This document shows positions 1 through 49,227 of a stretch of DNA of 49,227 bases, piece by piece; position 1 is the stretch's first letter, and each line of letters starts with the position of its first letter. Origin of the DNA: Pseudomonadota bacterium (lineage in GTDB: Bacteria; Pseudomonadota; Gammaproteobacteria; Acidiferrobacterales; Acidiferrobacteraceae). The stretch lies in the NCBI GenBank assembly GCA_021794275.1, contig JAJYRD010000088.1:1-49227 (forward strand). The letters run 5' to 3'. The notes under the pieces are model-generated. The model searched no databases and had not been told where the DNA came from. It was given only the letters and a program-made list of their open reading frames with translations. The translations under genes and the position numbers were made by a program.

Positions 1-176
1 CGAACCCAGGTTCCGATACAGGTAGGGGCGGAAGGCTCCGAACCGAGGACCGAGACGTCCTCCACGCCGGATGAGATCACGGTAAGACGTGAAGGTGGCA
101 ACACCTTCGCGCACGGATCGTTGACCCTGGAAACCCCCACACTACAGCCCGTAGGGCTTAGTGGTGGGAGACTTCA
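1..176 (+). mobile_element. Probable 3' end of an IS200/IS605-type element (TnpB tail plus reRNA-like hairpin)
   Basis: A reading frame is open from the left edge through about position 258. It may be the low-complexity tail of a TnpB protein, but no catalytic part is in the window. Positions 134-170 form an imperfect GC-rich hairpin: arms CCCCCACACTACAGCCC and GGGCTTAGTGGTGGGAG around a GTA loop. It is followed by ACTTCA (171-176). IS200/IS605 right ends, which also encode the guide RNA scaffold of TnpB, typically end in such a hairpin followed by TTCA-type cleavage bases. The family assignment rests on this layout only. It could instead be the end of another element or an ordinary hairpin. 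Confidence 0.4.
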
Positions 177-179
177 TGA

Positions 180-514
180 GCCCCCAGGAGTCCCAATCCC
201 CCAGCCCAGCCGGCCCTGGCCCCTGAAACGCCCTCCCTTCACCACGAAACCCGCGAACTGACACCCCGCCACGACCAGCTGCGTGCCCGCGGCTTGCTCA
301 CGCTGTATGAAACGGCTCGGACACTCGACGTCTCACCCGCCACCATCAAGGACTGGCGGCGCGCCGGGTTATTGATGCCTACCGCTATGACGACAAGGGC
401 CAGCGCCTCTACGAACCACCCGGCGACGATGCGCCGGTAAAGCGCCAGCATCAAGGAAAAACCACGGGCAAATCGACGCCACTCAAGGCAAGTTCCCCCA
501 CAACCAATGCATGA
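180..514 (+). pseudogene. Frameshifted helix-turn-helix fragment of a recombinase or transposase
   Basis: From about 228 one frame reads ...LRARGLLTLYETARTL, then DVSPATIKDWRRAGLL, a MerR-like helix-turn-helix. Near 371-376 the coding potential jumps by one base to another frame reading AYRYDDKGQRLYEPPG and ending at TGA 512-514. That C-terminal motif is typical of helix-turn-helix tails found next to recombinases and transposases in acidophile genomes. An upstream ATG at 176 opens only 16 codons before a stop, so the N-terminus is broken as well. At least one and probably two frame lesions make this a decayed mobile-element gene. Confidence 0.5.
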
Positions 515-588
515 GGTGCACTATGCAACCCGATCCAGCTTCTTGCATGATCGCCAAGTGAACGAACATCTTAATCTAGAGAAGGATC

Positions 589-771
589 ATGGGCCACATC
601 GTAACGGCTGTGGAAAAGGTTATCCTGTCAAGAGCGGAACGCAGCAAGGAGTTTATTGAGCAGATTCAACGATACAACGAATTCAAGGAGCGGATGCGCA
701 AGGCCGGCGTGGAATGCGGGGATAAGTTCTCGATTCCATTGATGTCGCGATTGGGCTGGAGATCAAAGTGA
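589..771 (+). CDS. Small hypothetical protein, 60 aa
   Basis: The ORF has a good ribosome-binding site (GAAGGA, six bases before ATG 589) and encodes a short, highly charged, probably helical protein (motif SKEFIEQIQRYNEFKERMRK). There is no signal peptide or membrane segment. I do not recognise a family. It sits alone between mobile-element debris and a long non-coding stretch, so it could be cargo, a small regulator or a remnant. Support comes from the Shine-Dalgarno and the non-random composition only. Confidence 0.4.
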   Translation: MGHIVTAVEKVILSRAERSKEFIEQIQRYNEFKERMRKAGVECGDKFSIPLMSRLGWRSK

Positions 772-1797
772 CCTAAGACCTCCACCTTCCCCGCGCATGA
801 AATCCGGGACGCCCGCTGCCGGAGGCGGACGCAAACCGCGATCAGAGAGAAGCCCGCGTACGCCGAGTGTCGACGTCGGGCAAGCATTGCTCGCTTGCGG
901 CGACCATCAATTGCCCTGGCCCTAACCCCTTTCCGCGCCCCGCTCATGACCGGAGAGCCGGGCGAAGCACCCCGGCAAGCGACGGCGGGCTCATCACGCC
1001 ATCGCCGAAAACCAGGGGCCCTCCCCCGGAAAAACGCATAGGCCTGAGTCCGCCATGCCCACTTCTTGGGCAGATACGGCGCGCGCCTGCCCCGCAATAG
1101 TGCAGCGTAGGCGTCCGCAACGTGACCGCCAGATGCGCCCGGCCGCTCCGAACACGCTCCCACGCAATACCCCCGGGGACCGGTCGCATCCGAAAAGGTC
1201 TCTCGATCCCGGGAAATTCCCGGGGACCTGGGCTTGGCAGGTCGATGGGTCCTTTCGCTAGCGGCAGGCATCAATAGCGAAGGGCATCTTGCACAGACCG
1301 CCTGCGGACGCGGAGATAGACAAGACGCCGGGGCCTTGAAAACCCAAGCGCCGGACATCGTCGCGGCTTCGCAAAAGGCGCGCGACGCGGGTCGAGATCC
1401 CGAGCCCCATGCTCTGCCCGTGGCGCAGAGCGCCGCCCGGCTCCGCCCCCCGCCGGCACGAGCCCAGGTGGCGGCCCCGCGGGTCCGGAACCGGGGTGCT
1501 GGATCCACGATCTTCTGGCCCGCCCTTCTCCCCATGTTCGACCGGAACGGTTTTTGCATTAGCCGCCCCGAAGGTCGGATCGTCCAACCGCGGCGGCATT
1601 GCTTCGCAGGGAAGGGAGATCCGTGGGGCCGTGGCGTTCGCGAGGATGCCCGGCTCGAAGGACCGGCAGACGAACGACCTTCCATAGGCGATAACGGAGT
1701 GGCGGGGCCCGCTGGAAAAGCGTTGCCCGCCACGATGGACACGCCGTGCGGCCCTTCCGGCGCCGAAAGCCCTATTCGACAACAGTGGAGGAACATC
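772..1797. other. About 1 kb with no convincing gene
   Basis: Several frames on both strands stay open for 200-380 codons, but that is expected at this GC content. None gives a recognisable domain, and the longest (minus strand) collides with the genes on both sides. I see no tRNA-like fold, no repeat array and no clear sigma-70 promoter. The only functional element I can place is the ribosome-binding site GGAGG at the right edge, which serves the porin gene. Confidence 0.5.
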
Positions 1798-2994
1798 ATG
1801 CGTAACACACTTTTGGCCGCACCGATCGCCCTGTGCGGACTGGCCCTTGCCGCACCCTATGCTCACGCGACCCTGAACGCGCCCAAGACCATCAACTTCA
1901 ACGGTGGCCCCTTGGGGACGCTGTCGGCGCAAGGCGTAGTGAGCGCCGCCGGGACCTGGCAGAGTAATCCCGTGACTCTTAGCGGACTGGCAGCCTACGG
2001 CACTGATCGCCACACGCGCCTCGACGTCACCAACGCCGAGATGATCCTGCAAAAAACCACGGGGCTCGTTCAGTTCTTCGTCATGGCCGGATCCTATAAC
2101 TTCCCGACCCTCGGCGAACCGATACTGCCAAGCTCGGCGGTGCCCTACTACTATTATGGGGCGGTCCCGGAGGCTTACATCACGCTCGCCCCGAGCAGCA
2201 ACTTCTCGGTGGAGGTCGGCAAGCTGCCGACTCTGATGGGCGGCGAGTACACGTGGAGCTGGATGAACCAGAACATCGAACGCGGGCTGCTCTGGAACAG
2301 CGAAAACGCGGTCAGCCGTGGCGCGCAGGTCAACTTCTCCACGGGACCCGTTACCGCCTCACTGTCGTTCAATGACGGCTACTATTCCGGACACTATAAC
2401 GTCCTGACCGGACTCTTCAGTTACGCCCTGAACAAGACCAGCACCGCCTCGGTGTTCTTCTATCATCACTTCGGTTCGACCGCGATCAACGATACGAACG
2501 TCAACCACTTCTACGCCACCCCGCAAAACCTCGACAACAGCGACATCTACAACCTGCTCTACACGACCAAGATAGGCGCCCTCACCGTATCGCCCTACCT
2601 GCAGTACATCTATGCCCCGAGCTCGGCGAAGCTCGGCGCGGGCTACACCCACTCCGATCACGCCTTCGGGGCGGCCTTGCTCGCCAACTACCACTTCACG
2701 CCGATGTGGTCGACGGCCGCGCGGGCCGAGTACGAGACCAGCACCGGCAACCCGACCGGTACGCTCGTCGGCGCCAATGGCGGCACCACAAACAACAACC
2801 TCCTGGGCTACGGGCCCGGCGCCAAGGCGTGGTCCTTCACGATCACCCCGACCTTCCAGGACAAGGGCTTCTTCACGCGCGTTGAGTTCTCCTATGTCCA
2901 TCTCACGAATAGCACCAGCGGCGCCGCCTTCGGTGCGGCAGGCAGCGCCCCGAACCAGGTGCGCGGCATGATAGAGACTGGGCTTACGTTCTGA
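1798..2994 (+). CDS. Outer-membrane beta-barrel porin (OmpL / BBP2-like)
   Basis: The 398-aa protein starts at ATG 1798 behind GGAGGAACATC. It has a clear Sec signal peptide (hydrophobic residues 4-19, cleavage after AHA-24). The rest alternates polar and aromatic residues as in beta-strands, with motifs such as PYYYYGAVPEAYI and SVEVGKLPTLMGGEYTW, and it ends in phenylalanine, the outer-membrane insertion signal. This matches putative beta-barrel porin-2/OmpL-like proteins, which form channels for small solutes. The frame stays open upstream to 1234, but that part has no signal peptide or SD. It is monocistronic with its own terminator, and the substrate is not apparent. Confidence 0.85.
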   Translation: MRNTLLAAPIALCGLALAAPYAHATLNAPKTINFNGGPLGTLSAQGVVSAAGTWQSNPVTLSGLAAYGTDRHTRLDVTNAEMILQKTTGLVQFFVMAGSYNFPTLGEPILPSSAVPYYYYGAVPEAYITLAPSSNFSVEVGKLPTLMGGEYTWSWMNQNIERGLLWNSENAVSRGAQVNFSTGPVTASLSFNDGYYSGHYNVLTGLFSYALNKTSTASVFFYHHFGSTAINDTNVNHFYATPQNLDNSDIYNLLYTTKIGALTVSPYLQYIYAPSSAKLGAGYTHSDHAFGAALLANYHFTPMWSTAARAEYETSTGNPTGTLVGANGGTTNNNLLGYGPGAKAWSFTITPTFQDKGFFTRVEFSYVHLTNSTSGAAFGAAGSAPNQVRGMIETGLTF

Positions 2995-3024
2995 AGCGCT
3001 TCTCTCAGGCCCTGAAACAAACTT

Positions 3025-3053
3025 GGGTGCGACGCCGTCGCACCCATTTTTTT
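3025..3053 (+). terminator. Rho-independent terminator of the porin gene
   Basis: A perfect 9-bp stem (GGGTGCGAC / GTCGCACCC) with a 3-base loop is followed by CA and seven T. It lies 30 bp after the porin stop and before the convergent cusA gene. The opposite strand has an A-rich then T-poor flank, so it works best for the plus strand. Confidence 0.9.
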
Positions 3054-3081
3054 GCCCATCATCCGCCGGAGCGAACGACGC

Positions 3082-6000
3082 TCAAGGCGCCTTTCCGTCC
3101 TCGACGCGACCGCCCCTAAGACCCAATTGCCGCCGTTGCCATAGGAAATAGAGGGCAGGGACGACGAGCAGGGCCAGGAGCGCGGCGCTGAACATGCCGC
3201 CCACGATGGGGGCCGCGATGCGTTTCATGACGTCGGCGCCGACCCCATGACTGAACATGACCGGCAGGAGCCCCCCGACCACGAGCGTCAATGTCATGGC
3301 CAAGGGTCTCAATCTCAGCATGGTTCCCTCCGTGACCGCGAGCCGCAGATCATGCCAGGTCTTCAAGGCGTCACGCGCACGATGCCGGGCCAAGGCTTGG
3401 TCGAGATAGAGGAGCATCACGACCCCAAACTCGGCGGCCACCCCGGCCTGGGCGATGAAGCCCACGGCGACCGCCACCGATAGCTTGTAGCCAAGCCAGT
3501 ACACGAGCCAGAACCCACCCACAAGTGACAAGGGGAGTGTCAGCAGAATGATGGCCACCTCCACCCAACTCCGGAACGTGAAATACAAGAGCAGCGCTAT
3601 CAGCAAGAGCACCGCCGGGATGACGAGCTCGAGACGCCGATCGGCGCGGCGCATGACCTTGTATTCGCCCACCCACGATACCGTGTAGCCGGCCGGCAAG
3701 GCGCCGTCACGGGCGATCGCGCGGCGGGCCCGCGCCACGTATTGCGTTATGCTGGTCCCGGGGGTGAGGTCGATGTAGACCCAATTGCTCAGGCTTCCGT
3801 TATCGCTCGTCAGCATCGGCGGACCGCCCTCGATGCGAAGGCTCGCCAGTTGGCCTAAGGGGATCTGGGCGCCCCCAGGCGCGGCCACGCGGCTCGCAGC
3901 GAGCGCCGTCAACGATTGGCGCAATCGGCGCGGATAGCGTAGCACGACTGGAAACCTGCGCAGCCCGTGAACGGCGGTAGTCAGCGTGGTGCCGCCGATG
4001 GCGGTCTCGACCAGTTGGTTTACATCGGCAACCGACAGGCCGTAGCGCGCCGCCTGGACGCGGTCCGTGCGCACAACGATGTAGCGACCGCCGGTCACGC
4101 GCGAGGCATAAGCAGACTCCGTTCCGGGCACCTTCTGCAGGGCGGTCTGGATACGGCCGCCAAGCCGTTCAAGAACCGCGAGATTGGGGCCTGCGATCTT
4201 GATCCCGAGCGGGGTGGTAAGCCCGGTCGTCACCATGTCCACCCGGTTCTTGATGGGCTGCGTCCAGACAATGGAAAGCCCCGGGATATTGAGGGCCCGG
4301 GTCATGGCGTCCTGCAGGCCGCGCAGGCTCATGCCCGCGGGCCAGCGCGACTGCCGCCGCAAGGTGACGGTGGTGTCGAACATGGGCAGCGGCGCCTGAT
4401 CGGTCGCGGTCTGCGCGCGCCCGGCCTGCCCGAAGACGGTCTTCACTTCCGGAAAGGTCTTCAAAATGCGGTCCGTCTGTTGCAGGACCTGTCCGACCTC
4501 GCCAATCGATACCGCCGGATTCTGAAACACCGGCATGTAGAGCAACGTGCCTTCGTTCAAGGGCGGCATGAACTGCGAACCCAGGCGACCCAGGGGGTAG
4601 AGGAGGGTGAGCGTGAGCAGTAGGGCCGCCACAAGCATGAGGCGCGGGGCGGAAAGGGCCGTGCGAATCATCGGGGCATAAACGGCGGCCAGGGCCCGGT
4701 TCAGCGGATTTTTATGTTCCGGCGGGATGTGCCCACGAATAAACCAGGCCATGAGGATGGGCACGAGCGTGACGGAAAGGACCGCGGACACGGCCACCGC
4801 ATAGGTCTTGGTGTAGGCCAGCGGGGCAAACAGCCGGCCCTCCTCGCCCCCTAGGGCGAAGATCGGTAGAAACGACACGGCAATGATCACGAGCGAGAAG
4901 AAGAGCGCCGGGCCAACCTCCTGGGCGGCCACGAGCGCCGCCGTCCAGGAGCTAATGCCCGGCTCCCGTTCGAGATGCTTATGCATGTTCTCGATCATCA
5001 CAACCGCCGCGTCCATCATGACCCCTATGGCTACAGCGATACCCCCCAAGGACATGATATTGGCGGGTATCCCCTGCAGCCACATGATCACGAAGGCAGC
5101 CAGAATACCGAGCGGCAAGGCCACGACCGCGACCAGCGCCGAACGCACGCGCCACAAAAATGCCAACGCGATGAGCGCCACCGTGGCGATCTCCTCGAGG
5201 AGCTTTCCGGTCAGGGTGTGGATACTGCGGGCAATGAGCGGTGCCTGACTGTAGGTGGTGACCACCTGAACGCCGGGCGGCAGAGATGCATGCAGCGCCC
5301 GCAGCTTCCGTTCGATGCGGTGGATGACGAGATCGGCGTTGCCGCCCTGATCCATCATGACGATCCCACCCACGACCGGCCCCTTGCCGTTCAGCTCCGC
5401 CAAGCCGTTGGCGAGTTCGGGGCCACGCTGTATGCGCGCGACGTCGCGCAGCATGACAGGCACGCCGTCATGGACGCCAAGCGACGCGCGTGCCAGATCC
5501 GCGAGGGAATGGATATAGCCCGAGGTACGCACGATATAGCCCGTGGCCCCCATGTCCACGACCGACCCGCTGGTCTCGCCATTGGCGGCGCGGATCGCGG
5601 CCTCCACCTGCGGCAAGGTCACCCCATAGGCGAGGAGTTTCTGCGGGTTCACCACCACCTGATACTCGGAGACCATGCCCCCCAAGGTCGCGACCTGCGC
5701 GACACCGGGGACGGCCTGCAGGGCGTACTTCAGGGTCCAGTTTTGCAAAGTTGTGAGCTGCGCGAGATTCAGAGTCCCGGCGGGATCCGTAAGAGCGTAC
5801 TCGAATATCCAGTCGACTCCGGAGCTGTTCGGTCCGATCGCCGGCACGACCCCCGACGGCAATCGTGACTGCGCCTGGCTTAGATACTGGAGCACGAGGT
5901 TACGCGCCTGATAGATGCGCGTGCCAGCCTTAAAGAGCACATAGACATAGGAGTCGCCGAACATGGAGTAGCCGCGCACCGCGGTCGCCCCCGGCACTTC

Positions 6001-6222
6001 CTGGAGCGTTGTCTCCAGGGGATAAGTCACCTGGTCCTGCACGACTTGCGGCGCCTGACCAGGATAGCGAGTCTTCACGATCACCTGAGTGGGCGAGATG
6101 TCCGGCAAGGCTTCCAGTGGGATGTGGGCCAGGGCAAGGACCCCGGCGACCATCACGAAGGTAGCGGCGAGCAGTACGAGCGCCGGATTCGTGATACACC
6201 AACGCATCACGGCCCTAATCAT
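3082..6222 (-). CDS. cusA: Heavy-metal RND efflux pump, CusA/CzcA family
   Basis: This 1046-aa inner-membrane proton/metal antiporter is the engine of a CusCBA-type tripartite pump that expels Cu(I)/Ag(I). Visible features are the N-terminal transmembrane helix, the family signature ALPDISPTQVIVKT (38-51), the fourth-helix proton-relay segment GVMMDAAVVMIEN with Asp404 and Glu411, and the methionines of the CusA metal route (PLPMFDTT and NRVDMVTTG, equivalent to E. coli Met573 and Met672). These point to copper/silver rather than Zn/Co. Its ATG overlaps the adaptor stop by four bases (ATGA), so the two are translationally coupled. It is the last gene of the operon and its length is normal. 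Confidence 0.95.
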   Translation of the reverse strand: MIRAVMRWCITNPALVLLAATFVMVAGVLALAHIPLEALPDISPTQVIVKTRYPGQAPQVVQDQVTYPLETTLQEVPGATAVRGYSMFGDSYVYVLFKAGTRIYQARNLVLQYLSQAQSRLPSGVVPAIGPNSSGVDWIFEYALTDPAGTLNLAQLTTLQNWTLKYALQAVPGVAQVATLGGMVSEYQVVVNPQKLLAYGVTLPQVEAAIRAANGETSGSVVDMGATGYIVRTSGYIHSLADLARASLGVHDGVPVMLRDVARIQRGPELANGLAELNGKGPVVGGIVMMDQGGNADLVIHRIERKLRALHASLPPGVQVVTTYSQAPLIARSIHTLTGKLLEEIATVALIALAFLWRVRSALVAVVALPLGILAAFVIMWLQGIPANIMSLGGIAVAIGVMMDAAVVMIENMHKHLEREPGISSWTAALVAAQEVGPALFFSLVIIAVSFLPIFALGGEEGRLFAPLAYTKTYAVAVSAVLSVTLVPILMAWFIRGHIPPEHKNPLNRALAAVYAPMIRTALSAPRLMLVAALLLTLTLLYPLGRLGSQFMPPLNEGTLLYMPVFQNPAVSIGEVGQVLQQTDRILKTFPEVKTVFGQAGRAQTATDQAPLPMFDTTVTLRRQSRWPAGMSLRGLQDAMTRALNIPGLSIVWTQPIKNRVDMVTTGLTTPLGIKIAGPNLAVLERLGGRIQTALQKVPGTESAYASRVTGGRYIVVRTDRVQAARYGLSVADVNQLVETAIGGTTLTTAVHGLRRFPVVLRYPRRLRQSLTALAASRVAAPGGAQIPLGQLASLRIEGGPPMLTSDNGSLSNWVYIDLTPGTSITQYVARARRAIARDGALPAGYTVSWVGEYKVMRRADRRLELVIPAVLLLIALLLYFTFRSWVEVAIILLTLPLSLVGGFWLVYWLGYKLSVAVAVGFIAQAGVAAEFGVVMLLYLDQALARHRARDALKTWHDLRLAVTEGTMLRLRPLAMTLTLVVGGLLPVMFSHGVGADVMKRIAAPIVGGMFSAALLALLVVPALYFLWQRRQLGLRGGRVEDGKAP

Positions 6223-7661
6223 GGCACGCTCCCGGTTGCGGCGCCCGTCGAGCGGCGTGGTCCGTGGTCCCGGACCGTCCCTGTCGGCAACATACGCGCC
6301 TGCACGGCCTGGATCTGGGACTCGGAATACAACAGAAACTGAGCGGCGTCGACCACCTTTTCACCCGCAGTAAGGCCGCGCCTTATGGCCGTCCAGCCGC
6401 GACTCGATGGTCCGAGCGCCACCTGCACCGGCACGAAGTGTCCGTGGCCGCTGCCGACCATGACGAAATCGCCTCGCCGCGTGCGCAATACCGCGCTCGC
6501 AGGGACTGCCAAGGCCTTGCGCGGACGCGCAAGCACGGTCGCTTGGGCATACATGCCAGGCCTCAGGACTCCGTCCTGCGCCGGAACACTAAGTCGCGCG
6601 GTCACCGTACGAGTCTTGGGATCGAGCGTTGGATAAAGGAATGTGACATGCCCCGCCCATACCCGCCCTGGATAGGTGGGCAGCGTGAGCCGCACAGGAT
6701 CGCCAATGCGCACCCATGGCAGCTGCGATGAATAAATTGCGACGTTCATCCACACGCGGTCGAGGTTGGCGATACGCATGAAATCGTGGCGTGGCGAGAT
6801 GTAGCCTCCCTGATGAACGCCTAGTCGCTGCACCACCCCAGAGACAGGGGCTTTTACGGGGATATAACGCAGCGGCTTGCCACGCCGATCGAGCGCCTGT
6901 ATGTCCGAGCGGGTGAGTCCGAGCAGCCGCAGACGGGCACGGGCGGCACGCTTAAGTCGCATGTTGCCAGCGATACCCGGGGCACCTCGGGCAATGAAAT
7001 ATTCGCGCTCAGCCGTGTACAGGGCCGGCGCGTAGACCCATGCCAGCACTTGCCCGTTACGCACCGGGTCGCCCACAGCGCGGGTGTTGAGCCGCTCCAC
7101 CCACCCCGAGAACCGCGGGTTGATCGCATAGACCCGATTTTCGTCGACCACCACGTTTCCAACGGTATGGATGGGACGGCCCATTTGGCGAAGCTGTACG
7201 GGGATCAGGCGCACGCCGAGGCTTTGCCTCAAGCGCGGGTCGACCAGCAACCCCGGATGGCCAGACGCCGCGTGGCCCCCTGCGCTCGGCGCGTAGACTG
7301 GCGTGTAGGCCATGCCCATGTTGTCCTTCATGGGGTGATCCGAATGGACACTCGGGTTCATAGGGTTCGCCCAATACAGGATGCGCCGCTTGGCAGGGCT
7401 TACCCGGCCCTCTACGCTCGGCGCGTAGACTGGCGTGTAGGCCATGCCCATGTTGTCCTTCATAGGGTGATCCGAATGGATGCTCGGGTTCATGGGGTCA
7501 GCCCAATACAGGATGCGCCGCTTGGCTTTTGCCATCGATCGCGACGCGGGCGCGGCCGAAGGGGCGGTATTGGGGGACGACGCCGTGGCATACCAAATAA
7601 CCCCTGCGCCGACCGCTATAGCCGCACCCCCCAGCAGGAAACCTCTCCACTTATTGGTCAT
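6219..7661 (-). CDS. cusB: RND periplasmic adaptor (CusB-like) with duplicated metal-binding motif
   Basis: This 480-aa membrane-fusion protein links CusA to CusC. The start chosen is ATG 7661 (MTNKWRGFLL), followed by a hydrophobic anchor (8-26). The frame is open for 40 more codons upstream without support, and 7661 gives an 11-base overlap with cusC. Residues 48-80 and 92-124 are two near-identical copies of the adaptor heavy-metal motif (RRILYWADPMNPS ... HPMKDNMGMAYTPVYA), rich in Met and His. Most relatives have one copy. The barrel-sandwich and beta-barrel segments follow (NRVYAINPRFSGWVERL; GVVQRLGVHQGGYI; RLTLPTYPGRVW). The repeated motif probably captures or hands over periplasmic Cu/Ag. 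Confidence 0.92.
   Translation of the reverse strand: MTNKWRGFLLGGAAIAVGAGVIWYATASSPNTAPSAAPASRSMAKAKRRILYWADPMNPSIHSDHPMKDNMGMAYTPVYAPSVEGRVSPAKRRILYWANPMNPSVHSDHPMKDNMGMAYTPVYAPSAGGHAASGHPGLLVDPRLRQSLGVRLIPVQLRQMGRPIHTVGNVVVDENRVYAINPRFSGWVERLNTRAVGDPVRNGQVLAWVYAPALYTAEREYFIARGAPGIAGNMRLKRAARARLRLLGLTRSDIQALDRRGKPLRYIPVKAPVSGVVQRLGVHQGGYISPRHDFMRIANLDRVWMNVAIYSSQLPWVRIGDPVRLTLPTYPGRVWAGHVTFLYPTLDPKTRTVTARLSVPAQDGVLRPGMYAQATVLARPRKALAVPASAVLRTRRGDFVMVGSGHGHFVPVQVALGPSSRGWTAIRRGLTAGEKVVDAAQFLLYSESQIQAVQARMLPTGTVRDHGPRRSTGAATGSVP
7283..7526. repeat. Tandem duplication inside cusB, period 132 bp
   Basis: Units 7283-7394 and 7415-7526 (112 bp each) are nearly identical, differing at only a handful of bases. 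The offset is exactly 132 bp, which is 44 codons, so the frame is kept. The duplication doubles the metal-binding motif of the adaptor. The near identity at DNA level, including third codon positions, suggests a recent event. Confidence 0.95.
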
Positions 7662-8961
7662 TTGCCGTACCCCCCGATCGTTGTGTCGTGAGCCAATCGA
7701 TCTCGGCTGCCACGGTTTCGAGATCCTTCCGATCATTGAGGCGCAACAGCGCGTATTTGAGGACCCGCCTCTGAGCGGCAAGGGCCCCGGTCATATCGAC
7801 ACGCCCTGCGGCATAGGAGTCCAAGGCCGCGGAAAAGGCGGCCCGGGCCGTCGGCAAAAGCGAGCTTTCGGTGCGCGCAAGTTCGCGCTTCAAAGCGGCA
7901 TGAAGAGATTCGGCGCTACGTAGGCGCCGTAGCAAGGCCAGGTCGTGATCCTCGTAACGGTAGTGCGCCTCAAGCTTGCGGGCACGGGCCGCATCGAGCC
8001 CCTGATCTTGACGCTCTTCCGGAAAGATTGGCAGACTGAAGTCGAGGCCTACGGACAGCCAATTGGGACTACCGGGGAAAAAGTCCTTGCCGTAAGCGGC
8101 GCTGACTGTGATCGCCGGCCAATAAGCGCTTTTGGCGATACCAACCGCGGCGCGCGCGGCGCGCCACTTGTCACGAGCCGCGAGCAGCGTGGGTTGGCGA
8201 GCTACGCGTGCCCGCATGTTCGCGGGGCCGGGAACATGTAAGACCGGCCACCGGGTATCGAGTACCGGGGGACGGGGCCGCGCCAGGATTTGGGCGATAC
8301 GCGCACGCGCGGCGGCGCTTGCCGCGTGGAGCCGATCGGCGCGATTGCGCAGGCTACCGGCAGCAAGCTCCGCGCGCAGGACGTCGGCCAAAGTAGCGCG
8401 GCCGGCACGATAGCGGGCACGGGCCGCCGCGAGGGTCTCTCGGGCAAGATCCTCTTCGCGCGCGATGGCGGCCGCCGCCTTTTGCGCGTAGAGGGCCGCA
8501 AACCATGCCTGACGCAGCAGGAAGATGACCTCGGCGCGCCTCTCGTAGCCGGTCTCGATAGCGGCACGGGCCGTGAACAAGGCCTTGCGGCGTCGGGCCG
8601 CGAGTGCGCCCCAGGGTGGGAACGCCTGGCTCACACCCACCTGAACGACGCTCATCTGCTGTTGGCGCAGGGAGAAGGTGCTAAGTGGCACGTTCTCTGC
8701 GCCTAGGGACAGCCGGGGGTCCGGTAGCTCCCCCACGGCGACCGCCGCGTGACGCAGGCCGGCTGCCGCCTGGCGCAAGCCCTCGAGGCTCGGATTCGCG
8801 CGTACCGCCAAGGCCTCGGCTTCTGACAAACGCAAAGGAGTGCGGGCCTCGGCGCGGACGGTAATCGTCATGCAGGCCGCTGCGCAAAGGAGCATCGTCC
8901 GTAGGATTCGCGATCGGCGGGCGCGAAGACGGCGGGCACAGCCGTCGGGGGAGGCGGACAT
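7651..8961 (-). CDS. cusC: TolC-family outer-membrane factor (CusC-like)
   Basis: The outer-membrane channel of the tripartite pump, 436 aa from ATG 8961. That start follows a strong AGGAGG (spacing only 3). A further TTG/ATG pair at 9081/9078 is in frame, so the start is not certain. The N-terminus has an Arg-rich stretch and a hydrophobic signal segment (LLCAAACMTITV) ending in AEA. The body is the long alpha-helical repeat typical of outer-membrane efflux proteins, with SEAEALAVRANPSLEGLRQA near the start and repeated Ala/Arg-rich coiled-coil helices. Its stop overlaps the cusB start by 11 bases. Confidence 0.88.
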   Translation of the reverse strand: MSASPDGCARRLRARRSRILRTMLLCAAACMTITVRAEARTPLRLSEAEALAVRANPSLEGLRQAAAGLRHAAVAVGELPDPRLSLGAENVPLSTFSLRQQQMSVVQVGVSQAFPPWGALAARRRKALFTARAAIETGYERRAEVIFLLRQAWFAALYAQKAAAAIAREEDLARETLAAARARYRAGRATLADVLRAELAAGSLRNRADRLHAASAAARARIAQILARPRPPVLDTRWPVLHVPGPANMRARVARQPTLLAARDKWRAARAAVGIAKSAYWPAITVSAAYGKDFFPGSPNWLSVGLDFSLPIFPEERQDQGLDAARARKLEAHYRYEDHDLALLRRLRSAESLHAALKRELARTESSLLPTARAAFSAALDSYAAGRVDMTGALAAQRRVLKYALLRLNDRKDLETVAAEIDWLTTQRSGGTANDQ

Positions 8962-9144
8962 CTCCCTCCTGAAAGAAAGGCGGCGACGGGCCGTGCGGGT
9001 CTGCAAACCGCGCGTGCGGGCAAATGGGCCCCCGCACCCGCAGGCGCGTGCCGTCGCACTGAAATCATTGGGTTCCATCAAGGCAAGTCCTCGGCAAGCA
9101 TCGACGCCTGCTCACGCAGGGCCAACTTCGATACCGAGGAACGT

Positions 9145-9519
9145 CTAAATGAGGAGGCGGGCGAAGCGCAGGAACGGGGGTGGCGCGCGGCTTGTCGGGC
9201 GACTCGAGGGCGAAGTCGCCCTTCCGGCCTGAGAAACGATCACGGGCGTGCTGTAACGCATCGGGAGCAGCGGATGGATGATCGCGATGGTCGCCGCCTG
9301 CGGCCCGAACCTATGATGGCATTGGAGTTGGCGACAGGCGTTCATGCCTGGGACCGCGCCTCGATGCATGCGCGCCATGGAGACCAGGCGCGGCATCATT
9401 TGACATGCGGTGGTTCTATGGGGACCGACATGATAAGCCGCCGCCTGCAGGGGCCAAAGCCCCATGAACGCGAGCCACGCCGCGAGCAACATGCGGGGGG
9501 AATGAGCGAATCGCGACAT
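9145..9519 (-). CDS. Small exported Met/His/Cys-rich protein of the efflux operon
   Basis: A 124-aa protein with a Sec signal peptide (MLLAAWLAFMGLWPLQAAA). The first half of the mature part is unusually rich in Met, His and Cys (HRTTACQMMPRLVSMARMHR; GMNACRQLQCHHRFG) and the C-terminus is basic and Pro-rich. The SD GAAGGG lies just before ATG 9519. It is the first gene after the operon promoter and lies directly upstream of cusC. I do not recognise a named family. Composition and position suggest a periplasmic metal-binding or sensing accessory to the Cus pump, which is inference. Confidence 0.65.
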   Translation of the reverse strand: MSRFAHSPRMLLAAWLAFMGLWPLQAAAYHVGPHRTTACQMMPRLVSMARMHRGAVPGMNACRQLQCHHRFGPQAATIAIIHPLLPMRYSTPVIVSQAGRATSPSSRPTSRAPPPFLRFARLLI

Positions 9520-9547
9520 GGTCCCTTCGGGCGGTAACGGATCAGGA

Positions 9548-9593
9548 CTCTAGGCTAGAGGCGGCGGCCCAGCGTTGTCAAGAGCCGGACAAC
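9548..9593 (-). promoter_or_regulatory. Promoter and operator candidates for the cus operon
   Basis: On the minus strand TTGACA (9581-9576) and TAGCCT (9557-9552) are separated by 18 bp, slightly long as in MerR-type promoters. A perfect 6-bp inverted repeat GTTGTC-N8-GACAAC (9574-9593) overlaps the -35. A second palindrome, CTCTAG-G-CTAGAG (9548-9560), overlaps the -10. They lie 29-74 bp before the Met/His-rich gene. Neither palindrome matches the usual CueR box, so the regulator is unknown and is not encoded next to the operon. Confidence 0.6.
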
Positions 9594-9620
9594 GCGAGGG
9601 CCGCCGCGGGACCCAACCTA

Positions 9621-10187
9621 TCAGTGCCGAATCAGGGTGAAGTGTCGCAACATGTTATTCCCCAGGAACTGCTGGAGCCCAGCGAAGAAGACATGACCCG
9701 CCACATAGACCCATACCATGTAGGACAGCCAGAGGTGCAGGGTCCCGAGGCTCGTAAGGAGCCCATAGGCGGCCGTATTCGCGAAGAGGCCATAGCCACC
9801 CGGGATCACGAGATAGATCAACAAACCCGTCACAGCCATGCCCGACACGGCGAGCAGGCCTATCCCGTGCATAAAGCTCGACAGACCCACGACGTCGCCC
9901 GATCCCGGCAACTTCCCCTGAAAAGCACCGAGAATCTCGTGCCCGACTTGACGCAAGCCCGCTCGATTCCACGGGAATATGACACCGAGATCCCGCCGCG
10001 CCCAGCTCCACATCCAATTGACCACGATCACGAGCAGCGTCGCGATGCCTAGTATGCTATGAACAAAAACCCACTGCGGACGCGTGGCCCGCGACACGAT
10101 CACTCCCGCTGACATCTCCGCAAGAACCGTGACAGCAAGCGTCGCGTGCAGGACGCGCGTACCATTGTCCCATGGCCGTGATTCCAT
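9621..10187 (-). CDS. Cytochrome b561-type membrane protein
   Basis: A 188-aa, four-helix inner-membrane protein of the prokaryotic cytochrome b561 / Ni-Fe hydrogenase b-subunit family (PF01292). Conserved histidines that could ligate two b hemes sit in or near the helices: His14 (RVLHATL), the VHSILG His, FMHGIG, LHLWLS and GHVFF. These proteins move electrons between quinol and periplasmic partners. AGGAGA lies six bases before ATG 10187. It has its own promoter and lies upstream of the cus promoter on the same strand. Its redox partner is not encoded here. Confidence 0.85.
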   Translation of the reverse strand: MESRPWDNGTRVLHATLAVTVLAEMSAGVIVSRATRPQWVFVHSILGIATLLVIVVNWMWSWARRDLGVIFPWNRAGLRQVGHEILGAFQGKLPGSGDVVGLSSFMHGIGLLAVSGMAVTGLLIYLVIPGGYGLFANTAAYGLLTSLGTLHLWLSYMVWVYVAGHVFFAGLQQFLGNNMLRHFTLIRH

Positions 10188-10282
10188 AAGAATCTCCTTT
10201 TTTATTTATATAGCCACTTGTTCCGGTCGTGGCTCGAGGCCGTAATCCCACTACGAAAAATAGCGATGACAACGCCATCGAT

Positions 10283-10312
10283 ACTATGATCAGAAAAATT
10301 GCGATTTGTCAA
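10283..10312 (-). promoter_or_regulatory. Sigma-70 promoter of the cytochrome b561 gene
   Basis: A perfect -35 TTGACA (10312-10307), an 18-bp spacer and CATAGT (10288-10283) lie about 100 bp before the start codon, in an AT-richer patch. Confidence 0.55.
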
Positions 10313-10378
10313 AGACTATCGGGCAGTGATAGTATCTGAGCTCGAATTTCCGCTCGCGCCCCCTGACCGGACACCCCT

Positions 10379-10940
10379 TCAGCCCTCGCTAATCGAACGA
10401 ATGACACGCGCCGGATTTCCTCCGACAAGGGCATTCGGGGGAACGGATCTGGTGACTACCGAGCCCGCCGCCACAACCGAGTTTTCAGCGACCGTCACCC
10501 CACCGACAATTGTTGCGCCAGGCGCGATCCAGACGTTTCTCTCAATCACCATGGGCTTTGCGATCGTGGCAGTGTGGCGGCGCGAAGGTTCAAGGGGATG
10601 GCCCGCCGTGATGAGGCTCACGTTCGACCCGATCATCACACCGTCGGCAATGTCGAGGCCGCCAAGGTCATAGAAAGTGCAGTTCTGGTTTACGAAGACA
10701 TCGTACCCCACGCGGATTTCGCTCCCGCCAGCCGTATAAAACGGGGGAATCAGTAAAAAGCTCTCGTCCACCTTTTTACCGATAAGCTCGCTGAACAAGG
10801 CCCGGATTTCGTCTGCATCGTTAAACGTGAGGCGGTTAGGTCGGGCGGGTGATCGCCGTCACTCGGTTAATGTTTGCCAGCATTGCCGCTGATTCCGGCG
10901 TCCCGCGGTAAATTGTTTTGGTGCCGCCCTCATTCGACAT
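10379..10940 (-). pseudogene. Hexapeptide-repeat sugar O-acetyltransferase, frameshifted
   Basis: The C-terminal 150 residues are a left-handed beta-helix acetyltransferase (maltose/galactoside acetyltransferase type): LIPPFYTAGGSEIRVG, NQNCTFYDLGGLDIADGVMI, ITAGHPLEPSRR, the NVWIAPGATIVGGVTV repeats and GGNPARVIRSI. In that frame there is no start codon before a TTG at 10798. The true N-terminus is in another frame: ATG 10940, preceded by GAGGAC, reads MSNEGGTKTIYRGTPESAAM and runs to TAA at 10836-10838. There a single extra base breaks the frame. Removing it restores NRLTFNDADEIRALFSELIG and a normal protein of about 186 aa. It is either a recent pseudogene or a sequencing error. Confidence 0.8.
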
Positions 10941-11124
10941 TGCATTGTCCTCGGCCTATCGTTGGGCGCGTGTTCCGGTACAGGCGGCAGAGATCCCGCT
11001 GCGGTGCTCGGCGTACCGACGCGGGTCTTAGAGGATTCTAGCAATACCCGGCGCCCTGCAAGTCGATCGCGGCGAGCAGGCACCCCAATGTAAGGGACGG
11101 AGAGCTGTCGGGGCGCGCACCGCC

Positions 11125-13284
11125 TCAGAAAAGCGAGTAGGGATCGACATCGAGAGACCACCGTACTTGCGCCGCGAGCGGGCTTTCGGCCACGCGCGGG
11201 AGCCAGGCCTTGAGCCAGGACTGTAGAGCGGCGCGTTTGGTGCTCGTCGCGAGAAGCTGCGCCCGGTGGTAGCCCGCGCGGCGCGCGAGGACCGCCGGCA
11301 GGATGCAGCCCAGCGTGATTTCCGGGGGGGGCGCGCCTAAACGCCTCGCGGCTTCGAGGAATCGCATCGCCATATCGGGCTTGCGGGCCTCGGCGCGCAA
11401 GAGGGCGCAATGGGTATAGGGCGGGAAGGCGGTCTCGCGCCGTTCCTGCAAGGCAACATCCGCGAAGGCCTCGTAGTCGAGACGCGCAAGCGGCGCCCAG
11501 AGCGGGTGCGCCGGATGGTGGGTCTGGATGAGCACCTGGCCCGGCCTCTCGCCACGGCCCGCGCGGCCGGCGACCTGCACGATCTGCGCGAACAATTGCT
11601 CGTCAGCCCGGAAGTCGTTGCCATGCAGCCCCTGATCCGCGTGGATCACGCCGACCAGCGTCATGTTCGGGAAGTCATGGCCCTTGGCCAGCATCTGGGT
11701 GCCGACCAGCACGTCGATCTCATGCCCGCGCACCTTGCGCAACAGCGCGTCGAATGCAAGCCGGCTCCCGGTCGTGTCGCGGTCGACGCGGGCGATGCGG
11801 GCGCCGGGCAACGCACGTCGCAACCCCTCCTCCACGCGCTCCGTGCCGTCTCCGACACGCGCGAGCCCCTCGTGCCCGCACGCCGGGCACGAGGTCGGCA
11901 AGGGGCGTTCATGCCCGCAATGGTGACAGCGCAGACGGCGATCGCCGAGATGAACGGTCAGGCGGGCGTCGCAACGATCGCAGGGGGCGTGCCAGCGGCA
12001 TTGCGGACAGAAAAGCACCGGCGCATAGCCACGGCGATTCAAAAAAAGGAGCGCCTGCTCGCCACGTGCCACATGCTCGCGCAAGGCTGCGAGCAAAGGG
12101 CCCGATAGGCCGTCGCGCGCTCGTTCGCGACCGAGGTCGATCAAGCGCACGCTGGGCAGTGCGCGCGCAGGGCCCCGGTCGGGCAAGGCGAGGAGGCGGT
12201 AACGTCCTTCACGGGCATGACGATAGCTCTCGAGCGACGGGGTCGCCGAACCGAGCACGACGGGGATTTGAAGGCCCTTGGCGCGCCACACGGCGAGATC
12301 GCGGGCATGGTAGCGGAAGCCGTCTTGCTGCTTGAAGGAGGCATCATGCTCCTCGTCGACGATCACGAGCGACAGACGCTTCATCGGCGTGAAGACCGCG
12401 GAACGCGTCCCCACCACCACTGGGAGCCGTCCGGCGGCGGCCGCCGACCAGACGCGCGAGCGTTCGCCGGCGGCGCAGGCGGAATGGAGCGTACCGATCG
12501 CGGTTCCGAGGCGCGCCTCGAAGCGCGCGACGAGTTGGGGCGTGAGCCCGATCTCCGGGACCAGCACCAGCGCTTGACGACCGGTCGCGACCACCTCCGC
12601 CAGGAGATCGAGATAGACCTCGGTTTTTCCGCTGCCCGTGACGCCAAACAGGAGAAAGGCAGCGAAAGTCCCGAAGGCCTCGCGCACCGAGCCAGACGCG
12701 ACGCGTTGATCAGGGCGCAAGACCAGGCCGTCTGGACGCAGCGAGGATCCGGGCACCGGGGCCTCACGCTCGCAGACGAGCCCTTGTGCCATCAGGGCGC
12801 GCAACACGGGCCGCGAGCCAGACCCCAGGGCCTTCAAGTCACTTTCGGTCAGGACCCCGGCCTCCTTGATAGCCCCCCAAAGGGCCGCCTGCCGGCGGGC
12901 CCGACCAAAGCGCCGGGCGTCAGCCGCGAGGCCCATGGCGGTCAGACCGTAGGCGCGCGGGACGATGGGTTCGTCGCCGCGTTTCAAGGCCGCCGGCAAG
13001 GCCGCAAACAAGACCTCACCCAGGGGGTGGTGGTAATAGTCGGCAGCGAAGCGCAGCAAGCGCAGCTGTTCGCTCGACAACAGGGGCTCTCGATCAATGA
13101 CCTCAAGTATGGCGCGCAACGTGATGCCCGGCACGGGATCAGTGGGGGCCTCGATGACGATGCCCGTCAACACCCTGCGGCCCAAGGGGACCCGCACGCG
13201 CACCCCGGGTATCAGCGGGTGCTCGTGTTCGTAGTCGAAGCTCCGCCTGAGCGGAACCGGCAAACTCACGCGAATCGCGACCAT
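11125..13284 (-). CDS. priA: Primosomal protein N', replication-restart helicase PriA
   Basis: A 719-aa 3'-5' DNA helicase that recognises stalled forks and loads the replisome. It has an N-terminal 3'BD-like domain (LPVPLRRSFDY, VRVPLGRRVLTGIV), a Walker A GVTGSGKT (214-221), DEEH (Walker B), a zinc-binding insert with eight cysteines (CPQCRWHAPCDRC ... CHHCGHE ... CPACG), and helicase motifs LVGTQMLAKGHDFPNMTLVG and QVAGRAGRG. The length is normal (E. coli 732). The start ATG 13284 has no strong SD. In many gammaproteobacteria priA neighbours argS, but here argS is 18 kb away. Confidence 0.97.
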   Translation of the reverse strand: MVAIRVSLPVPLRRSFDYEHEHPLIPGVRVRVPLGRRVLTGIVIEAPTDPVPGITLRAILEVIDREPLLSSEQLRLLRFAADYYHHPLGEVLFAALPAALKRGDEPIVPRAYGLTAMGLAADARRFGRARRQAALWGAIKEAGVLTESDLKALGSGSRPVLRALMAQGLVCEREAPVPGSSLRPDGLVLRPDQRVASGSVREAFGTFAAFLLFGVTGSGKTEVYLDLLAEVVATGRQALVLVPEIGLTPQLVARFEARLGTAIGTLHSACAAGERSRVWSAAAAGRLPVVVGTRSAVFTPMKRLSLVIVDEEHDASFKQQDGFRYHARDLAVWRAKGLQIPVVLGSATPSLESYRHAREGRYRLLALPDRGPARALPSVRLIDLGRERARDGLSGPLLAALREHVARGEQALLFLNRRGYAPVLFCPQCRWHAPCDRCDARLTVHLGDRRLRCHHCGHERPLPTSCPACGHEGLARVGDGTERVEEGLRRALPGARIARVDRDTTGSRLAFDALLRKVRGHEIDVLVGTQMLAKGHDFPNMTLVGVIHADQGLHGNDFRADEQLFAQIVQVAGRAGRGERPGQVLIQTHHPAHPLWAPLARLDYEAFADVALQERRETAFPPYTHCALLRAEARKPDMAMRFLEAARRLGAPPPEITLGCILPAVLARRAGYHRAQLLATSTKRAALQSWLKAWLPRVAESPLAAQVRWSLDVDPYSLF

Positions 13285-13375
13285 GGCAGGGGTCCATTAT
13301 TCCTGGTTCGTATCCCGAAGCCCAAACCGCTTTTGGTTTCGACGCTAAACGGCTGGATAAGAAAGCAATTCCACC

Positions 13376-13398
13376 TTACCCACAAACTCTGTGGATAA
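13376..13398. promoter_or_regulatory. Inverted pair of DnaA boxes upstream of priA
   Basis: TTACCCACA (13376-13384, one mismatch to the consensus) and TGTGGATAA (13390-13398, the perfect consensus TTATCCACA on the minus strand) face each other with 5 bp between, about 90-115 bp before the priA start. They could let DnaA regulate priA. Two boxes alone do not make an origin, and no AT-rich unwinding region follows. Confidence 0.5.
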
Positions 13399-13466
13399 CT
13401 GTGTTGAAAAGCGGCGGGAAGCGGTCCGCCTTTGGCCTGATTGCTGATTCCGCTTTAAACTGATGA

Positions 13467-13487
13467 AAAAATAGGCTGCCTATTTTT
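13467..13487. repeat. Perfect 21-bp palindrome between hemE and priA
   Basis: Arms AAAAATAGGC and GCCTATTTTT flank a central T. As RNA it would be a 9-bp hairpin with an A-run before and a T-run after, so it could end transcription in both directions. As DNA it could be a dimeric operator. The rest of the hemE-priA gap (13285-13608) shows nothing else I can name. Confidence 0.55.
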
Positions 13488-13608
13488 CCTCTTGCGTTTC
13501 AATATCTTATGTAGACGCAAGGGGTCGCGGACGGGCCCAGGCGCAGGCGGCGGCGAGAGGTCTTGACACGCGGCCGAAATGTGAATAACCAAGCGTCTGC
13601 ATCAGACA

Positions 13609-13667
13609 AATCTGAAATAGAACGCCCCGAAACGGGGCAGCGACGGGGGCGGAGAGGCCCCCCGTCG
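13609..13667 (-). terminator. Tandem hairpins after hemE
   Basis: Just past the hemE stop (minus strand) are two strong stems. CGACGGGGG/CCCCCGTCG (13641-13667, 9 bp) is followed by GCCCCG-TTT-CGGGGC (13624-13638), then the T-rich GTTCTATTTC. The second is the more likely intrinsic terminator, although its T-tract is interrupted. Confidence 0.6.
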
Positions 13668-13674
13668 AAGGGCT

Positions 13675-20602
<6,928 letters not shown>

Positions 20603-20641
20603 AGGCTTAAGGTCGGTAAAACCGTCGCAAAAAGGCTTATG

Positions 20642-20670
20642 ATTATACTGCCCGGCCCGAGCCGATTCAA
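20642..20670 (-). promoter_or_regulatory. Sigma-70 promoter of gltB-gltD-hemE
   Basis: On the minus strand TTGAAT (20670-20665), a 17-bp spacer and a perfect TATAAT (20647-20642) lie 40 bp before the gltB start. The rest of the aroB-gltB gap holds no gene. Confidence 0.8.
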
Positions 20671-20737
20671 TGAAGCGCGCCGAATGAGGCGCCGAAGCCT
20701 TCCGCGGGACCCCTACCGGCCGCCGCCACGGGCGCCC

Positions 20738-21823
20738 TCATATGCTCACAGGTGGCATGCGGCCGAGCACGTCCATGAGCGCGTCCTCCGAGACCTCATC
20801 GGTGAGAAACGCTTCGCCGAGGGCGCGCAACAGGACAAAGCGGATACGGCCGTGAGCGGCCTTCTTGTCGACCGCCATGAGCTCAAGGAAGCGTCCCGGG
20901 GCGATGGCGGGCGGGCCCGTCGGCAGACCGGCACGGCGGACAAGGTCGCATAGGCGCCTGGTGTCAGGCGCCGTGATGAGCCCGAGGCGCTCCGAGAGGT
21001 GGGCCGCCATCACCATGCCGGCCCCCACCGCCTCGCCATGCAGCCAGCGCCCGTAACCCATGGCGCCCTCGATGGCGTGCCCGAAGGTATGGCCGAAGTT
21101 CAACAAGGCCCGCACCCCGGCCTCGCGCTCGTCGGCCATGACCACCCGCGCCTTATCCCGGCACGACGTCTCGATGGCGTAAGCGAGCGCCGCGGGGTCG
21201 CGCCGCACCAGCGCGTCCACGTTCTGCTCGAGCCACTCAAAAAAGGCGAGATTGCCTATGGCCCCATACTTGATGACTTCGGCGAGACCCGCGGAGAGCT
21301 CACGATCAGGGAGCGTCGACAAGGTCGTCGTGTCGATGATGACCGCCTGCGGCTGATAGAAACAGCCGATCATGTTCTTGCCAAGGGCGTGATTCACGCC
21401 GGTCTTGCCGCCCACCGACGAGTCCACCTGCGACAGCAGGGTGGTCGGCACCTGGACGAAGGGCACGCCGCGCTGGTAGACGGCGGCCGCGAACCCGGCG
21501 ATATCGCCGACGACGCCACCCCCCAGGGCGAAGATCGTGGTCGCGCGGTCACAGCGACGGCCAAGGAGATCGCCCACGATGCGCTCGATGGTTCCGAGCG
21601 CCTTCTGCGGTTCGCCATCCGGCAGGACCACGACCGTGGGATCGAAGCCCGCCAAGGCCTCGGTGAGGTGCGCCAGATACAGAGGCGCGACGACCTCATT
21701 AGTAATGATCGCGACCCGCCCCCCGGACACCGGGGCCCGCAAAAGATCGGCACGAGCCAATAGCCCGGCGCCGATATGGATGGGATAGCCCCCGCCCGGG
21801 AGATCAAGCGTCATGGTCGACAC
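20738..21823 (-). CDS. aroB: 3-dehydroquinate synthase
   Basis: A 361-aa NAD-dependent enzyme converting DAHP to 3-dehydroquinate, step 2 of the shikimate pathway. Visible motifs are the NAD/phosphate loop [21 protein letters not shown], the substrate segment [19 protein letters not shown] and the metal-binding region [16 protein letters not shown] ... [14 protein letters not shown] start at 21823 is preferred: AGAGGA lies six bases upstream, while the in-frame ATG three codons later is too far from any SD. It overlaps the end of aroK by 20 bases, the usual aroK-aroB pair. Confidence 0.97.
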
Positions 21824-22346
21824 GGCTTATCCTCTTCAGTCCGCAGGCGATGACCCGCGCCGCCACATGCGGCGGCCTGCGATCGGTATCCACGATGAGA
21901 TCGGCGACCTCGCGATAGAGCGGCTCGCGCTCACGCATGAGCACACGGACCCGCGTCTGCGGGTCCTCGGTCTGCAAAAGCGGCCTGTGGCGGTCACGGC
22001 GCACGCGCTCCCACAAGGTACTGGCGTCGGCGTGAAGGTAGACCGTGGTCCCGTGCGTCTTCAAGAGTTCACGGTTGTGGGCGGCGATCACCGCCCCGCC
22101 GCCGGTCGCAAGGACGATGTTCGGCCTCTCGACCAGATCCTCGAGGACGAGCGCCTCCCAACGCCGGAATCCCGCCTCGCCTTCCACGGCGAAGATCAAG
22201 GGCACGCTCGCCCCGGTCCTCCGCTCAATCTCGTGATCGCAGTCGAAAAAAGTACGCCCCAGGCGGTCGGCGAGGCACCGTCCGATCGTGGACTTGCCGG
22301 CCCCCATGGGACCCACCAGAAAAATACCCGCTTCGCCTGCCCTCAT
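21804..22346 (-). CDS. aroK: Shikimate kinase
   Basis: A 180-aa P-loop kinase that phosphorylates shikimate at O3. The Walker A motif GPMGAGKST (12-20) is followed by the shikimate-binding [14 protein letters not shown], the ATGGGAV turn and the lid Arg-rich DRHRPLL. The start codon ATG 22346 has little SD and sits inside an inverted repeat (22341-22369), so its translation may depend on the upstream pil transcript. It is followed by aroB with overlap. Confidence 0.96.
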
Positions 22347-22369
22347 GCGGGCGTTATGCCAGCATGAGG
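22341..22369 (-). promoter_or_regulatory. Inverted repeat over the aroK start codon
   Basis: CCTCATGC and GCATGAGG (8-bp perfect arms, 13-base loop) lie at the pilQ-aroK junction, and the downstream arm contains the aroK ATG. In mRNA this hairpin would occlude initiation. It is too short of T residues to be an intrinsic terminator. Confidence 0.4.
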
Positions 22370-22377
22370 GCCATAAA

Positions 22378-24918
22378 TCAACCCGATTGCAGAGACAGCG
22401 ACGGCGCCAGAATGCGGGGTGTAAGGAAGATGAGCAACTCCGAACGGGTGTTGGCGACCGAGGTGTTTCGGAACAGATAGCCCAGGATCGGGATGTTGCC
22501 GAGGAACGGGACTTTAGTGACGGTCCGCAGGCGGCTGTTCTGGTAGATCCCGCCGATCACGACCGTCTGCCCGTTATTCACAAGCACCTGCGTCTTCAGG
22601 CTCTTCTCGTCCAGGGTGCCGGCGACCGCATTCGCAAAGCTGTTGTCGGTGATCTTCACAGTCATGATGATGCGGTTATCCGGCGTGATCTGCGGCGTCA
22701 CAGACAAGCCCAGGACCGCCTGCTGGAGCATGCTCTGACCGAAACCGAGATTGAAGAACTGCTCCTCGCCCTGTTTGATGTCGGCCTTGCGGTCGTTGGC
22801 GGTGATGAGGCGCGGGCTCGATATGATCTTGCCCTTGTTTTCTGCCTGCAGCGCCGAGAGCTCGAGGTTCAAGAGATTGTTGTTGGCGAGCTTGGCGACA
22901 GTGAGCGCGAAGGTCGCGGGCAGGGAGCTCCCGACACCCACCGACGGCAGGTTCACGTTGAACGCGCCCAGGCTCGTGCTCGATAGCGTACCCGCCGTGG
23001 TCGGCTGCATGCCTGGGGCCGTCGACAGGCCCGAGCCCGCGCACTGCGCCGCCGGGCAGCTTGAGATCGAGGTGGACGGCGTACTGTAGGAGTAATTGAG
23101 GCCGAGCTGGGCGCCCAGGCTCTTGTTGAAACCATCGTTGGCCTCCACCAGGCGCGCCTCGATCAGGACCTGGCGCACCGGCCGGTCAAGCTTGGCGATG
23201 AGCCTGCGGATGGCACGGATACGCGATGGCGTATCCTGGACGATCAAGGAGTTCGTGCGCTTATCCACGGTCACCTGGCCACGCTTCGACAAGAGGGACG
23301 TGGATTCGGTGGTCTGCTTGCTATAGCTCACCGAGCTAAACGGCATATTGTGCGTGGAGCCGCCCACGGTGCGCGTGGACTTCAAGAGCGCCGCGATGTC
23401 CGAGGCCTTGGCGTAATTCATGCGGATCAAGACCGTCTCCAAGGGCTCGAGTTTGCGGGCCTCGACACGCGCTTTCAGGCGCGCCTGACGCTGCGCGGCC
23501 ATCTGCGCCGCGGGGGCCACCAGGATGATATTGCCCTTGCGCTCCATTCCGAGGTTTTTGGTCCGCAAGATGAGGTGCAGGGCCTGTTTCCACGGCACGT
23601 CATGCAGCTGAAGCGTGAGGGTGCCGTGCACGGCATTGCTCGTGACGAAATTCAGGCCGCTGAAGTTGGCGAGCACCTGCAGCGCGGCACGCACCCCGAT
23701 GTGCTGGAAATTCAGCGAGATTTTGCGGCTCGCATACTTGTTCTTCTTGCGCTCGGCGACGCGGTAAGCGCGCGCCGAGACGGGGGTGACGCGCATGAGA
23801 AAGGTGCGCTGCGACTGAAAGCCCATCTGCGTATAGTGGCCGTAGGCATGCAAGACCATGCGCGCCGAACGCCCGTCCTGGAAGGTGCGTATGGTGTCGA
23901 TCGGTGTCGCGAAATCGGTGACGACGAGCTTGCGCTGCTCGGCCTTGGGGACCGCCGTATTGTGAAACGTGAGCACGATGTGATGGCCGCGGTTATGGAC
24001 ACTCACCGCCACGTTCGAGCTGGAAAGCTTGACCTCAACCTTGCCTGCCCCGTCGCGCCCGCGATGAAACGCGATGGCGCGCAGGCGGTAGCGCGGCTTG
24101 TGATTAGCGTCAGGCGGCAACACCGGGGTCTTCGGCATCGCAACTGCCGCCTGGGCGATATGGGTGTTGGGGCTTGCGATGATCACATCGATGGCATGCG
24201 GCCGCACGAAGGCGCGGTAGGCCGCCGGACTTACGAGTCGAATCACGACACGCGTCATGCCGTTGGCCTGCACGGCAGCCACGTTGCGTACGTCGCCGGC
24301 ACCGACCCGCAATTCGCCCACCGTGGACTTGATCCTTGTATTCGGTATGTCGAGGACGACCATGGCGGGCTTGGTGAGCACAAAGGCTGACGGAGCCTCA
24401 GGACGCTTGGCGGTCGTCAGGTGGAGTTCTATCCTGTTTCCCGGAAATGCGAAATAGCCCAATTTGTCCAAGACGTTCGGGCCCGACTGTGCCGCCACCC
24501 GGGCCCTCGTCCGGGCCGCGGGGAGCGCCTTCGGGACGACGCCCCTGGTCACCCCGCCGAGCACCGCCTGATAGCCATAGGATGCGCGCAGAAGATGCAT
24601 CCGTCCGCGCCGGCTCAATAGCACGTCGACATCCACCCCGTGGCCATGATCGGCCAGATAAGGATAGACACCCTTGACCGTGCCCGAACCGGCCAGATCA
24701 CGGACGTGCGTCCCGAGCGTGGTGCGACGCAATTCGATGCGCAAAAGACGCCCGTGCCGCTTGACCATGAGCCTGCCGCGCGCGTGGCCCGCGACGACGA
24801 GCCGCAGTGCCGGCTTGTCACCGTGAGTACTCCAGGAAAGCCCGGTGAGCGTTGCGGCCCCGGCCATGGCGAACGCGGAGGTCGCGAAGGCGATGGCGGC
24901 GAGCTTTGTTCTAATCAT
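22378..24918 (-). CDS. pilQ: Type IV pilus secretin
   Basis: An 846-aa outer-membrane pore through which the type IV pilus passes. It has a signal peptide (cleavage after AMAGA), two AMIN-type peptidoglycan-binding domains in roughly residues 25-260, then the secretin N domains (KISLNFQHIGVRAALQVLAN, LQLHDVPWKQALHLIL, VDKRTNSLIVQDTPSRI). The C-terminal secretin core shows VLIEARLVEANDGF, ISSPRLITANDRKADI and the conserved end VPFLGNIPILGYLF. GGGAG precedes ATG 24918. It is the last gene of pilMNOPQ, with aroK following 31 bp later. Confidence 0.96.
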   Translation of the reverse strand: MIRTKLAAIAFATSAFAMAGAATLTGLSWSTHGDKPALRLVVAGHARGRLMVKRHGRLLRIELRRTTLGTHVRDLAGSGTVKGVYPYLADHGHGVDVDVLLSRRGRMHLLRASYGYQAVLGGVTRGVVPKALPAARTRARVAAQSGPNVLDKLGYFAFPGNRIELHLTTAKRPEAPSAFVLTKPAMVVLDIPNTRIKSTVGELRVGAGDVRNVAAVQANGMTRVVIRLVSPAAYRAFVRPHAIDVIIASPNTHIAQAAVAMPKTPVLPPDANHKPRYRLRAIAFHRGRDGAGKVEVKLSSSNVAVSVHNRGHHIVLTFHNTAVPKAEQRKLVVTDFATPIDTIRTFQDGRSARMVLHAYGHYTQMGFQSQRTFLMRVTPVSARAYRVAERKKNKYASRKISLNFQHIGVRAALQVLANFSGLNFVTSNAVHGTLTLQLHDVPWKQALHLILRTKNLGMERKGNIILVAPAAQMAAQRQARLKARVEARKLEPLETVLIRMNYAKASDIAALLKSTRTVGGSTHNMPFSSVSYSKQTTESTSLLSKRGQVTVDKRTNSLIVQDTPSRIRAIRRLIAKLDRPVRQVLIEARLVEANDGFNKSLGAQLGLNYSYSTPSTSISSCPAAQCAGSGLSTAPGMQPTTAGTLSSTSLGAFNVNLPSVGVGSSLPATFALTVAKLANNNLLNLELSALQAENKGKIISSPRLITANDRKADIKQGEEQFFNLGFGQSMLQQAVLGLSVTPQITPDNRIIMTVKITDNSFANAVAGTLDEKSLKTQVLVNNGQTVVIGGIYQNSRLRTVTKVPFLGNIPILGYLFRNTSVANTRSELLIFLTPRILAPSLSLQSG

Positions 24919-24933
24919 GGTAGGGCTCCCTTG

Positions 24934-25431
24934 TTACTTGATAGCTATAGAGACGGGCTGCTTTACCCAGCCAGTCGGTCCGGCGACAGTTTCCACGAGA
25001 TGAATCTTGCGCGGCGTTATACGCACGATCCTTCCATAGTGCTCGCCCATATAGGTCCCCACCTGGACGCGATGCGTCGAGTGATCCGGCGTCCTCACGA
25101 GCGCCCAGAGCTCGTGGCCCGCCGAGAGCGTCCCGACCATCGTGATCGCATCCAGCGGAAAGTGCTGGAGCGGGCCCCTGGGGATGTGCTGGTTGGGATT
25201 GGGCCCGCGACCGGGCAAGCGCATCGCGAAGGGCTCGAATGGGTCGACGAGATGGTGCATGTCGAATGCCACGATGCGCGGGGCCGGGATCTTCGGGACC
25301 GGCTTCACGGGGGGCCGGTAACCCGCGTCCGCCGTCGCCACGAATTGCTGCAGCCGCGCCATCCCCCCTCCGCCCGAGCATCCGGCGAGTAACGCGCACG
25401 CGACGATCATGATCTGTCTACGCATCGTCAT
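24934..25431 (-). CDS. pilP: Type IV pilus assembly lipoprotein PilP
   Basis: A 165-aa lipoprotein with a signal peptide and lipobox LLAGC (acylated Cys18), followed by a Gly-rich spacer and the HLVDPFEPF motif typical of PilP, then the small beta-sandwich (LDAITMVGTLSAGHELWALV). It links the PilN/PilO inner-membrane complex to the PilQ secretin. Its ATG overlaps the pilO stop (ATGA). The length is close to the family norm (about 175). Confidence 0.93.
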   Translation of the reverse strand: MTMRRQIMIVACALLAGCSGGGGMARLQQFVATADAGYRPPVKPVPKIPAPRIVAFDMHHLVDPFEPFAMRLPGRGPNPNQHIPRGPLQHFPLDAITMVGTLSAGHELWALVRTPDHSTHRVQVGTYMGEHYGRIVRITPRKIHLVETVAGPTGWVKQPVSIAIK

Positions 25432-26030
25432 TTCTTCATATACCGGTGCTTTAAGTAGCGATAGGTCTTGGCGGTCACGGACATTGCAAGGTAATTTCCA
25501 TGCTTGACCGTAACCTTGACGTTGGCCAGAGTCACGATGCGCGGCAGCGCAGCGATATCGCCCACGAAATGCCCCAGCTGCTCATAAGTCCCCCCCACGG
25601 TGAGCGAAATCGGGAGCTCCGCGTAGAAGTCCTTGGGCACCTCCTTCTCCGGCTTGAAGAGCGCGAACTGCAGGCCGCTGCTCTTGCCTGCCTGGGTGAC
25701 CTCGGTCACGAAATCGGGCATGTGGGTCGTGTTCGGCAATTCCTGCAACAGCCCCCCGAACTCGACCTTCATCTTGCGCATCTGCTCTTCGTAGGCCGGC
25801 AGCTGCGCCGCCTCCATCTTCTGCTGAAGGAACTGCTGCTTCAGCGACTTCTCCTGCACCCTCAGATTGTCGTAGGTCTTTATCTGGCCGCTTATGAAAA
25901 ACCAGTAGCCCAGGCCCAACAACAAGATGCACGACAGGCCTACCCCGACGACCTTCACCGAGTACGGCGACGCCGACAGGTTGTTCAGGTCGACGTTCTT
26001 CAGGTCTTCGATCGTCTGCCGCAAATCCAC
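25428..26030 (-). CDS. pilO: Type IV pilus inner-membrane protein PilO
   Basis: A 200-aa bitopic protein that heterodimerises with PilN. A GTG start at 26030 is chosen because GGAGGAG lies six bases before it and it gives the usual DLRQTIEDLKNVDLNNL N-terminus. The frame itself is open 45 codons further, inside pilN. One transmembrane helix (about 27-46), a coiled coil, and the periplasmic ferredoxin-like fold with SLTVGGTYEQLGHFVGDIAA, the PilO hallmark, follow. pilN ends 2 bp upstream and pilP overlaps downstream. Confidence 0.93.
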   Translation of the reverse strand: MDLRQTIEDLKNVDLNNLSASPYSVKVVGVGLSCILLLGLGYWFFISGQIKTYDNLRVQEKSLKQQFLQQKMEAAQLPAYEEQMRKMKVEFGGLLQELPNTTHMPDFVTEVTQAGKSSGLQFALFKPEKEVPKDFYAELPISLTVGGTYEQLGHFVGDIAALPRIVTLANVKVTVKHGNYLAMSVTAKTYRYLKHRYMKK

Positions 26031-26032
26031 GG

Positions 26033-26608
26033 CTATCTCCTCCCCGCGATGGGCTTCTTGGCGGGCGCGATGCCCTTCCCTTGCGCGGTCAACGTAAAGT
26101 AGCTCAGGTGTGCGTCCCCCATCCTTTTCACGGTGATCACATCTAGCACCGGATTGGTGAACCACGGCGACGCCGCCAGATTACGCATGAACTGCGAAAC
26201 CCGCTCGTTCGACTGGGCGACACCCGAGATCGTGAAGGCCTGCGCGGACTGGGCGAGCGACGTGAGGTAGACGCCCGGAGGGACATCGCGCGCCAAGCTA
26301 TTGAAACTGTGCACGATCAGCATCCGGTCCATTTGGAGTTGCTGGATGACGTGCATGCGCGCAAGCAAGGCCGCGCGCGCCTTCTTGATCAGCGCGATCT
26401 TGTGGATCTTCGAGGCCATGAGCGACATCTGCTGTTGCAGATAGCTGTTGCGCGCCTGCTGATGAGACACGATGTCGCCAAGCTGCATATGGATATAGAA
26501 AAGCACGACCAGGACGGCCACCCAGGCGATGGCCGCCTGCCGCACCAAAGTCTGGTCGAGCTCCTTGCGGCGCTGCTCGCGCCATGGCAGAAGATTGAGC
26601 CGCATCAT
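26033..26608 (-). CDS. pilN: Type IV pilus inner-membrane protein PilN
   Basis: A 191-aa protein with the cytoplasmic N-terminal RLNLLPWREQRR segment that docks into PilM, one transmembrane helix (AIAWVAVLVVLFYIHM), a coiled coil and a periplasmic domain ending near FTLTAQG. Two adjacent ATGs (26608 and 26605) both overlap the pilM stop. I take the first, at nine bases from GGAG. It aligns the type IV pilus machine with PilO. Confidence 0.93.
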   Translation of the reverse strand: MMRLNLLPWREQRRKELDQTLVRQAAIAWVAVLVVLFYIHMQLGDIVSHQQARNSYLQQQMSLMASKIHKIALIKKARAALLARMHVIQQLQMDRMLIVHSFNSLARDVPPGVYLTSLAQSAQAFTISGVAQSNERVSQFMRNLAASPWFTNPVLDVITVKRMGDAHLSYFTLTAQGKGIAPAKKPIAGRR

Positions 26609-27669
26609 GGATCGAAGCTCCGAAGCGCGAGCCCGCAACCAACCATGAGCGAGGGTGTCTCGTTGGCGAAGATCTGGGGCTTGACGCGCGAGGCCAAGGT
26701 CATGCCGGCGAAGGGATTGGCGACCGCCGCCGGCGCTCCGACGCGGCTCGCGACGAGCTTCTCCACCCCAGGTATCTGGGCGCAGCCGCCGGCAAGCAGG
26801 ACAAGATCGATTTTATTGAAGGGGCTCGTCGCATAAAAAAACTGAAGGGAGCGCACGACCTCCTGGCAGAGGGCCTCCAGAAAGGGCTTGAGGACCTCGG
26901 GTTGATAGTTTTCGGGCAGCCCGCCCTGCTTCTTGGCGAGCCCCGCCTCCTCATAAGACAATCCGTAGCGCCGCTGGATCTCCTCGGTCAGCTGGCGACC
27001 CCCGAAACTATGCGATCGGATGTAGATGGAACGATTGCTGTGCATGACATTCAAAGTCATGCTCGTGGCGCCGATATCATAGACGGCAACGACCTTTTCC
27101 AGGCCGCCACCCGCCATGTGCTCGGCCATGAGGCCGTAGGCGTTCTCCATCGCGTAGGTCTCGAGATCAACGATGACCGGCTGGTAGCCGTGAGACTGGA
27201 TGACCGCCAGATAATCGTCGACCACCTCCTTGCGGCACGCTGCAATCAAGACCTCCACCTCCTCGGCATTGTCTTCGGCAGGACCGACGACCTGGAAATC
27301 GAGATTCACCTCGTTCAAGGGATAAGGGATGTAATGCTCGGCCTCCATCTCGATCTGGGTCTGGAGCTCCGACTCGCTTAGCGCCGCTGACATACGTACC
27401 AGCTTGCTGATCGCCTGACTTGCCGGGACCGACACCGCGACATGTTTCAATTTCGTTCCGCAACGCTTCATGGCGCGGTCCACGGTGGCGCCCACCTGGT
27501 CGATATCGGCGATGACCCGCTCGACTACGGCGTTCTGCGGCATGGGCTCCACCGCATAGCGCTCCACGCGGTATTGGTTCTGATTACGACTCAATTCCAG
27601 AACTTTGACCGACGAGGTGCTGATGTCCAGGCCGACGAGCGGCGGCTTTTTGCGGTTAAACAGACCCAA
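26605..27669 (-). CDS. pilM: Type IV pilus ATPase-fold protein PilM
   Basis: A 354-aa actin-like cytoplasmic protein that binds the PilN N-terminus. Actin-fold motifs are GLDISTSSVKVLEL at the start, AVYDIGATSMTLNVM (second phosphate loop) and LAGGCAQIPGVEKLV. The initiation codon is TTG (27669), closely preceded by GGGAGG. No ATG or GTG is available nearby and TTG gives the conserved GLFNRKKPPLVGLDIS start. It is the first gene of pilMNOPQ and divergent from ponA. Confidence 0.94.
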   Translation of the reverse strand: MGLFNRKKPPLVGLDISTSSVKVLELSRNQNQYRVERYAVEPMPQNAVVERVIADIDQVGATVDRAMKRCGTKLKHVAVSVPASQAISKLVRMSAALSESELQTQIEMEAEHYIPYPLNEVNLDFQVVGPAEDNAEEVEVLIAACRKEVVDDYLAVIQSHGYQPVIVDLETYAMENAYGLMAEHMAGGGLEKVVAVYDIGATSMTLNVMHSNRSIYIRSHSFGGRQLTEEIQRRYGLSYEEAGLAKKQGGLPENYQPEVLKPFLEALCQEVVRSLQFFYATSPFNKIDLVLLAGGCAQIPGVEKLVASRVGAPAAVANPFAGMTLASRVKPQIFANETPSLMVGCGLALRSFDP

Positions 27670-27729
27670 TTTCCTCCCTTTTTCCGGAACTTATGCCCGG
27701 TAGGTCGCTCTTTAGATGAGCTGCCATGA

Positions 27730-27759
27730 ACTATAGATCAGGGATTGGTGGTATGCCAA
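27730..27759 (-). promoter_or_regulatory. Sigma-70 promoter of pilMNOPQ
   Basis: On the minus strand TTGGCA (27759-27754), an 18-bp spacer and TATAGT (27735-27730) lie about 60 bp before the pilM start. It is back to back with the ponA promoter, with only a few bases between the -35 elements. Confidence 0.6.
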
Positions 27760-27763
27760 TGCT

Positions 27764-27791
27764 TTGGCGTTCTCGCATTTGCCCGTATACT
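27764..27791 (+). promoter_or_regulatory. Sigma-70 promoter of ponA
   Basis: TTGGCG (27764-27769), a 16-bp spacer and TATACT (27786-27791) lie 27 bp before the ponA ATG. Confidence 0.65.
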
Positions 27792-27818
27792 GGAAGCTAC
27801 CCTGCTGACTGAGAGATT

Positions 27819-30230
27819 ATGGCCTCTTCATCTACGCCCGGCGGCCCTTTGAAACGCCGGATCGGGTTCCGATTGCTGCTCATCTTTTTCGGGCTCTTTG
27901 CGGCCGGGGTTCTCATGGCGACGGTCACCGCGCTCGTGCTCGCGCCGACGCTGCCCGCGGTCCACAACATCACCCGCAAGCGCCTCAAGGCCCCCTTGCA
28001 GGTCTTGACGCGCCACGGCGCGCTTGTCGCTCAATTCGGCAACGAGGAGCGCATGCCCGTGACACTGAAGCAGGTCCCCCCACTGCTCGTTCAGGCGGTA
28101 CTGGCAGCCGAGGACCGGTCCTTTTATACCAACCCCGGCATCGACCTGCTTGGGATTTTCCGGGCCGCGTGGGTCGATATCTTGACCGGACGCAAGGCCC
28201 AGGGCGCGAGCACGATCACCATGCAGGTGGCGCGCAACTATTTTCTGAGCCCGCACAAGACCTTCACGCGCAAGATCAAAGAGGTCCTGCTGTCGTTCAA
28301 GATCGCGCGCGAACTGACCAAGAACCAGATCCTCACGCTCTATCTGAACAAGATCTTTCTCGGAAACCACGCCTATGGCTTCGAGGCCGCCGCCCACGTC
28401 TATTACGGGAAGCCCCTCGAAAAGCTCGATGTCGCGCAGCTCGCGATGCTTGCCGGGCTCCCGCAGGCCCCCTCTCTGGACAATCCGATAGACCACCCGC
28501 ATAACGCCAGGGCCCGTCGACACTATGTGCTCGGTCGCATGCTGGCCCTGGGCGACATCACGCAAACGCAGTACGCGCGGGCCGACGCGTCGCCGGTCGC
28601 CGCGCGACTCCATATGATCCACTACCATGTCCGTGCGCCCTATGTGGCCGAGATGGTTCGCGAATATATGGTCAAGCGCTTCGGGAAAAAGAAGACCTAC
28701 GATGGCGGCTATCGTGTTTACACCACGATCGGGGCGCGCGAACAGAAGGCCGCCGATCGGGCAGTGGAAGACGGGCTGATCGCCTACAGCCACCGCCACG
28801 GCTATTACGGGCCAACCGCCACTGTGCCAGTCGATGTGCAAACTTCGCCTCATCGCTTGAACCGCGACCTGCACCACTACACGACGGTCGGGGGCCTCGT
28901 ACCAGCCATCGTCACCGCCGTCGGCTACCACTCCGTGCAGGCCTATGACCTGGACCGGCGCAGCGTGCGGGTCGGGTGGCAGGGCCTGAAATGGGCCGCG
29001 CCCTTCATTAATGTCAACGCCGAGGGGCCCGCCCCCAAACAGGCGAGCGATATTCTGAAGGTAGGCAACGTGATCTACCTGCAGCACGTGGCCCCGGGGC
29101 AATGGGCCCTGGCGCAGATCCCGAAGCCCTATGCGGCGCTCATCTCCTTACGCCCCGATGACGGCTCGGTGGCGGCACTGGTGGGCGGCTTCGACTTCTA
29201 TCACGACAACTTCAACAATGTCACGCAGGCCTACCGGCAGCCGGGGTCGAGCTTCAAGCCCTTCGTGTACTCGGCGGCCATCGCCAAGGGCTATACGGCG
29301 GCGAGCCTCTTTAGTGGCGCGCCCATCGTGGCCTTGAGCGGTGCCCACGGCGAGCTTTGGAGGCCGCACAATTTTTCAGAGCACTTCCGGGGCCTTACGC
29401 GCATGCGCGTGGGGCTTGCGCAGTCGATCAATCTGGTTTCGATCCGCATCCTGCGCGCCGTCGGGATACGCTACGCCATACGCTATGCAAAGCGTTTCGG
29501 ATTCCGCGCCTCCCAGCTCCCGCACAGCCTCTCGCTGGTCCTCGGTAGCGCCACACTCACGCCGCTCGAGATGGCGCGCGGCTATACGGTGTTCGCGAAC
29601 GGAGGCTTCAGGATACGGCCTTACTTCATCCGCAAGATCGTGGATGAACGCGGCAAGACCATATGGCACGCCAAGCCCCTGATCGTTCCGCCCTCGTCTG
29701 ATACGGCCGCCCCCATCGTCGGGACGCCCCGTTTCGCGGTGCAGGCCATAAGCCCGCAGAACGCCTACATCATGACCAGCATGATGCAGAGCGTGATCCG
29801 CTCGGGGACAGGGCAGCTTGCGCTCTCGCTCAAGCGCGTGGATCTGGCGGGCAAGACCGGGACGTCGAATCACGAGCGCAACGCCTGGTTCTCGGGCTTC
29901 AGCCCCTACTTGGAGACCACTGTCTGGGTGGGCTACCCGGTGCCAAAGTCGCTCGGCCATTACGAGGTGGGTGCGCACGCCGCCCTCCCCATCTGGATCC
30001 AATATATGGGCGCATCGCTCGCGGGGAAGCCGGATACTCCGTTCGTGAAGCCGCCTGGTATCGTTACGGCTACGATCAATCGGGACACGGGACAACCCTG
30101 CAGCAAGACGAATCCGGCCGCCATGCGCGAGTACTTCATCAAAGGGACGGTCCCCAAAAAAGGTGGGCGGCATAGCCATTCGACGGGACCCCTGCCCACC
30201 CAAAGCGTCCGTAGCAGCGGGCTTTTCTGA
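27819..30230 (+). CDS. mrcA: Penicillin-binding protein 1A (bifunctional PG synthase)
   Basis: An 803-aa class A PBP with a cytoplasmic tail, a transmembrane helix (about 17-42), a GT51 glycosyltransferase with catalytic Glu98 in AAEDRSFYTNPGID and QGASTITMQVARNYFL, an OB-like insert of about 130 residues as in Pseudomonas PonA, and a transpeptidase with S477xxK (GSSFKPF), S536-I-N and K679TGT. It polymerises and cross-links peptidoglycan in the periplasm. It is divergent from pilMNOPQ as in Pseudomonas (ponA-pilM). The next gene starts 1 bp after its stop. The C-terminus is a short basic tail. Confidence 0.96.
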   Translation: MASSSTPGGPLKRRIGFRLLLIFFGLFAAGVLMATVTALVLAPTLPAVHNITRKRLKAPLQVLTRHGALVAQFGNEERMPVTLKQVPPLLVQAVLAAEDRSFYTNPGIDLLGIFRAAWVDILTGRKAQGASTITMQVARNYFLSPHKTFTRKIKEVLLSFKIARELTKNQILTLYLNKIFLGNHAYGFEAAAHVYYGKPLEKLDVAQLAMLAGLPQAPSLDNPIDHPHNARARRHYVLGRMLALGDITQTQYARADASPVAARLHMIHYHVRAPYVAEMVREYMVKRFGKKKTYDGGYRVYTTIGAREQKAADRAVEDGLIAYSHRHGYYGPTATVPVDVQTSPHRLNRDLHHYTTVGGLVPAIVTAVGYHSVQAYDLDRRSVRVGWQGLKWAAPFINVNAEGPAPKQASDILKVGNVIYLQHVAPGQWALAQIPKPYAALISLRPDDGSVAALVGGFDFYHDNFNNVTQAYRQPGSSFKPFVYSAAIAKGYTAASLFSGAPIVALSGAHGELWRPHNFSEHFRGLTRMRVGLAQSINLVSIRILRAVGIRYAIRYAKRFGFRASQLPHSLSLVLGSATLTPLEMARGYTVFANGGFRIRPYFIRKIVDERGKTIWHAKPLIVPPSSDTAAPIVGTPRFAVQAISPQNAYIMTSMMQSVIRSGTGQLALSLKRVDLAGKTGTSNHERNAWFSGFSPYLETTVWVGYPVPKSLGHYEVGAHAALPIWIQYMGASLAGKPDTPFVKPPGIVTATINRDTGQPCSKTNPAAMREYFIKGTVPKKGGRHSHSTGPLPTQSVRSSGLF

Positions 30231-30231
30231 A

Positions 30232-30855
30232 ATGGGGCGTCATACGCGGAGCGCCAACCCACGTGGCCGGGCGGTGGCGGCGGCGCGCCAGAAGATCGTG
30301 ATCGAAGCGGCCCGAATCATGGCCGAGGAAGGGGTCCGCGACTACCAGAGCGCAAAGCGCAAGGCCGCCCACCGGCTGAGCCTGCCGGAGGACAAGAACT
30401 GGCCGGGCAACGCCGAGATCGAGGCGGCCTTGAAGCAACACCTCGAGCTGTTTCAGAAAGACTCGCAGGCGATTCTGCGTGATCTGCGCGGCACGGCCCT
30501 CGAGGCGATGACGCTCCTGCAGGAGTTTTCGCCGAGGCTCGTAGGCGAGGTCTTGAGCGGCGCGGTGACGCGTTTTCCCGAAGTGCAACTCCATCTGGCG
30601 GCCGCCGTGCCCGAGGAGGTGGGTCTCTTCCTGGACGCCCACGGGATCCCCTTCGCGATGGAAGACCGGCGTTTGCGGTACAACAGCGAACGCGCAGTAG
30701 CCGTCCCGGTTTTTCGGTTCGTCGCAGGCGAGACCCCCTTCGCCCTCTACGTGTTCAGCCCCGAGGCGATCCGTGAGCTCCCGATCTCGCCGGTGGATGG
30801 CCGCCCCATGCATAGGGCTGGCATGCGGGAGGTCGAGGCGCTGCTCGCCAGGTGA
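30232..30855 (+). CDS. Conserved hypothetical protein, 207 aa
   Basis: ATG 30232 is one base after the ponA stop. The N-terminal half is helical and charged (IVIEAARIMAEEGVRDYQSA, then KRKAAHRLSLPE), and the C-terminal half looks like an alpha/beta domain (GIPFAMEDRRLRYN, VPVFRFVAGETPFALYVF) ending with SPVDGRPMHRAGMREVEALL. I recall similar gammaproteobacterial proteins of unknown function, some carrying doubtful transferred names. There is no signal peptide or membrane helix. Co-transcription with ponA is likely from the 1-bp spacing, but function cannot be given. Confidence 0.75.
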   Translation: MGRHTRSANPRGRAVAAARQKIVIEAARIMAEEGVRDYQSAKRKAAHRLSLPEDKNWPGNAEIEAALKQHLELFQKDSQAILRDLRGTALEAMTLLQEFSPRLVGEVLSGAVTRFPEVQLHLAAAVPEEVGLFLDAHGIPFAMEDRRLRYNSERAVAVPVFRFVAGETPFALYVFSPEAIRELPISPVDGRPMHRAGMREVEALLAR

Positions 30856-30926
30856 TAGCCCGCGCCGTCTTGCGCCGCGCGGTCGCGCCTCTGGTAAGAT
30901 GCCGCTACTCCTGACAGGATCACGAC

Positions 30927-32660
30927 GTGAAATACGCGCTAGCCACCCTTCTCCAAGACACTGTGTCGGCCCTCGTAGCCCAGGGGCGCCTGCCCGCCGG
31001 CCTGCCGGCCCCTGAAATCGCGCGCCCGCGCCAGGAAGGGCATGGCGACTTTTCGACCAACTTCGCGCTCACCGCCGCCAAGGCGGCGGGGCGTCCGCCG
31101 CGCGTTCTGGCAGAAGAACTTAAGGCCGCCCTCGGCGCATCGGCTCTAATCGAGCGCATCGAGATCGCCGGACCTGGTTTCTTGAACGTCTTCGTGGCGG
31201 AATCGGCGTTCCACGACATCGTGCGCACCATCCTGCGCGAGCGCGAGGACTACGGACGACTCACCGCGCGCCCCGGAAAGATCCTTCTCGAATTCGTGTC
31301 TGCCAATCCCAACGGACCGCTCCATGTCGGGCATGGCCGGGGAGCGGCCTATGGCGACTCGCTCGGCCGTCTGCTCACGTGGGCGGGCTACGACGTCGAA
31401 CGTGAATACTACGTGAACGACGCTGGACGGCAGATGGACATCCTCGCCCTGAGTGTCTGGCTACGTTACATGGAGGTTGGGGGTGAGAAAATCGCCTTCC
31501 CGGAGACGGGCTACCGCGGCAGTTACGTGGCAGACATCGCCCGCGCGCTTCGCAAGAGTGTGGGCTGCGACCTGCAACACCCGGTCGCGGATATCCTGGT
31601 CGCGAATCCCGACCTCGACGCCGACGCGCTCATGGATACCTGGATCGCGCGCCTGAAAGGGGCCCTGGGGGCGCGCTATCGGACCGTGCACGGCTTCGGC
31701 CTGGACGCCATGCAGGCCGACATCAAGGACGACTTGGCGGCATTCGGGGTGCGCTATGACCGCTGGTACTCGGAGCGGAGTCTCGTGGAAAGCGGGGGCG
31801 TGGACCGCGCCCTGGCACTTCTGCGCGCAAGCGGCGACCTCTACGAGGAAGGCGGCGCCTGGTGGTTCCGCGCGACGCGTTACGGCGACGAGAAGGACCG
31901 GGTAGTCGTGCGGGAAAACGGGGTGGCCACCTATTTCGCATCGGATATCGCCTACCATCTCGAAAAATGTGAACGAGGCTTCACAACGCTGATCGACATC
32001 TGGGGCGCGGATCATCACGGCTATGTGCCGCGCGTCAAAGGGGCGCTTGCCGCGCTCGGGCAAGATCCAGGGCGCCTGCAGGTCCTGCTCGTGCAGTTCG
32101 CGATCCTCTATCGCGGCGGACAACGCGCCCAGATGTCGACGCGTAGCGGGGAGTTCGTCACACTGCGGGAGCTGCGCGCGGAAGTGGGCAACGATGCCGC
32201 GCGCTTTTTTTATGTGCTCCGCAAAAGCGAGCAGCACATGGACTTCGACCTCGATCTCGCCAAGTCGCAATCCAACGACAACCCCGTGTATTACGTACAA
32301 TACGCCCACGCGCGGGTCTGCAGCGTGTTTCGCCAGCTGGACGAGCGCGGCCTTGCGCGACCAGACCTTGCCTCCGCCGACCTTACGCGCCTCGACGCCC
32401 CCGAAGAGCGCGTGCTTGAACGGACCCTTGGACGCTTCGCGGAGGTCATAGAGGAAGCAGCGCGCGACCGCGAGCCCCATCAGATCGCCTACTATTTGCG
32501 CGATCTGGCGGGCGATCTGCACGCCTACTACAACGCCCAGGCCTTCCTGAGCGTCGACGCGCCGTTGCGCGATGCGCGCCTCGCCCTGATCGCTGCCGCG
32601 CGCCAAGTCCTCGCGAACGGGCTTGCGCTGCTTGGCGTAAGCGCCCCCGAGAGCATGTAA
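30927..32660 (+). CDS. argS: Arginyl-tRNA synthetase
   Basis: A 577-aa class I synthetase charging tRNA-Arg. The start is GTG 30927 behind AGGA. It has an N-terminal Add1 domain, the HIGH-type motif ANPNGPLHVGHGRGAAYGD (HVGH at 133-136), a catalytic core with ADHHGYVPRVKGAL, the KMSKS-equivalent AQMSTRSGEF and a DALR anticodon-binding domain (AHARVCSVFRQL). An extended -10 (TGGTAAGAT, 30891-30899) may drive it. The next gene begins directly at its stop. Confidence 0.97.
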   Translation: MKYALATLLQDTVSALVAQGRLPAGLPAPEIARPRQEGHGDFSTNFALTAAKAAGRPPRVLAEELKAALGASALIERIEIAGPGFLNVFVAESAFHDIVRTILREREDYGRLTARPGKILLEFVSANPNGPLHVGHGRGAAYGDSLGRLLTWAGYDVEREYYVNDAGRQMDILALSVWLRYMEVGGEKIAFPETGYRGSYVADIARALRKSVGCDLQHPVADILVANPDLDADALMDTWIARLKGALGARYRTVHGFGLDAMQADIKDDLAAFGVRYDRWYSERSLVESGGVDRALALLRASGDLYEEGGAWWFRATRYGDEKDRVVVRENGVATYFASDIAYHLEKCERGFTTLIDIWGADHHGYVPRVKGALAALGQDPGRLQVLLVQFAILYRGGQRAQMSTRSGEFVTLRELRAEVGNDAARFFYVLRKSEQHMDFDLDLAKSQSNDNPVYYVQYAHARVCSVFRQLDERGLARPDLASADLTRLDAPEERVLERTLGRFAEVIEEAARDREPHQIAYYLRDLAGDLHAYYNAQAFLSVDAPLRDARLALIAAARQVLANGLALLGVSAPESM

Positions 32661-33263
32661 ATGGCCGAGAGACGCAGACGGCCTGCGCCACGATCCGGCG
32701 ACGCCCGACTTTGGGTCATCGGGGCAGTCACCCTCGGCGTCGGTCTTGGGCTTGGCCTGCTGGTCGCACATCACGAAGCGAAGACCCCCGAAAAGCGTCT
32801 GGCCGCGCCGCAGGCGAAACCCGCGCCCATCGCCCCGTTGAAACCGCCTGTGGCGCCCAAACCCAAGGGGCCTGCTCCCGGCCTGCCCGCCGCGACCCAG
32901 TTCGATTTCTACACCATCCTCCCGGAGATGCGCGGCCAGACCCGAAAGGGGCCCCCGGCCACGGCCGCCCCCGCGTCGCCTACGGCTCAAGCCCCCGCGA
33001 CAAATCGCCCGCAAATCGTGCGCGGCCACTTCATCCTGCAAGCCGCCTCCTTCCCGGATAGGACCGATGCAAGCCGCCTGCGCGCCGAACTCGCACTGCG
33101 CGGCTTGAAGTCCTACATCGAGCAGGTCAGCATCAGGGGGCGCGGGGCCTTTTATCGGGTCCGCCTGGGCCCCCTCCAGAAGCCTGCGATCACCCACGCG
33201 CGCGCGATTCTCGCGCGGCTCGGGCTGAAACCGATACTGCTGCGCGAGGCGCGCGGCAACTAA
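32661..33263 (+). CDS. SPOR-domain membrane protein (FtsN/DedD-like)
   Basis: A 200-aa bitopic protein. A short basic cytoplasmic tail, one transmembrane helix (about 17-36) and a long Pro/Ala/Lys linker containing TQFDFYTILPEMRG lead to a C-terminal SPOR domain (GHFILQAASFPDRTDASRLR ... FYRVRLGPLQK) that binds denuded glycan at the septum. The ATG abuts the argS stop. Small SPOR proteins after argS are common in Pseudomonas and relatives and are probably division proteins. Without experiments it cannot be equated with FtsN. Confidence 0.88.
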   Translation: MAERRRRPAPRSGDARLWVIGAVTLGVGLGLGLLVAHHEAKTPEKRLAAPQAKPAPIAPLKPPVAPKPKGPAPGLPAATQFDFYTILPEMRGQTRKGPPATAAPASPTAQAPATNRPQIVRGHFILQAASFPDRTDASRLRAELALRGLKSYIEQVSIRGRGAFYRVRLGPLQKPAITHARAILARLGLKPILLREARGN

Positions 33264-33300
33264 ACGCCCATCGGGCCCAGGATACTCGCGTCGCCCTTCA

Positions 33301-34191
33301 CTAGGCGGTCGCGGGTAGGTCGGCAGCCGGACAGAGGAAAGGGGTTTCAGGCAGACCCGACACGATCGGCAGCGCATCGTCGCGCGACCACTCGTTCCAG
33401 GAACCGAAATACACCCTCACATTCAGGATACCCGCCTCATGGAGCGCCACCAAGGCATTGGAGGCCCGCGCACCCTTGAAGCAATAGACCACGACTTCGG
33501 AATCGGGGGTTATCCCGACCTCGGCACAGGCGGCGCGAATCGCGGCGGCCGGACGGAACAAGGCCACCGTTCCCTCGCGCTCCTCCATCAGCCGATACCA
33601 CTCGATCCATACAGCCCCCGGCAGACGCCCTTTCCGCGGACAATAATCGACGCCGTAGGGCGATGAGCTCACACCCTCCCATTCGTCGCGGTCACGCACG
33701 TCCAGGATGACCGTCCCTGGCTGCGAGAGTGCCGTCAACACGTCTTCCTTCGTGGCCATGAAGGCATCGAAGGCCGGCCTCAGAGGAAAAACCCGTGGTT
33801 CAGGTGTGGGGATGTCCATCGTGACCGGCAGGCCGGCCTTGAGCCATGCCCGATAGCCGCCATGCAGGACGTGGACGCTTTCGTAACCGAGCGAACGGAG
33901 CAGAAAGTAGCCCCGACATGATTGGCCATAGCCCGTATTCATCGCGTCCTCGTAGATCACCGCCGTTTGTGCCCCCGAAAGACCCGCGGCCCCAAAGAGA
34001 CCCGCGAACGTAGTCGCGAGATCGGCGAGACCGCCAGGGTCGGAGGTGGCGAGGTAGGTGAAGATGTCGCGCATATTCACGGCCCCCGGGATATGGCCTG
34101 CCCCGTAGGTGGCCGGGTCGCGGGTGTCGATGACCACTCTGGGTCCGGACAGTGAGGCGAGATCATGAGGGCTTAAGAGTATCTGGGTCAT
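33301..34191 (-). CDS. Two-domain rhodanese sulfurtransferase
   Basis: A 296-aa protein from ATG 34191, which has a near-ideal ribosome site (AAGGAGGTGTT). The two rhodanese domains are ARVVIDTRDPATYGAGHIPGA-type at the N-terminus and ILDVRDRDEWEGV at the C-terminus. The active-site loop with Cys237 is VVYCFKGARAS. The N-terminal domain is the usual inactive one. Such enzymes move sulfane sulfur from thiosulfate or 3-mercaptopyruvate to cyanide or thiols. It is the last gene of the sigma-54 cyanate operon, 17 bp after cynS, and could connect cyanide/thiocyanate with cyanate metabolism. It has no visible signal peptide. Confidence 0.9.
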   Translation of the reverse strand: MTQILLSPHDLASLSGPRVVIDTRDPATYGAGHIPGAVNMRDIFTYLATSDPGGLADLATTFAGLFGAAGLSGAQTAVIYEDAMNTGYGQSCRGYFLLRSLGYESVHVLHGGYRAWLKAGLPVTMDIPTPEPRVFPLRPAFDAFMATKEDVLTALSQPGTVILDVRDRDEWEGVSSSPYGVDYCPRKGRLPGAVWIEWYRLMEEREGTVALFRPAAAIRAACAEVGITPDSEVVVYCFKGARASNALVALHEAGILNVRVYFGSWNEWSRDDALPIVSGLPETPFLCPAADLPATA

Positions 34192-34208
34192 AACACCTCC
34201 TTGTGTGC

Positions 34209-34652
34209 CTACCAGACGCGGTAGGGCAAGAACTTCCCGTTCATCGTGATCTTTATGCGATCCCCCTTGGGGTCGGCCACACGCTCGATGTCCATCTCGA
34301 AGTCGATCGCGCTCATGATGCCGTCGCCGCACTTTTCGTGGATCAAGGCCTTCAAGGTAGTTCCGTAGACCTGCAGGATCTCGTAGAAGCGATACAGGAG
34401 CGGGTCCACCGGCACTGTGGGATCGAGTGAGCCCTTGCTCGGGCACTCCCGCAGGAGCGCCTGGGCCTCGCCATCGAGGTCGAGCAGGCGCGAGGCGGTG
34501 GCGGCCTCCGCCTCACCCATGCCCATCTGGCCAAGCAGTGCCGCCGTAGTCCACACCTCGCTGCGTCCCATCGTCTCCGCCAGGGCCTTGAAACTCAGCC
34601 CCTTACGACGTTTCGCCTCTATAATGCGGTCGGTCACTTCCTGTCTTGTCAT
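34209..34652 (-). CDS. cynS: Cyanate hydratase (cyanase)
   Basis: A 147-aa enzyme that converts cyanate plus bicarbonate to ammonia and CO2. The start ATG 34652 has AAGGAGG six bases upstream. The N-terminal helical (lambda-repressor-like) domain is followed by the catalytic domain with all three active-site residues: Arg88, Glu91 (LLYRFYEILQVYG) and Ser114 (GIMSAIDF), equivalent to E. coli 96, 99 and 122. It would form a decamer. The start lies 50 bp inside the ABC ATPase gene, giving tight coupling of uptake and breakdown. Confidence 0.97.
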   Translation of the reverse strand: MTRQEVTDRIIEAKRRKGLSFKALAETMGRSEVWTTAALLGQMGMGEAEAATASRLLDLDGEAQALLRECPSKGSLDPTVPVDPLLYRFYEILQVYGTTLKALIHEKCGDGIMSAIDFEMDIERVADPKGDRIKITMNGKFLPYRVW

Positions 34653-35514
34653 GGTTTGCCTCCTTGTTTGTCGTGTCGGCACTGAAGGGGACGACACGGC
34701 CGGCCGCTTCGGGCATAGGCGCGGGTTCGCGTCCCTCGGTAGCGCCCAGAATGGCGTCGAGCAGACGATGGCGGAGGGCCGCATAACCGACCTGGCGATG
34801 CAAGCTTGCCGCCCGTCGTGTCCGCGCAAGCCCCACCGGGATCGCCTCGACGACCGAGCCGGCGGGCGCCGAATGCATCAAAAAAATCGTGTCTGCAAGC
34901 AAAATGGCCTCGTCGACATCGTGGGTTATGAGCAGGACCGTCTGCTTGAACGTTGCGCACAGGTCGAGCAGCTCGTCTTGCAGTCCCGCGCGTGTGCGCG
35001 GATCCAAGGCCCCGAAAGGTTCGTCTAATAGGAGTATCTTCGGTTCTATGGCAAGCGCCCGCGCCACGCCAACCCGTTGGCGCATGCCCCCGGACAACTG
35101 TGCCGGGCGCGCGTCGAGGACCGACAAGAGACCGACGAGACCCAGGTATTTCAAAGAATGGATGTGCACCCGGGCCCGGTCCCAGTCGGGCCAGCGCGAT
35201 TTCACGGCGAACCGTACGTTGTCCAGCACGCTGAGCCATGGAAACAGGGCGTGGTCCTGGAAGACGACTCCGCGGTCGAGGCCGGGCCCACGGACCTCGC
35301 GTTCATCCACCAGCACCACGCCGGCATCGGGCGGCTCGAGGCCCGCCACGATCTTTAGGAGCGTGGACTTTCCACAGCCCGACGGCCCAAGGACACAGGC
35401 AATCTGGCCGCGCGCCACCGAGAGATCGACGCCGACCAGCACCGGCGGGGACTGGCTTTTTTGCGACCGATAGGCCTTGCGCACGCCCTCGACCCTCAAA
35501 AATGCGTCGCGCAT
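34603..35514 (-). CDS. cynD: ABC transporter ATPase, nitrate/cyanate/taurine type
   Basis: A 303-aa nucleotide-binding subunit. Walker A is GPSGCGKST, the Q-loop VVFQDHALFPWLSVLDNV, the signature LSGGMRQRVGVARALA, Walker B KILLLDEPFGALD and the H-loop LLITHDVDEAILLAD. It is about 30 residues longer than usual (family about 265-280). The polar tail runs into the cynS coding region, overlapping it by 50 bases in another frame. It pairs with the permease gene 2 bp upstream. The substrate is assigned by operon context (cyanase), and nitrate or sulfonate cannot be excluded from this subunit. Confidence 0.88.
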   Translation of the reverse strand: MRDAFLRVEGVRKAYRSQKSQSPPVLVGVDLSVARGQIACVLGPSGCGKSTLLKIVAGLEPPDAGVVLVDEREVRGPGLDRGVVFQDHALFPWLSVLDNVRFAVKSRWPDWDRARVHIHSLKYLGLVGLLSVLDARPAQLSGGMRQRVGVARALAIEPKILLLDEPFGALDPRTRAGLQDELLDLCATFKQTVLLITHDVDEAILLADTIFLMHSAPAGSVVEAIPVGLARTRRAASLHRQVGYAALRHRLLDAILGATEGREPAPMPEAAGRVVPFSADTTNKEANHDKTGSDRPHYRGETS

Positions 35515-35516
35515 TC

Positions 35517-36347
35517 TCAGGCCTCGTACGAAACACGCCTAGCGAGGCGTGCAAACAGCGCGTCGAGACCCATGCCGACCACGCCTATGAGAAAAATCGC
35601 CACGAGTACCCGACTGAGGGAGAGATCGTTCCAGGAATTCCACACGAAGGCCCCAATCCCGCGTCCGCCCACCAACATCTCGGCAGCGACGATCACAAGC
35701 CAGGCGATACCCATGGATACGCGCATGCCATTCACAATGGCCGGCGCGCATGCTGGAAGGATGACCGACAGGGCAAGCCGCACACGGCCCGTCTCGAGGG
35801 TATGGGCGACGCGGAGCCAGGCGGGCGGCACGATCGACACACCGTGGCTCGTACTAAGCAGCATGGGCCACAAAGCGCAGACGAATATCACGAACACCGA
35901 GGACGCGTTGGCGCCCTTTATGGTGTAGAGCGCAAGCGGCATCCAGGCGAGCGGAGAAATGGGGCGCAAGATCTGGATAAACGGCCCCAAGGCCTGCCGC
36001 CACATGGGCGACAAGCCGATCACAAACCCCAAAGGCAGCGCGACGAGTGCGGCGAGCAGGAAGCCCGCGAGCACGCGGAGCAGTGAAAAACCGAGCTGGA
36101 GCAAGATTCCGGATCGGTTCGGCCCGCGAGCCAGGAAAGGATGGGCAAAGAGCTGCCGCGCGCTATCCCAGACCTGCAGAGGCCCGGGAAAGGCGGAACC
36201 TCCGGTCCGAGGGGCCAAAAGCGAGGCATAGGAGCCTGGCCCGACCGGATGCTGCGCGGGTATCGTCGCGACGTACCAGACAAACAAGAGGATGGTGGTC
36301 AGAGCGAGGCTCACAGCCGCCGACCGTGTCCAGCGAGGCGATGTCAT
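35517..36347 (-). CDS. ABC transporter permease, NrtB/CynB type
   Basis: A 276-aa inner-membrane permease. It has one N-terminal helix (about 10-28), a periplasmic loop, then the binding-protein-dependent transport core with five or six helices. The EAA-like cytoplasmic loop is AHTLETGRVRLALSVILPAC and the conserved NGMRVSMGIAWLVIVAAEML lies near the C-terminus, as in nitrate/sulfonate/taurine permeases. Its ATG overlaps the upstream substrate-binding gene by four bases. It forms the transporter with the neighbouring ATPase and binding protein. Confidence 0.88.
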   Translation of the reverse strand: MTSPRWTRSAAVSLALTTILLFVWYVATIPAQHPVGPGSYASLLAPRTGGSAFPGPLQVWDSARQLFAHPFLARGPNRSGILLQLGFSLLRVLAGFLLAALVALPLGFVIGLSPMWRQALGPFIQILRPISPLAWMPLALYTIKGANASSVFVIFVCALWPMLLSTSHGVSIVPPAWLRVAHTLETGRVRLALSVILPACAPAIVNGMRVSMGIAWLVIVAAEMLVGGRGIGAFVWNSWNDLSLSRVLVAIFLIGVVGMGLDALFARLARRVSYEA

Positions 36348-37690
36348 ACGCCCCCCTTGCCCGCAAACGAGGCCAGGTAGGGGCGCGGCTCGGCAGGGTT
36401 GAAGACCTGGCCCATGATCCGGAAATCAGGCGTCTGTAGGCCGGGAGAGGGATAACCCTGCTCGCGCAGGAGTTTGCGTGCGTCCACCGCCAGATAGACC
36501 TGCCGGGCGATGTCCTGGTAGCGCAGATGGCGATGGACATAACCCCAGCGCTTCAACTGGCTCAGGATCCACACGGCCATTGCTGGATAAGGGTAGGGAG
36601 CGAAGTCGATGCGATCTGGCACGTTACGGACATTTCCGAGGCCGTCGGCGAACCGACCCGTCAACACCTGGCTCACGACCGTGGCAGGCTGATTCAAATA
36701 GCGCGGCGCGGCGAGCGTCGCCACCATTCCCGGGCGGTTCGCGGCCGGGTGCGCGGACTCGGCGGCCGCGATCAAGGCCCGAGCGACGGCGGCAAAGGTG
36801 GCGGGCGCCTCCTTGACGAGACGCGCGGTGACCGACAGGGAGCAACAGGGATGGCCGTCCCAAATATCGAGGGAAAGCGTGTGAATATAGGCGAAGCCGT
36901 CGTATACGGCGCGCTGATTGAAGGGTTCCGGGCCCAGGAAGCCGTCGATATTGCCGGCGCGCAGGTTGGCGACCATGTCAGGCGGCGGCATGACGCGCAA
37001 AGCCACATCGCGCGACGGGTCGAGCCCATAGTGCGCGATGTAGTACCGCAACAGGAGATTGTGGATCGAATAATCAAACGGGATGCCAAACCGCATACCC
37101 TTCCAGGTACGGGGGTCGCGGCGGTTTTTGTGGCGCTGGTGCAGGGTTATCGCCTGACCGTTTATGTTTTGCAGCACGGCGCAGTCCACGCCGACCTTCG
37201 CCGATCCAACGCCCATGGACATGGTGAGCGGCATAGGCGCGAGCAGATGCGCGACGTGAAGTCTGCCGGTCGCCAGACGATCGCGAACGACCGCCCAGCT
37301 GGTGGCCTTTTCCAGGGTGACGACGAGACCCTCGCGTGCGAAGCCGCCCTGCGCATGGGCCATGATGAGTGGCGCGGCGCACATGATGGGCAGATAGGCG
37401 ACCTGCAACCGCTTATGCTCGGGCGCGGTCCGGTCGTGGAGCATGGCCTCGGCGGCACGATACGGAAAGAGGGTCGCGACCGCCGCCAGCAGGCCCTGGG
37501 CCCCGAGACCCTTCAGCAAGGCGCGCCGCAGCGGGCTCTGCGGATAGAGCGCCCTGAGGACCGCCTCGGCCATGGGGCCCGCGCCCGTCTCCGGCGCATG
37601 CGCACCAAGATGACGCTCGTCGCGCGCCCCGCAGTCGCACGGCTTCGCGGTATCGGGCTCGGGACAGGACAGGCTTTCGTCGCTCGTCAT
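36344..37690 (-). CDS. ABC substrate-binding protein, NrtA/CmpA/CynA family
   Basis: A 448-aa protein. The hydrophilic N-terminal 40 residues carry a CDCGARDERH segment, also seen ahead of the signal in NrtA-like proteins of thiobacilli. A twin-arginine-like signal follows (RRALLKGLGAQGLL). The mature protein shows AYLPIMCAAPLIMAHAQGGF, FGIPFDYSIHNLLLRYYI and GFLGPEPFNQRAVYDGF, the fold of nitrate/bicarbonate/cyanate binding proteins. First gene of the minus-strand operon, 40 bp from a sigma-54 promoter. SD is weak. The ligand is inferred to be cyanate from cynS. Confidence 0.87.
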   Translation of the reverse strand: MTSDESLSCPEPDTAKPCDCGARDERHLGAHAPETGAGPMAEAVLRALYPQSPLRRALLKGLGAQGLLAAVATLFPYRAAEAMLHDRTAPEHKRLQVAYLPIMCAAPLIMAHAQGGFAREGLVVTLEKATSWAVVRDRLATGRLHVAHLLAPMPLTMSMGVGSAKVGVDCAVLQNINGQAITLHQRHKNRRDPRTWKGMRFGIPFDYSIHNLLLRYYIAHYGLDPSRDVALRVMPPPDMVANLRAGNIDGFLGPEPFNQRAVYDGFAYIHTLSLDIWDGHPCCSLSVTARLVKEAPATFAAVARALIAAAESAHPAANRPGMVATLAAPRYLNQPATVVSQVLTGRFADGLGNVRNVPDRIDFAPYPYPAMAVWILSQLKRWGYVHRHLRYQDIARQVYLAVDARKLLREQGYPSPGLQTPDFRIMGQVFNPAEPRPYLASFAGKGGV

Positions 37691-37729
37691 CGGGTGCTCG
37701 CTTGGGCTGTGGCTGTGACTACCCCAAGG

Positions 37730-37745
37730 AGCAAGTCCTGTGCCA
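37730..37745 (-). promoter_or_regulatory. Sigma-54 promoter of the cyanate operon
   Basis: The minus strand reads TGGCAC-AGGAC-TTGCT, a perfect -24/-12 element with GG and GC ten bases apart, 40 bp before the binding-protein start. The adjacent regulator has the GAFTGA loop that contacts sigma-54, so the site and protein support each other. Confidence 0.88.
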
Positions 37746-37806
37746 TCAAACCGTCAGGTTCTGATGCAGCGCCACCGGCACGAGAGGCCGACTTGATGCC
37801 GGGGAT

Positions 37807-37855
37807 GTCGACACATTGTCGACTCTTTGCACGCATGTGCATGGTTTGTGCATGG
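37807..37855. promoter_or_regulatory. Upstream activator sites of the sigma-54 regulator
   Basis: Read toward the cyanate promoter (minus strand), the first element is the palindrome GTCGAC-AATGT-GTCGAC (37823-37807). Its first 12 bases match the GTTGACAATGTG site at 39461. Next to it are the imperfect palindrome TGCAC-GCAT-GTGCA and two TGTGCATGG copies one helical turn apart (37836-37844 and 37847-37855). The palindrome centre is about 84 bp from the -12, a normal enhancer distance. The sites also overlap the presumed promoter of the regulator gene itself. Confidence 0.65.
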
Positions 37856-37887
37856 CCGCAGGAGAAGCGACCGGACGGAGGGAAGAC

Positions 37888-39465
37888 ATGGAAGAACGCA
37901 CGGACGGCAAAGAGCGCGAGGATCTGCGCGAACAGGAGACACTGTTTTTGCGCGAAACGGCCCGGATGCTCGGGCGCGGACTCGAGCCACGGGTGGTCCT
38001 CTACGAGATACTCCATCTCCTGTCCGAACTCGTGGGACTGAACCGGGGACGCATCGTCTTGCGGGAAGATGACGGACGCGGCCTCATCCGTCATGCCTAC
38101 GGACTGAGCCGCGACGAGGTCGCGCGCGGCGTCTATAGGGAGGGTGAGGGTATCACCGGGAAGGTTCTAGGGGGCGGACAGGCCATTATAGTCCAGGATA
38201 TCAACCGCGACCCGGACTACCTGCAGCGGGCCATACCGCGCGCGCGTCTGCCAGCGGGCACCGTTTCCTACATCGCGGTGCCGCTCACCCTGGAAGGCCG
38301 GATCATAGGCGTCCTCGGGGTGCACAGGCTGCGCGGACGGGCACGCCCCCTGGCAGCCGACCTGCAAATTCTGAATACCGCGACCGCGTTCATCGCCCAA
38401 ATCATCCACTTGAATCGGCTCGTATCCGCGCGCACAGAGCGCCTGGAGTCGGAGAATCGTGAATTGCGATCAGCCCTGACTGACGGCGCGGCCTCGCACA
38501 ATGTCCACGGGATCATAGGAAACTCCAAGGCGCTACGGGCGGCGCTCGCTAAAACCGAGCGCGTGGCGCGGTCGGGCGCCTCCGTTCTCGTGCTCGGAGA
38601 ATCCGGGACCGGGAAAGAGCTCTTCGCCCGGGCCCTGCACTTCATGAGTGAGCGCCGCGAGGGGCCATTCGTCCGGGTGAATTGCGGCGCGATACCGGAG
38701 ACTCTGTTCGAATCGGAACTCTTCGGTCACGAGCGCGGCGCCTTCACCGGGGCGCACGCCGCCTCTGTGGGGCGTTTCGAGCAGGCCCACGGAGGCACGC
38801 TCTTCCTGGACGAGGTCGCCGACATCCCGCTGGCCTTACAGGTCAAGCTTCTACGCGCCCTGCAAGAGCACATCATAGAAAGACTCGGGGGGCGGCGCGC
38901 CATCGCGGTGGACGTGCGCATCGTGGCGGCGACGAACGAGGATCTGCAGGAAGCAGTCCGGGCTGGGCGATTCCGCCTGGATCTCTTCTATCGCTTAAAC
39001 GTGGTCCCGATCCGGTTGCCAGCACTGCGCGAGCGTGTGGACGATATCCCGCAGCTGGTGGATTTCCATCTGCAGGAGCTGGGCCGAACCTACGGACGCG
39101 ACATACGTATTACGCCCCCGGCGCTACAAAGACTCTCACGCTACGGTTGGCCTGGCAACATCCGACAGCTTCGCAACGTCGTCGAACGGCTCGTGTTGCT
39201 AGCGGACACAAACGTCATAGAGGCAACTGAGGTCGAGCAGGCGCTGGCCGCCGAGCTCGCACCGGCGACGGGCGAGACCGCGCCGGCCGGGCTCGTGCGC
39301 GCCTACGAGCGCATAGACCAGCGGGACGCCGAACGTATACGCGATGCGCTGAAGAACGCGCGCGGCAACAAATCCCAGGCCGCGCGCTTGCTCGGGCTGA
39401 CTTTGCGGCAACTCACCTATCGACTGAAGCGACTACGACTCGAACCCGTGCCGCCATATTGTTGA
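37888..39465 (+). CDS. Sigma-54-dependent activator with GAF sensor (NifA-like)
   Basis: A 525-aa enhancer-binding protein from ATG 37888 (GGAGG seven bases upstream). A GAF domain (about 15-175) would sense a small ligand. The AAA+ domain has Walker A GESGTGKE (237-244), the sigma-54 contact loop GAFTGA (284-289), Walker B GTLFLDEV and [14 protein letters not shown] with the arginine finger. A Fis-type helix-turn-helix closes the protein ([20 protein letters not shown]). It lacks the NifA cysteine linker, so redox control of the NifA kind is not suggested. It lies between two sigma-54 promoters that share its putative binding motif and is the likely activator of both operons. Confidence 0.93.
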
Positions 39466-39478
39466 CAATGTGCACAAC
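39461..39478 (+). promoter_or_regulatory. Activator site upstream of the osmC-like gene
   Basis: GTTGACAATGTG followed by CACAAC overlaps the stop codon of the regulator. The first 12 bases match the site in front of the cyanate operon in the same orientation relative to the promoter (one C/T difference). It lies about 72 bp before the -12 element. Confidence 0.6.
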
Positions 39479-39527
39479 GCGGCAGCCCATCGGACGCAAG
39501 GCGCTGCTTTCCGCGAGGTTCCTCGCA

Positions 39528-39543
39528 TGGCACGGGAATTGCC
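39528..39543 (+). promoter_or_regulatory. Sigma-54 promoter of the osmC-like/flavoprotein operon
   Basis: TGGCAC-GGGAA-TTGCC has the invariant GG-N10-GC. Only the last base differs from the consensus. It lies about 50 bp before ATG 39592. Confidence 0.8.
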
Positions 39544-39591
39544 CGTGGAGTGCATTGCGAATACTCGCGCAACGATAGAAAGGAGTCGCTC

Positions 39592-40137
39592 ATGCCCGAA
39601 ACCCTGGCAGCCACACCCGATACCGTCGTGCTGTCCCCCGTGGACGGCGAGGCCCTGGCCGCCCTGGCGGCGCGCGGCAAGGCGAGGCCGGACGCGATGG
39701 TCACCCTCAAGGCGCGTACGGTGTGCGAGGGCAAGTTCCGCAACCTCACCTACATTCGAACGCTCGCGCCGCATGTAATCGACGAACCGCCTCACCTGCT
39801 GGGCGACGATACCGCCCCTAACCCGTCGGAGGCGCTCCTGGCCGCGCTCGGGTCGTGCCTCTCCGTGGGCGTACAGGCCAACGCTGTGGCGCGCGGCATA
39901 ACGCTGCGCCGGCTCGAAGTACAACTCGAGGGGGACATCAACGTAACGGCCGTGTGGGGCGTCGGCGATCTTTCACCCAAACCGCTCGGTTTCACCGCGG
40001 TGCGCGTCACCTTCGTGCTGGAGGCCGACGTCCCGCGCGAGGCGCTCGAAGACTTGGTCGCCCACGCCGACGCTTGGTCGCCGGTCGCCAACACCCTGCG
40101 CAACCCGGTGTCCGTCGCCGTTGCGCTCGCGAAATAA
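39592..40137 (+). CDS. OsmC-family protein
   Basis: A 181-aa protein from ATG 39592 (AAAGGAG six bases upstream). OsmC/Ohr-fold features are the helix NPSEALLAALGSCLSVGVQA with the conserved cysteine, a second cysteine in ARTVCEGKF, and a C-terminal AHADAWSPVANTLRNPVSV. Ohr/OsmC members reduce organic hydroperoxides through a Cys pair, but several OsmC-like proteins coupled to other pathways have different roles. Transcription from a sigma-54 promoter and linkage to an acyl-CoA-dehydrogenase-like enzyme suggest a specialised rather than general stress role. Confidence 0.87.
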   Translation: MPETLAATPDTVVLSPVDGEALAALAARGKARPDAMVTLKARTVCEGKFRNLTYIRTLAPHVIDEPPHLLGDDTAPNPSEALLAALGSCLSVGVQANAVARGITLRRLEVQLEGDINVTAVWGVGDLSPKPLGFTAVRVTFVLEADVPREALEDLVAHADAWSPVANTLRNPVSVAVALAK

Positions 40138-40146
40138 GGGGGTCCG

Positions 40147-41307
40147 ATGGCAGAAGCCCAAAACCATGCCTCGCCCGCGGATCCCGTGCCGAATGCGCGC
40201 CTTGAGGAAGCGGCGGCACGATTGCGACGCCTGGTCGCAGAAGTACTCTCCGGCTTGACTCGAAAGATCGACGAAGACGGCCACTATCCGGAAAATTTCT
40301 TGCGCGCATACGGGCGTGACTACGGCTTCGGGCACGCAGTGGACCCGGGCTACGGCGGTCAGCCGGGAGGGCTCGTAGGGGTCATCACGGGCATGGAGGC
40401 CTGCTCTGAAGAGTGTGTCTCCACGGGCTTTCTCGTGTGGTGCCAGACATCATGCGCCTGGTACCTGCAAAAGAGCGGCAATGCCGCCCTCAAACGAAGC
40501 CTGCTCCCCGCAATCTGCTCCGGGGAGCAACTGGCGGGCACTGGCCTCTCCAACCTCTTAAAGGCTCGATCACAGATCGAACCGCTACGGCTTCGCGCCA
40601 CCCAAGCCCCGGGCGGCTACCGCCTGCTGGGCACCTTGCCATGGATATCAAACCTGGCGCCGGGCGCGGTCTTTGCCGTAGGCGCCGCGACTAATGACGG
40701 AACGCTCCTGGCGCTTGCGCGCGTCGGCGCGCCGGGTCTCGCGCTGACGCGCGCGGGGCCATTCTGCGGCCTCGACGGAACATCCACAATGAGTTGCCGC
40801 TTCGACAATGTCTTCGTGGGTCGCGGCGACATCATCGCAGACGAGGCGGAATTCGACAGTTTTTTCGCGCGCATGCGGGCTGGGCTGATCCTCGCTCAGA
40901 TGGGGATGGCGCTCGGTCTGACCCAGGGCGCTCTTACCCTCATAGAGGAGGCCCGGTCGCTGGCGCGCCCGACCGACACCTTCGTGCAGCACCAGCCGGA
41001 CGGCCTGCGAGAGCGCTTGCGCGTGGCACGCGCCGACACGCTGACCGCGGCGCAAGCGCTGGATGTCGGCGCACCACCACCCTTCACCGAAATCCTCGCG
41101 ATCCGCGCGCGCGGGGCCGTGTTGGCCCTCGACTCCGCCCAGGGCGCCTTGCTGCACTGCGGGGCTCGCGGTTATCTCGAGCGCCATCCCGCCCAGCGAC
41201 GCCTGCGCGAGGCGTACTTCATAGCCATCGTCACTCCCGCCCTGAAGCACTTGTGCCGCGACCTCGCGCGCGACGCGGGCGCTCGCGATGCCACTCCGGC
41301 CGTCTAG
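40147..41307 (+). CDS. Acyl-CoA dehydrogenase-family flavoprotein
   Basis: A 386-aa protein nine bases after the osmC-like stop. It has the acyl-CoA dehydrogenase layout: helical N-terminal domain (FLRAYGRDYGFGHAVDPGYG), beta-domain with GYRLLGTLPWISNL and a C-terminal four-helix domain (RAGLILAQMGMALGLTQGAL). Relatives include FMN/FAD-dependent monooxygenases of the DszC/SfnC kind used for organosulfur or C-N compounds as well as true dehydrogenases. I cannot see a clear catalytic glutamate, which leaves the reaction open. Nothing nearby supports beta-oxidation, so a role in the sigma-54 regulon is the better guess. Confidence 0.75.
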   Translation: MAEAQNHASPADPVPNARLEEAAARLRRLVAEVLSGLTRKIDEDGHYPENFLRAYGRDYGFGHAVDPGYGGQPGGLVGVITGMEACSEECVSTGFLVWCQTSCAWYLQKSGNAALKRSLLPAICSGEQLAGTGLSNLLKARSQIEPLRLRATQAPGGYRLLGTLPWISNLAPGAVFAVGAATNDGTLLALARVGAPGLALTRAGPFCGLDGTSTMSCRFDNVFVGRGDIIADEAEFDSFFARMRAGLILAQMGMALGLTQGALTLIEEARSLARPTDTFVQHQPDGLRERLRVARADTLTAAQALDVGAPPPFTEILAIRARGAVLALDSAQGALLHCGARGYLERHPAQRRLREAYFIAIVTPALKHLCRDLARDAGARDATPAV

Positions 41308-41322
41308 GCCGCCCCCTGCAGG

Positions 41323-41348
41323 CACCTCTCGCTCGCCCAGGAGAGGTG
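41323..41348 (+). terminator. Strong hairpin after the flavoprotein gene
   Basis: CACCTCTC and GAGAGGTG form a perfect 8-bp stem with a 10-base loop, 15 bp after the stop codon. There is no T-tract, so it may stabilise the 3' end or act with Rho. The rest of 41349-41478 shows nothing I can name. Confidence 0.4.
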
Positions 41349-41478
41349 GCCGGCCCCCGCTGCCCCCGCGAACCCCTCCGCGCCCGGCCACGCGGCGCCC
41401 GGGGCCCCTGACGGACGCCAAAATCGGGCCGAATGACGGAGGCTTGACGATAATTTTGCCCGCAGATGAAAAATCAAA

Positions 41479-41507
41479 TTGCATTAGCGAAAAAAGATGC
41501 CTATGAT
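41479..41507 (+). promoter_or_regulatory. Sigma-70 promoter of speD-pdaD-speE
   Basis: TTGCAT (41479-41484), a 17-bp spacer and TATGAT (41502-41507) lie in the only AT-rich patch of the gap. A leader of about 155 bases follows. Confidence 0.7.
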
Positions 41508-41668
41508 TCGCCCGATTCCACGGCACCGAAGGCGGCCGCCATTCTCTGTTAGCGATCCCATCGCTCTCAGGCCTAACGCTGACCGGGTGTGCACGGGAGC
41601 TACTTCAACGGGACTGCCTTAGACGAAGGTCTGGGAGTTCCTCGGTAACAGAATTGGAGGGCTTGCCC
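41508..41668 (+). promoter_or_regulatory. Long, possibly structured 5' leader of speD
   Basis: Between promoter and start codon lie about 160 bases without an ORF. AGCGAT-CCC-ATCGCT (41551-41565) is a perfect hairpin enclosed by GTTAG (41548-41552) and CTAAC (41573-41577), so two alternative pairings exist. The SD TGGAGG lies eight bases before ATG 41669. I do not recognise a known riboswitch class. Confidence 0.35.
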
Positions 41669-42070
41669 ATGCGCTCACTTGGACATCAGATTGTGGCCGA
41701 GTTTTATGGATGCGACAAAGCGCTTTTGAACGACGTTGCATACATTCGGAACCACATGCTGGAGGCCGCCGTGAAATCCGGCGCCACTATCGTCACTGAG
41801 ACATTTCATCACTTTTCCCCGCACGGGGTCTCGGGTGCGGTCATCATCGCGGAGAGCCACCTGGCGATCCACACGTGGCCCGAGTACGGCTATGCCGCCG
41901 TCGACCTCTTCACCTGCGGTGATTCCGTTTCAGCGGAAACCGGCTTCAATCACTTGCGCGAGGCGCTGGTTGCGGGTCACGTATCAACCATGGAAGTCCA
42001 TCGCGGGCAGATCGACATGATGTCGATGGCCGAAGAGCAACGACCGGCCAAGAAGCTCGCGACGGGCTGA
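41669..42070 (+). CDS. speD: S-adenosylmethionine decarboxylase proenzyme (SpeD class 1b)
   Basis: A 133-aa pyruvoyl enzyme providing decarboxylated SAM for aminopropyl transfer. ATG 41669 is preferred over an in-frame TTG at 41654 because the SD lies between them. The cleavage and active-site residues are at the positions known from Thermotoga SpeD: Ser63 in [12 protein letters not shown] (self-cleaves to pyruvoyl), His68 and Cys83 (DLFTCGD). It is the first gene of the polyamine operon, with pdaD 24 bp downstream. Confidence 0.96.
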
Positions 42071-42094
42071 TCCGCTTCGCATTCAGGATTTGCC

Positions 42095-42571
42095 ATGATC
42101 ATAAAGACGCCTACGTCCCACACATTCGTGACGGGCTCGAGTGAGGGCTATACGCCCTTGAACGCCTTCGACGGTGCCTTGCTGGCCGCCGGCATCGGCA
42201 ACACGAACCTGGTCAAGATGTCCTCCATCGTGCCACCTGGGACCCGCGAGGTGCCGGTCACGGAGCTCGTGCTCCCGCCAGGCGCGCTCGTTCCCGTAGC
42301 CTACGCCGCGATGGAGTCCGATATACCGGGATCCATGATCTGCGCTGCGGTGGCCGCGGCGTGGCCGACCGACCCTTCCAAGCCTGGGCTTATCATGGAA
42401 TACCATGCCCACGGTCACCGCGAGGACGCGGAATCGGTCGTGCGGCGGATGGCAGAGGAAGGCATGCGTAAGCGCGGGTGGGAGGTGAAGACCTTGAAGT
42501 CGGTCGCCATCGACCATCGCGTCGACAAAATCGGCGCAGCCTTTGCCGCCGTGGTGCTGTGGGATCTGTAG
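42095..42571 (+). CDS. pdaD: Pyruvoyl-dependent arginine decarboxylase
   Basis: A 158-aa enzyme that decarboxylates arginine to agmatine. The self-cleavage site is Ser43/Ser44 in [14 protein letters not shown], with the substrate-binding GNTNL segment before it and the conserved [11 protein letters not shown] and GWEVK near the C-terminus. This is the archaeal/chlamydial type of enzyme, distinct from PLP-dependent SpeA. The next gene, speE, starts three bases after the stop, so both are co-translated. No agmatinase or agmatine deiminase gene lies in the window. Confidence 0.94.
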
Positions 42572-42574
42572 AGG

Positions 42575-43423
42575 ATGCGCAAGGACGGCTGGTACACGGA
42601 GGAATGGGCGGACCAGGGGTCGGCAATTTCGTTGCGCGTCAAAGAGAAGGTGCATGACGAGCAATCACCCTACCAGCGCATAGAGATCTACGAGACCGAG
42701 ACCTTCGGCACGCTCATGACGTTGGACGGTCTCGTGATGGTCACTGATCGCGACAACTTCGTGTACCACGAGATGATGTCGCATCCCGCGCTCTTCACGC
42801 ACCAATCGCCACGCCGGGTCCTCATCATCGGCGGCGGTGACTGCGGGACCCTGCGCGAGGTCCTGAAGCACGACGAGGTGGAGCATGTGGACCAGGTGGA
42901 GCTGGACGAGCGCGTGACACGCGTGGCGGAGCAGTTCTTCCCGGAGCTTTGCGCGGCGAACGACGACCCGCGGGCCCACCTGCACTTCCAGGACGGCATA
43001 CGGTGGGTCGCGGAAGCGCAACCGGGCTCATATGACGTCATCATCGTGGACTCGACGGACCCGGTCGGTCCCGCCGCGGGCCTGTTCGGAAAGGCGTTCT
43101 ACACGGACTGCCATCGAGCGCTCAAGGCGGACGGCATCGTGGTCGGCCAGAGCGAATCGCCCCTGTTCCACACCACGCTGATCAAAGAGATGCACGAGGC
43201 CTTGCGCGGCGCCAATTTCCTGGACGTGGCCACCATCCATTTTCCGCAGTGCACCTACCCCTCGGGCTGGTGGAGCGCCACCCTTGCCCGCAAAGACGCC
43301 ACCCTCGCCGGCTTCAGGGAGGAGGCGTGTCGCGAGCGGTCGTTCGCGACACGCTATTACAATGCCGGCATTCATCAGGCGGCCTTCGCCTCGCCGGAAT
43401 TTTTATTTAAAACGCTACTCTAA
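42575..43423 (+). CDS. speE: Polyamine aminopropyltransferase (spermidine synthase)
   Basis: A 282-aa enzyme transferring aminopropyl from decarboxylated SAM. It has an N-terminal beta-hairpin domain (SPYQRIEIYETETFG, MTLDGLVMVTDRDNFVYHEM) and a Rossmann fold with RRVLIIGGGDCGTLREVLKH, in which the usual second Gly-Gly is Cys-Gly, and the catalytic loop VDSTDPVGPA. FHTTLIKEMH and PSGWWSATLARK follow. The start is 3 bp after pdaD. Acceptor specificity (putrescine versus agmatine) cannot be read from the sequence, and the operon context makes agmatine possible. Confidence 0.95.
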   Translation: MRKDGWYTEEWADQGSAISLRVKEKVHDEQSPYQRIEIYETETFGTLMTLDGLVMVTDRDNFVYHEMMSHPALFTHQSPRRVLIIGGGDCGTLREVLKHDEVEHVDQVELDERVTRVAEQFFPELCAANDDPRAHLHFQDGIRWVAEAQPGSYDVIIVDSTDPVGPAAGLFGKAFYTDCHRALKADGIVVGQSESPLFHTTLIKEMHEALRGANFLDVATIHFPQCTYPSGWWSATLARKDATLAGFREEACRERSFATRYYNAGIHQAAFASPEFLFKTLL

Positions 43424-43445
43424 GCCCGAGATCGCCTCTTCGTCG

Positions 43446-43468
43446 CCCGCCGGGCCCCGCCCGGCGGG
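43446..43468 (+). terminator. GC-rich hairpin after speE
   Basis: CCCGCCGGG and CCCGGCGGG form a perfect 9-bp stem with a 5-base loop, 22 bp after the speE stop. There is no T-tract, so it is probably a 3'-end stabilising or pausing hairpin rather than a full intrinsic terminator. Confidence 0.5.
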
Positions 43469-43485
43469 TGTAAAGGTAGCGCGGC

Positions 43486-43533
43486 CCTCCAGGTCTTGTG
43501 TATTAGGCTCATCTAATTCCCAATATGTTGTTG
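43486..43533 (+). promoter_or_regulatory. Pair of candidate NrdR boxes upstream of nrdA
   Basis: The 16-mers at 43486-43501 and 43518-43533 match the NrdR consensus acaCwAtATaTwGtgt at about 10 and 11 positions; the second contains the core CAATATGTTG. They are 32 bp apart, the three-turn spacing typical of NrdR. The second ends in the -35 region, as expected for repression by NrdR with dATP. Confidence 0.5.
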
Positions 43534-43560
43534 ATAAGCGCTGTTCGCTTGCAGTAGACT
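43531..43560 (+). promoter_or_regulatory. Sigma-70 promoter of nrdAB
   Basis: TTGATA (43531-43536), an 18-bp spacer and TAGACT (43555-43560) lie 40 bp before ATG 43601, which has AAGGAG as SD. Confidence 0.5.
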
Positions 43561-43600
43561 GTTCCCTCGTTTTCGCTTTTCCCCAAGGAGACCTGGCCCC

Positions 43601-46600
43601 ATGGATTATGAACAGTCATCACAGGGTCCCACCAGCGCGGGAGTGATTGAAGGCGGCCTGCGCGTCATCCGGCGCAACGGGCACGCCACGCGCTTCGATG
43701 CCTCGAAGATCGCGATCGCCATTACCAAGGCATTCCTTGCGGCCGAAGGCACTTCAGGCGCCGCCTCGACGCGCGTGCGCGAGATCGTGACGGGACTCAC
43801 AGACCAGGTCATAGCCGCCCTTACCCGCCGAACCCCGGGTGGCGGCACGGTCCACATCGAGGACATCCAGGACCAAGTCGAACTCGCGCTCATGCGCAAC
43901 GGCCACCACGAGGTGGCGCGGCGCTATGTGCTCTACCGGGAGCAGCGCGCCCAGGCGCGGGCGGCCGAGAAGACCGAAGCCCAGGAACCCGCTATCCATG
44001 TCCGGACCGCGGATGGACGCAACGTGCCGCTCGATCGGGCGCGGCTCAAGGCGGTGATCGACGAGGCCTGCAGCGGCCTGCGGGAGGTCTCGGCGGATGC
44101 GGTGCTTCAGGCGCTCTTGCGCAATCTGTTCGACGGCGTCGACGAGCGTGATGTGATGCAGTCGGCGATCCTGAGCGCTCGCGCGCTCGTGGAGACCGAA
44201 CCGGACTATACGTATGTGACGGCGCGCCTACTCCTTGATGTGCTGCGCCGAGAGGTGCTCGGCCGGTCGCTCACGCACACCGAGATGCGCGCCGAATACC
44301 CGGAATACTTTCGCGCCTTCATACGCGAAGGGGTTGAGGCGGAACTGATCGACCCGCGGCTTGCCGAATTCGACTGTGCCCGCTTGGGCGCGGCACTCAA
44401 GGCCGACCGTGATCTGAACTTCACCTATCTCGGGCTCCAGACCCTGTACGACCGCTACTTTCTGCACCGTGAAGAGCGGCGCATCGAACTGCCGCAGGCA
44501 TTTTGGATGCGCGTGTCCATGGGACTGGCCCTGAATGAGGTGGATCGGGAAACGCGCGCGATCGAGTTCTACGAGATCCTGTCGACCTTCGATTTCGTGT
44601 CCTCGACCCCGACCTTGTTCAATGCGGGGACGCTACGCTCGCAGCTTTCGTCCTGCTATCTCACCACGGTCTCCGACGACCTGGACGGCATTTACAGCGC
44701 CATCAAGGACAACGCGCTTCTTTCCAAGTACGCGGGGGGCCTTGGCAACGACTGGTCGCGCGTAAGGGCCCTCGGCGCACGCATCAAGGGGACGAACGGC
44801 AAGTCACAGGGCGTGATCCCCTTCCTCAAGGTCGCCAACGACACCGCGGTGGCGGTAAACCAAGGCGGACGGCGCAAGGGCGCCGTGTGCGCCTACCTCG
44901 AGACCTGGCACCTGGATATCGAGGAGTTCCTCGAACTGCGCAAGAATACCGGCGACGATCGGCGCCGCACGCACGACATGAACACGGCCAACTGGATACC
45001 GGATCTGTTCATGGAGCGCGTCCGCGCGGGCACCGAATGGACGCTGTTCTCGCCATCGGATACCTCGGACCTGCACGACATCTACGGGGAGGCCTTCCGG
45101 GCCGCCTACGAGCGCCACGAGGATCGTGCCGCGCGTGGCGAACTGAAGCTCTTCAAGAAGGTCCGGGCGCTGGATCTCTGGCGCAAAATGCTCTCGATGC
45201 TGTTCGAGACCGGGCACCCGTGGCTCACCTTCAAGGACCCGTGCAACCTGCGCAGCCCGCAACGCCACAAGGGCGTGGTTCACAGCTCCAATCTTTGCTG
45301 CATGACCGCCGACCAGAGGGTCGTGAGCGACCGTGGACTTCTGACCGTGGGCGAGCTCTATGCCCAGGGTGGCAGGAATCGCGTCGTGGGGCTGGACGGC
45401 GTGTATGACGCCTCGGAGATGTTGCTACCCCGGCCCAACGCCCCCATCGTGCGGATCGAGACCGCTGAGGGCTACCGCCACAAAGTCACACCCGACCATA
45501 AGGTCTGGGTGAAGGATCGTGGCTGGGTCGAGGCACAACACCTGAAGGCCGGAGACCACCTGCTCATCCAGCAGCGTGAGGGGCTGTTCGGGCCTGCCCA
45601 CAACCCCGAGATCGCCTTCGTGATCGGGCTCATGACCGCGAGCAGCGCCTATGGCCGGCACAGCATGGTAACGGAGCTCGAGGCCGAGCGCTTCGCCTAC
45701 ATCGGAAAGGCGCGCATGGCCGCGATTTCTCACGAGGCCTCTGAGACCTCCGAGACCGCCGAACCCTGGCAAGAGGGTCACGACGAGCGCGACCACGCCC
45801 ATGTGGGTATCCCGGAGCTCATCTGGACGGGCGACAAGGAGACAGTGACCGCCTATCTGCGGGGCCTCTATCAGGCGGGCCACGGCATGATCAAGAGTCT
45901 CACGCTGGCGTCCTACGACCAGCCGTTCATCGAGGGCCTGCAGATCGTGTGGGCCAACCTCGGGATCGAGACCCATATCCACAAGATCGAGAAGAGCTAC
46001 TGGCGGCATCCGCTGTTCCGCCTGATCATGACCAGCGCCGAGGGGCATGCCTTGGCTGCGGCCGTGCTCCAGGTCAGCGAGGAGGCCTTCCCGTTGAGCC
46101 AGGGCGAGGCGGCCTTCTTGAGCGACAAGCAGCGCGGCTACGCCACGTTTACCGGGCTTACGCCGCTCCCCAACGAGGATGCCTATTGCTTGATGGTGGA
46201 TTCGGCCACCCACGCGTGGACCGTGAACGGCTTGATCACGAAGAACACTGAGATCACGCTCAACACCTCGGACGAGGAGATCGCGGTCTGTAATCTCGGC
46301 TCTGTGAACCTCGCGGCCCATGTTGGCAACGAGGGCGGCATGGACATGGCGAAGCTCGAGCGCACGGTGCGTACCGCGATGCGCATGCTCGACAACGTCA
46401 TCGACATCAATTACTACTCGGTGCCTCAAGCGCGGGTCTCGAATCTGCGCCACCGTCCGGTAGGTTTGGGTGTCATGGGCTTCCAGGACGCCCTGTACAA
46501 ACTGCGCCTGCCGTACGCGTCCGAAGGCGCCGTGACGTTCGCCGACCGCTCCATGGAGGCCGTGAGCTACTACGCGATCCTCGCCTCCACGGAATTGGCG

Positions 46601-47338
46601 CGCGAGCGCGGATCCTACGCGAGTTATGAGGGCTCGCTCTGGAGCCAAGGGGTTCTGCCCATAGACAGCATCGCCTTCGTCGAGGAGGCGCGCGGCGGGT
46701 CTTTGACCATGGATCGCGGCGCCCATCTGGACTGGGCACCGATCCGCAAGGCGGTGGCGAGCTACGGCATGCGCAACTCGAACTGCCTGGCCATAGCCCC
46801 GACCGCCACCATATCGAATATCGCGGGCGTTGCGCAAAGCATAGAACCGACCTACCAGAACCTGTTCGTGAAATCGAACCTTTCGGGTGAGTTCACGGTC
46901 CTGAACGAGCACCTCGTCCACGACCTGAAGGAACGTGGCTTGTGGGACCCGGTCATGGTCAACGACCTCAAGTATTACAACGGACGCGTGGGTGGTATAG
47001 AACGCCTGCCGGGCGATCTCAAGGCGCTCTACGCGACCGCCTTCGAGATCGAGCCGCGCTGGCTCATAGAGGCCGCCTCGCGCCGCCAGAAATGGATCGA
47101 TCAGGCGCAGAGCCTGAACCTCTATATGGCGGAACCCTCGGGGCGCAAGCTGTCCGATATGTATATGTTAGCGTGGGAGAAGGGACTGAAGACCACCTAC
47201 TACCTGCGCACGCTGGGCGCGACGTCGGTCGAGAAATCGACACTGAACGACGGGGCACTGAACGCGGTGCGCGGACCGGCGCCTGAAGAGCCCAAGGCCT
47301 GCGCCATCAACGATCCTCAGTGCGAGGCATGCCAGTAG
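43601..47338 (+). CDS. nrdA: Ribonucleotide reductase class Ia large subunit, intein-containing precursor
   Basis: A 1245-aa precursor; removal of the 316-residue intein leaves 929 aa. Two N-terminal ATP-cone domains (first GGLRVIRRNGHATRFDASKI, second IHVRTADGRNVPLDRARLK) regulate activity, as in Pseudomonas NrdA. The catalytic barrel has Cys352 (QLSSCYLTT) and Cys897 (EIAVCNLGSVNL), the redox pair, and the thiyl residue Cys566 in SSNLC, with the matching TEI on the other side of the intein. A C-terminal CAINDPQCEACQ carries the shuttle cysteines. It makes dNDPs with NrdB, whose gene starts 15 bp later. Function requires protein splicing because the intein separates Cys566 from the partner Glu. 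Confidence 0.96.
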   Translation: MDYEQSSQGPTSAGVIEGGLRVIRRNGHATRFDASKIAIAITKAFLAAEGTSGAASTRVREIVTGLTDQVIAALTRRTPGGGTVHIEDIQDQVELALMRNGHHEVARRYVLYREQRAQARAAEKTEAQEPAIHVRTADGRNVPLDRARLKAVIDEACSGLREVSADAVLQALLRNLFDGVDERDVMQSAILSARALVETEPDYTYVTARLLLDVLRREVLGRSLTHTEMRAEYPEYFRAFIREGVEAELIDPRLAEFDCARLGAALKADRDLNFTYLGLQTLYDRYFLHREERRIELPQAFWMRVSMGLALNEVDRETRAIEFYEILSTFDFVSSTPTLFNAGTLRSQLSSCYLTTVSDDLDGIYSAIKDNALLSKYAGGLGNDWSRVRALGARIKGTNGKSQGVIPFLKVANDTAVAVNQGGRRKGAVCAYLETWHLDIEEFLELRKNTGDDRRRTHDMNTANWIPDLFMERVRAGTEWTLFSPSDTSDLHDIYGEAFRAAYERHEDRAARGELKLFKKVRALDLWRKMLSMLFETGHPWLTFKDPCNLRSPQRHKGVVHSSNLCCMTADQRVVSDRGLLTVGELYAQGGRNRVVGLDGVYDASEMLLPRPNAPIVRIETAEGYRHKVTPDHKVWVKDRGWVEAQHLKAGDHLLIQQREGLFGPAHNPEIAFVIGLMTASSAYGRHSMVTELEAERFAYIGKARMAAISHEASETSETAEPWQEGHDERDHAHVGIPELIWTGDKETVTAYLRGLYQAGHGMIKSLTLASYDQPFIEGLQIVWANLGIETHIHKIEKSYWRHPLFRLIMTSAEGHALAAAVLQVSEEAFPLSQGEAAFLSDKQRGYATFTGLTPLPNEDAYCLMVDSATHAWTVNGLITKNTEITLNTSDEEIAVCNLGSVNLAAHVGNEGGMDMAKLERTVRTAMRMLDNVIDINYYSVPQARVSNLRHRPVGLGVMGFQDALYKLRLPYASEGAVTFADRSMEAVSYYAILASTELARERGSYASYEGSLWSQGVLPIDSIAFVEEARGGSLTMDRGAHLDWAPIRKAVASYGMRNSNCLAIAPTATISNIAGVAQSIEPTYQNLFVKSNLSGEFTVLNEHLVHDLKERGLWDPVMVNDLKYYNGRVGGIERLPGDLKALYATAFEIEPRWLIEAASRRQKWIDQAQSLNLYMAEPSGRKLSDMYMLAWEKGLKTTYYLRTLGATSVEKSTLNDGALNAVRGPAPEEPKACAINDPQCEACQ
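45299..46246 (+). other. Intein in NrdA, 316 residues, with decayed homing endonuclease
   Basis: The intein lies exactly between SNLC and TEI of the host. Block A starts CMTADQRVVSD (Cys1). Block B is HKVTPDHKVW with Thr64 and His67. Blocks F and G are YCLMVDSATHAWTVNGLITKN, ending in Asn316, with Thr as the +1 residue. The penultimate residue is Lys instead of the common His, a variation tolerated in some inteins. Between them sit relics of a LAGLIDADG enzyme: IAFVIGLMTASSAYG (about 105-119) and YLRGLYQAGHGMI (about 186-198). Both have lost the catalytic Asp/Glu, so homing should be inactive while splicing can persist. Confidence 0.95.
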
Positions 47339-47353
47339 ACAATGGAGGACACT

Positions 47354-48454
47354 ATGCTGGATTTTGACAGCACACCGACCGCTACCAAGACGCCCCAAGG
47401 GGGCGTCACCGGACTTGAGGATCTGAAGATCGGCTCGGGGCGGGTCCAGGTGGACGACAAGCGCATCATCAACTGCCAGGCCGACGTCAACCAGCTTGTG
47501 CCGTTCAAATATCAGTGGGCGTGGCAGAAGTACCTGGATGCCTGCGCGAACCACTGGATGCCGCAAGAGGTGAACATGTCACGGGACATCGCGACCTGGA
47601 AGGACCCGAACGGCCTCACCCCTGACGAGCGCACGATCATAAAGCGCAATCTGGGCTTCTTCGTGACCGCCGACTCGCTCGTGGCGAACAATCTCGTGCT
47701 TGCGATCTACCGTCACATCACGAATCCGGAGTGTCGGCAGTATCTGCTCCGCCAGGCCTTCGAGGAGGCCCTGCATACGCACGCCTACCAACACATCGTG
47801 GAGAGCTTGGGCCTTGATCAGGGCGAGATCTTCAATATGTACCGGGAGGTGTCGTGCATTTCCGATAAGGACGTTTTCGAGCTTCAGTTCACCCGCGAAC
47901 TCATGAACCCCAATTTCTCGACCGGCACGGAAGAGAATGACCGCCGCTTCCTGCGCAACCTGATCGGCTATTACGTGATCATGGAGGGGATCTTCTTCTA
48001 TGTCGGCTTCGTGCAGATGCTGTCGTTCGGCCGACGCAACAAGATGATGGGCTCGAGCGAACAGTTCCAATACATCCTGCGCGACGAGTCCATGCACCTG
48101 AATTTCGGGATCGATCTCATAAACCAGATCAAGATCGAGAACCCGGCGCTCTGGACCGATACCTTCCAGAACGAGGTGATCGACCTCATAAAACAGGCGG
48201 TGGCGCTCGAATATCGCTACGCCATCGACACCATGCCGCGGGGCGTCCTCGGCCTGAACGCCGCGATGTTCGACGACTACCTGAAGTTCATCGCGAACAG
48301 GCGTTGTCAGCAGATCGGTCTGCCCGTCCAGTACGCGGGGGCGACCAACCCGTTCCCGTGGATGAGCGAGGTTCTCGACCTGAAGAAGGAGAAGAACTTC
48401 TTCGAGACGCGGGTGACGGAATACCAGACGGGTGGCGCCCTCTCCTGGGATTAA
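47354..48454 (+). CDS. nrdB: Ribonucleotide reductase class Ia small subunit
   Basis: A 366-aa ferritin-like radical subunit from ATG 47354, behind GGAGGACACT. An ATG four codons earlier is less well placed. Diiron ligands and the radical tyrosine are all present: [11 protein letters not shown] has Glu, His and the Tyr122 equivalent; [12 protein letters not shown] and RDESMHLNF carry the later Glu/Glu/His ligands. The length equals that of E. coli NrdB, and the C-terminal tail GGALSWD would bind NrdA. It is the last gene of the nrd operon, with a strong terminator downstream. Confidence 0.96.
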
Positions 48455-48471
48455 GCTCAAGTTGCGTCGAT

Positions 48472-48625
48472 TCTCATTAGTCATGCAATTTGTCTCACTA
48501 GTCGTGAAAATGGCGCCACAGTCCCTTCCCAGGGCTGTGGCGTTTTTTTTGGCCACATTACCGTCGATTCCCATGAGTCGTTAAACTCATCTCATTAGTC
48601 GCGAGACTGGGTATCAATAGTGAGA
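48472..48625. repeat. Cluster of CTCATTAGTC-type repeats around the nrdB terminator
   Basis: TCTCATTAGTC (48472-48482), TCTCACTAGTC (48493-48503), CCCATGAGTC (48571-48580) and TCTCATTAGTC (48590-48600) are four direct copies. The first and third share the longer block GTCGATTC before the repeat. TAGTGAGA (48618-48625) is an inverted partial copy. They flank the terminator and precede decayed mobile DNA. Multiple short repeats at element ends are known from IS21-type transposons, so this may be a fossil end. The rest of 48626-48884 holds no gene I can support. Confidence 0.55.
48514..48550 (+). terminator. Rho-independent terminator of nrdAB
   Basis: CGCCACAG pairs with CTGTGGCG, with a second inner pairing CCC/GGG, and eight T follow directly (48543-48550). 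It lies 60 bp after the nrdB stop. Confidence 0.93.
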
Positions 48626-48884
48626 TGGCGGCCTTCGGAATTGTGTCGGTGGGCAAATACTCCTATTTCGGGATGGGCGCGAGGTAACGTCTATCCTCAA
48701 GAGCTATCGCACTGGGCCACTGGGAAACAAGGGGCTGCGGGGAATCACGCGGTCACGGGGAAATTCCATTTGACCAGCGGGCCATTACAAGAAAAGGTTA
48801 TTCGGGCTACCTTGCCTTATCCGACTGTCATTTAAACTATAAATCTTCACAAAATCGCGCCAATACGACCCTAAATTGCGGCGT

Positions 48885-49100
48885 CTAAGCCCTGGCGGCC
48901 GTCCAAAGGGGACCCCAATCACGACCGCGAGCCCCGGGCATGCGCGGTCGGCCAACGAGAGACCCTGGGACCGGGTGTTGAACCAAAGCCGCGCGGCAAC
49001 ATCGGCGTACCCTTCCGTGAATGGCAAGATGGCCGTGCCCATATCGACGAATCCGCTGCCATGCCGTCGACATTCCGATGAAGGGTTTTGTAGGATCTCC
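48885..49100 (-). pseudogene. Decayed VapC-type PIN-domain toxin, cut by an IS66 element
   Basis: From ATG 49042 one frame reads AILPFTEGYADVAARLWFNT and TRSQGLSLADRACPGLAVV, the C-terminal half of a VapC ribonuclease (compare PF...A..ArL...TR..GLSLgDRACLALA). The same frame continues upstream (EILQNPSSECRRHGSGFVD) up to the IS66 boundary at 49101. The catalytic region after ACPGLA is shifted: another frame gives RDWGPLWTAARA with stop at 48885, and the stretch that normally carries the last Asp is missing. The N-terminal half would be on the far side of the insertion. No antitoxin gene is present. Confidence 0.6.
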
Positions 49101-49227
49101 GTAAGCGTCTAGCCAATCCACCTATCTCCCCGTAGCCGACTACGACAGACTGGGCTTCCAGTTGAAGGGCAGGAGCTCGGATAGGCGTCTATGAGGCCAG
49201 GTGGGGAGTTTGTCGAGAACATCGCAG
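49101..49227 (-). mobile_element. End of an IS66-family insertion sequence
   Basis: GTAAGCGTCTAGCCAATCC at 49101 looks like an IS66 terminal inverted repeat, which begins GTAA. It stands just outside the C-terminal end of the transposase gene on the minus strand. The element runs past the right edge, so the other end and the expected 8-bp target duplication (candidate GGATCTCC, 49093-49100) cannot be checked. Confidence 0.7.
49140..49227 (-). CDS. IS66-family transposase TnpC, C-terminal fragment
   Basis: Only the last 28 codons are in the window. They read DVLDKLPTWPHRRLSELLPF then NWKPSLS, matching the C-terminal domain of IS66 transposases (consensus DVL.rl..hp..ri.eLLPwnW). The gene enters from the right edge and its stop is TAG at 49140-49142. 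Nothing indicates whether the rest is intact. Confidence 0.78.
   Translation of the reverse strand, partial: CDVLDKLPTWPHRRLSELLPFNWKPSLS

Follow-up and report, generated by a model that had tools for sequence, protein, structure and literature searches.

The cyn operon of Escherichia coli is under LysR-type CynR control and is not known to contain an ABC transporter. In Pseudomonas pseudoalcaligenes (oleovorans) CECT5344, expression of cyanase needs CynF, a divergently encoded, Fis-type sigma-54 regulator (PMC6627978), and a 2025 survey, in its accessible portion, includes cyanate lyase among functions enriched under sigma-54 in both alpha- and gammaproteobacteria (PMC12316311). The original suggestion for the locus studied here, that no cyanate operon had been described as sigma-54-controlled, is not supported, given the CynF work. 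What remains new is a GAF-type regulator class, its candidate DNA site, and its link to an OsmC/flavoprotein module.

In the window, the whole stretch of 49,227 nucleotides that was analyzed, an activator gene lies between two divergent gene sets (Table 1). We predict from the sequence that this one sigma-54 activator very probably switches on both of them. The activator, two sigma-54 promoters and a shared enhancer-like site, together with a regulon of transporter, cyanase, rhodanese, OsmC-like protein and flavoprotein, had been proposed beforehand and are supported at this level; promoters, sites, site conservation and gene co-location can all be read from the DNA. Two congeners keep the entire cluster, promoters included. 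The cynS product scores 188.7 bits against TIGR00673 (cut-off 113.3), the PDB matches of the substrate-binding protein include NrtA and a bicarbonate transporter, and the rhodanese loop is identical in 15/15 sequences compared, the window's own among them. A PHROGs search with three proteins gave one match, of the cyanase to a head-protein model, which we judged irrelevant.

Table 1. Features of the locus, with window coordinates and the basis of each assignment.
Feature	Coordinates	Strand	Basis or remark
Two-domain rhodanese (sulfurtransferase)	33301..34197, start approximate	-	PF00581 in two stretches; loop CFKGAR
Cyanase cynS	34209..34658, start approximate	-	TIGR00673
ABC transporter ATPase, NrtC/CynD-like	34603..35514	-	PF00005; top NCBIfam match ntrCD, under cut-off
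ABC transporter permease, NrtB/CynB-like	35517..36347	-	PF00528; top NCBIfam match ntrB, under cut-off
Substrate-binding protein, NrtA/CmpA/CynA-like	36344..37690	-	PF13379
Sigma-54 -24/-12 promoter, cyn-rhodanese operon, TGGCACAGGACTTGC	37731..37745	-	exact TGGCAC-N5-TTGC
Putative enhancer site, cyn operon, GTCGACAATGTGTCGAC	37807..37823	-	conserved island in congeners; external-matrix rank 2
GAF/AAA+/Fis sigma-54 activator, 525 aa, ATG at 37888	37888..39465	+	GAF, Sigma54_activat, HTH_8
Putative enhancer site, osmC operon, ATTGTTGACAATGTGCACAAC	39458..39478	+	conserved island in congeners; external-matrix rank 1
Sigma-54 -24/-12 promoter, osmC operon, TGGCACGGGAATTGC	39528..39542	+	exact TGGCAC-N5-TTGC; identical in both congeners
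OsmC-like protein, single conserved Cys	39592..40137	+	PF02566
Acyl-CoA-dehydrogenase-like flavoprotein, reaction unassigned	40147..41307	+	PF02771 and PF00441; C-terminal IVTPA-type motif

The two promoters predicted on either side of the activator gene are exact and are the sole zero-mismatch matches to their consensus in the window; that of the cyn-rhodanese operon reads TGGCATGAGACTTGC in both congeners. A sigma-70 promoter scan of 37650-37950 found none. The 12-mer said to be shared by the two upstream regions is likewise exact at 37812-37823 on the minus strand (GTCGACAATGTG) and 39461-39472 on the plus strand (GTTGACAATGTG), again the window's only zero-mismatch matches (13 matches with up to two mismatches, vs. 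a shuffle mean of 4.89 and a largest shuffle of 11). As a regulatory motif it held in part: it overlaps a real element, but that element is the palindrome GACAWTGTC, often in abutting copies. Because the unit is palindromic, the claimed common orientation relative to the promoters says little, and the claimed spacing of 70-85 bp did not hold, the distances from 12-mer start to -24 element being 78 and 67 bp. The exact 12-mer occurs three times in the organism's own draft genome, twice at these promoters; the third copy lies inside a 634-aa ORF, with no sigma-54 match by regex in 12 kb around it, and was dismissed as a target.

Both candidate sites sit within strongly conserved intergenic islands in the comparison with the two congeners, and the osmC-side site overlaps the stop codon of the regulator gene (39463-39465). 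Each is one mismatch from GACAWTGTC and becomes distinct only once flanks are scored; a matrix built purely from other genomes then ranks them above all else in the 49-kb window. Against the proposed regulon, however, the window's sole exact GACAWTGTC (40804-40812) is coding sequence inside the flavoprotein gene, and the corresponding sites of the congeners rank just 3 and 5, and 2 and 4, within 18 kb.

Conservation of the motif near orthologous regulators had been named as a check. Among 21 regulator-bearing loci, the sequence upstream of sigma-54 promoters, 6,079 bp in all, contains 21 exact copies of the 9-mer; the remaining 366,535 bp contain one. With the window and its congeners left out, de novo counting of 8-mers upstream of sigma-54 promoters (27 regions, 15 loci) returned ACATTGTC in 14 and ACAATGTC in 13, the maximum for an 8-mer over 200 shuffles being 6. 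A site with at most one mismatch precedes the sigma-54 promoter in 25/34 regions of other loci and is missing in nine, including both regions of the nearest outgroup (L070). For most such sites the distance to the -24 element is 64-135 bp. The GACAWTGTC-type site is conserved, but the exact 12-mer is absent from the two congeners. These site counts are not independent events, because L075, L077 and L079 share one genus. The promoters recur as well: the best sigma-54 score reaches at least 19 of 21.5 in 38/51 upstream regions of regulator-bearing loci (window and two congeners included, shared divergent regions counted separately). The corresponding figures are 3.4% for shuffles and 4.9% for random segments, which may include true promoters.

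Site counts took regions with a best sigma-54 score of at least 17.5 (48 of 58 scored). Class-A regions falling out were L078 osmC, L080 osmC, L083 cynS and L087 SBP, and L080 abc2 was too short. Seven more were dropped from the word-count set, namely L072 abc2 and six cynS regions whose intergenic stretch was common to a counted neighbor or cut short. Regions of L085, L088, L105, L107 and L111 were displayed but left out of word counts, and L113 SBP, which has an other-class regulator, was in the word counts but removed from the matrix and the 25-of-34 count.

Several observations run against the regulon. Sigma-54 promoters stand at osmC in L105, L107, L110, L111 and L116 with no window-type regulator in view, and L105, L107 and L111 show no site within one mismatch. 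Where the genes stand in line, the substrate-binding gene frequently comes with a separate sigma-54-like sequence that lacks the site. Genome-wide, GACAWTGTSGAC-type words with one mismatch give 68 matches vs. 13 for a reversed control; such words are so common that single ones cannot call targets, and no further target was named from this search.

The OsmC and flavoprotein pair is spread over alpha-, beta- and gammaproteobacteria, and its surroundings frequently include cyanase, transporters, rhodanese or a rubredoxin-reductase fusion. A window-type activator is in view in 11/13 loci of the class, vs. only 2/13 regions with the pair across the phylum. In the window's genus the reductase fusion gave only 27-28% matches in three genomes and was not accepted as an orthologue. 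A search for cynA found none in 25 genomes of the first genus searched; at family level it was present in 13 of 248 genomes. In six loci of one family (L145, L147-L150, L152), OsmC, flavoprotein, reductase and cynABD genes follow the regulator in one direction.

This in-line arrangement of pair and cyn transporter speaks against an ordinary CynF-type cyanate operon beside an unrelated OsmC/flavoprotein operon whose promoter is similar by chance, as does the presence of a GACAWTGTC-type site at both window operons. Such an operon has a published precedent in CynF, whose gene diverges from cynABDS and its putative sigma-54 promoter (PMC6627978); moreover, the cyn operon has a CynF-clade regulator in L107, L109, L111, L113 and L115, and 6/13 cynA loci of one family have cyn genes without the pair. 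The locus matching the published cynF synteny (L154), however, encodes a PAS-PAS-AAA+ protein in a clade separate from the GAF-bearing window activator, and GACGAAATATCGT-like repeats upstream form a different candidate site. We regard the CynF-type explanation as unlikely.

Still less probable, in our judgment, is that the palindrome belongs to another protein, such as a repressor, and that the activator binds elsewhere. Palindromes fit many dimeric regulators, and the site in its exact form is absent from L070, whose regulator matches at 59%; but sites within one mismatch recur with the window regulator group at their preferred distance from the -24 element, and loci with CynF-type regulators have a different repeat.

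That the activator is a NifA or NorR relative responding to nitrogen fixation or to nitric oxide, with the cyanate genes as incidental targets, is equally improbable: its top NCBIfam match is indeed NifA (TIGR01817, 465.6 bits), and NorR scores 333 bits (NF003451), but both fall below cut-off (528.85 and 476), the genome has another full-length paralogue, taken as NifA-like, whose GAF is only 27% identical, and the NifA site TGT-N10-ACA is absent from both intergenic regions, where a regex search found neither NifA- nor NtrC-type sites.

The favored activator of both operons has the parts of a sigma-54 enhancer-binding protein (Sigma54_activat, HTH_8, a GAF sensor and an intact GAFTGA), and its predicted targets carry -24/-12 promoters with a distal candidate site. 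Orthologues occur in the two congeners (77% and 76%). In the tree, window-type regulators stand apart from the CynF-type clade and the own-genome paralogue. A regulator scan of genome contigs gave 21 loci with no identity above 47% and with matches chiefly across the AAA+ part; seven entered the tree, and of these only the outsider L050, whose branch is very long, fell within the window's group. The L076 regulator reads in two frames, and both pieces were left out of the regulator comparison, unmended. An RpoN gene was not found in the organism's own draft genome (92.7% complete); it is present in 6/6 congeners tested.

We infer binding, activation and ligand as follows. The activator would bind the two palindromic sites and, with RpoN, drive cynABD-cynS-rhodanese leftward and osmC-flavoprotein rightward. 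The GAF domain probably inhibits the AAA+ ring, a block lifted when a small signal binds; that signal may be a cyano compound or may report nitrogen status. With one activator, one short DNA element and two operons, the regulon is directly testable.

Whether both operons serve one cyanate-yielding pathway we hold to be about an even bet. That activator, site and genes are found together again in other bacteria argues for such a pathway, which would be undescribed. The transporter would import a cyano compound, possibly thiocyanate, the OsmC/flavoprotein pair would convert it to cyanate while rhodanese deals with the sulfur, and cyanase would split cyanate into ammonia and CO2; we infer this substrate and reaction from gene neighborhood alone. 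OsmC/Ohr peroxidases have two catalytic Cys. The OsmC-like protein has the first in 33/33 sequences (window included) and the second, at its presumed place before SPV, in 0/33, three rows having a Cys further on, a pattern that does not fit such a peroxidase. Acyl-CoA dehydrogenases have a catalytic acid near the C terminus in a YEGT-type motif. The flavoprotein has IVTPA there in 25/32 sequences and near variants in seven, with no acidic residue in the five places, and was not assigned as one, a weak test in that the one annotated comparator, which reads VDGAD, is not a studied enzyme. A 15-member flavoprotein profile matched mostly named acyl-CoA dehydrogenases among the best 60 of 80 PDB matches, others including caffeyl-CoA reductase, prolyl-ACP dehydrogenase, an acyl-CoA oxidase and Rv3094c; a single-sequence AlphaFold2 model was unusable (mean pLDDT 36.7).

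More tentatively, the pair, with rhodanese or the rubredoxin-reductase fusion, might constitute an undescribed aerobic route that supplies cyanase with cyanate made from thiocyanate or another cyano-sulfur compound, controlled by a new GAF-type class of sigma-54 activator reading GACAWTGTC. If so, it would be how bacteria that do not employ thiocyanate dehydrogenase cleave the C-S bond in a 'cyanate pathway' for scavenging nitrogen, and it would bear on how thiocyanate and cyanide are turned over in wastewater and soils. The locus also places an uncharacterized enzyme pair in a cyanase-linked neighborhood.

Among known systems, the E. coli operon resembles the window's in its cyanase and differs in its LysR control and in having no known ABC transporter. 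CynF-cynABDS is alike in its ABC transporter and cyanase, in the putative sigma-54 promoter at cynA, and in having a dedicated, divergent sigma-54 activator of Fis type (PMC6627978). CynF, as judged via its synteny match, differs in architecture, clade and candidate site, and the described cynFABDS cluster is without OsmC, flavoprotein and rhodanese, forming one operon vs. two here (PMC6627978). The nit1C cluster likewise has a sigma-54 Fis-family regulator, NitA, divergent from cyano-compound genes, but its gene set is nitrilase-based, and cyanase, OsmC and a window-type flavoprotein are not named in the accessible portion of that report (PMC11049912). Finally, the thiocyanate dehydrogenase cluster of Thioalkalivibrio, as far as the accessible text describes it, also places a sigma-54 regulator near cyanate-pathway genes for thiocyanate, but it uses a two-component system whose histidine kinase is of GAF type, and has TcDH and putative copper-uptake genes where the window has the flavoprotein/OsmC pair (PMC5744179).

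Both 12-mers of the original prediction, which had one sigma-54 activator driving two divergent operons through a shared motif, are present in the window at the positions given there, as are both −24/−12 elements, and neither the 12-mers nor the promoter elements have other exact copies there (see table). Full-length orthologues of the regulator, the GAF/AAA+/Fis activator between the operons, were found only in congeners G005 and G009 (77 and 76%) among 60 genomes searched, our own included; the next-best genome by score matched at 42%. Both congeners retain the entire cluster with the same neighbours. The promoter on the osm side (OsmC-like protein and flavoprotein) is identical in all three genomes, and the congeners' promoter on the cyn side (cynABD-cynS-rhodanese) has changes in the spacer and a single substitution in the −24 half. 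Upstream, the cyn side has GCAAAGAGTCGACAAWGTGTCGA and the osm side ATTGTTGACAATKTGC among their most conserved islands. Because the exact 12-mer is absent from both congeners, it is not the true unit. A further conserved island near the regulator start, in the interval between the regulator and the cyn site, may be the promoter of the regulator itself or a site for a different protein.

Features of the cluster and its surroundings in the window (matrix scores from sites of other loci)
Feature	Position	Strand	Remark
Rhodanese, cyanase, ATPase, permease, substrate-binding protein		minus	leftward gene order
Regulator, OsmC-like protein, acyl-CoA-dehydrogenase-like flavoprotein		plus	rightward gene order
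Predicted transcription start, cyn side	~37719	minus	usual −12 rule; start codon predicted ~29 bases past it
Predicted transcription start, osm side	~39554	plus	usual −12 rule; start codon predicted ~38 bases past it
Matrix rank 1	39464		22.6 bits
Matrix rank 2	37812		14.9 bits
Matrix rank 3	29214		12.7 bits
Matrix rank 4	40804		11.3 bits
Further conserved island	37837-37859	minus	GCGGCCATGCAYAAASCRTGC; from congener comparison
S-adenosylmethionine decarboxylase, pyruvoyl-dependent arginine decarboxylase, presumed spermidine synthase	41669-43423	plus	all three also adjoin the cluster in both congeners
Ribonucleotide reductase large chain with intein-like stretch	43601-47338	plus	Intein_splicing match, residues 583-711, 27.7 bits (below Pfam cut-off of 35.8)

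Relatives of the flavoprotein were found in 14 of 369 genomes of the class, and relatives of the OsmC-like protein in 14 of 398 genomes of the phylum (our own included in both); the surrounding loci were fetched and compared, together with annotated plasmid loci and loci of one additional family. Among 51 regions upstream of osmC, transporters and cynS in regulator-bearing loci, the best −24/−12 score reached 19 or more out of 21.5 in 38 and 18 or more in 44; such scores were reached by 3.4% and 12.2% of shuffled sequences and by 4.9% and 16.2% of segments drawn at random. Words were then counted de novo, with no prior motif and excluding the window and congeners: of 27 regions upstream of sigma-54 promoters, 14 contained ACATTGTC and 13 ACAATGTC, whereas no 8-mer exceeded a count of 6 in 200 shuffles. 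The overlap between the two words is the 9-letter palindrome GACAWTGTC, frequently present as abutting copies 9–10 bp apart. Exact GACAWTGTC occurred 21 times in 6,079 bp of upstream windows, whereas the remaining 366,535 bp of the 21 loci involved contained a single copy; the sole exact copy in our window sits within the flavoprotein gene.

A 23-bp matrix was built from 46 sites in 25 of 34 regions, all lying outside the window and congeners; it ranks the two candidate sites first and second in the window, with ranks 3 and 4 both away from the locus's promoters. Among these sequence comparisons, we regard this ranking as the strongest single result. In the congeners, other places outscore the sites, which reach 9.9 and 9.2 bits. 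Conservation near orthologues was borne out by a site with at most one mismatch in 25 of 34 regions of other loci. The nine regions without one include L070, the nearest outgroup, which carries a variant, ATTGTGAACAAT, on its osm side and no site even at two mismatches on its cyn side. Overall, the proposal that one activator would serve two sigma-54 operons through a common site is strongly supported by sequence.

Where no such regulator was in view, the first transporter gene had a best sigma-54 score of 15–17 in 6/6 loci (L082, L084, L086, L104, L106 and L108). At osmC of L105, L107, L110, L111 and L116, also with no such regulator in view, the score was at least 20; thus, other activators can serve osmC and the flavoprotein gene ('the pair'). 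In the Acetobacter regulator (L085), GAFTGA is replaced by GAFPTA, and best scores there were 15.5 and 17.5. In the genome carrying L106 (G715), the single RpoN model applied found no match. In our own draft genome, neither of two RpoN domain models matched (4 of 14 control genomes matched); since this draft, in 89 contigs, is 92.7% complete and the RpoN gene is present in 6/6 congeners tested, we take this as a draft gap rather than true absence. In one locus (L076:5139-6685), the regulator gene lies in two overlapping frames, from a frameshift or sequencing error.

In the 13 flavoprotein loci of the class besides our own, OsmC adjoins the flavoprotein in 12 (the remaining locus ends at a contig end), with a GAF-type regulator in view in 11, a rubredoxin-reductase fusion in 12, cyanase in 8 and rhodanese in 3. 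The phylum search gave 13 regions from 12 genomes (the thirteenth, G162, was already represented by L078); the flavoprotein adjoins OsmC in 12. The GAF-type regulator was in view in only 2 of these 13, versus rhodanese in 8 and cyanase in 6, so the pair's tie to cyanase or rhodanese is wider than its tie to this regulator. One further family had 13 cynA loci, six with cyn genes and a CynF-type regulator only and seven with the pair. Six of the seven (L145, L147–L150 and L152) have regulator, osmC, flavoprotein, reductase and cynABD all in the same direction, with a sigma-54 promoter at osmC (score 18–20.5) and, in L149, L150 and L152, cynS next in line; the seventh (L146) has a contig that stops short of the regulator. 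A single transcript over this array cannot be asserted, because several of these loci also have a sigma-54-like sequence, without a GACAWTGTC site, before the substrate-binding gene. An additional osmC with a sigma-54 promoter lies next to cynS in L145:14682-16644 (with rhodanese) and L147:1371-2428, the former with two exact GACAWTGTC copies upstream and the latter with none at up to one mismatch. Named carriers of the pair include Marinobacter, Methylocystis, Acetobacter, Pseudosulfitobacter and Caballeronia plasmids. A Klebsiella plasmid carries a relative of the regulator (46%) near annotated carbon-nitrogen hydrolase and nitrile hydratase genes, in line with a cyano-compound theme. Literature searches on the gene combination found no recognisable description among the papers listed, which included one comammox Nitrospira genome paper.

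The first Cys of the OsmC family is present in 33/33 sequences, none of which has a Cys at what we presume to be the resolving position; for that reason, we find ordinary peroxidase chemistry doubtful. Acyl-CoA dehydrogenases carry an acidic residue in a textbook motif where the flavoprotein family has IVTPA (25/32) or near variants (7/32), as judged against one annotated comparator rather than a studied enzyme. The rhodanese CFKGAR loop is identical in 15/15. Together, the three proteins would fit chemistry that acts on a cyano compound containing sulfur. According to PMC5778177, the first enzyme of the cyanate pathway of thiocyanate was initially uncharacterised, its step is now given as oxidation, and heterotrophs use thiocyanate as a nitrogen source; thiocyanate is therefore our leading guess, with cyanide and nitriles next. 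The conserved, uncharacterised OsmC/flavoprotein module is of more interest than the regulation.

Sigma-54 control of a cyanate operon has a published precedent in CynF, and the present system is a variation on it. PMC6627978 describes cynF as divergent from cynABDS, the cluster being flanked by glutamate synthase genes (upstream of cynF) and hemE (downstream of cynS); cynA has a putative sigma-54 promoter, and the cynF mutant lacks cyanase activity. Locus L154 matches this order (cyn genes, gltB, gltD, hemE and regulator, the latter four by Pfam), with a gap of 259 bp between mechanical starts versus 268 published there; on this synteny, L154 would represent CynF, and its family would be Pseudomonadaceae. 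Its regulator is PAS-PAS-AAA+, and eight regulators of this kind form one clade (support 100/100). GACGAAATATCGT-like repeats occur in the intergenic region of L154, L156 and, less clearly, L151, and were not seen in that of L144. One locus (L113) has both classes, the CynF-clade regulator adjoining cynABD and the GAF-type one adjoining osmC, and upstream repeats of the corresponding type accompany each. Thus, whereas CynF, judged by L154, would be PAS-type with GACGAAATATCGT-like repeats, the window's activator is GAF-type with GACAWTGTC-type sites, a different class with a similar job.
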